Of a stretch of 64,000 nt of DNA, positions 1 to 64,000 are shown piece by piece. Position 1 is the first letter of the stretch. Every line of letters starts with the position of its first letter. The notes below the pieces were generated by a model. That model was not told the DNA's origin. It searched no databases and worked only from the letters and a program-made list of their open reading frames with translations. Position numbers and translations under genes: made by a program. The DNA comes from Candidatus Saccharimonadota bacterium. Lineage in GTDB: Bacteria > Patescibacteriota > Saccharimonadia > Saccharimonadales > UBA4665. The stretch covers positions 124,001-188,000 of the forward strand of contig JAGXIT010000004.1 in assembly GCA_024635495.1 (NCBI GenBank), written 5' to 3'.

Positions 1-1218
1 TTTATTGATTATTACACCGATCATTCATTGAGCCCTTTTCTCAGCGATCAGCAGCCAACCTTAAACTTGGGCGATAAAACTCGAGAAGTTGATTATATCT
101 ATCACTATGCCATGAGTCTAGTGCGTCGCGTACTACCCTTTTCGACTACAGCTGAGCACTATATCATTCGCTATATATCCGTCGCCTTCGCTGTATTGAC
201 CTTCTTGGTCTTGCGTCGGGTTTTTCTCCGTTTGGGTTTCTCCGATGCTATAAGCGCACTTACGGTATTGCTTGCATCGTTATTTCCGATGGTACTTATG
301 ATGAGTTCATCAGTGAACAATGATGTGCTTGTTTGGCTTATGTTTGCAGTCGGTCTATTACTTCTATTACGGCTGGCTGAGCGACCACGAGCACTCGATA
401 TGATCTGGCTTGCATCACTTGTGACCTATGGCGGCCTGGTTAAGCGAACGTTGCTGCCTATTGGGCTGGTGTTTGCGGTAGCCGGCATAGTATTCGTATC
501 GAAGCGTTGGAAACCTATCGCGATAGAACTACGCCGTCCAAAATGGTCAATCGTGATAGCGCTTACTATATTGATATTAGGGTTTGGACTGGTCACCGAA
601 CGAATAGGTGGCAATCTATTGCGCTACGGACGAGTAGACCCGACATGTAGTGAAATCAAGGGTGAAGATGCCTGTGAAGTATTCTGGTGGAATATCAGAG
701 AAAAAAATCTGGCTACATTGCCCCCCGAACCGACTATCTCGCCGCTTATTTTTGCCGTGAAATGGGCTCACGAAAGCGCATTTAATATTATTGATATCCA
801 AACCCAAGGTTGGCGCCACGAGACAAAACCACCTTTTTGGCTGGAACCTCTAGTGTTCGTTCCTTTTGTCATCGCAATTATTTACGGCACTGGGTATGAA
901 ATAAAGCGGCTCCATCAATACCGGCAGGCGATGCAACGATTGGTAGTCTTGGGCCTGTCGCTCATGTATATCTTCGTTTACTTACTTGTAAATTACAGTG
1001 AGTATACACACTCACATGTCTTTGGGTTGGCGCTCAACGGGCGTTATATCTTGGCCGGGTTCTTGCCGCTTATCGGCATGGCGGTTTGGTATTGGTTTAT
1101 CATGCTGCGCCGCTGGACAGGCCTACGGTATGTACTCCTTGGCGTGATAATACTGGCTATGGCAGTTACGAGTGGACTTTCTTTGCTACTACAAAACCCA
1201 CAACTAGTTACTTACTGA
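1..1218 (+). CDS. Multipass membrane protein, GT-C/DUF2142-like (5' truncated)
   Basis: The reading frame is open from base 1, so the true start lies before the window; the first in-frame start-like codon is TTG at 28. The visible ~405 residues hold about nine hydrophobic segments separated by short Arg/Lys-rich cytoplasmic loops. An SSVNNDVL stretch between two early membrane spans resembles the loop seen in DUF2142 and related GT-C glycosyltransferase-like membrane proteins. Such proteins use polyprenyl-linked sugars at the outer membrane face, but no catalytic Asp motif can be assigned here because the N terminus is missing. It ends 58 bp from a convergent GT2 gene, which would fit a cell-surface polysaccharide locus. 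Family assignment is tentative; integral membrane location is secure. Confidence 0.7.
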   Translation, partial: FIDYYTDHSLSPFLSDQQPTLNLGDKTREVDYIYHYAMSLVRRVLPFSTTAEHYIIRYISVAFAVLTFLVLRRVFLRLGFSDAISALTVLLASLFPMVLMMSSSVNNDVLVWLMFAVGLLLLLRLAERPRALDMIWLASLVTYGGLVKRTLLPIGLVFAVAGIVFVSKRWKPIAIELRRPKWSIVIALTILILGFGLVTERIGGNLLRYGRVDPTCSEIKGEDACEVFWWNIREKNLATLPPEPTISPLIFAVKWAHESAFNIIDIQTQGWRHETKPPFWLEPLVFVPFVIAIIYGTGYEIKRLHQYRQAMQRLVVLGLSLMYIFVYLLVNYSEYTHSHVFGLALNGRYILAGFLPLIGMAVWYWFIMLRRWTGLRYVLLGVIILAMAVTSGLSLLLQNPQLVTY

Positions 1219-1275
1219 CATACTGCGACGGGGTGAGCCCGCGACCTATAGAGCTACCCTAGTCTCGACGAACTA

Positions 1276-2217
1276 TTACGATTTAGTGTATTCTCGACGG
1301 GTTAGCTCTAGCTGTTTCTCTTGAATAATACGGTTTATGCGGGTAAGGTCTGCAATGATTCCAAGAGTGACACTTATGAGCGCGCCAATGAGGAATATGC
1401 TTCCGAAGATGAGCGATTGTATGTGCCCACCTGGTTGGCTATCGAAAACCCCCCAAAGAAAACGCCCAAATGGGATGATGCCGAGTACAAATAGGATGCC
1501 GCTGAGCGTCAAGAATAATGCATATGGGCGGTACATGACGAATGCGCGGAAAATTGCGCCACCCGATCGCATGACGTGCTCAGCGCTAGAATTAAATAGT
1601 CTTGATTCACGCGTTTTCGGGTTCACTTCTATTTTGACGCTCTCGATGGCTACACCATTATTGCCTGCCATGATAATTGTTTCCATTGCGTAACTAAATC
1701 GAGTCACAACATTTAACTTCATCGCAGTCTCGCGGCTATAAGCTCTGAAGCCGCTCGGTGCATCTGGGAGATTGGTGTGGGCGGCTTTATTTAGCGTCCA
1801 GGTGCCCAGCTTCTGAAATAGTTTTTTACCAAATGAAAAATGAGCAATTTTTTGTACCTGCCGGTCAGCGATAACCATGTCGGCTGTGCCTTTAAGCACT
1901 GGCTGAATAAGTCGTGAGATGTCTTCACTTGGGTACTGGTTGTCTCCGTCGGTATTGACGATAATGTCAGCTCCATGCTTGAGCGAGTACAATAGGCCGT
2001 CTTGGAACGATTGTGCAAGGCCTCGCCGCTGAGGATGGTGTACGAAGTGTTTCACGCCATGTTTTTTAGCTACTTCTACTGTCTTGTCGTCCGATCCGTC
2101 GTTGATCACAAGCACGATAATCTCATCAACTCCAGCAATCTTCTTTGGTATTGTCTTTAAGACGTCTGGTAGTGTCTCGGCCTCATTAAGACATGGTATT
2201 TGTACGAATAGTTTCAT
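1276..2217 (-). CDS. GT2 family glycosyltransferase (DPM1/polyprenyl-phosphate-like) with two C-terminal TM helices
   Basis: Protein of 313 aa. The N terminus IPCLNEAETL and the VINDGSDDKT segment form the GT-A nucleotide-sugar site, and NTDGDNQYP carries the DxD-type metal site near residue 90. The C-terminal third has two hydrophobic helices (about 230-250 and 265-290), as in polyprenyl-phosphate mannosyl/glucosyl transferases that load a sugar on undecaprenyl phosphate. The product would feed GT-C enzymes such as the convergent membrane protein just downstream. The start is the ATG at 2217, preceded by AAGGAG at good spacing. It lies downstream of the RRM gene but behind a strong terminator, so it probably has its own promoter. 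The sugar donor cannot be read from sequence. Confidence 0.88.
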   Translation of the reverse strand: MKLFVQIPCLNEAETLPDVLKTIPKKIAGVDEIIVLVINDGSDDKTVEVAKKHGVKHFVHHPQRRGLAQSFQDGLLYSLKHGADIIVNTDGDNQYPSEDISRLIQPVLKGTADMVIADRQVQKIAHFSFGKKLFQKLGTWTLNKAAHTNLPDAPSGFRAYSRETAMKLNVVTRFSYAMETIIMAGNNGVAIESVKIEVNPKTRESRLFNSSAEHVMRSGGAIFRAFVMYRPYALFLTLSGILFVLGIIPFGRFLWGVFDSQPGGHIQSLIFGSIFLIGALISVTLGIIADLTRINRIIQEKQLELTRREYTKS

Positions 2218-2281
2218 AACTCTCCTTGTTTCTATGGTATCGTAGCATATTCAGCGTAAGGCTTGCAGCATATACATACAA

Positions 2282-2306
2282 AAAAGAGGGCTTTTTGCCC
2301 TCTTTT
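2282..2306 (-). terminator. Rho-independent terminator behind the RRM gene
   Basis: Perfect 10-bp inverted repeat (AAAAGAGGGC / GCCCTCTTTT) with a five-base loop. On the minus strand it is followed by a T run, so it should end the transcript of the RNA-binding protein gene and insulate the GT2 gene. Confidence 0.85.
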
Positions 2307-2336
2307 GGGTTCAACATAAGCTGAAAGTAGTTAAAA

Positions 2337-2591
2337 CTATCGCTCTTTTGGTCGAGCTTCGTTTACGACTATCGAACGGCCATTGATTTCGCTGTTGTTG
2401 AGCTTGTCGATAGCTGCTTTTGCGGCTGCATCGTCATCAAACTCTACGAAACCGAAGCCCTTGCTACGATTTGTGTCACGGTCGATGATGACCTTTGCTG
2501 ACACGACTTGACCAAACTCAGTGAAGAGTTCTTCGAGTTGTGCGTCGTCAATTGCCCAAGGCAGTGAGCCGACAAATAATTTAGTTGCCAT
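2337..2591 (-). CDS. RRM-domain RNA-binding protein (cold-inducible type)
   Basis: An 84-aa protein that is a single RNA recognition motif. RNP2 is LFVGSL (residues 5-10) and RNP1 is KGFGFVEF (about 44-51), with aromatic residues in the canonical RNA-stacking positions. The fold is complete and the usual Gly-rich tail of cyanobacterial Rbp proteins is absent, leaving only a short charged end. Bacterial single-RRM proteins bind single-stranded RNA and are often cold-induced. The start is the ATG at 2591 with the strong site AAAGGGG. The mRNA seems to have a leader of about 150 nt containing a small upstream ORF that stops on this Shine-Dalgarno site, which suggests post-transcriptional control. 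Followed by a clear terminator. Confidence 0.93.
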   Translation of the reverse strand: MATKLFVGSLPWAIDDAQLEELFTEFGQVVSAKVIIDRDTNRSKGFGFVEFDDDAAAKAAIDKLNNSEINGRSIVVNEARPKER

Positions 2592-2604
2592 TAGTAGATC
2601 CCCT

Positions 2605-2667
2605 TTACTCGGTTGCTATAGAGGTAATACCGAGAACCGGAATTAGCTGCGCCTCTTCGAACACCAT
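2605..2667 (-). CDS. Possible 20-codon leader ORF upstream of the RRM gene
   Basis: In the leader of the RRM mRNA an ATG opens a 20-codon frame (MVFEEAQLIPVLGITSIATE) whose TAA overlaps the AAAGGGG Shine-Dalgarno of the RRM gene. Ribosomes ending here would sit on the RRM initiation region, which fits translational coupling or attenuation. Its own Shine-Dalgarno is weak, so it may be fortuitous. Confidence 0.3.
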   Translation of the reverse strand: MVFEEAQLIPVLGITSIATE

Positions 2668-2746
2668 GTACTTATTAAACTTTCTAGAATGTGACCGCTT
2701 CTCTCTGCTTGACAGAGCGTTCCGCTCGCAGCTTTCTAGTGGATTA

Positions 2747-2775
2747 AATATACCATGAATCACCCCTTGTCACAA
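2747..2775 (-). promoter_or_regulatory. Predicted promoter of the RRM gene
   Basis: On the minus strand TTGTGA and TATATT are separated by exactly 17 bp, a good sigma-70-like pair. Transcription would start near 2740, giving about 150 nt of untranslated leader. The rest of the 339-bp gap 2592-2930 holds the leader ORF and short hairpins but no other gene that I can support. Confidence 0.5.
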
Positions 2776-2930
2776 TAGTAATTATCATAGATTGACCCTA
2801 AATTTACTTTTGAGTATTTCTTGCCAGTTTTTCTCAGCAAATTTTCCGTTCGTAGGGATACTATTTCGGTAGTGCTTTTACTGAACGTCTGTTCTCCGGA
2901 CGATGCAATAATAAAAGAAAGGATGTACAT

Positions 2931-3092
2931 ATGAAACGCTTCCAGATCATCACAAAGCCAATGAAATTAACCGACCTAACTGACCTCGCTGAGATTGAAA
3001 CCCGAGAATACGAAGACCGATGGCTCCTTAAGGCGGAAATAGCTGAGCACAAACGCTTCCGTAGGTTCCGCCGCCATCTTGTCGCTCAGTAA
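2931..3092 (+). CDS. Small basic protein, 53 aa, unknown
   Basis: An ATG at 2931 is preceded by AAAGGA seven bases upstream and opens a 53-codon frame ending TAA. The product starts MKRFQIITKPMKLTDL, has an acidic/amphipathic middle (around EIETREYEDRWLLKAEIAEH) and ends in a strongly basic HKRFRRFRRHL tail. It has no signal peptide or membrane helix. The good ribosome site and the charge pattern favour a real gene; a minus-strand frame over the same bases has no comparable start signal. I recognise no family. The basic tail could bind nucleic acid or a ribosomal surface, but that is only a guess. It converges on the membrane-protein gene ending at 3101. Confidence 0.5.
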   Translation: MKRFQIITKPMKLTDLTDLAEIETREYEDRWLLKAEIAEHKRFRRFRRHLVAQ

Positions 3093-3100
3093 ACCCCTGC

Positions 3101-3691
3101 TTAAGACTGTCTCTGTTTAGCCATAGCCTTCACGTTCGCTGCACGGACTCCCAACGCGTAGAGCCCATAAAAGCCTGCGAGTAATGCGATGGGTAGTGCG
3201 ATATTGGTAATCGTCTGGGACACCGCGACCGCTGAGCCGGAGACGAAAATAGCCACAATCGGTGTGATAATTGAGGTACCGCAAGCTGGACAGCCGAGCC
3301 CAATTACGGCAAGTAACCCAACGAATGTTCCGCCTCCAAGTGCGGCAGCATCGAGTTTCGGTTGGTGACGAAGTATGTATGCAAGTAATGCGATGTTTAT
3401 GCCCTGCACAAGAGACAGGGTAAGCATCAAAGTCGCGGTTAGGCCACTAGTTATGTCTGAAAGCGATATGATAGGGTCGATTAGAAAATGAAGCTTTTCA
3501 AGAATAGATAGATTGCCACTGCCGAGAATAACCCCCAATATCTCTAGGTTGAAAAGCCAATAAATAAGCTCAAAAAATACAAATGCAACGATAACTGCCA
3601 GTAGGCTATAGCGCCATTGCCGCAGTAGCCAAAAAATTGTTCTTGCGGACAAGCCTAGCTTAAGCCGAATAAATGATAATCGTTGCTGCAT
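3101..3691 (-). CDS. Membrane protein with a GCPACG cysteine pair, partner of the DsbA-like protein
   Basis: A 196-aa integral membrane protein with about five hydrophobic segments. Near residue 133 a GLGCPACGTS motif places two cysteines (CPAC) at the edge of a membrane span, as expected of a redox-active pair. It begins 11 bp after the stop of the thiol-disulfide oxidoreductase gene, with AGGT before its ATG, so the two are almost surely co-transcribed. The arrangement suggests a membrane partner that passes electrons to or from the secreted CPSC protein, functionally comparable with DsbB, VKOR or CcdA, though I see no sequence match to these. Function is inferred from context only. Confidence 0.72.
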   Translation of the reverse strand: MQQRLSFIRLKLGLSARTIFWLLRQWRYSLLAVIVAFVFFELIYWLFNLEILGVILGSGNLSILEKLHFLIDPIISLSDITSGLTATLMLTLSLVQGINIALLAYILRHQPKLDAAALGGGTFVGLLAVIGLGCPACGTSIITPIVAIFVSGSAVAVSQTITNIALPIALLAGFYGLYALGVRAANVKAMAKQRQS

Positions 3692-3702
3692 TAGTTTACC
3701 TA

Positions 3703-4380
3703 TTATAACTGAGAATCTATCAGCGCCTTAACTGTTTCGAGGCTTAAATTACCACCAATCTTGTGGCCGTTAACAAGAAGGTAGGGTGTGCTTGTGATGC
3801 CGTAACTATTTGCTGTGTTTGTCGCTTGTGCAATAGCTGACTTCTTGTCACCGGACTCCAGACAGTTAGTGAAGGCTGTGGTATCTAACCCTGCTTGAGC
3901 TGAAATAGATTCAATAATCGGTGTGGTAAGTATTGTGGTACTTTTTGGGTCTACCCCTTTTGAAAATGCAGTCGCCCAGACATAGTTATAGATTGCATCG
4001 TGATAGTCCCAGAATTTATTTTGATCAATCGCACAGTAGGCACCTTCGCCGGCCGTGGTAGAACCCTGCGCTATGAAGGCCATCGGTCGAAACTCAAACT
4101 TTACTTTCCCAGTCTGGATATAATCCGTCTCGATGGTTGGCATAATTTGAGTGGTGAGGTATGAACAGGATGGACACAAAAAATCCGAATATTGGATAAG
4201 CGAAACTTTGGCATCGTTATTACCTCTCGTCATAGGCTGAGAAGTAGACACGGTGGTCGGGAGTACAGTGGCTTCACTTTTTGTTGAGCCGCTTGATTGG
4301 CCGACGATTACCATAAACCCTATGAGTAATACGATAGCTACAACGATGAATGTCGCCCGTTCCTTGATATACGAATACAT
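3703..4380 (-). CDS. DsbA/thioredoxin-like thiol-disulfide oxidoreductase, membrane anchored
   Basis: The protein has an N-terminal signal anchor (hydrophobic stretch about residues 10-30), a Ser/Thr-rich linker, then a thioredoxin fold with the active site DFLCPSC and the conserved cis-proline region ITSTPYLLVNG near the C terminus. An insertion of helices between these marks the DsbA/Thioredoxin_4 group. It should oxidise or isomerise disulfides of exported proteins. A longer frame begins at 4407, but the internal ATG at 4380 has GAGG five bases upstream and is preferred; the upstream ATG lies within a perfect palindrome. About 225 aa from this start. The gene heads a pair with the Cys-motif membrane protein. 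Confidence 0.88.
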   Translation of the reverse strand: MYSYIKERATFIVVAIVLLIGFMVIVGQSSGSTKSEATVLPTTVSTSQPMTRGNNDAKVSLIQYSDFLCPSCSYLTTQIMPTIETDYIQTGKVKFEFRPMAFIAQGSTTAGEGAYCAIDQNKFWDYHDAIYNYVWATAFSKGVDPKSTTILTTPIIESISAQAGLDTTAFTNCLESGDKKSAIAQATNTANSYGITSTPYLLVNGHKIGGNLSLETVKALIDSQL

Positions 4381-4389
4381 ATGACCCTC

Positions 4390-4420
4390 GCTATTATTGT
4401 AAATCATTTACAATAATAGC
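4390..4420. promoter_or_regulatory. Perfect 15-bp inverted repeat, probable operator of the DsbA-like operon
   Basis: GCTATTATTGTAAAT and its exact reverse complement flank one central base. The core TGTAAAT-C-ATTTACA lies just upstream of the preferred start of the DsbA-like gene. It has no T run and no long loop, so an operator for a dimeric repressor is more likely than a terminator. The regulator is unknown. Confidence 0.6.
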
Positions 4421-4438
4421 ATATGCTTAGAAGCACTA

Positions 4439-4957
4439 TCAAGCTTTTGTTTTATACAGCACAACCATCGGAATGATACAGACAGCAATTAGTAGTGCGA
4501 GGCCGGGTATAAAAATCGGAAAGAATTGAGTGTTCGCGACCGGATTATTCTGCCAGATAAATAGCATTGCATTCACAGCGGTAATAACCAAAAACACCGC
4601 TGCTATAAGATGCATAAATGCAAACGTCCAGTCCATCCAGTTAATCTTATATTGGTTCGCTCGACCGTAAAATATATATAGATATGCTACGGCTCGAAGA
4701 CCTAATGCAATTGCAGCGATGAACGTCGTCCAAAATAATGTGTCCGCAAGACGAATCAAGTCTTGGGTAAATGTGACCAGCATCACCAAGGCACAAAAAA
4801 GCAGCAGCAAGATAAGTAATTCCCAAGCACCCCCAACATATCCTGCACGACCCTTTTTGGGGTTTCTGAGACGCTTGAAGCTTAGGAATGTTTCGTAGAT
4901 GAACGCCGCTAGATAGAGTAGCAACGGTACGAGAACTACAATATAGAATATAGTCAT
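4439..4957 (-). CDS. Four-helix membrane protein, unknown
   Basis: A 172-aa protein with four to five predicted transmembrane helices (about residues 3-22, 46-68, 75-97, 107-130, 145-167) and a basic cytoplasmic loop KRLRNPKKGRAG after the first. No catalytic or metal-binding motif is apparent. It lies upstream of the DsbA-like gene on the same strand, separated from it by the palindrome at 4390-4420, so it could belong to the same regulon. The start ATG at 4957 has no strong Shine-Dalgarno. I do not recognise the family. Confidence 0.7.
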   Translation of the reverse strand: MTIFYIVVLVPLLLYLAAFIYETFLSFKRLRNPKKGRAGYVGGAWELLILLLLFCALVMLVTFTQDLIRLADTLFWTTFIAAIALGLRAVAYLYIFYGRANQYKINWMDWTFAFMHLIAAVFLVITAVNAMLFIWQNNPVANTQFFPIFIPGLALLIAVCIIPMVVLYKTKA

Positions 4958-5008
4958 AACTTACGGGTTCCCGTTTTAATTTTTTTATTTGCGTTAGCTA
5001 ACACGATT

Positions 5009-6781
5009 TTAACTATGCTCCTGCGAAAACACAAGAGCGACATAGGCTGCGAGTGGTACGCTAGCCCTGCCCCGTTTGTCTGTTTGAATGTGATCAACAG
5101 TCTTTTCGTGGAAGTCAGGGCTGTAGCCTTTCCAACTGCTATTAAATCGCACTGCCCACTTGCCAGGTATCGGGAACTGCATCTCGTATGAGTCGTAAGG
5201 AGTATTACTAAAATTAGCGATAACTATCGTATCATCACCTGCCCCACCTCTGTTCCATCGGTGGTAAGCAATGACGGCATTTGTTTCATCTTGGTGAAAA
5301 ATTGTAGTCGACTGACCGAGCAGGCCGGCAGTATTTCCGTAGCGATTAAGCCGTAAATCTATTAGATGGCGATGCGCTAATACGATACCACTGTACTTCT
5401 CGGCTTTTTTCCATTCCAACTCTCTCCAGTCATTGAAAGCGCCTTGTTGCATGAATTCTTGCCCCTGTAAAAGCATCGGGATGCCGGGACTTGTGAGCGT
5501 TATGGCCTCGGCAAGCAGTGTGCGCTCGCGGGCGAAGAGGTCTGCTGCATTGTTATTGCCAGCGGCTTGGTTGAGGCGGACTGAGCCGTTCGCTGCAGTA
5601 TCGTGCGAATCGCTGAAGATGATTTTTTCGAATGCGTTTCCATTGTATTGTTTCTCGAGTTCGTAGCGTAGCCCCGTAAGGGTCTGTTGACCTGGCTGTT
5701 TAATCCCGAGTGCATCTCTGAGGGCGTGTGGAAATCCTAATTCCCATTGGGCATCAAACGCACAGCCACCGTCTTGGCTTGTTTTTGTGATGTAAGCATT
5801 GTTTGCACAGTCCTCTGCGATCATGAGTGCTTCGGGTTTAATATTATGAGCCATAGTATTGAGCTTACCCAGTAGGTTCCAGGCATCGCCGATATCATGG
5901 TCGGGGTCATTGTCTTGGCCTTCGGTATTGCGCATGAAAATGGTTGAGTCAACGCGCAATCCATCAAGCCGGTATTCGGTCAGCCACATTGCAACATTGT
6001 CGGTGATGAATTGCTGTACTTCCGGCCGGCCGTAATCTGGGCGACCACCCCACGGCGTATCCCCTCGCACGTCATTATAAAAGTAGATGCCACCACGCCC
6101 ATTTTCGCTCCAACCATCGAACTGCCACAGTGAAGTGTCAGACGAAAAGTGGTTATACACGACGTCAAGAACGACGCCGATACCTCGGTCGTGACAGGCC
6201 TTTACGAAGCTCAATAGGCCGTGACGTCCACCATAGGCATTCTCGACCGAGAAGATGTGACTCGGGGCATATCCCCAGCCGTAACTATGTGCCATGGTTG
6301 TTACGGGCATAAGTTCGATAGTATTAATGCCGAGACTTACCAAATAATCCAGCTTTTCGATGGCATCAGAAAATGTACCGGTTGTCGCCGCATCGGGTCG
6401 ATTGAAGGTGCCGACATGGAGCTCGTAGATGATCTGCTTCTCGGGCGGGATTGGCGAGAAAACGCCATTACCCCAGTCAAACTCTGGATCTATCACGACA
6501 GACGCACCATTATCAGACGAGGTGAGTAGCCGAGCACGCGGATCCGGTTTGTAGAGCGTCTGTTCGCCAGTATTGATGACGTAGACGTAATTATGCCCTG
6601 GCTCAACATTTTTTAGGCGCGCCACCCAGTAGCCTTCGTCATCACGCTTCATTGGCTTTGGATTTTCGGCAGTTACCGATCCGGTGATTGATACTGACTG
6701 GGCAAATGGCGCCCACATACGAAACTCGGTAAGTTTACCGTGCCTAGAGGCACCCACATTATTTTTACTCGGCCGAGACAT
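5009..6781 (-). CDS. GH13 alpha-glucan enzyme, branching enzyme / trehalohydrolase-like
   Basis: A 590-aa protein. Residues about 15-105 form an N-terminal beta-sandwich (CBM48-like, FRMWAPFAQSVSITG). The catalytic barrel starts with YELHVGTF and contains DVVYNH, the nucleophile motif LDGLRVDS, the acid/base Glu in IAEDC and the transition-state Asp in FSDSHDT. The C-terminal beta domain ends the protein. The YELHVGTF signature and CBM48 order are shared by 1,4-alpha-glucan branching enzymes and malto-oligosyltrehalose trehalohydrolase (GH13 subfamilies 8-10), so the exact reaction is open. No glycogen genes lie beside it. The ATG at 6781 has no Shine-Dalgarno but CATACT nine bases upstream, suggesting a leaderless message. 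Confidence 0.85.
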   Translation of the reverse strand: MSRPSKNNVGASRHGKLTEFRMWAPFAQSVSITGSVTAENPKPMKRDDEGYWVARLKNVEPGHNYVYVINTGEQTLYKPDPRARLLTSSDNGASVVIDPEFDWGNGVFSPIPPEKQIIYELHVGTFNRPDAATTGTFSDAIEKLDYLVSLGINTIELMPVTTMAHSYGWGYAPSHIFSVENAYGGRHGLLSFVKACHDRGIGVVLDVVYNHFSSDTSLWQFDGWSENGRGGIYFYNDVRGDTPWGGRPDYGRPEVQQFITDNVAMWLTEYRLDGLRVDSTIFMRNTEGQDNDPDHDIGDAWNLLGKLNTMAHNIKPEALMIAEDCANNAYITKTSQDGGCAFDAQWELGFPHALRDALGIKQPGQQTLTGLRYELEKQYNGNAFEKIIFSDSHDTAANGSVRLNQAAGNNNAADLFARERTLLAEAITLTSPGIPMLLQGQEFMQQGAFNDWRELEWKKAEKYSGIVLAHRHLIDLRLNRYGNTAGLLGQSTTIFHQDETNAVIAYHRWNRGGAGDDTIVIANFSNTPYDSYEMQFPIPGKWAVRFNSSWKGYSPDFHEKTVDHIQTDKRGRASVPLAAYVALVFSQEHS

Positions 6782-6865
6782 TACTTAGAAAGTATGCAAG
6801 CTCAAGCGGTATAAGGCAAGCGAATGTAGGATTATTTTGGCACTTTTCACTAAAAGATATGGTTT

Positions 6866-8392
6866 TTATGGTTTTGTATATGTTATTGCCGTTGAGTAAT
6901 CCACGCAGGCGGTAGATTCCGTTCCGTCGGTGTAAGCACATATACGCACGTAATAGCTTCCAGGGTTGGATATGATATTTGCGAGATTTACGCTCATGAC
7001 GGATGGGTTAGAAATATAGGTGCTGCCCGGGTTCTCTTCGCTTGGTTGTGCTGGATATGTAGGGCTTCCGGAGGTGTTCCAGCTTACTTTATACCCGTAG
7101 CTGGCTGTGCCGGTATAAGCCCATGTGAGCGTAGAGTCATCAAGCTTTGCAGTCATCTTTCCGTTAGTAACTTTCACTTTTTCTTTATACGGTGCGGTCA
7201 CCGCCAGGGTATTACTGTAATTCTTGCAAGAATCGTCAGGTCGGTAGGCGCATATTCGGAAATGCCAAACTTTACCGTCAGTGATACTCACGAGGGCAGA
7301 CGTTGCTTTTGATGATGCAAACGCGGATATGGCGCTGGACTCTTTATACGAAGGCACAGTATCGGCCTGGCTATATACAACCTTGAACCCCCATTGTGTG
7401 TCGACACCATTTACTGCCCATCTGAGCACAATTCCTTCATCAGCCGACAACCCTACTGCAATAATTCCTGTACTGCCAGTCGTGGCTATCGCTTCGCCTG
7501 TATTACTATTCTGGTTTGCAATTGCATTTTCATCCTCGATATTACGCAAGAAGCCAAGTTGGTCTTTGTAGGCTGGTTCGGCCTCGTCTTGTTGCCTATT
7601 CCATTGGATGAAGTCGTCAACTTTCAACTCGCCTAGATTGATGGCCGTCACTACATCACTGAGCGAAGTATCCTCGTGCAGGTTAAAATATTGCTGACCT
7701 TCGCTTACCAGTGTTTCCTGTTGGGCTATATTGCGCACGGAAACACTGTGTTGAAATACCCTTACACCCTTTTCCGTATCGTCGTTGATAGTCTCGTAGG
7801 CCGTACCGTGAGCTACGAAGTCAATGTCGCCAACCTGCACACGAAATGTTCGTGTATCATCAGTTTTGACGCGGGCATATACATGCCCATGCTCATTCTT
7901 TATTGTAATTTCATCGCCAGAAATCCGTTGAATTTTTATTGTGGTATCACTATCAAGTCGTATGATACTCCCATCGATCAATGTCAGGATGAGCCGAGAG
8001 TTATCCAGCGTCCGGACCTCACTCGATTCACCGAGGGCCACACTACTATTGAGCGGGATCCATGCGTCGTTCTGAAAATATTCAGCTTCACCTTGAAGAT
8101 AGGTAATCATGACGTCCTCTGTCTGCTGAACGGTTGCCGTGACGTTTTTGGTAGACGGCGTGTCTTGTTTAGCTATGCGGTTCGCAATAACGATGGTCGT
8201 CCCAATCAAGATTGAAGTAACGACAAAGTTAATCGCGATAATAAGCCATACCTTGGAGGTTAAGATGGGGATTTTTTTCTTTGAGGGTTTTACGATAACA
8301 GATGTAGTTCTGTCGTATATTGTCGTATTTCGCCGATCATGCATCGCATTGGCATTAGTTATAGTGCGAGTAGGTCTGTGGCTATGTGACAC
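6866..8392 (-). CDS. FecR-domain membrane-anchored protein with Ig/FN3-like repeats
   Basis: A 508-aa protein with a basic N-terminal tail, one transmembrane helix (about residues 48-70), then a FecR-like beta domain (about 90-235; GEAEYFQND, SSEVRTLDNSRLILTLIDGS, GTAYETI). The C-terminal half holds two similar beta-rich repeats, each ending in WHFRICAY or YYVRICAY, each with a cysteine pair. FecR domains usually sense periplasmic signals for an ECF sigma factor, but none is encoded nearby and this protein is anchored with FecR outside, so it is more likely a surface protein. GTG at 8392 is the longest start; the ATG at 8344 is a possible alternative. Confidence 0.75.
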   Translation of the reverse strand: MSHSHRPTRTITNANAMHDRRNTTIYDRTTSVIVKPSKKKIPILTSKVWLIIAINFVVTSILIGTTIVIANRIAKQDTPSTKNVTATVQQTEDVMITYLQGEAEYFQNDAWIPLNSSVALGESSEVRTLDNSRLILTLIDGSIIRLDSDTTIKIQRISGDEITIKNEHGHVYARVKTDDTRTFRVQVGDIDFVAHGTAYETINDDTEKGVRVFQHSVSVRNIAQQETLVSEGQQYFNLHEDTSLSDVVTAINLGELKVDDFIQWNRQQDEAEPAYKDQLGFLRNIEDENAIANQNSNTGEAIATTGSTGIIAVGLSADEGIVLRWAVNGVDTQWGFKVVYSQADTVPSYKESSAISAFASSKATSALVSITDGKVWHFRICAYRPDDSCKNYSNTLAVTAPYKEKVKVTNGKMTAKLDDSTLTWAYTGTASYGYKVSWNTSGSPTYPAQPSEENPGSTYISNPSVMSVNLANIISNPGSYYVRICAYTDGTESTACVDYSTAITYTKP

Positions 8393-8489
8393 GTTGTTTC
8401 ATTTCAATAATTCAAACTTTATTCTATAGATATAAGTATAATCGATTTAGTCTCAGGTAACCACCGCAAGGTACGTTATAATAGTGCTA

Positions 8490-10976
8490 ATGCTTTGGTA
8501 TAGAGAAACAGAACAAAAACTATTTGAAATACTAGAAACTTCAAACCATGGGTTATCTAAGCCTGAAGTCACCCAGCGGCAGAAGGAATATGGCCTTAAC
8601 CAAGTCGCCGCCAAGAAGGACTCAATCTGGAAGGTAATATTTGAGCCGTTTGCGAACGCGTTCGTAGCAGTATTACTTGCGGCTGCCATAGTCAGCCTCA
8701 TCAGCCACGAAAAGCTCGACGCGATTATTATTGGAATTATCGTTATCATCAATGCGATTATCTTCTACACCCAACATTATGCGACGTTGCGTGTACTGCG
8801 AAGCCTCAAAAAGCATTCCGAGAGTCGAGTTCGTGTCCTCAGAGATGGCCAATCCGTAACCATATCTTCCATACAACTTGTACCGGGCGATATTATTACC
8901 CTAGATGAAGGTGGTCGTATCCCTGCTGATGTGCGCATTATTCACACCGACATGATTCAGGTCGACGAATCGGCGCTCACCGGAGAGTCGGTGCCAGTAC
9001 GCAAGCACGCCTCAACACTGAATTCAGAAAAACAAATCTATGAGCAAGACAATATGGCGTTTCAGGGTACGTATGTTCTGAATGGTAGCGCTACAGCACT
9101 TGTCGTTGCGACAGGCATACGGACTGAGTTTGGCAAAATCGCTGATCTTGCCAGCGGTGAGCACGATAAAAGCCCTGTTCAAGCAAAAATAGACCGATTG
9201 ATATCGTTGCTGATAAAAATTATTGGTGGCGTTGTGGTACTTGTATTTATGCTGTCGATGTACCGAGGTATACCGTTGGGTGAGGCTGTGCGCTTCGTCT
9301 TGTCGCTGGCTGTCTCGGCTGTACCCGAAGGGCTACCTGTGGCACTGACCGTGATAATCGTGCTTGGCATGCGCAGGATGGCAAAGAAACATGCACTGGT
9401 GCGGTCATTCAAGGCTATCGAGGACGTCGGGCTTATCACGACTATCGCGACCGATAAGACCGGCACCCTGACTAAGAACCATCTTACCGTAATAGAGCAT
9501 TGGAATAGTGACGATTCGATCGATACCTTACAATCTGCACATCACACTATTGATACTTCGGCTAGTCAGATCGATCCACTCGATATCGCTATCTATGAGA
9601 ACGTCCCGCGCAAAACCGCTGCGCCCAGTAGAGTGTATCCATTCGATGTTGCCCTGCGGATGAGTGGGGCTTATTTTGCGCATGAAAAAGCCTTGTATAT
9701 CAAAGGCAGTCCTGAGCATGTTTTGTCCGCATCGGCGACAACAAAAACAATCTATCATAAAGCCGAATCAATCATGCATGAAATGGCATCCAAGGGCTAT
9801 CGTGTTATCGCAGTCGCAAAGCTTGATGCTGTCGAAAAGGCCCCGGAGGATTTATCTGTCTTACATAAAAAGCCACAGTTTCTTGGGTTTGTAGCGTTTG
9901 CAGATGAACTTCGACCAGATACAGCACGTGCTGTAAAAGCTGCCCACGCTGCTGGTATCGACGTCAAAATGATTACTGGCGACCACTATGAGACCGCGTT
10001 TAACATCACCAAGGCAGTAGGTATTGCAGAGCATCCAAGCCAAGTTATGTTGGGTAGTGACTTGCCAAAAGATGCAGTTGCACTCCAAGAAGCCGTTCGT
10101 ACGCATAGCGTTTTTGCGCGTATTTTGCCAGAAGATAAATACCGCATTTTACAGAGCCTGAAAGAGACTGAGATTACTGCCATGACGGGTGACGGTGCAA
10201 ATGATGTGCCAGCACTCGCGAGTGCGCACGTGGGGTTTGCGATGGGCTCGGGAAATGACATTGCGCGTGATGCGGGTGATATTGTGCTGCTCAAGGATAG
10301 CTTTTCTACTATTATCCAAGCTATCGCCGAAGGCCGAAAGATATACGATAATATTCGACGTATGCTTTTCTTCTTGTTGTCGACGACACTTGGCGAGGTC
10401 ATCACTATGGTTGGGGCGTTGATATTTGGCTTACCATTGCCTGTGACGGCCATCCAAATCCTCTGGGTCAACTTAGTCACCGATACGGCGATGGTACTGC
10501 CTCTCGGACTAGAACCAGCCGAAGAGGGTAATATGAAGCGACCACCTCGCCGCCCGAATGAGCCATTGCTTAGCCGACTATTGCTCTCGCGTATGATATT
10601 TGTAGCTAGCGCCATTGCTATCGTGGTGCTTGCAGCCGTGTTCACGCTGAACGCTGATGGCTATACTACTCCAGAGATACAGACGGTTGCCTTTATGGCT
10701 CTCATCGCGGCCCAGTGGGTAAATGCCCTGAACGCTCGGAGTGAGTACGTCTCAGCCTTCCGCCGCGTCAAGACAATGAATAAAGGCCTTGGTATAGGCT
10801 TTTTGGTCGCCTTTTCTCTACAAATGCTCGTGATGTTTGGGCCACTTGCGCATGTCTTCCATATCCAGCCAGTTGCTATCTCGACCCTGCTCTTGTGGGC
10901 GGCGTTATCTGGAGCTGCAGTATTGTTCGCTGGTGAGTTGCACAAGCTGATATTAAATAAAAAAGCACCAAAGTAA
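8490..10976 (+). CDS. Type II cation-transporting P-type ATPase (Ca2+-ATPase-like)
   Basis: About 828 aa with the full P-type layout: N-terminal cation ATPase domain, ALTGES in the actuator domain, phosphorylated Asp in DKTGTLT (about residue 322), TGDGANDVPAL hinge, and six C-terminal membrane helices. PEGLP in helix M4 and NLVTDTAM in M6 match the ion site of PMR1/SERCA-like calcium pumps, although Na+ or other cations cannot be excluded. It should export cations using ATP. TATAAT sits at 8477-8482, seven bases before the ATG at 8490, so the mRNA is probably leaderless; a GTG at 8484 is too close to that -10 to be used. It stands alone, divergent from the FecR-domain gene. Confidence 0.92.
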   Translation: MLWYRETEQKLFEILETSNHGLSKPEVTQRQKEYGLNQVAAKKDSIWKVIFEPFANAFVAVLLAAAIVSLISHEKLDAIIIGIIVIINAIIFYTQHYATLRVLRSLKKHSESRVRVLRDGQSVTISSIQLVPGDIITLDEGGRIPADVRIIHTDMIQVDESALTGESVPVRKHASTLNSEKQIYEQDNMAFQGTYVLNGSATALVVATGIRTEFGKIADLASGEHDKSPVQAKIDRLISLLIKIIGGVVVLVFMLSMYRGIPLGEAVRFVLSLAVSAVPEGLPVALTVIIVLGMRRMAKKHALVRSFKAIEDVGLITTIATDKTGTLTKNHLTVIEHWNSDDSIDTLQSAHHTIDTSASQIDPLDIAIYENVPRKTAAPSRVYPFDVALRMSGAYFAHEKALYIKGSPEHVLSASATTKTIYHKAESIMHEMASKGYRVIAVAKLDAVEKAPEDLSVLHKKPQFLGFVAFADELRPDTARAVKAAHAAGIDVKMITGDHYETAFNITKAVGIAEHPSQVMLGSDLPKDAVALQEAVRTHSVFARILPEDKYRILQSLKETEITAMTGDGANDVPALASAHVGFAMGSGNDIARDAGDIVLLKDSFSTIIQAIAEGRKIYDNIRRMLFFLLSTTLGEVITMVGALIFGLPLPVTAIQILWVNLVTDTAMVLPLGLEPAEEGNMKRPPRRPNEPLLSRLLLSRMIFVASAIAIVVLAAVFTLNADGYTTPEIQTVAFMALIAAQWVNALNARSEYVSAFRRVKTMNKGLGIGFLVAFSLQMLVMFGPLAHVFHIQPVAISTLLLWAALSGAAVLFAGELHKLILNKKAPK

Positions 10977-11000
10977 ATCACCTAACGCTCGAGTAGTACA

Positions 11001-11657
11001 CTACTCGGCGAAGTGTGAATGATCGTTAAGCGTCCAGATTCGCCAAGTCGGCTCTTCCTCGAATGCATCGGTGTAGCGCAAAACAGTGATACCAGTATTT
11101 TCGAAACTAATTCGTCGTAAGAACTTGTCGAGTAGCTCGGGTGTGAGGGCGTCGCCCAATACTACTTGGGCCGTCAATGCTCGCAGAAAATGGCCATGTG
11201 TCACGACCGCGAGCGTGTTCTCAGGCCTGTCGAGTAGATATTTGAGTGCTTCGGCAGTCCTCTGTGTGAAATCATCGTAGTTCTCGCCGTCTGCGACGCG
11301 GAGTTCGGGGTTTTGTAGTGACTCTTGCCATTTGCGCCAGAGATTACCAGCTGCAACGTCTGTGTGTGGCTTACCATCAAGCTCACGTGGTTTTCTGCAC
11401 TCTACAAACAGATCTGAGTGAACGACATCTTTCTCGGCCTTATGCGCGATTATCTCGGCTGTTTCGGCGGCTCTCGGTAGTGGGCTGGAGATGATAGTCT
11501 CAAATCCAACCTGGCTCATCCTAGTGGCCAAAGTCATCGCCTGGGCCTTTCCTGTGTCACTTAAAATAGCACTTTCGCCCTGAAATATTGGACTAATATT
11601 GTGCTCACTCTGACCGTGACGGACAAGGTATATCGTTTTCGCTACAGGCATGCTCAT
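11001..11657 (-). CDS. Histidine phosphatase (phosphoglycerate mutase-like) family protein
   Basis: A 218-aa protein opening with the catalytic VRHGQSEHN motif (residues 12-20, phospho-accepting His), then SSPLPRAAETAEII with the second Arg, the acid/base Glu region near FVECRKPRELDGKP, and the second catalytic His in VVTHGHFLRAL. This is the branch-2-free, cofactor-dependent PGM fold; members are phosphatases for sugar phosphates, cobalamin intermediates or nucleotides as often as true mutases, so the substrate is open. TACAAT lies eight bases before the ATG, and no Shine-Dalgarno is seen, pointing to leaderless translation. It converges with the P-type ATPase gene. Confidence 0.87.
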   Translation of the reverse strand: MSMPVAKTIYLVRHGQSEHNISPIFQGESAILSDTGKAQAMTLATRMSQVGFETIISSPLPRAAETAEIIAHKAEKDVVHSDLFVECRKPRELDGKPHTDVAAGNLWRKWQESLQNPELRVADGENYDDFTQRTAEALKYLLDRPENTLAVVTHGHFLRALTAQVVLGDALTPELLDKFLRRISFENTGITVLRYTDAFEEEPTWRIWTLNDHSHFAE

Positions 11658-11696
11658 ATAGGCTCATTGTACCATCTAAGATATAGCTACAACATA

Positions 11697-11724
11697 AAAG
11701 CCCGGCACGATACCGCCGGGCTTT
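11697..11724 (-). terminator. Terminator behind the DUF5684 gene
   Basis: AAAGCCCGGC and GCCGGGCTTT form a perfect 10-bp stem around an eight-base loop; on the minus strand it runs into TTTTATGTT. It closes the DUF5684 transcript ahead of the histidine phosphatase gene. Confidence 0.85.
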
Positions 11725-11742
11725 ACAGGAGAAGTGTATGTA

Positions 11743-12159
11743 TTAGTCGTGTTTGATGCCAACGTACTTGTCATCGCCGAACCCAAGCATCGGATATCCA
11801 ACGAATGGGAAAAGAACCAGCATGAACACTGACCAGCCGGTGTCTTTACCGAAGTGCTTTCCGAGGTCAAGCGAGACCATAATAAGTACGACTAGATTGA
11901 CCAGCGGTACAGCTGCCAATAAAAAGCCCCAGCCATTTCTACCGGCAATGCGGAAAAGGGTGTAACTGTTATAGAGAGGTATAATTGACTTCCAGCCTTC
12001 TTCACCTGCTTTTGTAAACATCTTCCACATGGCTGCAATCATAAGAACGACCACCGCAAAATATAAAATAATCAATAAAGCCCCTGGCCCGCTACTTGTC
12101 GTTGTGTCTGTTGTTGTATATAGCGTAGTCGTCTGCGCCAAAATTGATACTAAATCCAT
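11743..12159 (-). CDS. DUF5684-type membrane protein
   Basis: A 138-aa protein with a Thr/Ser-rich extracellular N terminus, then three to four membrane helices. The central EEGWKSIIPLYNSYTLFRIA segment, with an amphipathic helix between spans and the following GRNGWGFLL, is the hallmark of the DUF5684 family, which is common in Saccharibacteria and Firmicutes and often annotated near signal peptidases. Its function is unknown. The start is well supported by AGGAGG nine bases before the ATG, with a TACAAT -10-like box just upstream, so unlike many neighbours this gene has a normal leader. It ends at a strong terminator. Confidence 0.85.
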   Translation of the reverse strand: MDLVSILAQTTTLYTTTDTTTSSGPGALLIILYFAVVVLMIAAMWKMFTKAGEEGWKSIIPLYNSYTLFRIAGRNGWGFLLAAVPLVNLVVLIMVSLDLGKHFGKDTGWSVFMLVLFPFVGYPMLGFGDDKYVGIKHD

Positions 12160-12273
12160 GTGTCCGCCCTCCTAGTTATTGTATTACCAGCATAGCACCA
12201 GCTTGCTTTATGTAGCAAGGATGCTCTTTTCGGGGGTCTGCGATCTAATACAAGAAAGACTATGCTTTGAAGG

Positions 12274-12615
12274 CTATTTTGAGTGACCGAGCTTGAACTG
12301 TACGAGTGCTTTGATAATTTCATCAGATGGAAGTTTGTCGTAATCAAAGCGTATCATTCCCTTAGAATGCTCTGCCTCGAGTAGGAGTGCTTTGTTGGCC
12401 TCGACGGCTGCCCCGCTGAAAGGGTACACGCTGAGGTGGTTCTTGTTTGCGGCCACAGCGATGATGGGGAAATTGCCATTTTTTATGGCTGGAACACCGT
12501 AGCTTATCATTCGCCTTGGATTTGGAATGTACTTAATCGCTATATCCATCACGTGAATAATAGCTTCTTGTTTCGTTTTATCGAGGGTGTCGAGGTATGG
12601 CTGCCATTCTGTCAT
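12274..12615 (-). CDS. DUF1801/YdhG-like small protein
   Basis: A 113-aa protein of the DUF1801 (YdhG/YjbR-like) fold: it begins with WQPYLDTL, followed by RRMISYGVPAIK (the conserved Tyr-Gly-Val-Pro loop), a beta strand run VAANKNHLSVYPF, and the C-terminal SKGMIRFDYDKLPSDEIIKALV block. Such proteins are common stand-alone domains of uncertain function, sometimes linked to iron-sulphur or stress responses. The length is normal for the family. GATACT lies six bases before the ATG and no Shine-Dalgarno is visible, again suggesting a leaderless mRNA. It heads a run of small co-directional genes. Confidence 0.85.
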   Translation of the reverse strand: MTEWQPYLDTLDKTKQEAIIHVMDIAIKYIPNPRRMISYGVPAIKNGNFPIIAVAANKNHLSVYPFSGAAVEANKALLLEAEHSKGMIRFDYDKLPSDEIIKALVQFKLGHSK

Positions 12616-12679
12616 ACCTATAGTATCTCACACATGACAATTCTCACACCATGCGCTAGCATATTTAGGCGCAGTTTAG

Positions 12680-12949
12680 CTAGTTTGCGCTGCCGTTTTT
12701 CTCTCTGTGTTGGCAGCCTGCCCAGCAGCACGGTCTGCGCATGCCAGATGACATCTTAGAGAGTCCAACTTCTATGCGGCGCTTGCGTGTTGCTTCTTTC
12801 TTTGCCTCTTCTACCCAACAAATCCACTCGTTTCGTGCGAGTGGCGTTATATCTTCCCAGAGTTCAAATACCTTTGGTGAAGACAAGATTGCTCTCTCGA
12901 AATCCTTTGGAAGTGTATGGGCGACGCCATTTGAAATTTCTTTTTTCAT
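12680..12949 (-). CDS. YdeI/OmpD-associated (OmdA) family protein
   Basis: An 89-aa protein consisting of the C-terminal OmdA/YdeI helical domain: LPKDFERAI, then a WICWVEEAKKEATRKRRIE helix and a Cys-rich end PCCWAGCQHR. The N-terminal DUF1905 beta-barrel often fused to it is absent, and the short form matches stand-alone family members. The domain has been linked to bacteriocin or peptide-antibiotic protection in Proteobacteria, but the biochemical role is unknown. The two Cys pairs at the tail could bind a metal. TAGTAT lies nine bases before the ATG without a Shine-Dalgarno. Confidence 0.83.
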   Translation of the reverse strand: MKKEISNGVAHTLPKDFERAILSSPKVFELWEDITPLARNEWICWVEEAKKEATRKRRIEVGLSKMSSGMRRPCCWAGCQHREKNGSAN

Positions 12950-12975
12950 AGTCTCAGAATACTAACGTTATTATT

Positions 12976-13362
12976 TTAAACTTTTAATAGAGGTGAAGCT
13001 TCCTTGAGCTTGAAGGTGATGGCCATCACGCCGTACTCTTCCTCGTCTTCTGGGCTATAGAATTTGCGGTAGATAGCGAGGGCGTCTTCTTTCGACTCAG
13101 CATCAGGGACTGCCGCTTGAAACTCGATAGTACCGAGCATTTCTTCGAAGTTTTCGAAATACAGGAGTTGTGTGATGACGACGGTAGCCATGCCAGGCAT
13201 GGAGGTTATAACCTTGCCTTCTTGCCAGACGTCCTCTCGGAGGCTGATTTCGTCACCAACGCGTAGCTTGAGAAATTTCGGTTTTCCGATCCGAACCTCG
13301 ATAGTTTTTGCGCCGTTCAGTACGGTCTGGAGGAGTGATGATTCGATACCAATTTCTTGCAT
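12976..13362 (-). CDS. ASCH-domain protein
   Basis: A 128-aa protein with an ASCH (PUA-like) beta-barrel: KTIEVRIGKPKFLKLRVGDEI near the N terminus carries the conserved GxKxxExR-like loop, and YSPEDEEEYGVMAITFKL at the C terminus is typical of the family. ASCH proteins bind RNA or act on modified nucleosides (for example the N4-acetylcytidine amidohydrolase YqfB), and this length fits a stand-alone enzyme. The specific substrate is not readable. TATCAT is seven bases before the ATG and there is no Shine-Dalgarno. It lies between OmdA-like and FMN-reductase genes on the same strand. Confidence 0.82.
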   Translation of the reverse strand: MQEIGIESSLLQTVLNGAKTIEVRIGKPKFLKLRVGDEISLREDVWQEGKVITSMPGMATVVITQLLYFENFEEMLGTIEFQAAVPDAESKEDALAIYRKFYSPEDEEEYGVMAITFKLKEASPLLKV

Positions 13363-13380
13363 GGGTACTATGATAACAGA

Positions 13381-13953
13381 CTAGCTGGGGTGATGGCTAC
13401 TTGGCTCATTGTCTCTGCCAGCTTTCAGCACTTTCGTCATCCACAGCAATTCTACCCAAGCTTTTTCGATGTATTTGCGTACCGCCTCGTTTTGTAGCTC
13501 GCCCTCATCGTTGAATAGCTCATTCACTTTCGGAAATTGCATATCGCTGAAGGTGCTCACCATGCCCATCTCGCGCACGGTGCCGACAAGCTGTTCTATA
13601 GCTCGCACCCCACCCCATTGGCCGCTGGATACCCCCGCAAAAGCCACTGGCTTATGGATGTAATTCTTCAGCTCACTGTCGAGCATACGCTTCAAGGTGC
13701 CCGGGAAGCTGTGGTTATACTCGGGCGACACGATGAAAAAGCCTTGGGCTCGCTCGGTTACTGCAGTGTAGCGTGGGTCTTTGCCTTCTGGGTCATTGCC
13801 GTCACCTGGGAAATAGAAGTCTTTCGGATCGACGACTTCGGTTTCGATTTCTTCAAACGTGTTGCCAATTTCTGCCACGAGGCGCGCTGCGAAGATGCTT
13901 TTGCGCTGCTCGCGCGTCGTGCCGGCGAGTACGGGGATGTAGAGTTTCTCCAT
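13381..13953 (-). CDS. NADPH-dependent FMN reductase family flavoprotein
   Basis: A 190-aa flavodoxin-like protein. The first strand IPVLAGTTRE binds the FMN phosphate, SPEYNHSFPGTLKRMLD (about residues 76-92) is the classic FMN_red active-site loop, and FAGVSSGQWGGVRA contacts the isoalloxazine ring. It should use NAD(P)H to reduce FMN or quinone-like electrophiles in the cytosol. The gene starts nine bases after the DUF427 gene ends, and GGAG precedes its ATG, so the two form an operon. Such pairs are common in oxidative-stress contexts, but nothing here shows regulation directly. Confidence 0.9.
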   Translation of the reverse strand: MEKLYIPVLAGTTREQRKSIFAARLVAEIGNTFEEIETEVVDPKDFYFPGDGNDPEGKDPRYTAVTERAQGFFIVSPEYNHSFPGTLKRMLDSELKNYIHKPVAFAGVSSGQWGGVRAIEQLVGTVREMGMVSTFSDMQFPKVNELFNDEGELQNEAVRKYIEKAWVELLWMTKVLKAGRDNEPSSHHPS

Positions 13954-13961
13954 AGCTGGGA

Positions 13962-14264
13962 TTACTCCGATACCTGTACGTCTTGGCCGAAAGTAACGTA
14001 ACCAGAGAAGTCTTTGTGCATGCGCTCAATCGCACTCGGAAGTGGCTCTGGGTAGCTCCAAGCATTGTCTTTGCTGACGGTGTCACCTTTGCTGATGTCG
14101 AAGTATTGGCATACGCCCTTCCATGGGCAGGTGTATGGTGTCGGACTTTTGCTCAAATAATCTTGATTGACTGAGTCGGGTGGAAAATACCAGTTCCCTT
14201 CGATAAAAATCAAATCTTCTTTAGTAGCTTCGGCGATTACGGTGTTATTCCAGATTGCTTTCAT
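13962..14264 (-). CDS. DUF427 domain protein
   Basis: A 100-aa protein made of one DUF427 domain: MKAIWNNTVIAEA, then EGNWYFPPDSV, the conserved TPYTCPWKGVCQYFD block with its Cys/Trp/Lys, and AWSYPEP followed by a C-terminal helix. DUF427 is a small beta-tent fold of unknown function, often encoded with oxidoreductases. The start ATG at 14264 has GAGGGGG about eleven bases upstream and a CATAAT-like box before that, so it is the first gene of a two-gene unit with the FMN reductase. The gap 14265-14502 upstream shows no gene. Confidence 0.9.
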   Translation of the reverse strand: MKAIWNNTVIAEATKEDLIFIEGNWYFPPDSVNQDYLSKSPTPYTCPWKGVCQYFDISKGDTVSKDNAWSYPEPLPSAIERMHKDFSGYVTFGQDVQVSE

Positions 14265-14502
14265 AGGTGTATCCCCCTCGAGTTATTATGCCCGTTGGCG
14301 TTTTTCGCACTACTAGCATTCTAACAAACATAGCCAAGCCACCGAAATATGAAGCCGCCGTGGCACACCACTACCCCGACCCATGTGTCTACCTATTCTT
14401 CCCTGTTATTTCACTAGACTTATATAAGTCTTTATATAAGTTAAAACATAAACTTTAGCTCGTTGATTGACAATCAGTGGAGGGTGATTTTGTGCATTTC
14501 TG

Positions 14503-14910
14503 TTAGTTTGGCGAGGGAGTTTTGGAACGTATGACTGCGGTGTGTCCGTAGATGCCGACGAGTAGAATGATGGACATCACGTATCGTTCAAAGGTCGTGC
14601 CGAATAGTTGCATGACGAGCCCAAGTACCCAAAACACGGTGATGAAATACAGCGTGCGTTGTTGCCATAGCTTTACCGCGCCGTGCGTAGTTGCAACCTT
14701 CCAGACGAATCGAAAGAGGACAGCTGCTAGTATCAGGCTGAGTAGCGATTGCACAGCCTGGTCATCGTAGGACTTGGCCATACCCCCATTTACCCAGTCG
14801 TATGGAATAATCTTTGCGATGACGAGTAGATGTGTGGCGATGACGGCGGCGTAAAAGCTCAAGACGAGCTTCTCCCCGAGGTTATTATTCGATATAGATG
14901 TTTTGCTCAT
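14503..14910 (-). CDS. Small membrane protein, about four TM helices
   Basis: A 135-aa hydrophobic protein. After a short polar N terminus it has predicted spans at about residues 14-33, 50-70, 82-103 and 108-127, with the basic loop KLWQQRT between spans two and three. I recognise no family and see no active-site motif. TATACT lies six bases upstream of the ATG at 14910 and no Shine-Dalgarno is present, so the message is probably leaderless. It is followed downstream (14265-14502) by a gap without a clear terminator. Confidence 0.7.
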   Translation of the reverse strand: MSKTSISNNNLGEKLVLSFYAAVIATHLLVIAKIIPYDWVNGGMAKSYDDQAVQSLLSLILAAVLFRFVWKVATTHGAVKLWQQRTLYFITVFWVLGLVMQLFGTTFERYVMSIILLVGIYGHTAVIRSKTPSPN

Positions 14911-14973
14911 ACAGCAAGTATAACAAAACTGATATTTTGAAATCGGTGATGATTTTTTTAAGGATGTCGTGAC

Positions 14974-15399
14974 TTAAAGCAGAAGCAGCCAGTATTTGAG
15001 CTGTTTTTCGCAAATTTCTTGAAAGTGTTTTGGGCCGATGTTGTATTTCTCTGCGATGGTGTGTAGCTTGTGAGTTTTCTTGGGGTTGCGCACTTCGTGC
15101 ACTTCTCTACTCGCGCCAGCCTTCCGGCCCGCACTCCTGAAGAATAGCCAGCGGCCACTGTACTTCGGGACCATGTAGACAACTCCAAGCGCAAATTGCC
15201 ACCGAGAAAAAGGAAATGCTATGTCGAAGCCGCCCCATCTCCCACGAGTGCAGGTATATACAACATCGCTCAGCTCACTCCATTTTTTGACAAGCTTTGT
15301 TTCTTCGTAATACTCGGCAAGTTCATCGGCTAGGTCATCCTCGTGCCACTTCTTGTCGAACTTTTCCATTTTTAGCCAACCATGCCACGTATTTAACAT
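14974..15399 (-). CDS. Hypothetical protein, 141 aa
   Basis: A soluble 141-aa protein rich in Trp and Lys. It has an acidic helical N-terminal part (KKWHEDDLADELAEYYEETK), a central TRGRWGGFDIAFPFSRW segment that looks like beta strands, and a basic C-terminal helix. No known motif is evident and I cannot name a family. The frame is supported by TACACT six bases before the ATG, the same leaderless arrangement seen for its neighbours, and by its normal amino-acid composition. It stands next to the divergent start of the aaRS-paralogue unit. Confidence 0.62.
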   Translation of the reverse strand: MLNTWHGWLKMEKFDKKWHEDDLADELAEYYEETKLVKKWSELSDVVYTCTRGRWGGFDIAFPFSRWQFALGVVYMVPKYSGRWLFFRSAGRKAGASREVHEVRNPKKTHKLHTIAEKYNIGPKHFQEICEKQLKYWLLLL

Positions 15400-15474
15400 G
15401 CACTCAGTGTACCAAACAAAACACAGTTTGTAATCGTCGTAAATAGATGATATTATATAGTTATTAATATATGG

Positions 15475-15493
15475 TATAGTTTTGTAAACTATA
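15475..15493 (+). promoter_or_regulatory. Palindrome overlapping the promoter of the AsnRS-like gene
   Basis: TATAGTTT and AAACTATA are exact inverted 8-bp arms around TGT. The left arm includes TATAGT, a plausible -10, placing the transcription start inside the palindrome, so a bound regulator would block initiation. AAGGA follows at 15497-15501, about twelve bases before the ATG. Confidence 0.5.
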
Positions 15494-15512
15494 GCTAAGG
15501 AATAAGCAATAT

Positions 15513-16625
15513 ATGGTCACTAGGCAAATAGTTTCTGATATCGAAAAGGTAAATGCAGAATTCCAGAGCTTAAACGAAATATTTGTTTGTCCAATATATG
15601 ACCCAGCCACCCATTTTATAGAGTTGTCTCGTAGTCCATATTATCGTTCAATATTGTCATTAAGGCACGTGATAAAATTGCTTTCTGACGATTATATGGG
15701 ACGTAAGCAAAACGCTAAAAACATTGATCTATTCATGCTGACTCCCAGCGTATCTTCGCCAATGGGGCCGGGATCTGACTCCGAAGCGATTCCAATTGAT
15801 TTTGGGGGCTCAAAAAGCTACTTAACGGATTCTTCACAGTTTGGATTTGAGCCAATTCTTATGAATGGCATAGACAAGGTCTATTGCTATCTACCTTCTT
15901 TAAGGGGCGAAGAACCGGACAAACGTCATCTTAACCAATTTTTTCACTGTGAGATTGAGTTAAGAGGCACACTTAATGAGGTGATGATTGTTGGTGAAGA
16001 GTTTATTAAGTATCTGGCAGATGGTCTTATGAATTGCCCTGCCCTTCTTTCGACGATTAGTTTTAACCCCGAGAAAACCATGAACGCTCTGGAGTTATTG
16101 CGTGATAATGATTTTTGTCGTATTGAGTTCAGCGAGGCCTGTGACCTGCTGATCAAGAACGGCTTTAGCAGGTACGTGAATATAACAGAGCATGGACGCG
16201 ACATAAGCTCAGACGGTGAAATTATGCTGATGAGCCTGCTCAAATGTAAAACACCTTTATGGGTTACGTATTATGATCGAGGAAGAGTCGCATTTTACCA
16301 GAAACCCGATCCTGCAGATCCTAAAAGAGTTTTGAACGCTGACCTGCTATTCCCGCCCCTTTCTCCAAGTGGGTTTGGGGGAGAAATTCTTGGAGCAGGA
16401 CAACGACAGGATGACTCGGATGAAATACGTGAATCGATTTGCTCGCAAGGTCTCGATACTAGTCCGTACGAATGGTATATTGGCTTGAGAGATGATAAAT
16501 CATATGAAACTACTTCAGGTTTTGGGCTTGGAATAGAAAGATTTATTGCATGGTCTATCGGATGTGGTGACCTGAAAAATGTTATACCCTATCCGCGGCT
16601 TAAGGGTGTCATGACTAAGCCGTAG
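15513..16625 (+). CDS. Class II aaRS core protein (AsnRS/AspRS-like, no anticodon domain)
   Basis: A 370-aa protein that matches the catalytic core of AsnRS/AspRS: SSQFGFEPILMNGIDKVY precedes a motif-2-like FFHCEIEL strand, and FGLGIERFIAWSIG (about residues 340-353) is motif 3 with its ATP-binding Arg. The N-terminal OB-fold anticodon domain of about 100 aa is missing; the protein starts directly with the core. Archaeal asparagine synthetases related to AsnRS, and amino-acid ligases in natural-product clusters, share this design. It therefore probably activates Asp, Asn or a related acid as an adenylate, without normal tRNA charging. First gene of a two-gene unit with the amidohydrolase. Confidence 0.78.
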   Translation: MVTRQIVSDIEKVNAEFQSLNEIFVCPIYDPATHFIELSRSPYYRSILSLRHVIKLLSDDYMGRKQNAKNIDLFMLTPSVSSPMGPGSDSEAIPIDFGGSKSYLTDSSQFGFEPILMNGIDKVYCYLPSLRGEEPDKRHLNQFFHCEIELRGTLNEVMIVGEEFIKYLADGLMNCPALLSTISFNPEKTMNALELLRDNDFCRIEFSEACDLLIKNGFSRYVNITEHGRDISSDGEIMLMSLLKCKTPLWVTYYDRGRVAFYQKPDPADPKRVLNADLLFPPLSPSGFGGEILGAGQRQDDSDEIRESICSQGLDTSPYEWYIGLRDDKSYETTSGFGLGIERFIAWSIGCGDLKNVIPYPRLKGVMTKP

Positions 16626-16632
16626 AAGAAAG

Positions 16633-17712
16633 TTGAGTCTGCAACGCAATATGAAAATTACTCCAGAATTACACGCATCATATGTCAATCACGCACTGAC
16701 AATGAATGAGCAAGAGGAAGAAATTCGGGCGAAAATTTTACCTGAAATTCCCGATACTATCATTGATAGTCATACCCATGTCTTTGTGCCAGGTTCATTG
16801 GATGTTACTGAAATCCCGATTCATATCCAGGATCACATGATGAGTACTTTCCCTGGCTTTACTCTTGAGCAATCGCTAGCCTCTGATCAGCTACTTTTTC
16901 AAGGAAAGCAGATTTCAAAGGCTCGATTTGCGCACATTTTTCCAAATATTAATAAAAAAATCGTGAATAGTTTTGTTGGGGGCACATTACCAAAGCAAGG
17001 GGACATCCCCGTTTTATTCGGGATTTCAGATAGCAAAGAGGATATAGATTACACTATCGCATCTATAGAGTCAGGCATCTTTAAGGCCATCAAGATGTAT
17101 TATCTAGCAACTGAACCACCGAAGTATGGATTTCTCGAATATTTTCCAGAAGCGGTCTTAGAATCCGCTGAAAAAAATGAGCATCCAGTAATTGTACATT
17201 TACCTCACTCGTTATATAGATCAAGCGACGAGGTTATGGATGTTGCACAACGCCATCCCGACTTAAAAATTATACTGGCACATGTAGGTGTTGCAAATAT
17301 TGATAAACCAGAGCTTGATGATAGGCTTGCAGCTTTCGCCAAAGCTCCCAACATTTTTGTCGATACTGCGCTCGTGGATGAGTCTAACGTTGTTCTAAAG
17401 GCGCTTCAGCATTTAGGCCCAAAGCGAGTACTTTATGGTTCCGATGAGCCCCTGAATCTCATGCGGACTATTACATATTATAATCCTGAGTTGCAAGCGG
17501 GGCGAGTGCTAACAGATTATCCATATCATTGGGCTAATAATGAGGAACAAATAAAATATCGTCATTTGGCGAAGCAGCCATTCGTACACAACCACTGGAG
17601 GCAGATGCAGGCTCTTATTGGCGCAATTGCGAATATTTCAGATAACCCAGGTGAGCGTCAGGCTAACTCCGATTTAATTTTTGGAGATAACGCTAGATCT
17701 CTTTTTGTGTAA
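16633..17712 (+). CDS. Amidohydrolase-2 family metal-dependent hydrolase
   Basis: A TIM-barrel protein of up to 359 aa. IIDSHTHVF gives the N-terminal HxH metal ligands, VIVHLPHS and IILAHVG the later His ligands, and LYGSDEPL the final catalytic Asp. This order defines the amidohydrolase_2 (ACMSD/PTE-like) group, which hydrolyses or decarboxylates small amides, esters or acids. It begins seven bases after the AsnRS-like gene, so its substrate may be that enzyme's product or a toxic analogue. The frame opens with TTG at 16633; an ATG at 16651 is a realistic alternative and neither has a strong Shine-Dalgarno. It converges on the GlyRS gene, with a perfect AT-rich palindrome (17714-17729) just after its stop. 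Confidence 0.85.
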   Translation: MSLQRNMKITPELHASYVNHALTMNEQEEEIRAKILPEIPDTIIDSHTHVFVPGSLDVTEIPIHIQDHMMSTFPGFTLEQSLASDQLLFQGKQISKARFAHIFPNINKKIVNSFVGGTLPKQGDIPVLFGISDSKEDIDYTIASIESGIFKAIKMYYLATEPPKYGFLEYFPEAVLESAEKNEHPVIVHLPHSLYRSSDEVMDVAQRHPDLKIILAHVGVANIDKPELDDRLAAFAKAPNIFVDTALVDESNVVLKALQHLGPKRVLYGSDEPLNLMRTITYYNPELQAGRVLTDYPYHWANNEEQIKYRHLAKQPFVHNHWRQMQALIGAIANISDNPGERQANSDLIFGDNARSLFV

Positions 17713-17805
17713 TCAAAAAATATTTTTTGCAGTACGACCTATAGCCATCCGGATCGATTGTATTCATTATTCTTCAAATTGAGCTAATGGCTAAACGATG
17801 GTAGC

Positions 17806-19230
17806 CTATTTTAGGGCATCTCTTACAAATTGCTCAAGTTGACTATCTGCAATGCGAACCTGTTTCATAGTATCGCGATCCCGTACTGTAACGGTACCAT
17901 CCTCTAAAGTATCATAATCGACTGTTACGCACATTGGTGTGCCTATCTCATCTTGACGACGATAACGTTTACCTAAATTTGTATTGTCATCATATTCAGT
18001 AGCGAATTCCCCTGAAATGGCACTAAATATTCGCTGAGAGCGTTCGACTATATCAGATTTGTTTTTTGCTAATGGCAACACTGCAACCTTAATTGGCGCA
18101 AGACTAGGTTTTAGTTGTAACAACGTACGTTCACCGTTTTCAAGTTGTTCTGTTTTGAGGCTATCACACAATACTGCTAACACTGTCCTGCCTACACCAC
18201 AAGAAGATTCAATAACATGGGGAGTGTACTTCTCTCCAGTATGTGGATCGCGGTAGGAAAGATCACTGCCAGAAGCATTACCGTGTTGGGTCAAGTCATA
18301 GTCTCCTCGAGCATGAACGCCCTCTAGCTCGGAGAAACCAAAAGGATATCGATACTCGATGTCCCAAGCGGCATTTGCGTAGAATGCAAGTTTGGAGTGT
18401 TGGAACCATTGGAGATTACTTGGTTTGAGGCCAATGTTCTTTATGAAAAAATCCATACGTTCTTGGCGAAGAGTTTCATATTCCTCCATTTCTTTATCTG
18501 GTGCTACGAATCGTTGGTTCTCCATCTGTTCAAATTCACGGGTACGGAATATAAATTGACGGGCAGTTATTTCATTCCTGAATGCTTTCCCAATCTGAGC
18601 AATCCCAAACGGAGTTTGAACACGAGATGAATTCATAACATTTTTGTAATCTACGTATATTCCCTGGCAAGTTTCTCCACGAAGCCATACAGGGTCTTTA
18701 TCTAAGTCACCAGTAAAATTCCCAATATTTGTTGCAACCAATAGGTTAAATTGTTTTGCGGGCGTAAAGTCACGGCTACCACAGTTTGGGGTTGGGCATT
18801 TGAGTTCAGTTTTGTGATCCGTGAACAGACTGTTGATTTCAGAAAGCTCCATTTTATCATCTGCTATGACGCCGATAGCTTCAAGCAAATGGTCAACTCG
18901 TACTCGGGTATTGCAATCACGGCACTCAGCGAGCGGGTCGGCAAAATTAGCTACATGGCCACTTGCTTCCCATACTTTAGGGTTCATAACGATAGCCGCG
19001 TCAAGCCCAACGGTATCTTGACGTTTTCTGACGATCTCGTTCCACCAGGTAGCTTTGATGTTGTTCGCTAATTCGACGCCACGTGGTCCATAGTCGTAGA
19101 CCCCCGCCATTCCATCGTATATTTCAGAAGAAGGATAGACGAAGCCTGCACGCTTTGATAGTGAAACGACTTCAGCCAATGATGGGCCGTTATCTGGTTG
19201 TTCTGAAACCATTTCAGGTACATGATTCAT
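17806..19230 (-). CDS. glyS: Glycyl-tRNA synthetase, alpha2 type
   Basis: A 474-aa class II synthetase of the archaeal/eukaryotic-like dimeric type (glyQS). It has SKRAGFVYPSSEIYDGMAGVYDYGPRG at the N terminus (Gly pocket, motif 1 region), a Cys-rich insert with CRDCNTRV and CPTPNCGSR that probably binds zinc, FRNEI (motif 2) and the C-terminal anticodon domain with RRQDEIGTPMCVTVDYDT. It charges tRNA-Gly. It is the last gene of the minus-strand run behind the MccF-like peptidase, 93 bp away, and may have its own start signals. Whether this is the only GlyRS or a resistant second copy cannot be decided within the window. Confidence 0.95.
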   Translation of the reverse strand: MNHVPEMVSEQPDNGPSLAEVVSLSKRAGFVYPSSEIYDGMAGVYDYGPRGVELANNIKATWWNEIVRKRQDTVGLDAAIVMNPKVWEASGHVANFADPLAECRDCNTRVRVDHLLEAIGVIADDKMELSEINSLFTDHKTELKCPTPNCGSRDFTPAKQFNLLVATNIGNFTGDLDKDPVWLRGETCQGIYVDYKNVMNSSRVQTPFGIAQIGKAFRNEITARQFIFRTREFEQMENQRFVAPDKEMEEYETLRQERMDFFIKNIGLKPSNLQWFQHSKLAFYANAAWDIEYRYPFGFSELEGVHARGDYDLTQHGNASGSDLSYRDPHTGEKYTPHVIESSCGVGRTVLAVLCDSLKTEQLENGERTLLQLKPSLAPIKVAVLPLAKNKSDIVERSQRIFSAISGEFATEYDDNTNLGKRYRRQDEIGTPMCVTVDYDTLEDGTVTVRDRDTMKQVRIADSQLEQFVRDALK

Positions 19231-19323
19231 GTAATTCTACTACCTTACTTCCTTTTGAGATTATTGTATAACTATATCACAAATGCATAAAACTACCAAT
19301 ATATTTTAAAATATAAATTATCA

Positions 19324-20319
19324 TCAATGTTTAAGTACAAAGATGTCCGCTTTTGCTCCAACCGACATTGCACTTATTCTCGCTTGCCCTCCAACAGGGA
19401 ACGTAGTTATGGGAGTAGTATGACCAAAATTTGCATTAATAATAACGGGTATTTGATCTAACTCGTGCTTGTCTTTAATAATCCTAACAAGTTGCTCTAT
19501 CGGTACTTTGCTCTTCCGTTGGAATCTACCTATAACTATTCCCCTAACACCACCAAAATCATTTTGATGAATCAGAGACTGTAGTAGTCGATCGAATAGA
19601 TTTATATCTGTTTCTTCATCTTCTTCAATAAATAGAATCGCATCTTTTAGCCCTGGCCAATAGGCAGTTCCTTGTAGGGCAGAAAGGCAACGGATGTGCC
19701 CCCCGATGATTCTTCCACTGCAATGCCCGGGGTTTACTGTAACGAAACCATCTTTATTTAAGACAAATTTCCTTTCATTCTGGTTAATGAACCAAGCGTC
19801 GTCGCTCCAGGTATGACTCGGCTCAAGTGAATATGGCTCGGACGAGGTAAGGCAATCCATAAAAGCCTTGTCCATATATTCTCTACCTCTACTCATCGCC
19901 CAACTTGAAAAGTGGGGGCCCGAATATGTCATTAATCCTGTTTTGGCTAAAATTGCATTTGAAAGTACTGTTATGTCAGAAAATCCACATAAAATTTTCG
20001 GGTTTGTTCGAATAAGTTCATAATCTATTTTGTGCAACAACTGATTAGAATTATATCCGCCAATTGCAGTCATTATGGCGTCAACAGAGTCATCGCTAAA
20101 GGCTTCATGAAGATCATACAGTCTACTATCAACGCTACTTGATGATTGATCGTTGCAGTCTGAGGCATGATCGCTAAAACTTATCGAGAATCCGGCGTCA
20201 TTAAGCGCTTTTAATGCACCATCGACTACATCTTTCGAAAGAATGCTCATGCTTCTTGAGGGCGCAATTACACGTATTCGACTCCCGACTGTAAGTCGCT
20301 TAGGTGTAATGATTCTCAT
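19324..20319 (-). CDS. MccF-like S66 serine peptidase (LD-carboxypeptidase family)
   Basis: A 331-aa S66 protein. AIGGYNSNQLLHKIDYELI, then CGFSDITVLSNAI with the nucleophile Ser, TYSGPHFSSW, GRIIGGHIRCLSALQGT, FIEEDEE and the C-terminal NANFGHTTPITTFPVGG with the catalytic His match the MccF subgroup better than LdcA muramoyl carboxypeptidases. MccF enzymes cleave microcin C and other aminoacyl-nucleotide amides, giving self-immunity. The ATG follows the stop of the AlaRS-like gene by two bases (TGAGCATG), so both are translationally coupled. A role in peptidoglycan recycling is the alternative. Confidence 0.85.
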   Translation of the reverse strand: MRIITPKRLTVGSRIRVIAPSRSMSILSKDVVDGALKALNDAGFSISFSDHASDCNDQSSSSVDSRLYDLHEAFSDDSVDAIMTAIGGYNSNQLLHKIDYELIRTNPKILCGFSDITVLSNAILAKTGLMTYSGPHFSSWAMSRGREYMDKAFMDCLTSSEPYSLEPSHTWSDDAWFINQNERKFVLNKDGFVTVNPGHCSGRIIGGHIRCLSALQGTAYWPGLKDAILFIEEDEETDINLFDRLLQSLIHQNDFGGVRGIVIGRFQRKSKVPIEQLVRIIKDKHELDQIPVIINANFGHTTPITTFPVGGQARISAMSVGAKADIFVLKH

Positions 20320-20321
20320 GC

Positions 20322-21455
20322 TCAGTTTGTCTTCCTTGCCACGTGTAATGCATTAATTATTGCAGCATCTTCCTTACTCACTGTAATGGGTTCAGCTAAC
20401 CATTGTTCGTAGTGTTGTAACCATATTATCATCTCATCTACGGATAATCCCTCCGAAATTGAAAGTTTATCTGCAACTAGTTTGATTATATCTTGGACAC
20501 CCTCATAAGAAACGTCTGAGAGTTGCTTATATAAAAAAATTCCTTTCATGTAGCTACGGAGCAGACGTGCACGATTATCGGTGCCAGCTGGCCGGAGGCC
20601 CTCAGCGTATAGTACTGTTGATGTCATGACGGTGTCTAACAGCCTGCGTGAAAAGCGTGGCTCAGAGCAATATTTTTCAAGGTTTATGCCATAGGATTCA
20701 AGGATATGGTTTAGCCCCAGTAGTTGACCATAAGTCGTCGTGTCGCCAATCGCGAACTCAACAGCAATCGGCCCAGTCTTATTTTCTATCGCAATAATAT
20801 TCCCAACATCCTTGAAGCTATCATTATGTGGGTTTTTGATGGCTAGGTTTAGGTTATAGCCACGGACACCGTCCATGCCGTAAGTGTGTTGATAGTAGCT
20901 GAGCTTTTTGGAATCAATGTTTATATTGCCGATTTCTATATCTCTAATCACATCGACTAAATCTGCGTTCGAACTACTTACATTTGCTTCAATGTCTTCT
21001 GGTGAAACTCCAAGATAATCGGTAAAGTACGAAACAGCGTTGCACGCCACTGCGCCAAGCCTGTCATACCGTGAAAGTGCACACATGCCCTTAAAAAAAC
21101 TTCCATATTCTGGGTCAAGTTTGGTTTCACTTAGGTTATAAACATTATGCGTACGAATACAGTCTTGAATAAGGTACACACCACCTCCAACTAACGTACG
21201 CTCTTGGGCTATATATGGCTTCAGCACGCTTATGGGTGCTCCGATCAATCGGACTGTCGGGTCTGCTTTGGAGCTGATTTGAACAGGCGTCTGTTCATAG
21301 TATCCAAGTTGGCTAAAATGCCTAGCAAACTCACTGGCTACCAACTGTAACTGTGGCGTTGATGGCTCTACGTTGTCCCCTGTTTCAGCCATTGCCCTAA
21401 TCTCTGGGAGTGAAATTGAATTGTATTGTGACATTTTAGGTTCTCGGTTGCTCAA
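20322..21455 (-). CDS. AlaRS-core paralogue (degenerate class II synthetase-like protein)
   Basis: A 377-aa protein resembling only the aminoacylation and helical domains of alanyl-tRNA synthetase. YLIQDCIRTHNVYNL corresponds to AlaRS motif 2, and RPAGTDNRARLLRSYMKGIF to the SNEGRGYVLRR segment after the core. The editing, DHHA1 and C-Ala domains (about 500 aa) are absent. Where AlaRS has the motif-3 GLER signature this protein reads GDTTTYGQLLGLNH, so the ATP-binding Arg seems lost and it may bind rather than activate amino acid or tRNA. The frame starts with TTG at 21455, preceded by AAGGA six bases away; the ATG at 21434 is the alternative. It sits between HAD and MccF-like genes. Confidence 0.68.
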   Translation of the reverse strand: MSNREPKMSQYNSISLPEIRAMAETGDNVEPSTPQLQLVASEFARHFSQLGYYEQTPVQISSKADPTVRLIGAPISVLKPYIAQERTLVGGGVYLIQDCIRTHNVYNLSETKLDPEYGSFFKGMCALSRYDRLGAVACNAVSYFTDYLGVSPEDIEANVSSSNADLVDVIRDIEIGNINIDSKKLSYYQHTYGMDGVRGYNLNLAIKNPHNDSFKDVGNIIAIENKTGPIAVEFAIGDTTTYGQLLGLNHILESYGINLEKYCSEPRFSRRLLDTVMTSTVLYAEGLRPAGTDNRARLLRSYMKGIFLYKQLSDVSYEGVQDIIKLVADKLSISEGLSVDEMIIWLQHYEQWLAEPITVSKEDAAIINALHVARKTN

Positions 21456-21498
21456 TTTTTTTCCTTTGTTGAATATTTCTGACCTTACAGCGTATCCA

Positions 21499-22197
21499 CT
21501 ATTTATCAGTATTGTCTAATGCGGGGGCCGATAGAACTTTTCGTGCTTGCGTAAATGAGCTAACCATAAAAGTAGGACTATACTGCCTCAAGAAATCTCC
21601 ATCGTAATATGTGCGGTTCCCCTCCGGGTAATACAGTAGGGAGTCTACGCCAATTGCCTGAGCTGCAAGAATATCTGAGTCCGAATCGCCAATCACAAGT
21701 GTTTTACGCGGATTTGCTTTCATCAATTGCATTGCCTTAATGAATGGTTCTGGGTCGGGTTTGCGCTTACTAACCATCTCACCAGTAATAACAACGTCGG
21801 TGTATGATTCTATGGCAAATTTTTGCAAGGAGTGTTCTATTTGATTTCGGTTGGAGCTGCTGACAAGTGCGGCACGTTGACCGTTATTACGAATTGTACG
21901 CAATAAACCAAGAGCACCACTATGTAGCTTTGTGTTTCTGAGCCCTGGTATGGCTAGTGAGACCGCTGATGACATAGCTTCATTTGGGTCCGGATCCATG
22001 ACACTTTCCATAAGGCCAGTGAACGAGCCGAAGGCGTGACCTATTTCACGATCAGAAAATCGGTGGCCTCTTCCTGTAGCAACGGTTTGATATGCCTCAA
22101 GCCAAATGCTTAGAGTATCCGCAAGACAACCATCCCAATCCAACAGGACATGCTGATAATGGAAATTGTTGGTGTTAATTTGTTCGGGAGAAGCCAT
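21499..22197 (-). CDS. HAD-superfamily hydrolase (phosphoglycolate phosphatase-like)
   Basis: A 232-aa HAD subfamily IA phosphatase. LLDWDGCLADT carries the nucleophile and acid Asp (with W in place of the usual F), VSSSNRN is motif II, KRKPDPEPF motif III with its Lys, and VIGDSDSDILAA motif IV with the Mg2+-binding acids. The helical cap between motifs I and II is normal in size. It would remove phosphate from a small metabolite. Its ATG overlaps the stop of the methyltransferase gene by one base (TAATG), so the two are translationally coupled; this ties it to the aaRS-paralogue unit, perhaps dephosphorylating a nucleotide or sugar intermediate. Confidence 0.9.
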   Translation of the reverse strand: MASPEQINTNNFHYQHVLLDWDGCLADTLSIWLEAYQTVATGRGHRFSDREIGHAFGSFTGLMESVMDPDPNEAMSSAVSLAIPGLRNTKLHSGALGLLRTIRNNGQRAALVSSSNRNQIEHSLQKFAIESYTDVVITGEMVSKRKPDPEPFIKAMQLMKANPRKTLVIGDSDSDILAAQAIGVDSLLYYPEGNRTYYDGDFLRQYSPTFMVSSFTQARKVLSAPALDNTDK

Positions 22198-23030
22198 TAT
22201 TTTATGATCATCCTTATCATAAGCAAAAATCTGTTACGGGGTAGCAAATAGTTGATAGGTTTGCCAATTAACTTTACAAAAAGATCAGGCGACTCAGTTA
22301 TAAGAGGGTTCCCCACCCTGAAGGTTTCCGTAAAAATGATTTGCCTGTGAGCCCTGCATGCCGCGTTTTCCATAAGATAAACCAAATCATGTTTCTTGTA
22401 GTTTATTTCACTGTCAAGGCGATAGCCCTTGATTTTTGAAAACACTCGGAAGTTAAGGAGCTTTGCTTTGAGAATCGGCAGTGATGCAAAATTTGGAACA
22501 CCTACAATAATATTACCTCCGGATTTTGTAAGATCCATCATTTCGGTGATAAATCTTATTGCTTCTTTTTCGGGGTAGTGTTCAAGCACACCGATGTTCC
22601 AGCATAGGTCGTAGCCACCTTTCTGTAATTGATTATTGAATGCATCGGCTTCTATATATCGTACGTATTTTGAATCTAATTTGCGCGCAAGCTTTCTAGC
22701 ATACTTTAGTGCTGACTTAGACACATCAAGTAGGTCCTTTTTGTAAGTGGAGTTGAGCAGCAAAGTTGCTTTGCCAGAACCTGAACCAAATTCAATAATT
22801 GTTGCACCTTCAGGCAGAAAACTTTCAATATATACTTTAATTTTTGCGTAGTAGTCCTCCCACCAATATGAAGAAAAATCTGGATGTTGTTGCAGCTTTT
22901 TACTAATTTCATCTGTAAATACCCTAGACCAATGTTCTTCTTCGTGGCGAACCATGTCATTCAAGTCGAAAGCAGTGTTAGGGCGAAGAGTATGGTTTTT
23001 GCGCATATGCATAATAACAATTATTAACAT
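22197..23030 (-). CDS. SAM-dependent class I methyltransferase
   Basis: A protein of up to 277 aa. TIIEFGSGSGKATLLL (about residues 98-113) is the SAM-binding motif I, followed by the acidic end of strand two near YIEADAF and by GYDLCWNIGVLEHYPE, typical of Methyltransf_11/25 enzymes. The C-terminal part is basic and partly hydrophobic. The long start at 23030 has little support; ATGs at 23012 or 23006 may be the real ones. First gene of the minus-strand unit MT-HAD-AlaRS-like-MccF-like. The substrate is unknown, but the context suggests a tailoring step on a small molecule. Confidence 0.85.
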   Translation of the reverse strand: MLIIVIMHMRKNHTLRPNTAFDLNDMVRHEEEHWSRVFTDEISKKLQQHPDFSSYWWEDYYAKIKVYIESFLPEGATIIEFGSGSGKATLLLNSTYKKDLLDVSKSALKYARKLARKLDSKYVRYIEADAFNNQLQKGGYDLCWNIGVLEHYPEKEAIRFITEMMDLTKSGGNIIVGVPNFASLPILKAKLLNFRVFSKIKGYRLDSEINYKKHDLVYLMENAACRAHRQIIFTETFRVGNPLITESPDLFVKLIGKPINYLLPRNRFLLMIRMIIK

Positions 23031-23169
23031 AAAAATAGAAAATTATCAACCAGCAAAAAACACTTTTTGAGTTCTATAATGTATAACTTAATCCCTTGCC
23101 CGAAGGGTTATACGATACAAACCCAAAAATTTCGTGTCTAATTGTATGCTATTTGGATTGTAAGTAAGG

Positions 23170-24345
23170 TTAGTTGCTGACGTGCTGCTGGGCTTTTGCG
23201 ACGAGTACGGCATCTTCGCGGGTTGGTATCACGTAGACCCCTACTGAAGAGCTGTCTTTTGAAATAGTGCGTGCGTTTTGCTGATTCTTTTCGCTGTCTA
23301 CCTCTACACCAAGGTACTCGAGACCTTCGAGCACTTGCTCGCGGATGGGTGCGGATCGCTCACCGATGCCAGCCGAGAAAATGATGCTGTCTACGCCGTC
23401 GAGTGCAGCTGAGTAGGCGCCAATCTGTTTGCGAATTGTGTAGCAGAAAAGGTCGATAGCGAGCTTTGCGCGTGGGTCAGTTTTGCGGTCTTCGAGAAGC
23501 TGTCGCATATCTGCTGTCGTCTCTGACACACCGAGTAAGCCAGATTCTTTGTAGAGTGTGTTTCGGACAGTATCTGGCGATGCACCCTCTTCTTGCATGA
23601 GGAAATCAAAGATGCCAGGGTCTACGTCACCACTACGGGTGCTCATGACGATGCCGGAAGCAGGAGTTAGGCCCATAGTCATATCGATAGGCTTGCCGTC
23701 TTTGATGGCGGCAATGCTAGCGCCGCTGCCGAGGTGCGCGATGATAACCCGGCTATGTGCCTTGGCTGACTCGCCTTCGTTGTGTACGAAGTGATCGAAG
23801 AGGTACTCATATGAGATGCCGTGGAAGCCATAGCGTCGGAGTCCTTGGTCGCGTAGGCGCTTCGGGAGCGCAAGCGTACGAGCCACGTCTGGGATGGAGT
23901 GGAAGAATGCCGTGTCGAAGCACGCGACGTGCACGATCGCAGGATAGGCATCTCTAAATGCTCGTATACACGCGACGGCTGCGGGCATGTGGTTCGGTGC
24001 CAGTGGTGTGATTTCCTCTAGATAGGAAACGACATCATCATCGATGATGGTTGCGTCCTTGTAGCGATCTCCTCCATGCACGACACGGTACGCTGCGGCG
24101 TTGATTGTGTCACCTTCTTCGATTATTCCCCGGAGCCACTCTTTGATGACTGCGGCTGCAGCATGGTGATCAGCTGCAATTATATCGTGCGTCTCTTTTG
24201 AGCCGTTGATTTCTGGCACGAGGATTGCTTGGCCTACCCCGATGCCTTCGATTGAGGCCGAGGCATACGCTTCTTCGCTGTCTGTGTTAAATAAAGATAC
24301 TTTGAGGCTTGATGAGCCAGCATTGATAGTGATAATTTTTTTCAT
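23170..24345 (-). CDS. ackA: Acetate kinase
   Basis: A 391-aa acetate kinase with all family signatures: INAGSSSLKVSLF at the N terminus, YRVVHGGD, the phosphate-binding HLGSGASIAAIKDG (about residue 205), DMTMGLTPASGIVMSTRSGDVDPG, and FSAGIGERS near the C terminus. It makes ATP from acetyl phosphate and ADP in the last step of acetate fermentation. No phosphotransacetylase gene is adjacent, so acetyl phosphate may come from a phosphoketolase elsewhere. TATACT is nine bases before the ATG with no Shine-Dalgarno. The upstream divergent region contains a perfect palindrome that could control it. Confidence 0.97.
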   Translation of the reverse strand: MKKIITINAGSSSLKVSLFNTDSEEAYASASIEGIGVGQAILVPEINGSKETHDIIAADHHAAAAVIKEWLRGIIEEGDTINAAAYRVVHGGDRYKDATIIDDDVVSYLEEITPLAPNHMPAAVACIRAFRDAYPAIVHVACFDTAFFHSIPDVARTLALPKRLRDQGLRRYGFHGISYEYLFDHFVHNEGESAKAHSRVIIAHLGSGASIAAIKDGKPIDMTMGLTPASGIVMSTRSGDVDPGIFDFLMQEEGASPDTVRNTLYKESGLLGVSETTADMRQLLEDRKTDPRAKLAIDLFCYTIRKQIGAYSAALDGVDSIIFSAGIGERSAPIREQVLEGLEYLGVEVDSEKNQQNARTISKDSSSVGVYVIPTREDAVLVAKAQQHVSN

Positions 24346-24384
24346 ACAGCCCTAAGTATAGTATAGATATCGTGAATTTCGTCA

Positions 24385-24408
24385 TTTTTGTAAAATACAT
24401 TACAAAAA
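24385..24408. promoter_or_regulatory. Inverted repeat in the ackA / 24473 divergent promoter region
   Basis: TTTTTGTAA and TTACAAAAA are exact 9-bp arms around AATACA. The right arm overlaps TTACAA, a candidate -35 for the plus-strand gene (TATACT at 24424-24429, 18-bp spacing), so one bound regulator could affect both directions. Confidence 0.5.
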
Positions 24409-24472
24409 ACTGATAGAACACTGTATACTTCTCCGGTCTACCAGTGTGGTAGTACCATTACAGAATGGATGA

Positions 24473-24892
24473 ATGATGACAGTCGTTGCTTGTACTGAGA
24501 CACTAGCATTTACCTCGACTTTCACTGCCGATTCGGCATACGAAGGTTTTTCAAAGGTGGCAGTGTCCTTGAGTCAAAGACAGGGCGACTACCTTCGGCA
24601 CAGGTTTCAGTTGAACAACAGCCGGAAGAGTGACCAGGCTCAAGAGCCCCAGGTGCTTACTGTGTCCGAGCTTGTTGCTGAGTGCGAGATCAAACCCATT
24701 GGGTATGTGTTGCTCAGAAACGGGATGGAACTCCATGTTTTCTACGAAAACCCGAACAGTACCGATCCGTATGAGCTTCCTGCCGCTGCGCACATCCGCT
24801 TGAAGGGCAAAATCGCAGACGCGATTGCTCAGCGTGATCGTGAATGGCGACGCAATCCAGCGACGCTTTTCACAGAGAAGCGGCAGCGCTAA
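24473..24892 (+). CDS. Hypothetical protein, 139 aa
   Basis: A soluble 139-aa protein without recognisable family. The N-terminal 40 residues are Thr/Ala-rich; the middle (GDYLRHRFQLNN, VLTVSELVAECEIKPIGYVLLRNGMELHVFYEN) looks like mixed alpha/beta; the C terminus is a basic helix (RDREWRRNPATLFTEKRQR). A 37-nt leader is predicted from TATACT at 24424-24429; the start could be either of two adjacent ATGs (24473, 24476). A strong hairpin follows the stop codon. Its isolation between divergent and convergent neighbours and its own promoter and terminator mark it as a single-gene unit. Confidence 0.65.
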   Translation: MMTVVACTETLAFTSTFTADSAYEGFSKVAVSLSQRQGDYLRHRFQLNNSRKSDQAQEPQVLTVSELVAECEIKPIGYVLLRNGMELHVFYENPNSTDPYELPAAAHIRLKGKIADAIAQRDREWRRNPATLFTEKRQR

Positions 24893-24904
24893 CTAAGGTG
24901 GAGT

Positions 24905-24942
24905 GCTGCCGGTCTGTGTGCAAATATGCATCGGCCGGCAGC
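24905..24942 (+). terminator. Hairpin behind the 24473 gene
   Basis: GCTGCCGG and CCGGCAGC form an 8-bp GC-rich stem, extended by GGTGG (24897-24901) with CCACC (24947-24951). No proper T run follows, but its place right after the stop, between convergent genes, suggests a terminator or 3'-end stabiliser. Confidence 0.6.
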
Positions 24943-25001
24943 CTCCCCACCACCTCTTCAACCATTCTGTATTTTTCTAAGACTTCTTGCCCTCTACGCT
25001 G

Positions 25002-25604
25002 TTATCGAATCTTGAAACCGTACTTTTTAGATAGCGGCTCAAGCTCTGGCTTGCCAAACTTTTTGGCCATCGCTTCAAACTTGAACACCTTATCATCGCC
25101 AAATTCAGCGACGCGTTTCTTATACCACTCATAGCTGTTGAAGTACGGTGGCGTCGTCTTGGAGTGAAATTTGTCGGCGTACATGACGAGCAATTCTTCG
25201 TCGCTTTCAGCCAAGTAATCGTCCACAGGCAGGGGTAGCTTTTGGCTGACAATGTCTTTTCTAGTTAGGCCAACTCCTGTGTGGTGTGATGCAAACCGCC
25301 ACATCATTTCCGTAAAACCCTCTTTTTTAAGGATAGCTTCGCCTTCTGTGCCGTGTGTGATGTAGCTAACGCCTGTGCGCAGTTCGCCGCTGGCATCGAA
25401 TAGTGGATGTACCCCAATGTCGTGAAGGAGGCAGCCTGTCTTGACCAGATCCGCATCGATGTCGAAGTTGTTATTTTCGATGAGCTGCATGGCGATATCC
25501 GCTACAATGCAGCAATGTTCCCAGACGAGATCAGATACCCCGTCCGATGGCGCGTATTTTTTGTGCAGCGCCTGTATCTCGTCGATTGTCGGTGAGTCAG
25601 CCAT
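25002..25604 (-). CDS. HD-domain hydrolase coupled to heliorhodopsin
   Basis: About 200 aa. WEHC supplies the first His, CLLHDIG (His61-Asp62) is the HD metal motif, HGTEGEAIL and FASHHTGVG give later His ligands, and MYADKFHSK the last Asp, so the metal site is complete. HD proteins of this size are phosphohydrolases of nucleotides or related compounds, but no (p)ppGpp-synthetase or GGDEF domain is present. The start is the ATG at 25604, two bases after the heliorhodopsin stop (TAACCATG); a longer in-frame extension into the rhodopsin gene is unlikely. This tight coupling suggests that the hydrolase acts with, or is controlled by, the photoreceptor. Confidence 0.87.
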   Translation of the reverse strand: MADSPTIDEIQALHKKYAPSDGVSDLVWEHCCIVADIAMQLIENNNFDIDADLVKTGCLLHDIGVHPLFDASGELRTGVSYITHGTEGEAILKKEGFTEMMWRFASHHTGVGLTRKDIVSQKLPLPVDDYLAESDEELLVMYADKFHSKTTPPYFNSYEWYKKRVAEFGDDKVFKFEAMAKKFGKPELEPLSKKYGFKIR

Positions 25605-25606
25605 GG

Positions 25607-26374
25607 TTAGCCTACTAGTGTGGCGGCGAAGATTTGCCACGCGAGGAGCGACTTGGCGACGAAGCTTAAGCCGATGTAGGCTTTCTCGCCTCGCAAGTAG
25701 TTCGCCCACTTCCCCTTCGCACGGTACTGCTTGTATTGCACGTATGCGAAGCAGTTGAAGAGTACAAAGAGTGAAATCACGATGCCGTAGACGAAGCCCG
25801 GCACAGAACCACCAATCTCGCTACCGGGGGTCAGTAGCTGCATGAGGATGATAATCCACGGGATGATGCCGGCGACACAGCCGAAGATAAATGGCAGCAT
25901 CTGGCCGTCACCTGGCTTGTTGTATTTCTCTTGTAGCCAGCCAAATAGTATCATCGAGACGTTGACGCCGAAGATGGCCAGTAGTGCCGCATAGTCACTG
26001 ATGCCGTTCAGCTGAGCGATGAGGAAAATCATGACGGATGAGCTAAGTGAGTATTCTACCCAGCGGAAAATATTGCGACTCTGCTTGAGCCCGTCGCTAT
26101 ACTTCTGGAAGTACTTCTTGCTAGAAACGAAGAAGTGAAAGAATGCCGATAGGCCCAGGAAGAGTGCGATGGTGTAGCTCACATTATTATTGAAGAGCAG
26201 CACCGGATCTGCGAAGCTAGAGCCGGGAGGGCCTGTCATGTAGGTAGCGGTGACTGGGAGCGCGAAGTTATTTGATAGTGCGAGGACAGCTAGCATCGAT
26301 GCAAGGTGCAAAAACCCTGCCGAGATATTCCATTTCTTGAGCGGATTAATCTGTGCTGAAGTGAGTTTATTCAT
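25607..26374 (-). CDS. Heliorhodopsin
   Basis: A 255-aa seven-helix protein. Key heliorhodopsin residues fall at the same numbers as in the reference protein 48C12: His23, His80, counterion Glu107 in RWVEYSLSSS, and retinal Schiff-base Lys241 in FVAKSLLAWQ. Other family blocks are IFGVNVSMILFGWLQE and FVYGIVISLFVLFN. Heliorhodopsins insert with the N terminus in the cytoplasm and are not known to pump ions; a light-sensing or regulatory role is favoured. No retinal synthesis gene is in the window, so retinal may be acquired from outside. TATGAT lies six bases before the ATG, without Shine-Dalgarno. First gene of a two-gene operon with the HD protein. Confidence 0.95.
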   Translation of the reverse strand: MNKLTSAQINPLKKWNISAGFLHLASMLAVLALSNNFALPVTATYMTGPPGSSFADPVLLFNNNVSYTIALFLGLSAFFHFFVSSKKYFQKYSDGLKQSRNIFRWVEYSLSSSVMIFLIAQLNGISDYAALLAIFGVNVSMILFGWLQEKYNKPGDGQMLPFIFGCVAGIIPWIIILMQLLTPGSEIGGSVPGFVYGIVISLFVLFNCFAYVQYKQYRAKGKWANYLRGEKAYIGLSFVAKSLLAWQIFAATLVG

Positions 26375-26490
26375 AAATTAATCATACCAAACAATAACAC
26401 CTTGCAGAAATGGCAAAGGGCTTATGCTCGGCTCTTGACGGTGAATGGCATTTGCGCTAATTAAGCGGTGACATGTAGACGAAAGATTAT

Positions 26491-26994
26491 TTAGAATTTA
26501 CCTTCAAGCACATGGGCTTCTGGTTTATTATCAAGGCCGTTCGCCTTGGTTTCTTCCGTTATGACTACCTGGTTGTAAGATGCTAGATTGTCATTTGATA
26601 CATAGACTACCGACCATGAGCCTTCAGTCTCTTGAGTTAATTTACCGGTAGAAATGAACCCTTCTGGCCCGACAATCCAGCCCTCATAGAATTTACCTTC
26701 AGCTGGTGCACTAATATTTGCAGTCACATTGTGAATATACTCACCAGATATTGTACGTGTAGCGACACCCGTACCTTTGTAATTATTGACCGCTATCAAA
26801 TCCGCTTCCTCGATAGCTGGGGGCGTGATGTCGTCGCTAGGTTCTGTATTTTTATTTTGGGGTGACTCTTTTGATGACTGTTGAGAGCCTGCTGTGGGCT
26901 GATCGTTTACATTATTCCGGGAAATAAAATACCAGACTAAGCTACTACTTGCTAAGACCACCACAAGAACTATTGTTAACCTTTTTTTGTCCAT
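26491..26994 (-). CDS. Membrane-anchored extracytoplasmic protein, anti-sigma-K C-domain-like
   Basis: A 167-aa protein: basic N terminus, one membrane helix (about residues 6-24), a Ser/Asn/Gln/Pro-rich linker (about 30-60) and a compact beta domain. The GKFYEGWIVGPEGFISTGKL and SYNQVVITEE segments resemble the C-terminal, extracytoplasmic domain of RskA-type anti-sigma factors, but the cytoplasmic zinc-finger part is missing, so it cannot act as an anti-sigma factor in the usual way. The start has TGGAG upstream and a TATAAT about 26 bases before the ATG, giving a normal leader. It lies upstream of heliorhodopsin, on the same strand but separated by 116 bp. Confidence 0.72.
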   Translation of the reverse strand: MDKKRLTIVLVVVLASSSLVWYFISRNNVNDQPTAGSQQSSKESPQNKNTEPSDDITPPAIEEADLIAVNNYKGTGVATRTISGEYIHNVTANISAPAEGKFYEGWIVGPEGFISTGKLTQETEGSWSVVYVSNDNLASYNQVVITEETKANGLDNKPEAHVLEGKF

Positions 26995-27097
26995 AAAAAC
27001 TCCAATTAAAATTCTTCTTTATTATAACAAAAAACACTCTGCGAAATGCAAAGTGCTTATGCTTAGCTCAGCATACAGGTCTTGAATGCCCAAAAAT

Positions 27098-28123
27098 TCA
27101 GCGCTCAATGGCCCTTTCATATAAGTCTAAGGTGACAGCAGCTGACTGAGCCTGGACGTCACGAAGTATATTCCCAGGAGCAAGTGGATCCTCGAGACAT
27201 CGTTTCGCATAAAATCCTACTACTGCAGCAAGCATCTCAATATTTAGATAATCAAGCCACGGCGTGACGTCGACACCACGCCTAGACATATCAATTAAAA
27301 ATTCCGTCGCGCCAAATCCCGCAGTTGCGAACGATGCCCAATTCCAATCGACAAACTTTACCTGACCGGTCGATGAATTGTAAGCAATATTATCACTACG
27401 AACATCGCAATGCCCAAAACAGTCATTCGGTTGTTTGATGAGTGAAGTCGCCTTAACCGATAAATCCCTTAGCGCTCTTTCATCCCGCAATATTACCTGC
27501 ATTCTATGGATTGCTGGATGTAATCTTATAAGCGATTCGTCTTGTGATATCGCCTCATACTTATCTTCAAGCTGGCTTCGAGTTTCTTCGTTCTGAATAA
27601 TTAAGGCTAGCCCATCATCAAGCGCAAGTTTGTCCCTAAAATATGGATGCAGATTTAGCTCATCAACGGCATCTTTACTAAACTCAACTGTCTCAAGTTT
27701 TTTAGTTGCATCAACTACGGCCTGGACATATCTTCGTTGCTCACTTTCGGTTTCTGGTAATGACCATGACCAGCCATTTTCAGCTCGATAGCTAGGCATC
27801 AAAAGTACGTGGCCATCTGCAACTAACTTTTCCCACTCAGGTACTAGTTCTGGTACGGTACTAATTAAGGTATTTACACACGCAAAATCTTTATGAATCC
27901 ATCTTAATTCTTCTATCCCCTCGCTTGGAAGCAGATCAAGATCAACTTCCTTTGCAAAAATCCATCTGCCTGCATAACCTACTAACGAACGACGGTTGCG
28001 TGAATAGCCACCATCTACATTAACGAGCTGAATATCAGAAACATTACATCCAAGCTCATCGGCCGAAGCTTCACGACCTTTGATTGTTATGGTGTTGTTA
28101 GCCTCTTCCGTTTGTTGCCCCAT
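27098..28123 (-). CDS. APH/choline-kinase-fold phosphotransferase
   Basis: About 341 aa from the preferred start. CFGHCDVRSDNIAYNS carries the catalytic loop (HxDxxxxN, with Cys between His and Asp) and VKFVDWNWASF the metal-binding Asp, as in APH (PF01636) kinases. The N-terminal lobe has a plausible ATP strand pattern. Relatives phosphorylate aminoglycosides, sugars, choline or nucleosides; the substrate here is unknown. A longer frame begins at 28162, but TATAAT occupies 28131-28136, seven bases before the ATG at 28123, so the extension would lie upstream of transcription. The gene ends just left of the predicted genomic island. Confidence 0.85.
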   Translation of the reverse strand: MGQQTEEANNTITIKGREASADELGCNVSDIQLVNVDGGYSRNRRSLVGYAGRWIFAKEVDLDLLPSEGIEELRWIHKDFACVNTLISTVPELVPEWEKLVADGHVLLMPSYRAENGWSWSLPETESEQRRYVQAVVDATKKLETVEFSKDAVDELNLHPYFRDKLALDDGLALIIQNEETRSQLEDKYEAISQDESLIRLHPAIHRMQVILRDERALRDLSVKATSLIKQPNDCFGHCDVRSDNIAYNSSTGQVKFVDWNWASFATAGFGATEFLIDMSRRGVDVTPWLDYLNIEMLAAVVGFYAKRCLEDPLAPGNILRDVQAQSAAVTLDLYERAIER

Positions 28124-28196
28124 GTCTATGATTATAACAAAAAGAAAATCCACTAGTGTCAATGCTCAACGGGATAATCTGTAAAATACATGCTCT

Positions 28197-28214
28197 TGGC
28201 TCCGGGGACTGGAT
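28197..28214 (+). repeat. 18-bp direct repeat of the tRNA-Asn 3' end (putative left att site)
   Basis: TGGCTCCGGGGACTGGAT is identical to 45588-45605, which is the acceptor stem, CCA and part of the T arm of tRNA-Asn read on the plus strand. Flanking bases differ on both sides. A partial tRNA 3' end in the same orientation is the usual scar of site-specific integration. Confidence 0.65.
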
Positions 28215-28388
28215 ATGGCACGGTTTTCGCTTTTCGGTACAATTTAATCACGTGACGTGGCGCACATACATATAAGAGAAGTAGGGCCACACTGAGGATA
28301 CGAGCTGACATTATTACGCACACCACTAGGGAGGTGTTACCGAAACTGCTAGCCTGTATTCTATAAATTTATAACAGAAAGGTTACGC

Positions 28389-28538
28389 ATGTTAATGACT
28401 ATTGCAATAATTTTGGCAGTCCTTTGGGCGCTCGGATTTTTCGTTGTGAATATAGGTGGGGGTTTTATACACCTATTACTTGTGATTGCGCTCGTAGTGT
28501 TCATCTACAACATGGTCGTGGGCAGACGATCCGTCTGA
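28389..28538 (+). CDS. lmo0937/DUF5670-type small membrane protein
   Basis: A 49-aa protein of two hydrophobic stretches separated by the conserved NIGGGFIHLLLVIALVV segment and ending with a short basic tail GRRSV. Short size, the Gly-Gly/Phe-Ile-His-Leu block and the C-terminal Arg pair are the signature of the lmo0937 family, widespread single-gene membrane proteins often induced by envelope or sigma-B-type stress; mechanism unknown. AAAGG six bases before the ATG supports the start. It stands alone with a probable promoter in the A+T-rich stretch just upstream. Confidence 0.82.
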   Translation: MLMTIAIILAVLWALGFFVVNIGGGFIHLLLVIALVVFIYNMVVGRRSV

Positions 28539-28652
28539 TAGTTGTACTAACGAGCGGTTTGTTATCAAGCCCAATGTGAAGACGAGGCTTAGGTGGTTGT
28601 GCCTACGTGCAGAGGTTTGTTGTTGCTCGAGTAGGAAAGGATGTGTAGTAAT

Positions 28653-29141
28653 ATGAAAAAAATTAGTGTCTTGCTTTTCACTATTTGCCTTTTAGGTGTT
28701 TGTTTTTATGGTCTTTCCACCAATTCTTATTACGTGCAGCTACTCGTCAATCTCAGCACGCCTTATGTATATGTTCGCATTGCAGTAGTTGCAGCCTTGG
28801 TGGCCTATGCCTTCATTCCTAGCTTGCGGTTATATGTCACAAGAGCGTTGCTCGGTTTTGGAGGGGGCCTGTTGCTAATTCTTGGGCTGGTAAGCCTCGG
28901 TTCGCCGACTGTGCTCGGTTATGCCAGTGGCTACACGCTCATTGGCGACTCGCTCACGCTCATAGAAGGCGGTATTTTGGCCATCGTGTTAAGCACTGAG
29001 CTTTCCGCTCGGAGATCCAGTATGTTGGTTAGAAGTTTTGCTTACATACAGTCACTAGTCGTTACTCGACCTAGAAAATTAACACCTTCTCATCGTCTTT
29101 TACAGTCAGCAATAATACTCAAAGCACAGATACCAAGCTAG
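28653..29141 (+). CDS. Small multipass membrane protein, unknown
   Basis: A protein of about 162 aa with four predicted membrane helices (roughly residues 3-22, 31-50, 58-83 and 97-113 from the chosen start) and a basic C-terminal cytoplasmic tail of some 45 residues (SARRSSMLVRSFAY, VVTRPRKLTPSHR). No family is recognised. The ATG at 28653 is preferred over the one at 28641 because AAAGGA lies about eleven bases before the former and overlaps the latter. The stop overlaps the end of the doubtful minus-strand frame 29138-29419. Confidence 0.65.
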   Translation: MKKISVLLFTICLLGVCFYGLSTNSYYVQLLVNLSTPYVYVRIAVVAALVAYAFIPSLRLYVTRALLGFGGGLLLILGLVSLGSPTVLGYASGYTLIGDSLTLIEGGILAIVLSTELSARRSSMLVRSFAYIQSLVVTRPRKLTPSHRLLQSAIILKAQIPS

Positions 29142-29419
29142 TTTAGCCCGAATCGGCCGAAGATATAGCAGCCCCAAAATTGAAACTGGCTCCGGGGTGA
29201 GAAATGCCGGTGGCATTTTGCAGGGAAACCTTCTCTTGAATACATGTTTTCAAAGATGTAAGTTTCGGGGTCGCGGAACGTGTCTGGATAGCGGGCTACG
29301 CCCTTCTCCACTGCAGCGTGCTCGGAATAAATTCCTGTGCTCGTCCTCGCTCCACTGAACCAGCGACCTCGCTCACTTCGTTCGCTGGTCTCTGACTCAA
29401 ATTCAATCTCGATAGCCAA
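29138..29419 (-). other. Doubtful 93-codon frame containing two tRNA-Asn 3' fragments
   Basis: A TTG-started frame with biased composition (SETSERSERGRW) and no clear ribosome site. Its DNA includes two exact matches to tRNA-Asn in the same order and orientation: GAACCAGCGACCT (29357-29369) and TGGCTCCGGGG (29187-29197), separated by about 160 bp of unrelated sequence. An inverted repeat ACCAGCGA/TCGCTGGT lies over the first. It may be an integration scar rather than a gene. Confidence 0.3.
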
Positions 29420-29507
29420 ATTAAAACCGCCTCTTTCAAGACGGTCATAATTTGACTCGGTGTGCGGGTCACTAACTCTTATAAATATAATTTTATGTAT
29501 ATGGGTA

Positions 29508-29843
29508 TTAACCAGTTTTAACTATAATGGCACTTGCTAGTACCACTATATACATTATGGTGTTGGCGCTGTACGAAATTATCATTGGTTTTGACTTTAT
29601 CAGAACTGCATAGACGAACAAGGTACCCGTAAAGAAGACGTAATAAGACCATGAGATTATCGAGATTGCTCGGGCGTGTGGGCTGGACCAAATTTGTACA
29701 ACTTGAGGGATTGTGGCTACCACATTGATGAGCCCCAGAATTACTATGAGCTGATCAAACCCATCGCGCCAATTATTTTTAACATACTTTCGATATTCTT
29801 CGGGTGTCAGCTGGATTAGTTTGGATTTTGCTTTATTAATCAC
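29508..29843 (-). CDS. SemiSWEET / PQ-loop family transporter
   Basis: A 111-aa protein with a polar N-terminal 30 residues followed by one triple-helix bundle. LINVVATIPQVVQIW carries the PQ signature of SWEET/SemiSWEET proteins, and the third helix includes SANTIMYIVVL. SemiSWEETs dimerise to form a channel-like carrier for sugars such as sucrose or glucose; the precise substrate is unknown. The start is GTG at 29843, with TATAAG six bases upstream and no Shine-Dalgarno. It is divergent from the lactate permease, and the two could be co-regulated through the palindrome between them. Confidence 0.85.
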   Translation of the reverse strand: MINKAKSKLIQLTPEEYRKYVKNNWRDGFDQLIVILGLINVVATIPQVVQIWSSPHARAISIISWSYYVFFTGTLFVYAVLIKSKPMIISYSANTIMYIVVLASAIIVKTG

Positions 29844-29969
29844 CTATATCTTATACGTTAAGCCCAAGTATTATGCAAGGATACAGCGAACCTTCGTTAC
29901 CGTTTATTGAATACTCGAATTGTTAACATTGGGTTCGACATACTTTTGGCAGGCCCATAATTTTCATAC

Positions 29970-29986
29970 TGTAAACATAGTTTACA
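29970..29986. promoter_or_regulatory. TGTAAAC-ATA-GTTTACA inverted repeat
   Basis: Perfect 7-bp arms around three bases in the 268-bp region between the divergent SemiSWEET and lactate permease genes. The core resembles the palindrome before the DsbA-like operon. Probable operator; regulator unknown. Confidence 0.5.
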
Positions 29987-30111
29987 ATCTGAAAAATTCT
30001 CATGCGAATTGCCGCTGGCAGTCCTTGTCTAATAAAACAGTAGGGTTTTTTGGTTGATAGAGCAGGCATTCGTTAGAGATAACGCATACGTTTCGTTATA
30101 CTTATGGCTAG

Positions 30112-31710
30112 ATGGATTTACTGCTAGCGCTAGCCCCAATTATCGTTCTGATCACTCTTATCTTGGTCTTCAAAAAGAGTGTGATTTTTTCTGCATTTAC
30201 CGCACTTTTATCTGTTGTGTACATCGTTCTCTTCAGGGGGGTCGAGGTAGCGACCGTGCTCGCAGCGATGACGAGAGGTGTTTTTGTAGCTTCCGAGATA
30301 ATACTGATTGTTTTTGGGGCGATTGTTATGCTCTACGTCGTGCGCGCCAGAGGGCTGTTAGCCCATGTACAAAGGCTTTTTATGGATTTGTCGGCAGACT
30401 ACCGGGTACATGTGTTGCTTGTGTCTTTTGGGGTTGTGTATTTTATTGAGGGAGTGGCTGGTTTTGGTACACCTGCCCTTATTGCAGTGCCGCTTTTTAT
30501 CGCGCTTGGTTTCAAGCCGCTGTGGTCTGTTGCGCTTGCGCTGATCGCAGATAGCATACCGGTGAGCTTTGGGGCGATTGGCCTACCTGTTATTTTTGGA
30601 ATTGGCTCTGTTGTTGAGCCGCTCTCGGCAGAGCCCGAATTGATTACCTCACAGGTTTCGATATTAATAGCGGGCATCAATATTGCCTTGACTGTACTGC
30701 TAGCGTTGGTGCTCGTAGCTACGGCGGTTCGTCAGCGAGACGGTAGTTTGCGGCATTTCACAGAGTTTATTCCGTTTGCGGTTTTTAGCTCTCTTGCGGT
30801 GTCGGTTCCCGCTTTTGCAGCCGCGTATTTTATTGGCCCTGAGCTGCCATCTGTAATAGGTGGACTGTCCGGCATGTTGGTAATTGGCTATTTGGCACAT
30901 CGACACATTGGTACCCCCAAGGACTCTCGTGATGCCGCTGTTGGTCCTGCAGAGGTGCGGGCCGAAGAGAAGGATATTACCCGTGAGGATAGCGCACTTA
31001 TAAAGGCCGTGTCGCCGTACGCGCTTCTAGTGCTGCTACTCGTCTTAACGAGGTTGCCGTATCTTCCGCTGGGCGATTGGCTCAAGAGCGTGGCTGTTGG
31101 CGATACGTCGTTATTTGGCTCCTCTATTCCTTACTCCATCGCGCCGTTATATTCTGCCGCAACAATACTACTGGTATGTGCGGTATTTGCAATATTTATT
31201 TTTCGCAAGCTTATTAATACAAAAGAAATCATATCGAGCGCTGTTTATGCAGTGCAGCGTCCGTTTTTTGCACTGCTATTTGTGCTTATGTTTGTGCAGG
31301 TGTTTATCTATTCAGAAACTGCAAGCCAGGCTTCGCTGCCGGTGATTATAGCGCAGATACTGAGCGAGACGAGTGGTGCTTTTTGGCCGTTTGTCGCTCC
31401 GTTTGTTGGCGCGCTCGGTGCATTTGTGGCAGGAAGCGCGACGGTTTCAAACTTGATATTTTCTGGTTTACAGTACGACATTGCGCTGTCGTCGCAGTTT
31501 AATATTGCCCTGATGCTCAGTCTTCAGGCTATGGGTGCGAGCTTTGGCAATGTCATAGCGTTGCATAACGTAGTCGCCGCTTTAACAATAGCTGGCTTGA
31601 GTGAACGATACAGCCACCGTATAATTCGCGGCAATCTTACACCAATGATGATTATGTTAGTTGTGTTAGGCGCAGTTGGGCTACTAGCAACGGCGATTAT
31701 TTATTCGTAA
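30112..31710 (+). CDS. lctP: L-lactate permease family transporter
   Basis: A 532-aa membrane protein with about thirteen helices. IEGVAGFGTPALIAVPLF, GFKPLWSVALALIADS, VSFGAIGLPV and the C-terminal VAGSATVSNLIFSGLQ and MGASFGNVIALHNVVAA blocks are diagnostic of LctP-family (LctP/GlcA) carriers for lactate and glycolate, using proton symport. It could export or import lactate in a fermenter that also has acetate kinase. TATACT at 30097-30102 lies nine bases before the ATG with no Shine-Dalgarno, so the mRNA is probably leaderless. Inside the predicted island but close to its less certain left end. Confidence 0.93.
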   Translation: MDLLLALAPIIVLITLILVFKKSVIFSAFTALLSVVYIVLFRGVEVATVLAAMTRGVFVASEIILIVFGAIVMLYVVRARGLLAHVQRLFMDLSADYRVHVLLVSFGVVYFIEGVAGFGTPALIAVPLFIALGFKPLWSVALALIADSIPVSFGAIGLPVIFGIGSVVEPLSAEPELITSQVSILIAGINIALTVLLALVLVATAVRQRDGSLRHFTEFIPFAVFSSLAVSVPAFAAAYFIGPELPSVIGGLSGMLVIGYLAHRHIGTPKDSRDAAVGPAEVRAEEKDITREDSALIKAVSPYALLVLLLVLTRLPYLPLGDWLKSVAVGDTSLFGSSIPYSIAPLYSAATILLVCAVFAIFIFRKLINTKEIISSAVYAVQRPFFALLFVLMFVQVFIYSETASQASLPVIIAQILSETSGAFWPFVAPFVGALGAFVAGSATVSNLIFSGLQYDIALSSQFNIALMLSLQAMGASFGNVIALHNVVAALTIAGLSERYSHRIIRGNLTPMMIMLVVLGAVGLLATAIIYS

Positions 31711-32153
31711 TACTGGTTAGCCTGTATTCAGTATAGGCGTAACTCGATACAATCGAATCTGTGCCATAAAAAACTTAGGGCACATGAAAGTGCACTACGC
31801 TGGGCTTATATAGATTCAGAAGATGAGGGATTTATCGTTGAAAGTTGTTCTCTTGGCTGGGCATTCGAGATTAGAACCGGTTATGGAACCTGGTCACTTT
31901 TTCGGGCGCTTGGTTTCTATGTAGAGAACTGGTCACTAACGAAACCTGCCGTCAGAGGTGAAACGTAAAAAACCGCCATTTCTGACGGTTCCAACGTTTT
32001 GCCAGTTGTTTGGGCTGACTATTTTTCTTGCTCGAACAAGAAGTTAATGGGGGAACAGGTCATGGAACCTGGTCAGCCCTTTTCACTGCTTGGTCTGGCT
32101 CACAACAATAGAGGAAGTTATAACTGCAATTAAGCAAGACTCACTACAAATAA
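31711..32153 (+). other. Intergenic region with direct repeats and an in-frame extension of lctP
   Basis: The frame after the lctP stop stays open for 85 codons (to 31968) without an ATG or ribosome site; it may be a decayed extension or chance. ATGGAACCTGGTCA occurs exactly at 31883-31896 and 32062-32075, with weaker similarity after each copy. CCGTCAGA and TCTGACGG form an inverted repeat near 31950-31996. No gene can be supported. Confidence 0.4.
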
Positions 32154-33083
32154 CTATTGCCTATTGAAGGATTTATTCACGTCAATACACGTTTGTATCA
32201 AATTCCTGAAGCTAGAATTCAATGAATCAGCGTAGATCTCTACATCGAAATTTCCTTTTGCACCGTTCGGCAATTCTGTGAAGGATTTATCGAGGAAATC
32301 AAGTGCGAAACGCGCTTTTTCGAGAGTTCTTTCCGCGTCTCCAACGTCTTTTATGTTGTCATACCTTTCCCTTAAACCTTTTTCAATGTCGACTACTTCT
32401 TGCCTGATCGTTCTCAAGCTAAAATCAGTCATTGCCGCACGATCAGAGGTATCTCCATAGACCCAACTATATAACTTCTCAAACGCGTAACCTTGATTGT
32501 CCTCACTCAGCTGATCGGTAAACTTCTTCACGTAATCCGTCCTTTTTAATTTCATTTCTTTAAGAATTCGGTTTAACGAATCGATTATATACTTTCGATT
32601 AACCGTTATTGCTTGATTAAGATTGATTGATTCCGTTGAGAAGTTCGGATACGTCCATGCCATGATCGACTCTTCCCCTACAGTTACCCGTGCAATGCCA
32701 TGATAGGTAGTTGCGCCGTCGCGTTTGTACTTATGGTGACCAAAGTACTTGTTTCGGAGCTCTCTAATTCCTCGTGCATCCGGGTCGGTCGAAATATCTA
32801 TTTTGTTGAGCTTGAAGCCTTCAGCGAAATTTCTTACTGCATCCTGTTGCATAAATATAGCTTGGAAAAGCCCATATATTTTAAGATACTCGAGTCCTTG
32901 ATTTGAAGAACTGTTTCCATTTTTATAAGCCTGAATTGCAAATGATGTGTCCTCGATCGTATCCATAGCCGCCCACATCAAGTCCCAATTCAGATCAAAT
33001 CGTTTTATGTTTTCTATAAAAATTGACGAACTTGCTAAGTCGCGTATTTCTCGACATACATCTTCAATAGATTTCTTAGGCAT
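32154..33083 (-). CDS. HEPN-like protein, partner of the SEC-C/PD-(D/E)XK-like protein
   Basis: About 309 aa, almost all alpha-helical. RELRNKYFGHH (around residues 107-117) contains an RxxxxxH motif (Arg110-His116) within a helix-rich region, as in HEPN ribonucleases of toxin-antitoxin and abortive-infection systems. The C-terminal half has long charged helices (RTIRQEVVDIEKGLRERYDN). The start is the ATG at 33083, which overlaps the stop of the upstream gene by eight bases (ATGCCTAA); a longer frame from 33149 runs inside that gene and is unlikely. Translational coupling to the 812-aa protein and the position beside a type I restriction system suggest a defence role. HEPN assignment is by motif only. 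Confidence 0.7.
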   Translation of the reverse strand: MPKKSIEDVCREIRDLASSSIFIENIKRFDLNWDLMWAAMDTIEDTSFAIQAYKNGNSSSNQGLEYLKIYGLFQAIFMQQDAVRNFAEGFKLNKIDISTDPDARGIRELRNKYFGHHKYKRDGATTYHGIARVTVGEESIMAWTYPNFSTESINLNQAITVNRKYIIDSLNRILKEMKLKRTDYVKKFTDQLSEDNQGYAFEKLYSWVYGDTSDRAAMTDFSLRTIRQEVVDIEKGLRERYDNIKDVGDAERTLEKARFALDFLDKSFTELPNGAKGNFDVEIYADSLNSSFRNLIQTCIDVNKSFNRQ

Positions 33084-35514
33084 GCTTTTTACCGTGACAA
33101 TTTTTAAATCGTAAATTTGAACCGCATGGGCACATTTGGTTACGTGCAATTTTCATTCCAGATAATTTTTCATTCAGGCTTTTTTCTATCTGTGCTTGAG
33201 CTTCGACGATTTGATCCTCGGTATAATCTCCGATATTAATCTCATCGATGCTGGTGACTTTCAAGCCATTTGTTAGCTCTATATTCACTGACAACCACCT
33301 ATCTAGACCTATATTGCGCATATAGCCTGCAAGGCGTTGATGTTCCGATTTCAAGGTACCTACCGGAACATGACCGATACTAATGCCCACTTTCATATCT
33401 GGTGAACCTATTCGTAAAATTCTACTTCCTTTAGCTCCTGGTTGGCTAAGCACTCTCTGAAGATGTTTAGTTATGCTTTTACGCTGGCTACTGTCGCCGC
33501 CAAGCAATATAGATCCTACTTCAAATCGATGAGGTAGATTAGATGACTCCAAAGCATCAATTAAAATACGCATCTCTTTAGGTAATTTTTGTTCGGGACG
33601 ATCCGGATTATCACCACTCATTTTGTCCATAAAGTAGCGATCGATAGGAAGGCTGTAAGCGTTGAAAAGCATCATCGTAGCCGAATTATCGATATTATTA
33701 TGGTAATAATTCATCGCATTGTATAAGGCGACATGATCGATCTCGTCACTTTGAGATAGCGCTTTATTTTCGGCGGCTTCAAGCCTTACACGTAAGTAGT
33801 GGCTAAACTCCACACTCTTACCGTCAAAAAGCTCTGCTACTGCCCTTAAGTCGTCTGTTGATACATGCCACGGCATATTTTCGTTCAATGTAGGATCTAA
33901 TACCGATAGGCGAGTCAGTCTCGCTCCTATCCAACCTAAACTCTCGCGTGTAACCACTACTCTGATGACTTTACGGAATTTGCCAACCTCAACACTATGT
34001 AGCACTTTCTTACCGGTCTGGTCATAAAAGTCCACTTTATCGGCAGATCTAATATACCGTTCTGCCCTTTCGGACTGTCGCTGGCCTTCGAAGATAAGGT
34101 CTTTTAGGTCGTCTTCGATCGAGCCAGGCGCTCCCCTTGCTGCACCCGCAGATATTCCTCCAGATTTCACTTCCACTAGTATTAACGTATCGTCTGCCTC
34201 AAGCAAGCCGTCGAGCTCAGTCGGACTACCGTTATCATCAGGATTTGGGTAGTAAAGATTAAGCGCCTGATAATCAGGCTTTAAAATGCCTGAAAGTAAC
34301 CTTATGGCTTCTGCCTCTATGTAGTCCGATCGAACTTTTTCAATCGATGAGCGTTGTTTGGGAAATTTTTCATTCAAATCATTTTGAATAATCTCAGCTA
34401 TTCGGTCTTCGAAGCCTGCATGGTAAAAAGTATAGAATTTCCCGTCAACTTCTAAGAACGGCTTATAGTGCTCCACATCAGTCGATAGTGGGCTCAGGTC
34501 CTCATGATTATCACCAGTCAATTTACTGAGAGGGTTTTCTCCGGGCTTTACAGAAAGTAAGCTAAGCGCACTTTTAGGGAGCGATGATGCATTGGATATT
34601 TCGAATAAATCAACCGTCCATGCGGCTGATACCTTCTTGTTTGCATCTTCGTTTAATTGCTTTAGTTCGTCGATTTCTTCTAGCTGCTTTTTATAATTCT
34701 CAGGATCGTTCTCATCAAGACCTAATTCTTCGGCTCGCTTGCGAAGCCTATTCACTGCTTCCATGCTGCTTAAATGTTTTGCCATTATGCCGCGTTTCTG
34801 GAATTCGCTTATCTCGCTTAGTCCTTCTATCATTCCTTCGGCATCAATTCCGTATGCTTTAATTAGCAGATTATTATAGGGAGTGAGCGACTCTCTCCAA
34901 TAGTCTTCCTGAAAATTCGGAAATCTCATTACACGGACGTTAAGCCTCATCTGGTCAATCATTTGAACTAATCCATCTGTTTCAGATGGCGGGCTATTTT
35001 TCGTCGGCCTCGTCATTAAATAGCTTAGTGTAGTTTCATTAATGTCGGTTAATCTTGCCCAAATGTCTTCGAGCTCTTGGTCGCTGGGCCGACTGGCATC
35101 CTTTACTGCAGGCGTCCTGGCGATTAGATACTGGAGATATTCGATATTCGGCAGAACCTTGCCTTCAGATACATTCATTTCGCTTTCAGTCTTACCCTGC
35201 ATCAGGAGGCCTAATGCCTTATAGCCCGCGTAGTGCATCAGCTCGAGGGGATCGTACTTGGAAATTTCAGCTTGGAGGCCTTTGATCTTGGCTTCCATGT
35301 CTTTAAGCAACTCTTTATTAGCAGCTTTTGCATTCGAGAGTATCTGGGATTGTTGCGTGGGAGTAGCGTTATTTTGCATCACCACGAGCTTTCCAGACCT
35401 ATAGACTTCGAGCGGACCTTTAGAAAAGTAATCATCGACGGGAAGTCTACCGCTCAAACGCTGAGCTTCACGTTCGAGTCTACGTCTTTTATTAGTCTTT
35501 TTTCGCCTATTCAT
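33076..35514 (-). CDS. Large SEC-C protein with a PD-(D/E)XK-like motif, unknown defence-type gene
   Basis: An 812-aa protein. The N terminus is very basic (MNRRKKTNKRRRLEREAQR); residues about 50-300 are helical with a probable coiled coil near 250-295. SPTELDGLLEADDTLILVEVKSGG (Asp435, Glu448-Val-Lys450) is a convincing PD-(D/E)XK nuclease core, followed by a QRQSERAERYI helix as in restriction-like folds. The last 18 residues are a SEC-C metal-binding motif (CPCGS, then CHG). SEC-C is found on SecA and on accessory proteins that bind nucleic acid or other partners. I know no named system with this exact layout. The HEPN-like gene overlaps its stop, and hsdR lies 74 bp upstream. Confidence 0.75.
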   Translation of the reverse strand: MNRRKKTNKRRRLEREAQRLSGRLPVDDYFSKGPLEVYRSGKLVVMQNNATPTQQSQILSNAKAANKELLKDMEAKIKGLQAEISKYDPLELMHYAGYKALGLLMQGKTESEMNVSEGKVLPNIEYLQYLIARTPAVKDASRPSDQELEDIWARLTDINETTLSYLMTRPTKNSPPSETDGLVQMIDQMRLNVRVMRFPNFQEDYWRESLTPYNNLLIKAYGIDAEGMIEGLSEISEFQKRGIMAKHLSSMEAVNRLRKRAEELGLDENDPENYKKQLEEIDELKQLNEDANKKVSAAWTVDLFEISNASSLPKSALSLLSVKPGENPLSKLTGDNHEDLSPLSTDVEHYKPFLEVDGKFYTFYHAGFEDRIAEIIQNDLNEKFPKQRSSIEKVRSDYIEAEAIRLLSGILKPDYQALNLYYPNPDDNGSPTELDGLLEADDTLILVEVKSGGISAGAARGAPGSIEDDLKDLIFEGQRQSERAERYIRSADKVDFYDQTGKKVLHSVEVGKFRKVIRVVVTRESLGWIGARLTRLSVLDPTLNENMPWHVSTDDLRAVAELFDGKSVEFSHYLRVRLEAAENKALSQSDEIDHVALYNAMNYYHNNIDNSATMMLFNAYSLPIDRYFMDKMSGDNPDRPEQKLPKEMRILIDALESSNLPHRFEVGSILLGGDSSQRKSITKHLQRVLSQPGAKGSRILRIGSPDMKVGISIGHVPVGTLKSEHQRLAGYMRNIGLDRWLSVNIELTNGLKVTSIDEINIGDYTEDQIVEAQAQIEKSLNEKLSGMKIARNQMCPCGSNLRFKNCHGKKHA

Positions 35515-35588
35515 TATTTAAGTTTAGCGTGAAAAGTTATTATCCCATTTATGACTACAGGTAATCAAACGTTCCGCTTACGCCTCTT

Positions 35589-38500
35589 TCATAATTTATT
35601 GCTCGAGATGTCGAAGAACTTACTGAAGAATGCCGATAGCCTATCGAGTACAGTCTCGCGCTTCCTTCCCCGCACCTGGTCTGGGCTGAATCGTGATACA
35701 GGTGGCATTATTCTGCTGATGGCCGTGCCACTGGTTTGAACATTGCCGTCACGGAATGCGTTTTCGATAAACTTGTAAGTCTCGTCTTTATCGAGATTTT
35801 CTTCTGCAATGATCCTATCAAGTTCCTCAATCTTCTTAGAATTAACGAAGCTCTGCCAATCATCATCTACAGAAGATTCAGCATTGATCGAACTGATAAA
35901 TTGCTCAATAAGCTCTTTCTTATTTCGCAGCTCAACGCTCGAATCAATCGCTTTGTTAATATCAACGAGCAGCTCTTTGTCTTCTTGATTGCTGGCGTGG
36001 TATTTACGGATAAGCTCAAGAATATAGTCGATATTGATTTCGACCTGCTTAATTAGCTCCATTTCAAAAACTAGATCATCATTGATGTTTTCTTTGTCGC
36101 CGTCATCAACCTTACGTCGCTCTTCATAGAAATTGATGTACATGCTGTGGTAGTCCTGCACATCTCGATCGGATAGTATCTCACGTCCAGCGAAATCATC
36201 AAAAGTCGTGAGTATATTTTTAACTTTCAAAATAGCACCATATAACTTGATGAACTCGGCCTGATTCTGTTCACCTATAATTGGTTCACCCACCGGGAAT
36301 CGGTCCGTCAGCTCAGATACGAGATCAACGTAGCCTTTAACTGGTTTGCCGTTGTCGTCATAGCCTTCGTAGTATTCACGGAATGACTTCAGAAGTACTA
36401 TCCCACTTGCTTCCTTATCGCCAAACAATGAGAGTGAATCATTCGTTGCCTTTTCTAAGTTACGGAAAGTAACGATATTGCCGAATGTCTTTATCGAATT
36501 CAATATGCGGTTAGTACGTGAGTAGGCTTGTAATAGGCCATGCTGTCGCAAATTCTTATCTACCCATAGCGTGTTCAACGTCGTTGCATCAAATCCTGTG
36601 AGGAACATATTCACGACGATAAGTAGATCAATCTCGCGGTTCTTCATTCGCAAACTTACGTCTTTATAGTAGTTCTGGAATTTATCAGAGGATGTATCGT
36701 AATTAGTGCCGAACATCTTGTTGTAGTCATCTATCGCACCATCTAAGAAGTCGCGTGAAGACTTATCTAGACCTTCAGTGCTATCGGAATTTTCATCCTC
36801 AAGACCGTCCAACTCGTCGTCAGCTTCATTCGCTCCATAGCTGAATATTGTTGCGACTTTTAGACGTGCTAGTTCTGGCACTTCAGCCTGTTGCTTCTTG
36901 AACTCTGTGTAGTATTGTTTCGCGACGTTAATCGAACTTACTGCAAATATTGAATTGAATCCACTTAAGCGAATCTTTTCTTTTACCTCTTCGATGGCAT
37001 TACGATCACGGGCTGAAGCTGCTTCGTGCACGTTAGCAAGGCGAGTATAGGCATACGGCTTGCTGTTACGCTTAGTCTTCTGGTTGAAGTGTTCACGAAT
37101 GTACTGTACGACGTTAGAGATACGCTCTGGTGCAGCCAAAGCACTCTCACGATCTATATCCCTAACTTGCGATTCATCAACCTCATCGGCTTCACGAATG
37201 GTGCGAATATAATCAATGCGAAACGGCAACACGTTCTTATCAGTAATCGCATCAACGATAGTGTAAGTATGTAGCTTCTCACCGAAAGCCTGTTCGGTTG
37301 TCTTCAGATCGACTCTACCACCACTAGATGAATTCTTAGCGAAAATTGGCGTACCAGTGAAACCAAATAAGTGATACTTTTTGAAGCTGCTCGTGATTGC
37401 ATGATGCATATCACCAAACTGAGAACGGTGACACTCATCAAAAATGATTACGATATGATCGCCAAATATCTCGTGATCTTCGTTCATCTTTACGAACTTA
37501 TCGAGCTTCTGAATCGTGGTGATGATGATACGAGCGTTCGGGTCTTCAAGTTGTTTTTTAAGCTTAGCGGTACTCGTATTGCTGTTAGCGGCACCTTTTT
37601 CGAACTTGTCGTACTCTTTCATTGTTTGGTAGTCGAGGTCTTTACGATCAACTACAAACAATACCTTATCCACGTATGACAATTTACTTGCAAGCTGTGC
37701 GGTCTTAAAGCTCGTCAGCGTCTTGCCTGACCCCGTCGTATGCCATATGTAGCCACCAGCTTCAATCGTGCCGAGCTTTTTATAGTTGGTCGATACTTCG
37801 ACTCTGCTCAATATTCGCTCAGTAGCAACAATCTGGTATGGTCGCATTACAAGTAGTGAACGATCGCTCGTAAATACACAGTATTTTGTAAGAACACTTA
37901 GTACCGAGTGCTTAGCAAAGAACGTCTGCCCGAAGTCCATTAAGTCAGTGATCGGGCGATTATTCGCATCAGCCCACCAACTCGTAAATTCGTAGCTATT
38001 ACTCGTCTTCTTACCTCGCTTTTGTTTTGTCTCACTGGCTTCTTTGATGTGCTGGAATCGTACAGTGTTGCTGTAATATTTCGTGAGAGTACCATTACTT
38101 ATTACGAAAAGCTGAATATATTCGTATAGTCCGTTATCTGCCCAGAAGCTATCTCGCTGATAGCGGTTTATCTGATTGAAGGCTTCTTGCAGTGCAATTC
38201 CACGACGCTTTAGCTCTACGTGAACCAATGGCAGTCCATTTACTAGAACGGTCACATCATAACGGTTGGCGTGGTTGCCTTCGGTTTCATATTGGTTAAT
38301 GACCTGCAAGCTGTTGTTATGAATATTCGATTTATCTATGAGGTAGATATTTTTTACTTCACCATTGTCGCGAGTCAGTAGCTGTACATGATCTTCTTGA
38401 ATCTTTGCGGTCTTTTCTTCGATGCCTTCATTTTTGTTGGCTATGGTAGTAACAAAAAATCGCTCCCATTCAGTGTCGCTGAACTGGTAATTGTTGAGCT

Positions 38501-38705
38501 TTTCAAGCTGAGTACGTAAGTTGTTGGTTAGATCAGCATCGCTTGTGATATTCAAAAAGTCATAGGCTTGAGATTCGAGTAATTTAATAAACGCCTGTTC
38601 TAGATCAGCTTCACTCTGATAGTTCGTTGCACGAGTCTTAGCAGGAGTAAACTCACCAACTACGGTGCTGTTTGAATTCTCGGCAACCATACTGAACTTG
38701 TTCAT
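35589..38705 (-). CDS. hsdR: Type I restriction enzyme R subunit
   Basis: A 1038-aa subunit in the usual order. The N-terminal nuclease has Asp150 in RYDVTVLVNG and Glu164-Leu-Lys166 in VELKRRG; the translocase has Walker A TTGSGKT (about 323-329), FDECHRS (about 423), GFTGTPIF and the later helicase motifs through NMFLTGFDATTLNTLWVDKNLR. The C-terminal region binds the methylase. It translocates and cuts DNA at a distance from unmethylated sites. The start overlaps the hsdS stop by four bases (ATGA). The whole frame is intact, so the system is probably active. Confidence 0.97.
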   Translation of the reverse strand: MNKFSMVAENSNSTVVGEFTPAKTRATNYQSEADLEQAFIKLLESQAYDFLNITSDADLTNNLRTQLEKLNNYQFSDTEWERFFVTTIANKNEGIEEKTAKIQEDHVQLLTRDNGEVKNIYLIDKSNIHNNSLQVINQYETEGNHANRYDVTVLVNGLPLVHVELKRRGIALQEAFNQINRYQRDSFWADNGLYEYIQLFVISNGTLTKYYSNTVRFQHIKEASETKQKRGKKTSNSYEFTSWWADANNRPITDLMDFGQTFFAKHSVLSVLTKYCVFTSDRSLLVMRPYQIVATERILSRVEVSTNYKKLGTIEAGGYIWHTTGSGKTLTSFKTAQLASKLSYVDKVLFVVDRKDLDYQTMKEYDKFEKGAANSNTSTAKLKKQLEDPNARIIITTIQKLDKFVKMNEDHEIFGDHIVIIFDECHRSQFGDMHHAITSSFKKYHLFGFTGTPIFAKNSSSGGRVDLKTTEQAFGEKLHTYTIVDAITDKNVLPFRIDYIRTIREADEVDESQVRDIDRESALAAPERISNVVQYIREHFNQKTKRNSKPYAYTRLANVHEAASARDRNAIEEVKEKIRLSGFNSIFAVSSINVAKQYYTEFKKQQAEVPELARLKVATIFSYGANEADDELDGLEDENSDSTEGLDKSSRDFLDGAIDDYNKMFGTNYDTSSDKFQNYYKDVSLRMKNREIDLLIVVNMFLTGFDATTLNTLWVDKNLRQHGLLQAYSRTNRILNSIKTFGNIVTFRNLEKATNDSLSLFGDKEASGIVLLKSFREYYEGYDDNGKPVKGYVDLVSELTDRFPVGEPIIGEQNQAEFIKLYGAILKVKNILTTFDDFAGREILSDRDVQDYHSMYINFYEERRKVDDGDKENINDDLVFEMELIKQVEINIDYILELIRKYHASNQEDKELLVDINKAIDSSVELRNKKELIEQFISSINAESSVDDDWQSFVNSKKIEELDRIIAEENLDKDETYKFIENAFRDGNVQTSGTAISRIMPPVSRFSPDQVRGRKRETVLDRLSAFFSKFFDISSNKL

Positions 38706-39961
38706 GCTGGTAGCTCCTGAAATGTTAATAGCTTATTGCTATAATATTCAAATTGCTCGCGTCGAGAAATCAGTTCTGACGGAATGCCCACAGAATCGTC
38801 GCTGACAAGATCGTCAAGCTTATCTAACAATCCAACAATTTTATTCTGGTCCTCAAGAGCTGGAACGCGAACAACAAACTTCTCCAGCGTTCGCATACCT
38901 AGATTTGGCTGCGAGCCATGGCTTGCTTTCTTTTTCACTTGTGTTTGGATTAAATTACTTCTCAGCAAATGATATAAAAATCTTGGATTATTGGAGCTAT
39001 TAACCCTCATTGCTGCAATCGGAGACCAAATATTGAAGTCTTCGTCAAAATTCACCATAGCTACTTTCCCAGTAGTTGAACCAGACTTCACCATGAAAAC
39101 ATCACCTTTCCGGGGTTTATACTTTTTTGCACATATAACGTCGTATTCCTTAGTAATATATCCGCGTTTTTTATCAAAATCTATTCTGCCGTCATGAATT
39201 GCTTCTGCTGAAATAAACTGCACACCTTGTTCGACAAAATTAGGGGTTTCATGCGGACCGTCAGAAATTGGCTTAGCAAGCATATCGAGAACCGTCATTT
39301 CCGGCCAGTTCTGATTACTGATTGTTTTTTCTAAGTAATATTCGTACTGTTTTTTTCGCGCTTCCAGCTCATCCTTTAACTTAGTTTCAAGCTTTGTGAA
39401 TTTATCGAGGATATTTACAATCTCTTCTTGCACTCCTAGCGGAGGAATGGGGATTATGATTTTTGCAAAGCGCTTTTTAGATATATTAAATCTAGTGACT
39501 CCACTTGCCGTCTTGGCGATTTGCTTTCTGATGCCTGTGTCCCTGAATAGATATTTTAGAAATTCAGGCATGAATATATCATTATCATGTAAACGAAAAC
39601 CGAAACAGAAACTATTTAAGTAAAGTGGTTCCTCGGTATCTTCTATTAGTACAGATGACATGCCACATTCTTCAGGGTTCTCTGACGAACCCGTAAATAT
39701 AACGTCACCTTTTTTTAGTTGGTGCTGCTTTTCTTGGGGTCCTATCTTTACGAAATCGTCTCTGCTTGCGTCAATCGCTATATTTGAATAAACGTTCATA
39801 TATGTAACGTATCTAGCGTTACCATCTTCGAAGTCGCCTTTTGATTTACCAGACATTCCTCCGTAAAGCGTGCCCAATTCGTCTAGTTCTTTGAACGCAA
39901 CACCATTTGGACAAAAGTCCTGAATAAGCTTTTCAATGCTACTCACCCTTATCGCCTTCAA
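38702..39961 (-). CDS. hsdS: Type I restriction specificity subunit
   Basis: A 419-aa S subunit with two target-recognition domains, each followed by a long helix: IPIPPLGVQEEIVNILDKFTKLETKLKDELEARKKQYEYY after the first, and VRVPALEDQNKIVGLLDKLDDLV after the second. These conserved helices act as molecular rulers separating the two half-sites and bind HsdM. The bipartite site cannot be read from sequence. The gene overlaps hsdM by 23 bases and hsdR by four, so all three subunits are translated in a coupled manner. The first TRD keeps GTLYGGMSGK and FTGSSENPEECGM, the second SDGPHE. Confidence 0.95.
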   Translation of the reverse strand: MKAIRVSSIEKLIQDFCPNGVAFKELDELGTLYGGMSGKSKGDFEDGNARYVTYMNVYSNIAIDASRDDFVKIGPQEKQHQLKKGDVIFTGSSENPEECGMSSVLIEDTEEPLYLNSFCFGFRLHDNDIFMPEFLKYLFRDTGIRKQIAKTASGVTRFNISKKRFAKIIIPIPPLGVQEEIVNILDKFTKLETKLKDELEARKKQYEYYLEKTISNQNWPEMTVLDMLAKPISDGPHETPNFVEQGVQFISAEAIHDGRIDFDKKRGYITKEYDVICAKKYKPRKGDVFMVKSGSTTGKVAMVNFDEDFNIWSPIAAMRVNSSNNPRFLYHLLRSNLIQTQVKKKASHGSQPNLGMRTLEKFVVRVPALEDQNKIVGLLDKLDDLVSDDSVGIPSELISRREQFEYYSNKLLTFQELPA

Positions 39962-41522
39962 TCTCCGCTACAATCTCGTCTATCTCAGTACGGAGTACGT
40001 TTTGTTTTTCAACGATGCTAGAGATGCTTATGTTCAGCTCGGTGATGTCGGTTGCAACGGTGGTGTCTAGCTCGTCGATATAGCTACTGACTGCGAGGTT
40101 ATAGTCATTTTCTGCGATCTCGCTATTTGGTACGAGCTTACCAAAATGTTCGATGTCTTCACGGTTCGTGAATGCTTCGAGTACTTTATCTTGGTTTGCT
40201 TGGCTAAGTTTGTTTTTATTGCCACCACGTACAAATTCTGCACTAGCGTTAATGAATAGCGTTGAATTATCTTTCTTGCTCTTTTTTAGCACCACAATAC
40301 ACGTTGAGATAGTGGTACCGAAGAATAGGTCTGGCGGAAGCTGAATAACAGCATCGACAAAGTTGTTATCTATTAAATACTTACGAATCTTAGCTTCTGC
40401 ACCACCTCGATAAAGCACACCTGGAAATTCAACTATCGCAGCAGTACCGCTAGTCGAGAGCCAATTAAGAATATGTAGCGTAAATGCTAGATCAGCCTTG
40501 CTCTTTGGTGCTAAAACCCCTGCTGGTGCAAAACGAGGGTCATTTATTAACAGTGGGTTCGCGTCGCCTTCCCAATTTATAGAATATGGTGGATTAGAAA
40601 CGATCGCATCAAAAGGTTCGTCGTCCCAATGAGCTGGATCGGTTAATGTGTCACCGTGAGCAATATCGAACTTCTCGTAATTGATGTCGTGCAAATACAT
40701 GTTAATTCGGCAAAGGTTGTATGTCGTGAGGTTAATCTCCTGCCCAAAGAAGCCTTGTCGCACGTTCTCTTTGCCAAGAACTTTAGCGAACTTCAAAAGT
40801 AATGAACCTGAGCCACATGCAGGGTCATAAACTTTATTTACTTCTTTCTTGCCTACTACAGTGATTCGAGCGAGAAGCTCACTAACTTCTTGCGGAGTAA
40901 AGAACTCACCACCAGATTTACCTGCTGATGATGCATACATGGTCATAAGGAATTCGTAAGCATCACCGAACGCATCGATAGTATTATCTTCATAGCGTCC
41001 TACTTCGAGACTACCAATAGCATCGAGTAGCTTTACGAGTCGTTCATTACGCTTGGCAACTGTTTGTCCTAGCTTGCTGCTGTTAACATCGAGATCGTCA
41101 AAGAGCCCTTTGATGTCATCTTCGCTGTCAGCACCCTTAGCAGAGTTCTCAATGTTACGGAAAACACCAGATAAGATTTCGTTGAGATTTTCTTCGTTCT
41201 TGGCACGCTTGCGAACATTCTCGAATAGCTCGCTCGGTAAAATGTATAAACCTTTTTCTTTGACAGTATCTTCTCGTCCAAACTCTGCTGCATCGTCGCT
41301 CAAATCAGCGTAATTGAAGTCATCAGCACCTGTACGACGCTCTTCAGCGTTAATGTAGTTGCTAAGGTTTTCAGATATAAAACGATAAAACAGTATGCCA
41401 AGAACATACTGCTTAAAATCCCAACCGTCTACTGAGCCGCGTAGGTCATTTGCTATCTTCCAAATTGTGCTGTGTAATCGTGCTCGTTCTTGTTCTTTTT
41501 TTGTGTCAGTGAGTGTTGTCAT
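39939..41522 (-). CDS. hsdM: Type I restriction-modification DNA methyltransferase subunit
   Basis: A 527-aa N6-adenine methyltransferase. An N-terminal helical HsdM_N domain (WDFKQYVLGILFYRFISENL) is followed by DPACGSGSLLL (SAM motif I, about residues 234-244) and SNPPYSIN (catalytic motif IV, about 310-317). It protects host sites and is required for restriction. The ATG at 41522 has TATAGT eleven bases upstream and no Shine-Dalgarno, suggesting a very short leader. First gene of the operon hsdM-hsdS-hsdR; the SEC-C/HEPN pair could be transcribed from the same promoter, because no strong terminator separates it from hsdR. Confidence 0.97.
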   Translation of the reverse strand: MTTLTDTKKEQERARLHSTIWKIANDLRGSVDGWDFKQYVLGILFYRFISENLSNYINAEERRTGADDFNYADLSDDAAEFGREDTVKEKGLYILPSELFENVRKRAKNEENLNEILSGVFRNIENSAKGADSEDDIKGLFDDLDVNSSKLGQTVAKRNERLVKLLDAIGSLEVGRYEDNTIDAFGDAYEFLMTMYASSAGKSGGEFFTPQEVSELLARITVVGKKEVNKVYDPACGSGSLLLKFAKVLGKENVRQGFFGQEINLTTYNLCRINMYLHDINYEKFDIAHGDTLTDPAHWDDEPFDAIVSNPPYSINWEGDANPLLINDPRFAPAGVLAPKSKADLAFTLHILNWLSTSGTAAIVEFPGVLYRGGAEAKIRKYLIDNNFVDAVIQLPPDLFFGTTISTCIVVLKKSKKDNSTLFINASAEFVRGGNKNKLSQANQDKVLEAFTNREDIEHFGKLVPNSEIAENDYNLAVSSYIDELDTTVATDITELNISISSIVEKQNVLRTEIDEIVAEIEGDKGE

Positions 41523-41945
41523 AATTGATACTTACTATACCACAAAAGCACACTGATAACAGAGTACGAAAAGCAAGGACGAACATATACTCATCTTTGA
41601 GTCAAAAACCGCTCTACGACGCTCTAAATGCGTCCCAGAGCATGTATATAAGCGGGGTTACTCGTTCACTTTTTCACTCTAATGGGCTTAGAGCAAGGGT
41701 CCACAAATTTTTTTCTCAATTATTGCTATTGATCACAGGTAAGATGACCGTGATTATTTCGTCAGTATCGATAACTGGTTTCTTCTTTTTAGGCGAATTC
41801 ATATACCCATAATAACAATCTTTGCCAAAATTTTTTTGTGGCTATAAAAAACAGTAGCGCCATTTATATCGTTCACTAGCTTGACCAAAGCACTAATTAA
41901 GTAACGCTACTTTTACTGGAATCGTATACAAAGCGGCTAGTTAAT
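41523..41945. other. Intergenic region without a supported gene
   Basis: A 423-bp A+T-rich stretch between hsdM and the small HTH gene. A 95-codon plus-strand frame at 41525-41812 lacks a ribosome site and has no recognisable motif, so I do not call it. The hsdM promoter lies at its left end. Confidence 0.4.
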
Positions 41946-42179
41946 CTAGTAAGTTGTAACAAAATTAAATGACACTTTGTTGCGACACTCCATGGCGTAT
42001 GTCATCTTCGCTGCAAACGCTGGATCATTGTTCATGTGTCTGTAATAAGTGACCCTGCTGATTTTTGCCCACTTACAGGCATCAGTCACACTGTAATTAT
42101 TCTTCAGGGCGTCTGCTAACTTCACCATAGTCCTTATATTCATTTTTGTGGGTCTTCCCACGGGATTATTAAAAAGCAT
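41946..42179 (-). CDS. Small helix-turn-helix protein
   Basis: A 77-aa protein. After GRPTKM, common at the start of phage and transposon HTH proteins, the segment TMVKLADALKNNYSVTDACKWAKISRVTYYRHMNND forms a clear helix-turn-helix of the homeodomain/terminase-small-subunit type (helix, turn after DACKWAKIS, recognition helix RVTYYRHM). It probably binds DNA near the integrase, as repressor or excision factor. AAGGAG lies just before the ATG at 42179. It is divergent from the 289-aa gene by 73 bp, a typical regulator/target layout in integrated elements. Confidence 0.78.
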   Translation of the reverse strand: MLFNNPVGRPTKMNIRTMVKLADALKNNYSVTDACKWAKISRVTYYRHMNNDPAFAAKMTYAMECRNKVSFNFVTTY

Positions 42180-42252
42180 AAAACTCCTTTTGTTTTTGTA
42201 TTAACTCTCTTTTTATTATCTCATTTCAGCTATTTTGGGCAGGTGAACTATA

Positions 42253-43122
42253 ATGATAAACAATCTTATGAAAGCTACAAACAAGACACCACAAACCAAT
42301 GACTATGCGGTAGCAAAAGCACTAAATGATTTAGTCAAAGGAATAATATTGCTCGTGTATATAGGAAATGGACAGGATTTGGCGAAAGACGGCGATATTG
42401 CGGGGCTGAATCGTGCATACATTCTCTTAACCCAAGAGCTTGAAAATATATACTCACTTAATCCAGAGCTTCAAGACCTAAAGCCAGACCCGATTTGGAA
42501 GCGTTTCGATGTGCTAAAGGGCTCAAGGGAGGCTATAGCGGATTACATAAATGATAGTGATGACTATGGTGATGCACATTGTCTAAGGGTAGAAAAGCTA
42601 AGTATCATCGCAGGTGTTGAGCTGCCCGAATATACGGCCGACCAACTGGAATTGGCTAAATACGCCGATGTCACAACAGAAGATTACGTAAAAAAGCTTA
42701 AGAAAACTTTGAAAAGTAAAAAAAGCTCTGCCGAAGTCACGTATGGATCGGAAATCTTTGAATACGGCCTAACCTATAAGCAAGACGGAACTATCCTCAT
42801 AAACCAAGTATTGAAACTCAAGAAAGTACATGCAGGGTCTATTACTGAAAAGCTGCTAGAACAATCAATCAAGAATCCCAATAAAAAGTTCAAGCCAGAT
42901 CTAGGAAAGACATCTAGAAATATCAGCACAATAATTAGTAGTGCTGGCTTTACACCCGTTCTAAGAGATTTGTTTTTCCCATCTGTCAGTGGTGACACCG
43001 TTGTATTTCGCCCGTATGTATCTAAATTACAAGCAGATCTTGAGCGTATAGACAGAGATGAACTTGATTTAAAACTGAAAGAACTCGGTGCTTTGTGCCG
43101 AGTCGTATTTGAACCAAACTGA
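42253..43122 (+). CDS. Unknown island protein, 289 aa
   Basis: A soluble, lysine-rich 289-aa protein. Residues 1-130 are helical (VAKALNDLVKGIILLVYIG, LTQELENIYSL). The C-terminal half contains SAEVTYGSEIFEYGLTYKQDGTILINQVLKLKKV, likely beta strands, then a basic helix-rich region ending KELGALCRVVFEPN. I see no enzyme motif. The position, divergent from the HTH gene and upstream of small genes and the recombinase, suggests an element-maintenance function such as replication or excision. The ATG at 42253 has AGGTG upstream. The gene is followed by GAACC repeats and a hairpin. Confidence 0.65.
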   Translation: MINNLMKATNKTPQTNDYAVAKALNDLVKGIILLVYIGNGQDLAKDGDIAGLNRAYILLTQELENIYSLNPELQDLKPDPIWKRFDVLKGSREAIADYINDSDDYGDAHCLRVEKLSIIAGVELPEYTADQLELAKYADVTTEDYVKKLKKTLKSKKSSAEVTYGSEIFEYGLTYKQDGTILINQVLKLKKVHAGSITEKLLEQSIKNPNKKFKPDLGKTSRNISTIISSAGFTPVLRDLFFPSVSGDTVVFRPYVSKLQADLERIDRDELDLKLKELGALCRVVFEPN

Positions 43123-43211
43123 ACCGAAAAGAACCATTCGAAACGACATAAAACCGATACAGCGACCTAAGGCTTCGTAAGATCTTTAATGGTGAACAGG
43201 ACGAATAATCC

Positions 43212-43249
43212 GAGTTCACCTAACTTTAATCGTCCCGTTAGGCGAACTC
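43212..43249 (+). promoter_or_regulatory. Hairpin upstream of the 49-aa gene
   Basis: GAGTTCACCTAAC and GTTAGGCGAACTC form a 13-bp stem with one mismatch and a 12-base loop. It ends two bases before the AAAGGGG ribosome site (43253-43259), so it may be an attenuator or control translation of the downstream pair. Just upstream, GAACC repeats at 10-bp intervals (43111, 43121, 43131). Confidence 0.5.
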
Positions 43250-43265
43250 CGCAAAGGGGTTTCCC

Positions 43266-43415
43266 ATGTTAACAAATAAAAAGCTCATACAAAGGTTTCA
43301 AGAGCTTCACATATCAAAGTACGGAGTAGAAATAAGCTACGAAGTAGCTGAACATCAGTTAAAAGAGTTAGCGGAGCTAATACGTCTCACTACGAAAGCT
43401 GAGGCACTGAAATGA
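43266..43415 (+). CDS. Small island protein, 49 aa
   Basis: An ATG at 43266 with AAGGGG at good spacing opens a 49-codon frame whose TGA overlaps the next ATG (ATGA). The product is a helical, charged polypeptide (MLTNKKLIQRFQELHISKY, then EVAEHQLKELAELIRLTTK), probably two amphipathic helices. The tight coupling and strong ribosome site make it a credible gene. It is similar in style to small accessory regulators next to recombinases, such as excision factors, but no homology can be claimed. Confidence 0.65.
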   Translation: MLTNKKLIQRFQELHISKYGVEISYEVAEHQLKELAELIRLTTKAEALK

Positions 43416-43786
43416 AAGCTTTCAATGTAGAGGCAGAGTACCACATGGCACTAGTGAAGATGGGTGCACATAGGGTCAAGATAAAAGTACTTGATCCTGA
43501 AATAGCTATGTACATAAACGGTATGGTTGTATTTCCACCCGATGGAGACAAACACCCAGACTGGACTGTGTACACGCCAAAAGCTGGTAACGCTCGTATT
43601 GTTGAGTTCGCAAAAAGCTCAACCTTATGGAAGGAGATCCACGAAGCATGTATCGATGCGGTCAAGCTCGAGGAATCCTACAAGGATATGAATAAGGTCG
43701 ATGACATGAAGAAGTACGAAAACATGTCTGAGGAAGAATTTAACAAAGATTTCAAAGACGAATTAGATAGGGTCTTTCCTGACTAA
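43412..43786 (+). CDS. Unknown island protein, 124 aa
   Basis: A 124-aa acidic protein. The first 75 residues appear as beta strands (AEYHMALVKMGAHRVKIKVLDPEIAMYINGMVVFPP, then DWTVYTPK), which could form a small barrel or OB-like fold, followed by a charged helical tail (YKDMNKVDDMKKYENMSEEEFNKDF). No family is recognised. It is translationally coupled to the 49-aa gene (ATGA). It precedes the serine recombinase by 205 bp, with a long imperfect inverted repeat between. Confidence 0.65.
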   Translation: MKAFNVEAEYHMALVKMGAHRVKIKVLDPEIAMYINGMVVFPPDGDKHPDWTVYTPKAGNARIVEFAKSSTLWKEIHEACIDAVKLEESYKDMNKVDDMKKYENMSEEEFNKDFKDELDRVFPD

Positions 43787-43810
43787 ATCTATATCAATAA
43801 ATTAAACAAA

Positions 43811-43900
43811 TCTTTACTTAATACAGGAAATCTTAACTAAAGATAATATCTATTACTTATATAAAGATATTCTTAGTTAAAGGTTTCCTGTAAGTAAAGA
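43811..43900. repeat. Long imperfect inverted repeat upstream of the recombinase
   Basis: Arms 43811-43850 and 43864-43900 are nearly complementary over about 37-40 bases: TCTTTACTTA...ACAGGAAA...TTAACTAA on the left matches TTAGTTAA...TTTCCTG...TAAGTAAAGA on the right. It could be a terminator-like stem, an operator or a protein-bound accessory site for recombination. Confidence 0.7.
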
Positions 43901-43991
43901 TATACCCCTGGAAGTAATAGTATACAACCAACTCTAATCCAACTATAATTAAACAATGAAATAGGACACTTGTCCAGAAAAGGAAATTACA

Positions 43992-45629
43992 ATGTACGAC
44001 AAAAATTTACAGAACTTACGCTATCGCTTATATGCCCGTAAGTCTACGGACACAGAAGATAGGCAGGTTCAATCGCTCGACGATCAAGTAAAGTACATGA
44101 AAGAGATAGTAGAGCAGCAAGGACTGCACATAATCGGCGATCCGATTTACGAATCTAAGTCAGCAAAACGACCCAACAATCGTCCACAATTTACAGCAAT
44201 GTTAGATGAAATTGAGTCTGGCGAAATTGATGGGATTATATGCTGGAAAATTGATCGACTATCACGCAACCCTACTGACAGTGGCCGCATCCAGCAACTA
44301 TTACAAGACGAAAAAATAAAACACATTCTAGCTATGGATAGGAGCTATTTCCCAGAGGACAACTCTATAGTATTTAGTGTTGAAGCTAGTCAAGCAAACG
44401 AGTATGTCCGCAAACTAGCTGTTGATACTAAACGTGGTATGCAGTCAAAAGCCGAAAAAGGAGACAAACCTGGTGTACCACCAGTAGGCTACTTAAATGA
44501 CCGGATTGAAAAAAAGGTAATCGCTGATCCTGATCGATTTACTTCAATGCGAATACTTTGGGATAAAATGCTTACAGGTACGTATTCTATGGCACAGCTA
44601 GTTCATGTAGCCGACAAAGAGCTGCATATAACTACACCAATACGAGGCAAGACGGGTGGAAAGCCAATTGCTTACTCTAGCCTTTGTGTATTGTTCAAGA
44701 ATCCGTTCTATACAGGACAACTTCCATTTAAGGGTCAGCTCTATCCTGGTAATCATCCTGCAATGATTACTGAAGAAGAATTTGAAAGAGTACAGCAGAT
44801 TATTGATCCGTCCCATACAACTCGCCCAAAAGACAAGACATATAACTTTCAGCTACGTAATTTATTCCTCTGTGGCGAGTGTGGTTTCGCAATCACTGTT
44901 GAGCAGAAGCAGAAACTCATAAAATCAACTGGTGAGACTAAGACTTACATCTACTATCACTGTACGGGCAAAAACAAGAACATAAAATGTACTCAACCAA
45001 AGACACATGTTTCGGAAGACGAGTTGCTTAGACAATTGAAGGAAAAGCTGACTAAATTCACGATCGACCCAGACTTTTACGAGTTGGCAATTGAAAGATT
45101 AGCTCAAGAAGAAGATGAAGTCGTAGAAAAGAACAATACCAAGACACTAGCTCATGAGAGGGCTATTAAGAAAACTGAAACGTCTATAACAAATCTACGT
45201 CGCATGAGGTACTCAGGCGAAGCAGATGACGACTCGTGGTACTTCGCTGAAGTACAGACCCTGGAAGATGAACTAGAACGATTACAGAACGCACGTAATA
45301 AAGATGAGTACAGAGCACGTAACTGGCGTGCTGTAGCGGATGAAACATTCACGTTTGCTCGTTACGCAAAAGAAGACTTTGATGGTGATGACTTAGAGAA
45401 GAAACGTTCTGTCGTAATGAAGCTAGGAGAAAAGCTTACGATTTTGGATAGAACTATCCAATTTAACCCTAATAAGTACTTCATTCCGCTTGAGCAAATG
45501 ATTGAAAACGAAAAGCAAGCTAGAGAAATGGTTAGAACCGACGATTTACAGATAAAAACCCCTGCCTTTCAGCACGGGTCTCTATCATGGCTCCGGGGAC
45601 TGGATTCGAACCAGCGACCTAAACGTTAA
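43992..45629 (+). CDS. Large serine recombinase (site-specific integrase)
   Basis: A 545-aa large serine recombinase. The catalytic domain has YARKSTD (nucleophile Ser near residue 17), WKIDRLSRN with the catalytic Arg, and EASQANEYVRKLAVDTKRGM leading to the recombinase domain. A zinc-ribbon domain follows with LCGECG and HCTGKNKNIKC, then a long coiled coil (about 370-440). The last residues GLDSNQRPKR are encoded by the antisense of tRNA-Asn, so the natural C terminus was probably altered or supplied by the integration site. It should catalyse integration of the island at the tRNA 3' end. No Shine-Dalgarno doubt: GGAAA lies before the ATG. Confidence 0.93.
   Translation: MYDKNLQNLRYRLYARKSTDTEDRQVQSLDDQVKYMKEIVEQQGLHIIGDPIYESKSAKRPNNRPQFTAMLDEIESGEIDGIICWKIDRLSRNPTDSGRIQQLLQDEKIKHILAMDRSYFPEDNSIVFSVEASQANEYVRKLAVDTKRGMQSKAEKGDKPGVPPVGYLNDRIEKKVIADPDRFTSMRILWDKMLTGTYSMAQLVHVADKELHITTPIRGKTGGKPIAYSSLCVLFKNPFYTGQLPFKGQLYPGNHPAMITEEEFERVQQIIDPSHTTRPKDKTYNFQLRNLFLCGECGFAITVEQKQKLIKSTGETKTYIYYHCTGKNKNIKCTQPKTHVSEDELLRQLKEKLTKFTIDPDFYELAIERLAQEEDEVVEKNNTKTLAHERAIKKTETSITNLRRMRYSGEADDDSWYFAEVQTLEDELERLQNARNKDEYRARNWRAVADETFTFARYAKEDFDGDDLEKKRSVVMKLGEKLTILDRTIQFNPNKYFIPLEQMIENEKQAREMVRTDDLQIKTPAFQHGSLSWLRGLDSNQRPKR
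45588..45605 (+). repeat. Right copy of the 18-bp att direct repeat
   Basis: TGGCTCCGGGGACTGGAT, identical to 28197-28214, here as part of the intact tRNA-Asn gene. Marks the right end of the island. Confidence 0.65.
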
Positions 45630-45662
45630 CAGCGTCCCGCTCTACCACTGAGCTACCCCGGA
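45588..45662 (-). tRNA. tRNA-Asn (anticodon GTT), CCA encoded
   Basis: The minus strand folds into a full cloverleaf: acceptor TCCGGGG/CCCCGGA, D arm GCTC/GAGC, anticodon stem GGACG/CGTTT with loop CTGTTAA (anticodon GTT), variable AGGTC, T arm GCTGG-TTCGAAT-CCAGT, discriminator G and encoded CCA. Its 3' half is overlapped by the end of the recombinase gene on the other strand and serves as the attachment site. Confidence 0.95.
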
Positions 45663-45671
45663 TTACAGGTT

Positions 45672-45823
45672 ATGAGACACCCATCCTGGGTTTCTCATCG
45701 CGCAGGCAAAATGGTTCACATTTTGTCTGGCTGCTCTTCCCGGTTGGATGCATTCATATTTAATCTTAGCGCTCCGGGGGCTCTTCCCACTTATAATCCA
45801 GGGAACAGCCTCGGAGCTATTAA
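45672..45823. other. Cluster of three hairpins, candidate structured RNA
   Basis: Within the 450-bp gap 45663-46112, three stems follow each other: 45672-45698 (12 bp, one mismatch), 45703-45729 (11 bp, includes CAAAATG/CATTTTG) and 45760-45823 (bulged, about 20 bp, with GCTCCG...CGGAGC). None has a T run on either strand. I find no tmRNA, RNase P or SRP signature. A further 9-bp stem lies near 45986-46016. The rest of the gap holds no supported gene. Confidence 0.45.
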
Positions 45824-46112
45824 ACTATAAGGTACCTATCTCTGACTTTCGTGAGAAATACAGTCTGTATCATACCTGTTTCACCGAAGTGTGTAAAGTA
45901 TTTACGCTATCTAATTGCCCTGCATGGTATCGTAGACTTTTTCTTTCATCCTCGGCGTAACGAAGCGTCAGGAGTATGGTGTTGGGCGTGAGCAGTTCAT
46001 TGCGCTCAACGACGGTTTTGTACATAGGCTCAAGTATAGCGATAAACAAGACTATTAACTGAGAATATGCACTTCTGTTGCGTACGAATTCGCACCAACG
46101 GGTAGATATATC

Positions 46113-47771
46113 TTAATTTCCGATGTGTATTGTTTCGCCGCCGATGTTACGAGCGAAGAAACTATCGTGCGAGATATATATCACGGCGCCGTGGTAATTT
46201 CTCAGGGCATCTTCAAGCTCTTCGATGCTTGGCAGATCGAGGTGGTTGGTTGGCTCGTCGAGTAACAATATAGCTGGGTCGTTGGCAAGCATGCGGATAA
46301 TTTGCAGTCGGGCTTTTTGACCACCGCTCAGCTGGCTGACGAGCTGCTTCCCATCGGTGGTTGGATCAAATAGGTATTCACCCAGAAGCTGCTTAATCTT
46401 CTGCTCGCTGATATGGACGTCTTTCTCCATATACGAGTGCTCGATAGCATCATGGAGCGTCATGGTCAGGTACTTCTCGTGAATTTCCTGCTCGTAGAAA
46501 CCGAGACCAAGCTCTCGTTCGACTGCAACCGTACCAGCAAATACCTTCGAAGGTATTTGTGTATCGGTGCTCCGCGCCAAGATAGCATTGACCAATGTGG
46601 TCTTGCCGGCACCATTACGGCCGTGTAGCCGGAGGCGTTCACCCTCGTGCACTGCGAAATCAATACCTTCAAATAGTGGCGCCTCACCGTAGCCGAGGCT
46701 GAGGCTATGAACCTGGACGAGCAAGCGTGAGGTGCTACTTGTCTTCCCGTTGGTATTCAGGCGGATGTTTTTGGCTTTGTACTTTTCGTAGGCATTCGTC
46801 ATCTTGAGATCAAGGTCGCCGGCGCTTTCACGGTCAATCCAGAATGAAGGTTTCTCTGTTTTAGAGAGCTTGCCGAGCTCGTTTTCAGCCTTCTCTTCTT
46901 GAGATTTGAAGCGTTTGATAGTGCCGGGGTCACGGGCTTTTTCTTTCATCCGACGGAAGCGGATAATGTCGTTTGACAGGTTATTTATACGTTTCTGAGC
47001 GAGGTCGTATTCGTTGACTTGTGAGGCTACCTGGCCTTTATTTATCCGTAAGTATTGTTTGTAATTGCCTTTGAAGCTATAGGCACGACCATCGCGAATT
47101 TCGATAATCTTGTCGACCTCAGCCAGTACGTCACGATCGTGCGTGATGACCACGACGGCTTCGTTTGCTGCATTGAGCCACTTGATGAACTCTTTCTTGG
47201 CAATATAATCCATGTGGTTGGTTGGCTCGTCGATAAGGGCAAGGTCGCCTTTAGATCGCTGAACTTTGATAAGCTCAACCATACGTTTTTGGCCGCCGCT
47301 GAGTTCCTTGAGTGGGCCGTAAAGTTTCTCTACGGGTAACTGATAGGCAGTGAATGCCTGTTCTAGCTCGTCCTCGATCTGGAAGTAGTTCAGCTGGCTA
47401 AACCGCTCGAGTGCATTGCTGTAGTGTTGCTGTTTTTTGGCATCTTCACCCATCGTCTCTGGATATGTGCTGAGGATGCGGTGTAATTTGGCAAATTCAG
47501 GCAAGTCACCTTGAATGTATTCGAGTACCGATTTCTCTTCGTGACCATGGTGCTCCTGGCGACTCGCCACGATGACTATACCGCGTTTGATAGCGATATC
47601 GCCCTGGAAATCTGTGTCAGTGCCAGTGACTATATGGAGTAAAGTTGACTTACCGGTACCGTTCCGGCCGATAATGCCGAGTTTCTCGTTTGGCTGGATA
47701 TCAAAGCGAAGCTTGTCATATAACAGTTTACTGCCAAAAGATTTTTCGGTGATATCTATCGAGACAATCAT
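46113..47771 (-). CDS. ABC-F family ATPase
   Basis: A 552-aa soluble protein with two ABC domains and no membrane part. Domain one: IIGRNGTGKST (Walker A), LSGGQKRM, LIDEPTNHMD; domain two: LHGRNGAGKTT, LSGGQKARL, LLDEPTNHLD. The 80-residue linker between (about 240-320) is highly charged (RFRRMKEKARDPGTIKRFKS) and forms the helical hairpin that reaches into the ribosomal E site. ABC-F proteins relieve stalled or antibiotic-blocked ribosomes; a housekeeping versus resistance role cannot be told. Its ATG directly follows the smpB TAA, linking two ribosome-rescue-type genes in one operon. Confidence 0.93.
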   Translation of the reverse strand: MIVSIDITEKSFGSKLLYDKLRFDIQPNEKLGIIGRNGTGKSTLLHIVTGTDTDFQGDIAIKRGIVIVASRQEHHGHEEKSVLEYIQGDLPEFAKLHRILSTYPETMGEDAKKQQHYSNALERFSQLNYFQIEDELEQAFTAYQLPVEKLYGPLKELSGGQKRMVELIKVQRSKGDLALIDEPTNHMDYIAKKEFIKWLNAANEAVVVITHDRDVLAEVDKIIEIRDGRAYSFKGNYKQYLRINKGQVASQVNEYDLAQKRINNLSNDIIRFRRMKEKARDPGTIKRFKSQEEKAENELGKLSKTEKPSFWIDRESAGDLDLKMTNAYEKYKAKNIRLNTNGKTSSTSRLLVQVHSLSLGYGEAPLFEGIDFAVHEGERLRLHGRNGAGKTTLVNAILARSTDTQIPSKVFAGTVAVERELGLGFYEQEIHEKYLTMTLHDAIEHSYMEKDVHISEQKIKQLLGEYLFDPTTDGKQLVSQLSGGQKARLQIIRMLANDPAILLLDEPTNHLDLPSIEELEDALRNYHGAVIYISHDSFFARNIGGETIHIGN

Positions 47772-48260
47772 TTAACTACGCGCCTTCATTGCTGATTGCA
47801 TCGCTCGGGTTTCATCGCGTTTCTTGAGTGTCTGACGCTTATCGTAGAGTTTCTTGCCCTTTCCGACTGCGATGCGGAGTTTGATATACCGACCACTGGT
47901 GAGAATTTCGAGCGGGACAATGGTGCGGCCTTGGTGTTTTGCATCGATGAGGGCGTCGATTTCGCGGCGCTTGGCGAGTAATTTGCGGGTACGAGTCTGT
48001 TCTGACTCGTCAAGTGGCACGCCGCTGGTGCCATTGATAGTGCCATTTAGTAAAAATAATTCGTCGCCTTTGACGGTGACATAGGCACCACGAAGCTGGC
48101 CGTGTCCCATACGCAAACTTTTGGTCTCTCTCCCTGTAAGTTGCATGCCCACGACTAATGAGTCACCGAGTTCGTAGTCGTGCCGAGCACGTCTATTCTG
48201 GATGACTTTCGCTTGATTCGGCTGGTTCTTGTGGCCGCGACGGCCTACTTTCTTTGCCAT
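47772..48260 (-). CDS. smpB: SsrA-binding protein SmpB
   Basis: A 162-aa SmpB with an unusually long basic N-terminal extension (about 20 residues, KKVGRRGHKNQPNQAKVIQ). The core follows with NRRARHDYEL, GMQLTGRETKSLRMG, LRGAYV, and the C-terminal tail RDETRAMQSAMKARS. It carries tmRNA to stalled ribosomes for trans-translation. The C-terminal helix that mimics mRNA is intact. No tmRNA is recognised in the window. First gene of the two-gene operon with ABC-F. Confidence 0.96.
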   Translation of the reverse strand: MAKKVGRRGHKNQPNQAKVIQNRRARHDYELGDSLVVGMQLTGRETKSLRMGHGQLRGAYVTVKGDELFLLNGTINGTSGVPLDESEQTRTRKLLAKRREIDALIDAKHQGRTIVPLEILTSGRYIKLRIAVGKGKKLYDKRQTLKKRDETRAMQSAMKARS

Positions 48261-48359
48261 AACCTATCTAGTATACAACAGAGGTGGGATATTGACAAAT
48301 GGCAAAATAGGTATATACTATATTCTTAAGAAGAGTTACTACTGAAACAAAAAAATCGG

Positions 48360-49457
48360 CTAAGGTTTAAATATGGTTTGAGCGGTCGTCCAGGCTGATT
48401 TGTCGCCGAGGACTTGCCAGCGATAGTACCAGTACTCTGCACCCCACATGTCTATATGGCGAATACCAGTTTGTTTTGCGAAGTCGACATTGGTTTGCAG
48501 CTGGGTGGCATTAAACGTTTTATTTTGCTCTTCAAGCGAGGTGTCGGTAATCCCCTGCCCGTTTTTTGGCCATGGTTCTGCTTGCAGCTCGTGGATTACC
48601 GATGGCTTGCCGCTAGTAATCTGCTGGGCGCCGGCCAGAAAGGCGTAATACCAGCTCGGGAACGGATAGTTGAAATAACCTTTCACCCATGGGCTGTAGA
48701 CGCGTCGGTATAGTGAGATGCCATGGATATCTGGCAGTGGTTCGCGCACTGGCAGGCCAGCGTAGTTATTGCTCCGGCTGATGATGACAGGGTGTGCTGG
48801 ATCGAGCCGATGGACGAGGGCGAGCTCGTCGCTGAGCCGTGCCCGGTCGAAGTTTTTGCAGTCGCCAAACGTATTGAAAAACTCATTTTCTAGCTGGTAG
48901 CTCGAGATGCTTGGGGAATCTTTGTAGCGTTCGATGACAGCTTGCATATACTTTTCTAGAGCTGGTTGCCAGTTAGGGGTTGGCATTGAAGTATCAATCC
49001 AATCTGGTGCGTGACACTCTGGCCAGCGGGGCTGGCGCAGGCCGATCGCGAGGCTCACGCTTGCACCGGCTTTTTCGGCAGCAGCCATTTGCCAGTCGAG
49101 TGTGCTGAAATCGTAGGTGCCACGGGTGGGTTCTATTTGGTTCCAGTAGCTCGTGAAGCGGAATTGTCGGACGCCGAGGTCACTTATGATAGCATCGAGT
49201 GTCTCGTGCGGCTCGACGCCGAGGTAGCTCGCATAGGACGGGATAAAGGTGACGCCGAGGTCGTATGGCTTGCCGGCTTGTTTGTGCTGATACCACAGCG
49301 CGATGCCGTACATCGTGCCGGTCATGACGATAAGAAATGCGGCCGCTACAAGTGCTGTTCGCTTCCAGAAGCTTTTGTGCCCCAAAAAACCGAGGTAGCG
49401 ACGGATTGCTGCTACGGCAGGCTTGGTGATACTCCCAGGTTTGTGTGCGGACTGCAT
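48360..49457 (-). CDS. Membrane-anchored glycoside hydrolase (GH-A clan, GH5/39/42-like)
   Basis: A 365-aa protein. A basic N terminus and one membrane helix (about residues 35-55) anchor a TIM-barrel outside the cell. LGVRQFRFTSYWNQIEPTRG is the typical start of a GH-A barrel, YQLENEFF contains the acid/base Asn-Glu pair and VIHELQAEPW the nucleophile Glu. Substrate is unknown. TATAAT lies six bases before the ATG at 49457, with no Shine-Dalgarno. It is divergent from a GT2 gene with only 14 bp between start codons, which suggests that the two act on the same surface glycan. Confidence 0.82.
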   Translation of the reverse strand: MQSAHKPGSITKPAVAAIRRYLGFLGHKSFWKRTALVAAAFLIVMTGTMYGIALWYQHKQAGKPYDLGVTFIPSYASYLGVEPHETLDAIISDLGVRQFRFTSYWNQIEPTRGTYDFSTLDWQMAAAEKAGASVSLAIGLRQPRWPECHAPDWIDTSMPTPNWQPALEKYMQAVIERYKDSPSISSYQLENEFFNTFGDCKNFDRARLSDELALVHRLDPAHPVIISRSNNYAGLPVREPLPDIHGISLYRRVYSPWVKGYFNYPFPSWYYAFLAGAQQITSGKPSVIHELQAEPWPKNGQGITDTSLEEQNKTFNATQLQTNVDFAKQTGIRHIDMWGAEYWYYRWQVLGDKSAWTTAQTIFKP

Positions 49458-49471
49458 GGTATCATTATATC
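49458..49471. promoter_or_regulatory. 14-bp divergent promoter with overlapping -10 boxes
   Basis: Minus-strand TATAAT (49464-49469) is six bases before the ATG at 49457, and plus-strand TATCAT (49460-49465) is six bases before the GTG at 49472. The two hexamers overlap by two bases. Both -35 regions must lie inside the opposite genes, so only one direction can be occupied by polymerase at a time. Confidence 0.55.
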
Positions 49472-50326
49472 GTGTCTAAACCATTTACCATCTCTATTAT
49501 TATTCCGGCATACAACGAAGCAGAGACTATCCAGCCTTGCCTTGATGCTATTGCCGCGCAAACTGTTCGCCCGCACGAAGTTATTGTCGTAGATAATAAT
49601 TCGACTGATACGACTGCAGCGTTGGCTGCTCGTTACCCATTTGTACGTGTTATTTACGAACAAAAACAAGGTGTTGTGCACGCACGAAACACTGGTTTTG
49701 ATGCTGCCACGGGCGATATTCTTGGACGGATTGACGCCGATAGTATCATTGCCGCCGATTGGGTTGAGACATTGCATACAATCTTTGTGTCTGGCGGTCC
49801 CGATGCCGTGAGCGGCAGCGTGACGTACCACTCACTGCCCTATGTGCGATTTTGGAATGGAGTTGATTACGTTTTTCGCCGATACTTCGCCTGGGCGCTT
49901 GGCCGCGAGTACGCTCTCCAGGGGGCAAATATGGCGCTTCGTAGCAAAGCATGGCGCAAGACCAAACACTCTATATGTAACGCTGGGGGCTTGCATGAAG
50001 ATTTCGATCTGGCCATCCACCTCCGCGAACAAGGCCACAAGACTGTATTTACCCCGAGATTGCTAGCTTCGCTTACTTTCCGTCAGGCTGGCAGTCGCTG
50101 GCGGGACTATTTGAGCTATGTAATGCTCCACTCCGGCACGTATGCACAGCATAAACGTTTGCGTCGGGTAGTGATGTATCCAATCATGCTGCTTGCAATC
50201 GTTTTTTATCCGCTCATTCGCATGCTCTATCTTGGGTATGACGCACCACGTGATACTTTTTCATTCAGTAAATTTCTACGAACGCAGGCGGGCGCACGCG
50301 TCAATCCAGCGACATTTGTAGATTAA
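49472..50326 (+). CDS. GT2 family glycosyltransferase
   Basis: About 284 aa. SIIIPAYNEAETIQPCLDAI and VDNNSTDTT form the nucleotide-sugar site; GRIDADS gives the DxD metal motif, and GGLHEDFDLAIHLREQGH the catalytic ED/QxxRW-like region. A hydrophobic helix near the C terminus (PIMLLAIVFYPLIRML) suggests membrane association. It likely builds a surface polysaccharide. The GTG at 49472 is preferred over a longer GTG-initiated frame from 49445 because TATCAT is only six bases upstream of it. The stop overlaps the convergent nuclease gene by four bases. Confidence 0.88.
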   Translation: MSKPFTISIIIPAYNEAETIQPCLDAIAAQTVRPHEVIVVDNNSTDTTAALAARYPFVRVIYEQKQGVVHARNTGFDAATGDILGRIDADSIIAADWVETLHTIFVSGGPDAVSGSVTYHSLPYVRFWNGVDYVFRRYFAWALGREYALQGANMALRSKAWRKTKHSICNAGGLHEDFDLAIHLREQGHKTVFTPRLLASLTFRQAGSRWRDYLSYVMLHSGTYAQHKRLRRVVMYPIMLLAIVFYPLIRMLYLGYDAPRDTFSFSKFLRTQAGARVNPATFVD

Positions 50327-50958
50327 TCAGTCAAATCCTCAGTGTGCCATTGACCGGTGCTGCTCTGGTAGGGCGCGCAATTACCCCACAAGCCAACATC
50401 GGCCGAGCGAGCTTGGTCCATGGCGGCGAAGAACTCGGCTGAGCGCGAGAACGGGAAACTGTAGGCGAAGGCGTAGCCCTTTTGCACGAGCTCGAGATTA
50501 AGTGTAGTGCCGTCCTCAAGTACAACGTAGCGCAGTAAGCGATTGTATCGATCGCGGTCTGTGGTCAGTTCGTCTGAAACAAGGCGGACACGTTGGTCGC
50601 CGATACGCTGCTTGGTATAGACAGAAGCGGCCGGGCCATAACACTGTACCGGGCTATTTGGCTTGTGTGTCTCGGGTGTATCCATGCCGATGAAGCGGAT
50701 GGTCTCCTCGGTCCCCTGCATATCGACGACGATAGTATCACCATCTAAAAAGCGCGCGACTGCGTACGATCCTGGCTCGTAGTGAAGTAGTGCTTTTGAA
50801 TCAATTGAAGCGAACCACCCCTGTTGCCAACCAAAAAGAAGTAGGCCGATAAATGCGGTGATAAGGATGAAAAGCTGATAGCGTTTAGGGGCGTATCGAG
50901 CATAACGAGGAAGCTGCTTAGCGATTTTCTCGAACTGTTTCATCCCTTTTGCGCTCAT
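50323..50958 (-). CDS. Membrane-anchored thermonuclease (SNase-like)
   Basis: A 211-aa protein. One helix (about residues 28-45) anchors a staphylococcal-nuclease domain outside: VARFLDGDTIVV contains the catalytic Asp, IRFIGMDTPE the Arg/Glu part of the active site, and RYNRLLRYVVLEDG the second Arg region; LNLELVQKGYA and VGLWGNC close the OB fold. Two cysteines (CYGPA and GNCAP) could form a disulfide. Such nucleases degrade external DNA, useful to an organism that salvages nucleotides. It starts nine bases after the stop of the BtuR-like gene and is probably co-transcribed with it. Confidence 0.9.
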   Translation of the reverse strand: MSAKGMKQFEKIAKQLPRYARYAPKRYQLFILITAFIGLLLFGWQQGWFASIDSKALLHYEPGSYAVARFLDGDTIVVDMQGTEETIRFIGMDTPETHKPNSPVQCYGPAASVYTKQRIGDQRVRLVSDELTTDRDRYNRLLRYVVLEDGTTLNLELVQKGYAFAYSFPFSRSAEFFAAMDQARSADVGLWGNCAPYQSSTGQWHTEDLTD

Positions 50959-50967
50959 GAAATCGCT

Positions 50968-51537
50968 CTAAAAATCAATCCCTTTGTTGGCAAGGAACTT
51001 ATCGTCGAAGTGGTGCTTGATCTTGTGCATGTCAGTGGCGATATCGGCATGCTTAAGCAGGGACTGAGGGAAATTACGGCCAGTCAGACACAGACTTGTT
51101 TTGGGGTGCTTGCTGGTGATGAGTTGTTCGAGCTTTTTTTCGCTGAGGAGGCCGTCGTGGACGGCATTATTGATTTCGTCGCAAATCACGAGATTGTAGT
51201 CTCCAGAAGTTGCGGCTTCAAGAGCAATATTGTAGGTTTCGAGCGCGGCAGCTTTGTGCTGGGCGGGCGTAATCTCTGAGGCGCTGAGGTCACCGGCGTC
51301 GTAGAAGCCTTTGCCACCCTTGAAGAACAATAAATCGTCTTTGTAAACGGGTAAGATATCGCGGATGAAAGTGTGCTCGCCTACGCCCCAATATTTGATA
51401 AATTGCACGTAGGCCACGCGCCAACGATTGCCGAGAGCGCGCACTAATAGACCGAGCGATGCGCTCGTTTTACCCTTGCCTTCGCCGGTGTACACGACGA
51501 CGACAGATTCTTTAGTCTCAAAATCCTCAAATGCCAT
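50968..51537 (-). CDS. cobO: Cob(I)alamin adenosyltransferase (CobO/BtuR family)
   Basis: A 189-aa P-loop protein. VVYTGEGKGKTSASLGLLVRA is the unusual P-loop of CobA/CobO/BtuR enzymes, and YNLVICDEINNAVHDGLL and LCLTGRNFPQSLLKHADIATDM are further family blocks. It adds the adenosyl group to corrinoids. No other cobalamin biosynthesis or B12-dependent gene is in the window, so it may serve salvage or a different nucleotide-transfer reaction. TATACT lies seven bases before the ATG, with no Shine-Dalgarno. Heads a two-gene unit with the nuclease. Confidence 0.9.
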   Translation of the reverse strand: MAFEDFETKESVVVVYTGEGKGKTSASLGLLVRALGNRWRVAYVQFIKYWGVGEHTFIRDILPVYKDDLLFFKGGKGFYDAGDLSASEITPAQHKAAALETYNIALEAATSGDYNLVICDEINNAVHDGLLSEKKLEQLITSKHPKTSLCLTGRNFPQSLLKHADIATDMHKIKHHFDDKFLANKGIDF

Positions 51538-51591
51538 GTCTTAGAGTATATAACGCTTTGGGGTGCTTATGAACATCGATTTGCTAATCCG

Positions 51592-52065
51592 CTACGCTGG
51601 CGTGGTAGATTTGTGTACTCGACCCTTACGAGTGCTGTCGTGAGAGCGAGAAGCTCGTGGATTTGCGGTTACCCTAGTCGCTTTGACGCTGCTGTTTGTA
51701 GATTTCGACTTCGATGATCCAGCTTTTTCGGCTTCGCTTAGTTCTCGCTTAACGGTTAGAAGGACCAGCAATCGTGCGAGCCGCTTCTCCGGGCGAGTTC
51801 CGTATTCTCCGTACGCCTTTATGGCTTCGGCTTCTGTCTCTTCGTCTGAAGTAATCTTTATGTCTGCACTAGTTTCAATGAGGTGATTGACCGCAACATA
51901 GTTGTCCTTAAGTGGACCTTCTGGGTCTATAGTCTTGGCTAATGAGTTACTGATTGCATCGATAACAGAATTGGGATTTGCTGCAAATCTATCTTGAAAA
52001 GTAGCCATTGCTTCTCGGCGTTCTTCGTCGAGCTCTGCCATGTCTGGCATGATGATCTCTCTCAT
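51592..52065 (-). CDS. Hypothetical protein with basic Ser/Lys tail
   Basis: About 157 aa. An acidic helical body (MAELDEERREAMATFQDRFA, LAKTIDPEGPLKDNYVAVNHL, ETEAEAIKAYGEYGTRPEKRLARLLVLLTVKREL) is followed by a low-complexity Ser/Lys/Arg/Thr tail of about 45 residues. No family is recognised. The start is the ATG at 52065, which has GGAGAAGG at good spacing; a longer frame to 52107 is less likely. The disordered basic tail could contact nucleic acid. Confidence 0.65.
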   Translation of the reverse strand: MREIIMPDMAELDEERREAMATFQDRFAANPNSVIDAISNSLAKTIDPEGPLKDNYVAVNHLIETSADIKITSDEETEAEAIKAYGEYGTRPEKRLARLLVLLTVKRELSEAEKAGSSKSKSTNSSVKATRVTANPRASRSHDSTRKGRVHKSTTPA

Positions 52066-52142
52066 AGCCTTCTCCCTGTTAGGTACTATATTTACATCTA
52101 AGCACATTTTACGGCAATTTTCGATGATATTACGTACAAAAA

Positions 52143-52391
52143 CTATTTTTTGTTTGCGAGAGCGGCGTCGATGCTTGGTCGGTCGAAGCCGACGATGATT
52201 TTGCCACCAATGTCGAGTACAGGGATGCCAGTCTGGCCTGACTTTTGCATAGATTCTTCAGCATTGGCACGGTCCTGATCGACGTCTTTCTCGACGTACT
52301 TAACACCGAGGCGGTCAAGGTACTGCTTTGCGGCGCCACAAAATCCGCACCAGGGTGCGCTATAGATGGTAACTTGAGGTGTGTCTGACAT
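52143..52391 (-). CDS. Glutaredoxin-like protein
   Basis: An 82-aa thioredoxin-fold protein of the NrdH/Grx type. VTIYSAPWCGFCGAAKQYL contains the CxxC active site (CGFC), GIPVLDIGG the cis-proline loop and IVGFDRPSI the glutathione/thioredoxin-binding Gly-Phe-Asp region. It passes electrons to disulfides in the cytosol, for example ribonucleotide reductase. The start ATG at 52391 has AGGAG upstream at normal spacing. A longer overlapping frame in another phase is a shadow. Confidence 0.93.
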   Translation of the reverse strand: MSDTPQVTIYSAPWCGFCGAAKQYLDRLGVKYVEKDVDQDRANAEESMQKSGQTGIPVLDIGGKIIVGFDRPSIDAALANKK

Positions 52392-52565
52392 ATATTGCTC
52401 CTACTATTATTACTACTATAAAAAGTATAGTACGGCGCATACGTATGTGCAAACTGGTTTCGCTTTCGTCCTTTTGAACTCGTCAGTACGAACACGCATT
52501 CGTAGAGCGAAATGACAAGGAGAGGAAGGTAATATAGAGAAAAGAAAAGATGGGGTGCACGCGGC

Positions 52566-52598
52566 GGGCGTGGTGCCTGTTAGTAGCGCACCACGCCC
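52566..52598 (-). terminator. Terminator behind the 52617 gene
   Basis: GGGCGTGGTGC and GCACCACGCCC form a perfect 11-bp stem with an 11-base loop; on the minus strand a pyrimidine-rich CATCTTTTCTTTTC stretch follows about fifteen bases later. Probably ends the transcript of the 124-aa gene. Confidence 0.7.
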
Positions 52599-52616
52599 AT
52601 CCGTTTATGTCATCTC

Positions 52617-52991
52617 CTAGACTCGATCGAATTTTTTGACGTTGATGGTCGCTTCAGGGAACGCCACCTTGAACTTGCCGCCGACGATGTCCATGATCTT
52701 TTTGCGCTCCGAAAGCTTGACATCGATTTCAATCCTTGCGAAATGTAAGGAGATATTGACGAACGTGACCCCAGGGATCTTAAGGATTCCTTCGAGTAGT
52801 GCCAGCTCACGATCGTCCAGAATGACAGTGTTCATGCAGCATAGCTGCTGATCGGCACTGATTTTGGAGCTTGGATCGAGGCGGCCACTGCAGCGTTGGA
52901 GCTTGGTGCTGAACTTGAAGCTGACCTGGATCTGTCCCAGTTCCTCGCACTCGATCTCGATGATCTTGTTACTTTGCCCGTCAGTAGCCAT
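52617..52991 (-). CDS. Hypothetical protein, 124 aa
   Basis: A soluble protein with regular alternation of strands and helices: KIIEIECEELGQIQVSFKF, a Cys-containing stretch (LQRCSG, DQQLCCMNTV), then LALLEGILKIPGVTFVNISLHFARIEIDVKL and KKIMDIVGGKFKVAFPEATINVKKF. The second half resembles a small ferredoxin-like or NifU-C-like alpha/beta unit, but no catalytic signature is seen and I cannot name the family. The ATG at 52991 has AGGG upstream and TACTAT further up, so it is a single gene with its own promoter and terminator. A strong hairpin lies upstream at 53083-53127. Confidence 0.7.
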   Translation of the reverse strand: MATDGQSNKIIEIECEELGQIQVSFKFSTKLQRCSGRLDPSSKISADQQLCCMNTVILDDRELALLEGILKIPGVTFVNISLHFARIEIDVKLSERKKIMDIVGGKFKVAFPEATINVKKFDRV

Positions 52992-53082
52992 GTTACCCTA
53001 ACTTTCTATAGTAGGTGTCTGGTAGCTCGCGTAGTTTGCGCGAAGTTTGGTTGCTCTCGGCACTTGCAAAACTTATTACACA

Positions 53083-53127
53083 AGATGAGCTATGAACCCG
53101 CGGGCTGGGTGGACTTATAGCTCATCT
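53083..53127. other. Perfect 11-bp inverted repeat in an intergenic region
   Basis: AGATGAGCTAT and ATAGCTCATCT flank 23 bases containing CCCGCGGGCTGGGTGG. It lies in the 335-bp gap between the 52617 gene and the atp operon (divergent starts), where no gene is supported. No T run follows, so it may be an operator or RNA structure. Confidence 0.5.
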
Positions 53128-53326
53128 CGTATTTCCTCTCAACTTGTCAATGTACCTTGGAACCTGTAGATAAAACTACCGCTCAACAAAGCACCACGCA
53201 TCATACCATTTCACGTCAAAATAATCAACCATATAATATTTATTTCTGTTTGTCCACTACTCTATGTCCGTACACCCCAAAACCTTTTGCGGCGATGGTG
53301 CGTATCTGTTACAATTTGTCTACGTA

Positions 53327-53584
53327 ATGGCGGATACCCCAACAGATACAACGCCCAGTCCTCGTAAGGAACCCCAAGATGGTGTTGCCTCTCGCGTGAT
53401 ACTGGATATGGCAGATACTACGTGGCGCATGTTTGTGCCCACAGTAGGCTTATTGCTCGTTGGCCGGTGGTTTGACACACGATATGGCTTCAAGCCATGG
53501 CTTATGCTGGTTGGCTTCTCTCTCGGTTCGTTGATCGCAGCGATGCTCATTAAACGTCAATTAGTGCGTGGAGATGGTAACTAG
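53327..53584 (+). CDS. AtpZ/AtpI-like ATP synthase accessory protein
   Basis: An 85-aa protein with a polar, Thr/Pro-rich N terminus and two membrane helices: MFVPTVGLLLVGRWFDTRYG and KPWLMLVGFSLGSLIAAMLI. The Gly-rich first helix, the Asp between helices and the position immediately before atpB fit AtpZ/AtpI, which help c-ring assembly or Mg2+/Ca2+ supply. The ATG at 53327 is chosen because TACAAT (53310-53315) lies eleven bases upstream and the longer frame from 53264 would run through it. First gene of the atp operon; atpB begins three bases after its stop. Confidence 0.8.
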   Translation: MADTPTDTTPSPRKEPQDGVASRVILDMADTTWRMFVPTVGLLLVGRWFDTRYGFKPWLMLVGFSLGSLIAAMLIKRQLVRGDGN

Positions 53585-53587
53585 CCG

Positions 53588-54397
53588 ATGAATATTGCTT
53601 TATTTGCAGCCGAAAACATTCACATTAGCTTACCCACAGTGAAGCTATTCGAGATTGGCCCTCTCGTTATCACAAATAGTATCGCTCTTGGGCTTGCGGG
53701 TATCATCGTCATGATTGCTGTTTTTAGGTATGTCATATACAAGGTGCAACGCAATGAGTACAACCGTTTCGTCGGTATCGTTCAGTGGGCGTTTGAGGGT
53801 ATGTACAAGCACATCGGCGGTATCATCACTGACGCTAAGATGGCTCGGAGTATTGCGCCACTAGCATTGACGATTTTCTTCACCGTGCTGTTTACCTATT
53901 GGCTGAGTATATTGCCAGGGGTCGGCGACTCTATTACCTGGAATGGCGCGCCACTTTTGCGCGGGCTGCCAACCGACCTGAACTTTACACTCGCACTGGC
54001 GATAATTAGCATGGTAGCTGTACAGTTTTATGCTATAAAAGCACATGGTTTTTTTGGCAATCTCAGCCGATATTTCATTAATCCGTTCAAGGATCCTATC
54101 GGTGCCTTTGAGGGGCTCCTCGAAATCATAGGTGAATTTTCGCGTATGATCGCACTTAGCTTGCGACTTTTTGGCAATGCATTCGCCGGTGAGGTTTTGC
54201 TGCTTATTGCCGGTGTGCTCACGAGTTACTTCGCAGCCATTAGCCTGCCATTTTTCATGGCCTTTGAGCTGTTCATCGGGTTTATCCAGGCATACGTATT
54301 TTACGTATTGACGCTGATTTTTGCTGCACTCGCGACCGCTGGTCACGGTGATTCACATAGTCATTCCACCGAAGTAACCTCACAGGAGGCTGCCTAG
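53588..54397 (+). CDS. atpB: F-type ATP synthase subunit a
   Basis: A 269-aa membrane subunit with five to six helices. LIIGEFSRMIALSLRLFGNAFAGEVLL in helix 4 carries the essential Arg next to the c ring, and FELFIGFIQAYVFYVLTLIFAALA is the conserved last helix with its Gln/Tyr half-channel residues. It forms the two proton half-channels with the c ring. The order atpZ-B-E-F-H-A-G-D-C is the standard bacterial operon. Spacing to atpE is 80 bp, with AAGGAG before atpE, which allows its higher translation. Confidence 0.96.
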   Translation: MNIALFAAENIHISLPTVKLFEIGPLVITNSIALGLAGIIVMIAVFRYVIYKVQRNEYNRFVGIVQWAFEGMYKHIGGIITDAKMARSIAPLALTIFFTVLFTYWLSILPGVGDSITWNGAPLLRGLPTDLNFTLALAIISMVAVQFYAIKAHGFFGNLSRYFINPFKDPIGAFEGLLEIIGEFSRMIALSLRLFGNAFAGEVLLLIAGVLTSYFAAISLPFFMAFELFIGFIQAYVFYVLTLIFAALATAGHGDSHSHSTEVTSQEAA

Positions 54398-54477
54398 AGA
54401 GATGGAGTGTTTTCTTCGCCCCAAGCGAAGTTTTGTTTGTAAAATAATCGATAATCAAATTAAGGAGAACTATATAA

Positions 54478-54690
54478 ATGAATGACGCATTTGCTTTCGG
54501 ACTAACGTATGCACTACCTGCACTCGGTGCAGCAATCGGTGTTGGGCTTATCGGTCTTGGCGCACTTGGTGCCGCTGGCCGTAACCCAGAAAAAATTGGT
54601 GATTTTCGTACACTCATGATTACTGCAATCGTGTTTGCCGATTCACTCGCTATTATTGGTATTATTGTCGCTTTCATCGCAAAAGGTTAA
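54478..54690 (+). CDS. atpE: F-type ATP synthase subunit c
   Basis: A 70-aa helical hairpin. The first helix has the Gly-rich ALGAAIGVGLIGLGALGAA face, the polar loop is GRNPE, and the ion-binding carboxylate is Asp55 in FADSLAIIG. There is no extra Glu/Gln of the Na+ type (the first helix lacks Gln at the usual place), so proton coupling is likely. The Asp in place of the more frequent Glu is as in E. coli. A strong AAGGAG precedes the ATG. Confidence 0.96.
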   Translation: MNDAFAFGLTYALPALGAAIGVGLIGLGALGAAGRNPEKIGDFRTLMITAIVFADSLAIIGIIVAFIAKG

Positions 54691-54698
54691 GTACGTAA

Positions 54699-55241
54699 AT
54701 GTTGACGCATACCTATTTACTCGCCACTCAGGCCGCAGATGACGGCAATGTTTTGCATACGCTCGGCATCGACGTGCAGCTTTTGATTTTTCAAATCATA
54801 GGCTTCATTATCCTCGTGTGGATAATGGCGAAATTTGTCTATCCGGTATTGATCCGGACGATTGATGAGCGTCAAAAGCGCATAGAAACTGGGTTAAGAG
54901 AGGCAGCTGAAGCTCGAAAGGCACTTGAGAATGCAGAACTTCACGCCGATAATCTACTAGTCGATGCTCGTAAAGAAGCCGAGACCTTACTACATCGTAG
55001 CCAAGAAGAAGCGGCTGAAGCAATATTGCGGGCTGAGACGAAAGCTAAGCAGCGTGCTGATCAAATCGTAAGGGATGCTCGCGCCTCGCTTGATATCGAT
55101 GTCCGCAAAGCTCGCATTATGCTCAAGAAGGAGATGATCAATTTGGTAGCTGCTGCAACCGAGCAAGTTGTTGGCGAAAAGGTTGATGCGAAGAAAGATA
55201 ACGAACTCATCGCCAAAGCTGTTGCAAAGGAGACGAAGTAA
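54699..55241 (+). CDS. atpF: F-type ATP synthase subunit b
   Basis: A 180-aa peripheral-stalk subunit: one N-terminal helix (IFQIIGFIILVWIMAKFVYPVL), then IDERQKRIETGLREAAEARKALENAE and a long heptad-rich coiled coil to the C terminus (AIRAETKAKQRADQIVRDARA region). It dimerises and binds delta and alpha. The nine-base gap to atpE and short spacing to atpH keep it within the operon. The N-terminal 25 residues before the helix are longer than usual and acidic. Confidence 0.95.
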   Translation: MLTHTYLLATQAADDGNVLHTLGIDVQLLIFQIIGFIILVWIMAKFVYPVLIRTIDERQKRIETGLREAAEARKALENAELHADNLLVDARKEAETLLHRSQEEAAEAILRAETKAKQRADQIVRDARASLDIDVRKARIMLKKEMINLVAAATEQVVGEKVDAKKDNELIAKAVAKETK

Positions 55242-55245
55242 CTTT

Positions 55246-55656
55246 ATGGCACGCGCTAAGCTATCTCGCCGCATTATTGCACAAACGATTGCCGCAAAGC
55301 TATTGGATGACTCTGCAGAGCGAGGCCATTGGCTGATGATGGCTGCTGCCTATCTTGTCGAAACAAAGCAGGCAGATCGTGCCGAACAGCTTGTACTCGA
55401 CATTGCTCGAGAGATACAGGTACAAAGTGGCACACTGCTTGCTCGTGTCATCAGTGCCCACGAGCTGACCACTGAGTTACAAGATGCTATTGCTGCCCTG
55501 CTTGCCCAAAAAACTGGTGCCAGTGAAGTGCGCATCGATGCGACAGTAGATGCGGCACTGTTGACTGGTTACGTAGTTCGAACACCTGATTATGAAATGA
55601 ATACAACTGCCCAGCAGCGCCTGCGGCAATTAAGAAGCTTGGAGGCCTCAAGATGA
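55246..55656 (+). CDS. atpH: F-type ATP synthase subunit delta, short form
   Basis: Only 136 aa against the usual 175-180. It has the basic start [18 protein letters not shown], one helical stretch, then the C-terminal beta/alpha part [35 protein letters not shown] that binds subunit b. The N-terminal six-helix domain that grips alpha is shortened. The ATG at 55246 starts four bases after the atpF stop; upstream in-frame codons belong to atpF. The TGA overlaps the atpA start (ATGA). Short delta subunits may be typical of this lineage, but this cannot be tested here. Confidence 0.85.
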
Positions 55657-57221
55657 GTACGGATCTTTCTGTTGCTGAACTATCAAAAGAACTGCAAGCC
55701 GCTATCGAAGCGTTACGTACTTCCGAGGGGCTGCAAGCGACTGGCGTGGTAACTCGCGTCGGTGACGGTATCGCGTGGATTTATGGTTTGAGCGAGGCGG
55801 GTTTCAACGAAGTCGTCACTATCGAAACGAAGGATGGCTCAACCGTTGAAGCATTTATTCTCAATCTCATGGAAGACGAAATTGGTGCAGTGCTACTCTC
55901 TGGCGATGCGACAGTCGTTGCCGGAGCTAATGTGCGGCTAACCGGTAAAGTCCTTGAAGTGCCAGTTGGCCCTGAAATGGTTGGTCGTGTTGTCGACCCG
56001 CTTGGTCGCCCACTCGACGGACTTGGCCCAATAAATGCAAAAGAAATCTCACCTATTGAGCGTCCCGCTCCAGGAGTTATGGCTCGTAAGAGTGTCCACG
56101 AACCTGTCATGACCGGGATTATGGCTATCGATACAATGATTCCGATTGGTCGTGGCCAACGTGAGCTTATCATTGGTGACCGTCAGACCGGTAAAACAGC
56201 TATCGCGATTGATACAATGATTAACCAAAAACGTCAGAATACAGGCATTATTAATGTCTATGTCGCAATTGGCCAGAAACTATCCAAGGTTGCCGCACTT
56301 GTTGAGCGCCTCAAGCGCGAAGGCGTGATGGATCAGACTATTATTGTGGCTACAAGCCCGGCCGATCCGGCTCCCCTGCTCTACCTTGCGCCATATGCGG
56401 GTTGTGCTATGGGTGAGTGGTTCCGTGACAATAAGCAACATGCACTGATTATCTATGATGATTTATCGAAGCATGCGGTTGCCTACCGACAAATGTCATT
56501 ATTGCTTCGTCGCCCACCGGGCCGTGAAGCGTATCCGGGTGATGTTTTTTACATTCACTCACGCCTACTTGAGCGTGCTGCGAAGCTGAATGATGAACTT
56601 GGTGGCGGCAGTTTGACTGCTTTGCCGATCATCGAGACGCAAGCCGGCGACATTTCAGCCTATATTCCAACCAACGTCATTTCGATTACTGATGGTCAGA
56701 TATTCCTCGAAACGAGCCTGTTTTATCAGGGTATTCGACCAGCGATTTCTGTTGGCCTGTCAGTCTCTCGCGTCGGTGGATCAGCTCAAACAAAGGCGAT
56801 TAAGTCAGTCGCTGGTACGCTGAAGCTTAGCCTTGCACAGTTCCGTGAGCTCGCCAGCTTTGCTCAATTCTCCTCAGATCTTGACCCAGAGACGAAACAA
56901 CAGATTGAGCGTGGTCAACGCTTAACGGAACTCTTTAAACAACGACAGTACACTCCATTAAGCATTGCTGAGCAAGTTGTATCTATCTTGCCAACCGTGA
57001 ACGGTGTCTTCGATGTCGTGCCAGCGGAAAAAGTGCACGACGCTGCCACTGACCTCAGCGCAGTCATAGCCAAGAATTACAAGAAACTTGAAACGAAGCT
57101 AAATCACGGGACTAAACCTGAAGACGAAGACATTAAGACTATTATGGATGAAGCTAAGAAAGTTGCTCGCAGTTTTGCTCCAGCCAAAAAACCTAAACAA
57201 GAGGAGCAGCCGAAGGCTTAA
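55653..57221 (+). CDS. atpA: F-type ATP synthase subunit alpha
   Basis: A 522-aa subunit with [14 protein letters not shown] (Walker A), [47 protein letters not shown] and the [18 protein letters not shown] signature block including the arginine finger. It forms the non-catalytic nucleotide sites of the F1 hexamer. Overlaps atpH by four bases (ATGA). The C-terminal tail is Lys/Glu-rich and slightly longer than usual ([11 protein letters not shown]). Confidence 0.98.
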
Positions 57222-57223
57222 TC

Positions 57224-58093
57224 ATGGCAAGTCAGCAGCAGATCAAGGGCCGGATCAAAAGCGTGAAGAATACACGCCAGATTACGAAGGCCATGCAGCT
57301 TGTGGCGGCGAGCAAACTTCGACGCGCCCAAGACGCCGCCCAGAAGCCAGCAGAGTATGCCTTGCTTGCCCGGCGGATACTGACGCGTTTGCGCCAGCTC
57401 GATGAATCAAAGAGCTTCTCTTGGTTCGACCAAAGGCCAATCAAGAACAGACATATCATTGCGGTGTCGAGTAACCTCGGACTCGCGGGTGCCTACGATG
57501 GGAACATCATTCGACAGCTGCTTCACGAAGTTAAAGCTGATCGTGATGCTGGTATCAATACGTCTGTCATCTGTGTCGGGCGGAAAATCAGCCAAGCAGC
57601 GTCGAGGATTAGTGGGCTACAAGTTGAAGCAGTATACGATACACTCCCTGAGCACCCAAATTCAGATGACCTGAGGCCAATACTGGGGCAAGTAGTTGGG
57701 CATTTCCAGGACGGTGAAGCGGATGCAGTTGATATAATATTTACACATTTCATTTCTACGATTAAGACTGAATCTCGTATCCAACGTTTGTTGCCCGCGG
57801 GCTTTGAGGCAGAAAAAATCGACGACCAACTGTCGAATGCTGATGCCGAGCCAAATGCAGAAGTCTTGGTAGAAGCGGTTGTGCTCCAATTGCTTGAAAG
57901 CCAGCTGTACCAAGCGATGCTTGAGTCTATTGCGAGCGAGCAGAGTATGCGTATGCTCGCGATGAAAAATGCTACTGATAATGCCGGTGATATCATTGAA
58001 GACTTGACGCTCGCCTTTAATAACGCTCGACAAGCGTCGATTACGCAAGAATTGGCTGAAATTTCGGGCGGTGCGGAGGCACTGAATGGATAA
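57224..58093 (+). CDS. atpG: F-type ATP synthase subunit gamma
   Basis: A 289-aa central-stalk subunit. The N-terminal helix QQIKGRIKSVKNTRQITKAMQLVAASKLRRAQ and the C-terminal helix SEQSMRMLAMKNATDNAGDIIEDLTLAFNNARQASITQELAEI pair as the rotating coiled coil; the Rossmann-like middle (VSSNLGLAGAYDGNI) is present. Begins two bases after atpA. Typical length; no cysteine switch insertion. Confidence 0.97.
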   Translation: MASQQQIKGRIKSVKNTRQITKAMQLVAASKLRRAQDAAQKPAEYALLARRILTRLRQLDESKSFSWFDQRPIKNRHIIAVSSNLGLAGAYDGNIIRQLLHEVKADRDAGINTSVICVGRKISQAASRISGLQVEAVYDTLPEHPNSDDLRPILGQVVGHFQDGEADAVDIIFTHFISTIKTESRIQRLLPAGFEAEKIDDQLSNADAEPNAEVLVEAVVLQLLESQLYQAMLESIASEQSMRMLAMKNATDNAGDIIEDLTLAFNNARQASITQELAEISGGAEALNG

Positions 58094-58129
58094 ATTTAAT
58101 GTGAAACGAAGAATAGTCAGCAAGGATAA

Positions 58130-59524
<1,395 letters not shown>

Positions 59525-59542
59525 CGAAGGCTTAGGACATTC

Positions 59543-59968
59543 ATGAAGCTCCAACTCGTCGCCCTAGATGGCATAAAATTTGAAGAAGAAGCTTATTCAA
59601 TTACGCTCCCAACTTTGTCGGGCGAAATTACAGTATATAACGATCATATGCCACTGCTGACGGCCCTGCAGTCAGGAATGATTTCAATCCGCCGCAATCA
59701 AAAAGATCCAGACCACAAGCAAGAAACATACGCTACTTTTGGCGGGGTGGCTGAGATTAATGCTGAACAAGTCCGTGTACTTGTAGACGAAGCAACCCAC
59801 GGTGATGAAATCAACTTTGCTGAGGCTGAAAAAGCCCGCGCTGAAGCCGAACGCCGTCTAAAAAATGCAAAGAATCAAGTTGAGCTAGACCAGGCACAGG
59901 CACTTGTTGATCGTCAGGCAGTTCGCTTGAATGTTGCAAGCCTGCGACGTCGTCAAAAGAACCGCTAA
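59543..59968 (+). CDS. atpC: F-type ATP synthase subunit epsilon
   Basis: A 141-aa subunit. The N-terminal beta sandwich (KLQLVALDGIKFEEEAYSI, LPTLSGEITVYNDHMPLLTAL) is followed by a two-helix C-terminal domain (INFAEAEKARAEAERRLKNAK and QAQALVDRQAVRLNVASLRRRQ) that can inhibit ATP hydrolysis. Last gene of the operon, followed by 144 bp without a clear hairpin before the aquaporin gene. Confidence 0.96.
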   Translation: MKLQLVALDGIKFEEEAYSITLPTLSGEITVYNDHMPLLTALQSGMISIRRNQKDPDHKQETYATFGGVAEINAEQVRVLVDEATHGDEINFAEAEKARAEAERRLKNAKNQVELDQAQALVDRQAVRLNVASLRRRQKNR

Positions 59969-60112
59969 GTAGCTCATTTGAGATTGGTGATTGCCTGTGT
60001 ATTGCTCTAATGGCTAAGCCTGAGCTATCGGTGTTCGAATAGAGACTCTTTACAAATTATGCATACCCCTGTAAGCTTGTATTATCAGCAATAAAGTGGA
60101 GGTACACTAATA

Positions 60113-60874
60113 ATGTTTCGTAAGAATAAACTCGCGATGCTCGTGAGCGAATTTTTGGGTACGGGTATTTTGACCCTGGCCATTCTCGCTATGAGTCACT
60201 CGCAACTAAGCTTGCCATATTTCATCGCAACGACGGCAGGTATAACATTCGCGCTTTTGGTTGTCGCACTGTCTGGTATTTCAGGCGCACTCTTCAACCC
60301 TGCGCTCACGATTGGTCTCTGGACTGTTCGTAAAATCAAAACGCTACAAGCAGCAAGCTACATCATCGTACAGTTCCTAGGTGCAGCAGTTGCATGGTAC
60401 TTGTTTGTGTATTTCACACAAATCGATGGTATTCAGAACAACGGTGCCTATGATGCTCGCGTCCTTGTGGCGGAAGTACTTGGTACGTTTATATTTGGTT
60501 TTGCATTTGCAGCAGCTCTCTATCAACGCGTAAACCTTGGTCTCAAGGCAGTTATGATTGGTGGCGGTTTGACTGTCGGTGCTTTGATTGCATCGCTCGG
60601 CTCTGCCGGTATCTTGAACCCAGCAGTAGCACTTTCACTTCACCAGTGGGGATGGGGCACATATGTCCTAGGTCCAATACTTGGTTCAGTTGTCGGTTTC
60701 AACCTATACAACTTGCTCTTTGTAGAGACTGAAGTTGCGGAAGTCGCAGAAGCAAAGGCTGAAAAGAAGGTTGCAGCTAAGGCAACAAAGCCTGCAGCAA
60801 AGAAAACTTCAGCTACCAAGAAGCCAGCTACCAAAAAAGCTCCAGCTAAGAAAAAAGCAGCAGCAAAAAAGTAG
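60113..60874 (+). CDS. Aquaporin/MIP-family channel with a histone-H1-like basic tail
   Basis: A 253-aa protein. Six membrane helices carry both half-helix motifs, LFNPALT (Asn62-Pro-Ala) and ILNPAVAL, so the pore signature is intact. After the last helix (about residue 200) comes an acidic turn, then about 40 residues of repeated KKP/AAKK/ATKK typical of bacterial histone-H1-like proteins. That tail would be cytoplasmic and could bind DNA or membrane phosphates. Substrate is water, glycerol or another small neutral solute. GGAGGT precedes the ATG; a bidirectional terminator follows. Confidence 0.88.
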   Translation: MFRKNKLAMLVSEFLGTGILTLAILAMSHSQLSLPYFIATTAGITFALLVVALSGISGALFNPALTIGLWTVRKIKTLQAASYIIVQFLGAAVAWYLFVYFTQIDGIQNNGAYDARVLVAEVLGTFIFGFAFAAALYQRVNLGLKAVMIGGGLTVGALIASLGSAGILNPAVALSLHQWGWGTYVLGPILGSVVGFNLYNLLFVETEVAEVAEAKAEKKVAAKATKPAAKKTSATKKPATKKAPAKKKAAAKK

Positions 60875-60889
60875 TTACTTTTTACTAGG

Positions 60890-60930
60890 TACATAAAAAA
60901 CCGCCGGTATAACTGGCGGTTTTTTATGTA
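60890..60930. terminator. Bidirectional terminator
   Basis: Exact 16-bp arms (TACATAAAAAACCGCC / GGCGGTTTTTTATGTA) around nine bases; the GC core with A and T tracts on both sides makes it work for both the aquaporin and the converging helicase gene. Confidence 0.92.
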
Positions 60931-60945
60931 CGCAAGAAGGCTAAT

Positions 60946-63900
60946 TTATTTTTTTAGAGCGGCAATAAATGCCTTGCTACCAACAACTGAATCTTTATAG
61001 TCACTAATGTCTGGCAAATCCAATGACTGAATCATCTGCCATACCGTAGCTACGAGCTGTTTGAATTCTTCGTATGCCGTGTCGTCAAACTCGATCGGCA
61101 ATGATGGTTGAATATCACCTGCGCCATTTTTGGCCGGTTCGACAAATTCTAGACGAGCTTCACTTACCTTGTACTTGCGCCAAGTCTTGCTACCTTCAAT
61201 AAGAAGCTTATAAAAGAATAGTTGCTGTTGGTATTTGAGCGACTTCATACTGCTGTCCCACTTACTGAGAGGGGCGCCGGTCTTGTAATCGACTATGCGG
61301 ACTGTTTTAGCTGCTTCATCTATCTCCAGTCTGTCTATCTTACCGCTGAGCAATGCTTCTCCCAGTACTACGCCCTCACTATAAAAATTAATTTCCGCTT
61401 TTGCTGGTCGAGCGAACATGTCGGTACGGGCTGTAATGTATTTCTGTAGGCTGGCTCTACCCTTCGCACGCGCATGGTTACGATCCTGTTCAGTCAGGTA
61501 ACGGCGGTCTAGCTCTATATCATAGCGTTTAAGCATGTCACTCGTGCCGGGCAAGCTGTTGCCATTTAATTGATTCTGATACCACTCCAGCGTGTTGTGT
61601 ATCGCCGTACCGTACTCACCGCTGGCGCTTGGTGCTTGAGGAAAACGTAACAGTGTCTGTACGAGGAAACTCTCGGGGCCGCCGTATTCGAGGTCAATGA
61701 ATGTGTTGAGATGAGTTGGGCTCATTTGGTATGTTTTAAGCCGGTTAGCTAACAGGCTTTTAAAATCAGCAGGTAGGTGAACCTGCCCCGCCTGCCAGAG
61801 GGTTTCGATGTCGCCCGCAAGCTGCTCGGTAGCAAGCTGTTCGTGGATGACTGTTTGGGCATGTTCAGGAAGATGCACTGATACGCCGTCAGCCTCAGCA
61901 AGGTACTTGAGCGGAGTCGTAGCCTTACCGGTGTCCTTGGTTGTGTGTGAAGTAATATACAAACCATAGCGGGCTCGTGTAATGGCTACAAAGAAGAGTC
62001 TGAGCCGCTCATCTTCACTCGTGGTACCATAGCGGATATATTGCAAGTTGGCTGGCAGACTTAGTTTGTTAGAACTACCGGTACTCGCATTTCCCCATAT
62101 GTCATCATGCGCCTGCAGAATAAAGACGTGGTCAAATTCTAATCCTTTTGCCTTATATGCGGTCATTAGCTGCACGGCGTGAGTGCTCTGGGCGATTGGA
62201 TGCGAATTGACAAGTGCAGCTTCTGCTGCCTCGTACATCGTGAAGAACTCTAGGAAGTCAGCAAGTTGAAGCTGATGGTCGCTGGCAACTTGGTGATCGC
62301 GAAGTTTGGCCCGTATGACGCTGAGGTGTGAAACCGCCTCGTAATACTTTAGAGCGTCTTCTGCTCGTTGCTTCTCACCGAAGTAATATTGCTTGAGTGG
62401 AGCGGTTCTGTCACCCTGCGGTGTAGCTACAGGTGAACTTCCGACAAGTTTGTCGAGAGTCAGCTCCAGCGGTTCGGCAGTGGTGACACCAGACAGTGCG
62501 AGATAAAACGACACAGCTGGTGCTAGTGACCTTTTCTCAAGTGCAATTTCTGGCCAGGGCCGGGATTCGTCATGCTTAGCAAATTGCCAATTCACTTTCC
62601 ATATTTCTGCCGGTTCGATGCGCCAGTACGGCAGGTTGAGTACGAGTGGAAAATATTCATTCGTGAGCGCTATATCATTCTTCGAGAGAGCCTGTAATAG
62701 CTGAGCGGTGAGCCGAAGTCCTTGCACTATTTCCGTCTCCAGGATATTCTCTCGTTTCTCATAATTAACAGCGATATCGGCTTTATGCAAGAACGGTACA
62801 AGGTTTTCAAGTAGGCGGTGTCGAGGTGCAAGTACAGCGATATCTGATGGATCAGTACCAGCACCTACAAGTTCGTTTATCTTGTGAGATACCCATGAGT
62901 ATTCGCTTGCCTCAGCATCGAAAGCACGACGGCTAATTTCACTTTTTCCCGGCAACGATTCGTTCGCTGCTATAAGTAGCTTATCTATTCCCTCAATCTG
63001 TGTATGCAATCGGCCGCTAATCTGGCTTGCAATACGCTCCGCAACTCCCAATATGTCTTGATGTGAGCGGTAATTTTGTGTCAGATTGATGATGCTTACA
63101 TCACGAAATTTGCTCAAGAATTCCTGCATGTTTCCCAGATTAGCACCCTGAAATGCAAAAATAGCCTGATCGTCATCGCCGACAGCCATAATGTTTGGTC
63201 TGCCCTCGTGTACCGGGTGGTCGGCTATGCGCCGGACGAGTTCAAATTGTGATGGGTTTGTGTCCTGAAATTCGTCTAGTAAGATGTATTGGTATTGTTC
63301 TTGAAGGTTGTAGCGCAATTCGTCATTTTTTGTGATGCCCTCAATCGCCCTCAATATCATATCGTCAAAGTCATAGGCACTTTGACTCTGAAGAGCTGCT
63401 TCGTATGCTTCGTAGAGGTTGGCGAGTTCAGCCATCTTCTCACTCCGTGTCGGGTCGGTGAGAGTAAACTCATCCATGTCGTTCTTATGTAGCCAGGCAT
63501 CTTTCCATTCTCGCAATGGAGTTGGTGAGTTTTGCTCGTCGGCCTTTTCGTGGGCTTGTCTGAGCTCTGAGTATGCCTGCTCGGCTAGATCTCCTTTGAT
63601 TGTTCCCATGCCATCAAGTAGGCGCTGGTACTGACTCAATTTTTCAATCTTTTTTAGAGATATACCACCGGCGCTATTTACTATATCGTTGATGATGGGC
63701 TGCGCGGTCGCAATACAAACGAGGTTATCGTGAGCAATCCGGCGTAAATTATCTGGCGAGATTAGGTGCTGCTTGAGGTCGCTTATGGTGCCGACTACAC
63801 TTTTTATGTAATAACGCGCTGATAGTAGCGGGCTATCGAACGGTAGTTGACCGACGATATGTTCGATGATTTTGATTTGAGATAGCTCGTCAATCGGTCG

Positions 63901-64000
63901 TTCCATGCGGACATCGTCAGAACGTTCAAGGCCGACTTGTTGGAAGTATTCGCTGTAGCGTTTGATTATATCGCTGCCGAAGCTGTGATAGGTGCTGATC
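60946..64000 (-). CDS. UvrD/Rep-type helicase with C-terminal PD-(D/E)XK nuclease (5' truncated)
   Basis: The frame stays open to the window edge; the ATG at 63906 is internal, since upstream codons encode TYHSFG (motif Ia). Visible motifs: LLDEFQDTNPSQ (II), VGDDDQAIFAFQGA (III), LTQNYRSH (IV), LMTAYKAKGLEFDHVFIL (V) and FFVAITRARYGLYIT (VI). The C terminus has GKIDRLEID, RIVDYKTG and YQQQLFFYKLL, a RecB/AddB-like PD-(D/E)XK nuclease. Walker A lies outside the window. It probably works in double-strand break repair like AdnB/AddA-type enzymes; no partner is visible. Confidence 0.92.
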   Translation of the reverse strand, partial: ISTYHSFGSDIIKRYSEYFQQVGLERSDDVRMERPIDELSQIKIIEHIVGQLPFDSPLLSARYYIKSVVGTISDLKQHLISPDNLRRIAHDNLVCIATAQPIINDIVNSAGGISLKKIEKLSQYQRLLDGMGTIKGDLAEQAYSELRQAHEKADEQNSPTPLREWKDAWLHKNDMDEFTLTDPTRSEKMAELANLYEAYEAALQSQSAYDFDDMILRAIEGITKNDELRYNLQEQYQYILLDEFQDTNPSQFELVRRIADHPVHEGRPNIMAVGDDDQAIFAFQGANLGNMQEFLSKFRDVSIINLTQNYRSHQDILGVAERIASQISGRLHTQIEGIDKLLIAANESLPGKSEISRRAFDAEASEYSWVSHKINELVGAGTDPSDIAVLAPRHRLLENLVPFLHKADIAVNYEKRENILETEIVQGLRLTAQLLQALSKNDIALTNEYFPLVLNLPYWRIEPAEIWKVNWQFAKHDESRPWPEIALEKRSLAPAVSFYLALSGVTTAEPLELTLDKLVGSSPVATPQGDRTAPLKQYYFGEKQRAEDALKYYEAVSHLSVIRAKLRDHQVASDHQLQLADFLEFFTMYEAAEAALVNSHPIAQSTHAVQLMTAYKAKGLEFDHVFILQAHDDIWGNASTGSSNKLSLPANLQYIRYGTTSEDERLRLFFVAITRARYGLYITSHTTKDTGKATTPLKYLAEADGVSVHLPEHAQTVIHEQLATEQLAGDIETLWQAGQVHLPADFKSLLANRLKTYQMSPTHLNTFIDLEYGGPESFLVQTLLRFPQAPSASGEYGTAIHNTLEWYQNQLNGNSLPGTSDMLKRYDIELDRRYLTEQDRNHARAKGRASLQKYITARTDMFARPAKAEINFYSEGVVLGEALLSGKIDRLEIDEAAKTVRIVDYKTGAPLSKWDSSMKSLKYQQQLFFYKLLIEGSKTWRKYKVSEARLEFVEPAKNGAGDIQPSLPIEFDDTAYEEFKQLVATVWQMIQSLDLPDISDYKDSVVGSKAFIAALKK

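Follow-up and report, generated by a model that had tools for sequence, protein, structure and literature searches.

The window, the whole 64,000-nucleotide stretch of DNA analysed, contained a genomic island with a type I RM gene set and, behind it on the same strand, two overlapping genes for a nuclease-like protein of 812 aa and a HEPN-like protein of 309 aa (P0002). The features of the island are given below by window position.

28197–28214: other copy of the attachment site, at the opposite end of the island (exact, 18 nt)
32154–33083 (−): 309-aa HEPN-like gene, ATG start, probable RNase partner
32736–32756 (−): R110-N-x4-H116, HEPN-type Rx4-6H motif with invariant residues (rule from PMC3710099)
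33076–33083 (−): overlap of the nuclease-like and HEPN-like genes, 8 bp
33076–35514 (−): 812-aa PD-(D/E)XK nuclease-like gene, ATG start, with a helical N-terminal half and a C-terminal SEC-C
33088–33144 (−): SEC-C zinc-binding motif, residues 791–809, CPCGSNLRFKNCH (Pfam PF02810)
33940–34362 (−): predicted PD-(D/E)XK core, residues ~385–525, from invariant columns, helix-strand order and nuclease structural matches
35589–38705 (−): hsdR, type I restriction subunit (HSDR_N, EcoR124_C; TIGR00348)
38702–39961 (−): hsdS, specificity subunit (profile match)
39939–41522 (−): hsdM, methyltransferase subunit (profile match; TIGR00497)
42253–43122 (+): 289-aa island accessory protein, 74% identity in the G484 sister island
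43412–43786 (+): 124-aa island accessory protein, ~41% identity in the G484 sister island
43992–45629 (+): large serine recombinase of the island, overlapping the tRNA-Asn gene at its 3′ end
45588–45605: attachment-site copy, tRNA 3′ end, 18 nt, exact
45588–45662 (−): tRNA-Asn (gtt), integration site

The initial annotation had described the 812-aa protein as a combination of a basic N terminus, a coiled coil, a restriction-type motif (Asp435, Glu448-Val-Lys450) and a C-terminal SEC-C motif, and all of these elements were recovered. The basic N terminus was present (MNRRKKTNKRRRLER), and two long helices in the structure model (residues 225–263 and 271–297) were compatible with a coiled coil. 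The SEC-C motif matched PF02810 (E = 4.3e-6; 26.9 bits against a curated cut-off of 20.4) and, in a PDB sequence search, the SEC-C chains of SecA and YchJ. The residues of the restriction-type motif were exactly placed. E400, E433, D435, E448, K450, Q480 and R483 were invariant in two family alignments (9 and 10 sequences), with the spacing E433-x-D435, E448-x-K450 and Q480-x2-R483. The PD-(D/E)XK residues were unchanged among homologues from Bacteria and from an archaeal plasmid that share approximately 20–27% identity.

Structure models had been proposed initially as a check on the nuclease fold. The AlphaFold model, built from an alignment that excluded the plasmid and whole-genome homologues, had the right core topology (helix 385–411, strands 415–423, 431–440 and 443–450, helix 463–488, strand 515–522), with a pLDDT mostly of 82–92 at residues 380–450. 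D435 was located on strand 431–440 and E448-x-K450 at the end of strand 443–450, with E400 in the preceding and Q480 in the following helix. Its nuclease structural neighbours were Nt.BspD6I, Card1, Can2, McrC, SduA and EndoMS, as determined with VIA-align, which was applied only as a second pass over Foldseek matches. With an alpha-beta-beta-beta-alpha-beta core that carries the motif, the 812-aa protein is a predicted nuclease of the PD-(D/E)XK superfamily.

The 309-aa protein had been called HEPN-like on account of Arg110-x5-His116. This motif was correct: R107, R110 and H116 were invariant in the family (n = 4 diverged sequences) and N or H directly followed the R, the HEPN motif rule being Rx4-6H with a polar residue following R (PMC3710099). 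At the profile level the label found no counterpart, as the protein had no match in Pfam, PADLOC, NCBIfam, PHROGs or PDB-sequence searches, and an AlphaFold (AF2) model of the protein folded alone, mostly helices, was unusable (pLDDT 35). The protein is HEPN-like at the motif level, with predicted helices, and is probably an RNase. A mechanical ORF caller had extended its gene to a TTG at 33149; the ATG at 33083 was preferred because the relative in a second genus of the family (G500) begins at the same place. Behind the gene, a 27-nt repeat was present at 32097. It was rejected as a structured RNA element since it had no stable fold.

The eight-base overlap of the two genes was as initially annotated. 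Both genes were also present in G500, with identities of 62% (nuclease) and 54% (HEPN-like) and an overlap of 4 bp. The GC content of this second pair was 43%, against 51–54% for most of its flanks, and no RM genes were found nearby. Between the two pairs, third codon positions differed by 64.5% and second positions by 22–26%; synonymous change was saturated and non-synonymous change limited (dN 0.33 and 0.38). Because the two genes recur as a pair in a second genus and show limited non-synonymous change, we regarded the pair as more than chance. In a scan of 295 genomes of the order, the close nuclease and HEPN-like genes co-occurred in both genomes having them (2/2), and each was absent from every other genome. 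The nuclease and HEPN-like genes form a real unit, judged at the level of the pair from two genomes.

A query with the whole 812-aa protein returned mostly SecA-like proteins, matched through their SEC-C tails, and further small proteins with SEC-C, and two long homologues were among the matches listed in the scan of genome contigs. Because SEC-C dominated this query, a core-only alignment was used for later searches. Relatives of the nuclease were carried by plasmids and by viral or prophage contigs of many bacteria, in some of the latter directly behind an integrase, and one was located on a haloarchaeal plasmid. One relative adjoined a Lit-type Peptidase_U49 phage-exclusion gene. Nuclease homologues were found neither among 50,697 phage records nor, when the Photobacterium gene served as a DNA-level query, in 5,426 E. 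coli genomes, and searches of viral contigs for the HEPN-like protein gave no match.

No neighbour like the 309-aa protein was found beside 19 more distant nuclease homologues (14 of which had 1 kb or more of visible downstream flank), and relatives of the 309-aa protein occurred on Marinobacter and Acinetobacter plasmids without a nuclease gene. Pairing in homologues, which the initial annotation had put forward as a check, held for the two close members but for none of the 19. HEPN pairing is thus not a property of the nuclease family, and the HEPN partner appears to be clade-specific. The same observations would suit a nuclease that is the defence effector alone, with the HEPN gene as a later clade-specific add-on in a separate role (toxin or regulator). 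We consider this rather unlikely, as the genes overlap in both genomes having the HEPN gene and occur together across genera. A DUF5677 protein adjoined the Rhizobium nuclease homologue and a DUF5677-like fragment that of G549; DUF5677 was rejected as an alternative HEPN partner, since the Rhizobium protein and the HEPN alignment did not match when compared as profiles.

The overlapping two-gene layout, the HEPN-type motif, the integrative island and the plasmid relatives are also what would be expected of an addiction pair resembling toxin-antitoxin systems and serving to stabilise the island, with either the HEPN RNase or the nuclease as the toxin and its partner as the restraint; phage defence would then be secondary or absent. 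An 812-aa catalytic protein would, however, be an atypical antitoxin, and the gene sizes are unlike those of MNT-HEPN pairs. The nuclease is moreover found alone on many elements and therefore needs no partner, and we give the addiction pair only a small probability. Smaller still is that of a housekeeping or mobile-element function (DNA repair, element processing or transfer) in place of defence. PD-(D/E)XK nucleases serve repair too, EndoMS is a structural neighbour, homologues also occurred on conjugative plasmids, and the Lactococcus homologue was located near recA and a Y-family polymerase gene. Defence is nevertheless better suited by the patchy distribution of homologues (4 of the 295 genomes), the variety of their carriers and the restriction-type cargo of a sister island, and the nuclease had no constant mobility partner.

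That the pair lies on a recombinase-borne island, as first proposed, was confirmed. The serine recombinase, the tRNA-Asn gene and a duplicated tRNA 3′ end were all present, which makes the locus a tRNA-integrated genomic island, 17.4 kb long and bounded by the 18-nt duplication. Relatives of the recombinase were encoded in G484 (76% identity) and G488 (71%). In genus relatives, the right flank and tRNA-Asn were syntenic and the left side was different, so that there was no clean empty integration site. The sister island in G484 shared the related recombinase, tRNA-Asn at its end and both accessory genes; its cargo was unrelated to the nuclease-HEPN pair and comprised Z1, AIPR, DUF4420, C5-methylase and AspBHI-like genes, which are of restriction type. 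The position of the pair behind hsdMSR was also as described, with full-length profile matches for all three hsd genes and a gap of 74 bp between the end of hsdR and the start of the 812-aa gene. The RM link is nonetheless not obligatory, given the G500 pair (a distant nuclease homologue in G538 overlaps hsdS).

The initial annotation had proposed a new defence module. The pair matched no named system and is island-borne, and its sister island carries restriction-type cargo; the defence role itself is drawn from this context. The reading we favour is a family of mobile defence nucleases that has no name so far, with a HEPN partner specific to one clade. As a whole, we consider it fairly probable that the locus is a module against phages or plasmids, coupled as an operon and spread horizontally, with a nuclease core and a HEPN-type RNase partner. 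We infer a defence role, DNA as the substrate, RNase activity and a regulatory link in which one protein controls the other, along the following lines. The 812-aa protein would be the core, its helical N-terminal half and SEC-C tip holding or sensing the target and its PD-(D/E)XK domain cutting nucleic acid, most likely invading DNA. The 309-aa protein would be a HEPN-type metal-independent RNase. The nuclease would probably hold it in check until the first layer is engaged or overcome by an infection, after which the freed RNase would halt translation. Since it follows a type I RM system on a serine-recombinase island integrated at tRNA-Asn, the pair may add a layer to that system. More tentatively, and with somewhat less than even confidence, we hypothesize a hitherto undescribed, widespread single-protein family of anti-phage nucleases (helical sensor, PD-(D/E)XK and SEC-C) on plasmids and prophages. 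In one family of ultra-small bacteria, this nuclease would have gained a partner from a HEPN family that is likewise undescribed and so have turned into a DNase-RNase system of two components.

If true, this would add a defence nuclease family in several bacterial phyla and on a haloarchaeal plasmid, annotated so far only as ‘SEC-C metal-binding domain-containing protein’. It would also add a two-layer DNase/RNase version in ultra-small bacteria, a group in which little is known of phage defence, and would point to a family of tRNA-Asn islands, within this bacterial family, among which restriction-type cargo is exchanged. With the catalytic residues defined, the proposal lends itself to direct testing in laboratory E. 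coli.

The architecture had been described as unlike any named system, and no named defence system matched over the body of either protein in PADLOC (2023), NCBIfam (2026), Pfam or PHROGs. Matches of the 812-aa protein in PADLOC and NCBIfam were within the C-terminal SEC-C region or far below cut-off. The only structural match extending far beyond the nuclease core was the cryo-EM structure of Upx (PDB 9wuf; 1212 residues), which we take to be an anti-phage protein. It aligned over 386 residues of model positions 71–657 (rmsd 5.1) with a VIA-align Z of 8.7, a value at which common arrangements also score, and phmmer and a profile search gave no sequence match between the 812-aa protein and the Upx chain. 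Shedu SduA (PDB 8ps4/8ps5) is likewise a defence nuclease with a PD-(D/E)XK-type core (Z ~7 over 137–159 residues; 7.1 over 159), but the likeness is mostly limited to that common core, and DUF4263 was not matched in Pfam. NERD (PF08378) matched weakly in 3 of 10 nuclease family members (best E 0.006, below Pfam significance) and not in the 812-aa protein of the window; one plasmid homologue is annotated ‘NERD domain-containing’. SEC-C and NERD are unmentioned in the main text on DefensePredictor, which validated 13 PD-(D/E)XK systems (PMC13092281); the present system may nevertheless coincide with one of its DS systems.

Linkage of HEPN genes to R-M systems is a recognised pattern, with at least 16 clades (PMC3710099). 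The PrrC/EcoprrI type (PMC3710099) resembles the present locus in having a protein with a HEPN-type motif downstream of hsdMSR on the same strand, and in combining DNA restriction with a possible RNase back-up. In contrast to PrrC, no ABC ATPase domain is present here, the HEPN protein is partnered by a separate PD-(D/E)XK/SEC-C protein, and linkage to RM is missing in the G500 pair. Members of the EC042_2821 family, encoded within R-M operons, are single proteins that unite HEPN, wHTH, REase and Zn-ribbon (PMC3710099). In the island, HEPN, a nuclease of the REase fold and a zinc motif are likewise combined beside R-M genes. Here, however, they are divided between two proteins, with another HEPN subtype that has no Pfam match and with SEC-C as the zinc motif.

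The genes for P0001, an 812-aa PD-(D/E)XK nuclease-like protein, and P0002, a 309-aa HEPN-like protein, were located in the following arrangement:

32154-33083, minus strand, P0002 gene (309 aa)
33076-35514, minus strand, P0001 gene (812 aa)
35589-38705, minus strand, hsdR, directly upstream of the pair
38702-39961, minus strand, hsdS
39939-41522, minus strand, hsdM
43992-45629, serine recombinase gene, ending within the tRNA-Asn
45588-45662, minus strand, tRNA-Asn (ARAGORN)

The two genes shared 8 bp. Their location, the eight-base overlap and their position directly behind the type I restriction-modification (RM) genes hsdMSR agreed with the initial annotation. The recombinase-borne island that it proposed was also confirmed: the final 18 nt of the tRNA-Asn (TGGCTCCGGGGACTGGAT on the plus strand) were repeated exactly at 28197-28214, which, together with the recombinase ending in the tRNA, delimits an element of about 17.4 kb. 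Besides the recombinase and two small genes, it carries a lactate permease, hsdMSR and the P0001/P0002 pair. The L-lactate permease gene (30112-31710) is unusual metabolic cargo beside defence genes. A 77-aa ORF adjoining hsdM (41946-42179) weakly matched an Sf6-type small terminase subunit (HTH) and is possibly a phage remnant or a regulator. Just behind the P0002 gene (32097-32123), a conserved stretch read WLTTIEEVITxIKQD in one frame, the C terminus of another serine recombinase (L161, ORF 383-2035). This stretch, seen in the window and in L160, L161, L162 and L143, recurred in four of seven genus genomes, usually after an unrelated gene, and three times inside 1.6 kb in genome G464; it may be the scar of a second recombinase that imported cargo.

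In a family-wide search, the nearest relatives of the island recombinase were in genomes G484 (76%) and G488 (71%), both with tRNA-Asn at the end. The G488 recombinase region contained no homologous cargo. The G484 island shared 289-aa and 124-aa accessory genes with the window island and carried GHKL-ATPase, Z1, DUF4420 (putative PD-(D/E)XK), AIPR, C5-methylase and AspBHI/Mrr-type endonuclease genes, showing that this recombinase family transports restriction-type cargo. SRAP and Y-family polymerase genes were also present in this sister island (L153 1258-18864, G484:C5).

Of 295 genomes of the order, four contained the nuclease core and two the HEPN-like protein; these two are exactly the ones with the close nuclease: the window's own genome and G500, from another genus of the family. 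If the genes were independent, the chance of this coincidence, ignoring phylogeny, would be about 1 in 43,000. Searching 93 family genomes added no further pair. Purifying selection acts on both genes. The G500 pair overlapped by 4 bp and lay isolated amid ordinary chromosomal genes, with a GC content of 43% versus 51–54% for most of its flanks. The pairing was kept in these two genomes, whereas scanning the surroundings of the 19 more distant nuclease homologues with a P0002 HMM revealed no partner (for L123, L128, L129, L130 and L131 the scan covered <1 kb of downstream sequence). The hsdMSR adjacency, part of what the initial annotation took as the hallmark of a defence island, was present in the window but absent from G500.

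Pfam matched P0001 only at the SEC-C motif noted earlier (residues 791-809). Relatives were detected by tblastn in 12 plasmid records (22–26% identity; three covering at least 80% of the query) from Photobacterium, Bradyrhizobium, Aliarcobacter, Rhizobium, Exiguobacterium, Lactococcus, Arthrobacter, Rhodococcus, Gordonia and the archaeon Halobaculum, named in RefSeq as SEC-C metal-binding, NERD or hypothetical proteins. When P0001 was aligned with eight of them, the invariant residues were mostly E400, E433, D435, E448, K450, Q480 and R483, with a few further ones in the next segment. The same residues, among them Asp435, Glu448 and Lys450 of the proposed restriction-type motif, were kept in a second, partly independent alignment of homologues from viral and genome contigs. 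In the two most distant relatives (G549, G538), E-x-K was replaced by Q-x-K, as read by eye. SEC-C is common yet not essential in the family, since it was absent from the Exiguobacterium, Halobaculum, Arthrobacter, G549 and G538 relatives and severed by an IS30 insertion in Lactococcus. In the latter (plasmid pUCCL637D, L028 4137-7497), the IS30-family element interrupts the homologue, and the SEC-C end is annotated as a separate ORF.

An AlphaFold2 model of P0001 (10-row alignment; mean pLDDT 70, pTM 0.68; most of core 380-450 at 82–92) contained a predicted PD-(D/E)XK core with every motif residue in its usual place, as judged by the order helix 385-411, strands 415-423, 431-440 and 443-450, helix 463-488 and strand 515-522. 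Foldseek gave no match below E 0.001. VIA-align of the Foldseek matches placed nucleases at the top: Nt.BspD6I (Z 10.8), the R.BspD6I small subunit (8.9), AF1548 (8.6) and Card1 (8.0), with XisH-like, Can2, McrC, EndoMS and SduA at about 7.

Judging by translations, the viral-contig homologues lay in prophage-like settings: L119 had tail genes and a repressor-like gene as neighbours, L129 had head genes, and L118, L130 and L131 were close to or directly after an integrase. The Aliarcobacter homologue adjoined a Lit-type Peptidase_U49 gene, the Bradyrhizobium homologue was close to an AbiEii/AbiGii-family gene, and the distant G538 homologue overlapped hsdS within an hsdR-hsdM-hsdS operon. Positions of this kind are typical for defence cargo; PMC9122126 documents anti-phage systems in prophage hotspots. 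The G538 cluster (L123 765-12649, G538:C7), with a 1021-aa sacsin/NO VEIN-type protein upstream, resembles a defence island. Another recurrent partner of the nuclease family may be DUF5677: the Rhizobium homologue has such a protein next to it (L026 2858-4423), and the G549 homologue adjoins a DUF5677-like fragment at a contig end (L122 10000-10299).

Relatives of P0002 were found in G500 (54%), on a Marinobacter plasmid (24%, E 9e-13) and, shorter, on an Acinetobacter plasmid. R107, R110 and H116 were invariant among the four sequences, and the residue following R110 was N, N, N or H; the R110/H116 pattern fits the HEPN Rx4-6H rule (PMC3710099). Neither Pfam nor any other profile matched P0002, and its single-sequence structure model was unusable; the earlier HEPN-like label is therefore kept by motif and helical content only. 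On Marinobacter plasmid pMAQU01 (L112 1992-8256), the relative is flanked by a SIR2_2 gene on one side and a weak Abi_alpha match on the other, and the nuclease is absent.

The most probable reading of the pair is a mobile defence module: the large nuclease would act as its conserved effector, and the HEPN-like protein would add an RNase layer. Links to RM systems are known for at least 16 HEPN clades, and PrrC behind EcoprrI is the established precedent, in which a type I RM system holds the RNase and frees it when inhibited (PMC3710099). Because the G500 pair lacks RM genes, the controller of P0002, if any, is more likely to be P0001 than HsdR.

The initial annotation knew of no named system with this architecture, and searches of PADLOC-DB 2023, NCBIfam 2026, Pfam and PHROGs gave no match to one beyond the SEC-C tip. 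A full-text search for SEC-C with defence terms, in mostly open-access literature, yielded nothing relevant, and the pair may already be described under a number. Upx (PDB 9wuf; Z 8.7) was the sole VIA-align match to reach far past the nuclease core, with 386 residues aligned over model positions 71-657, and shared no detectable sequence similarity with P0001. Given this and the moderate Z values, the structural likeness is a lead rather than a classification.
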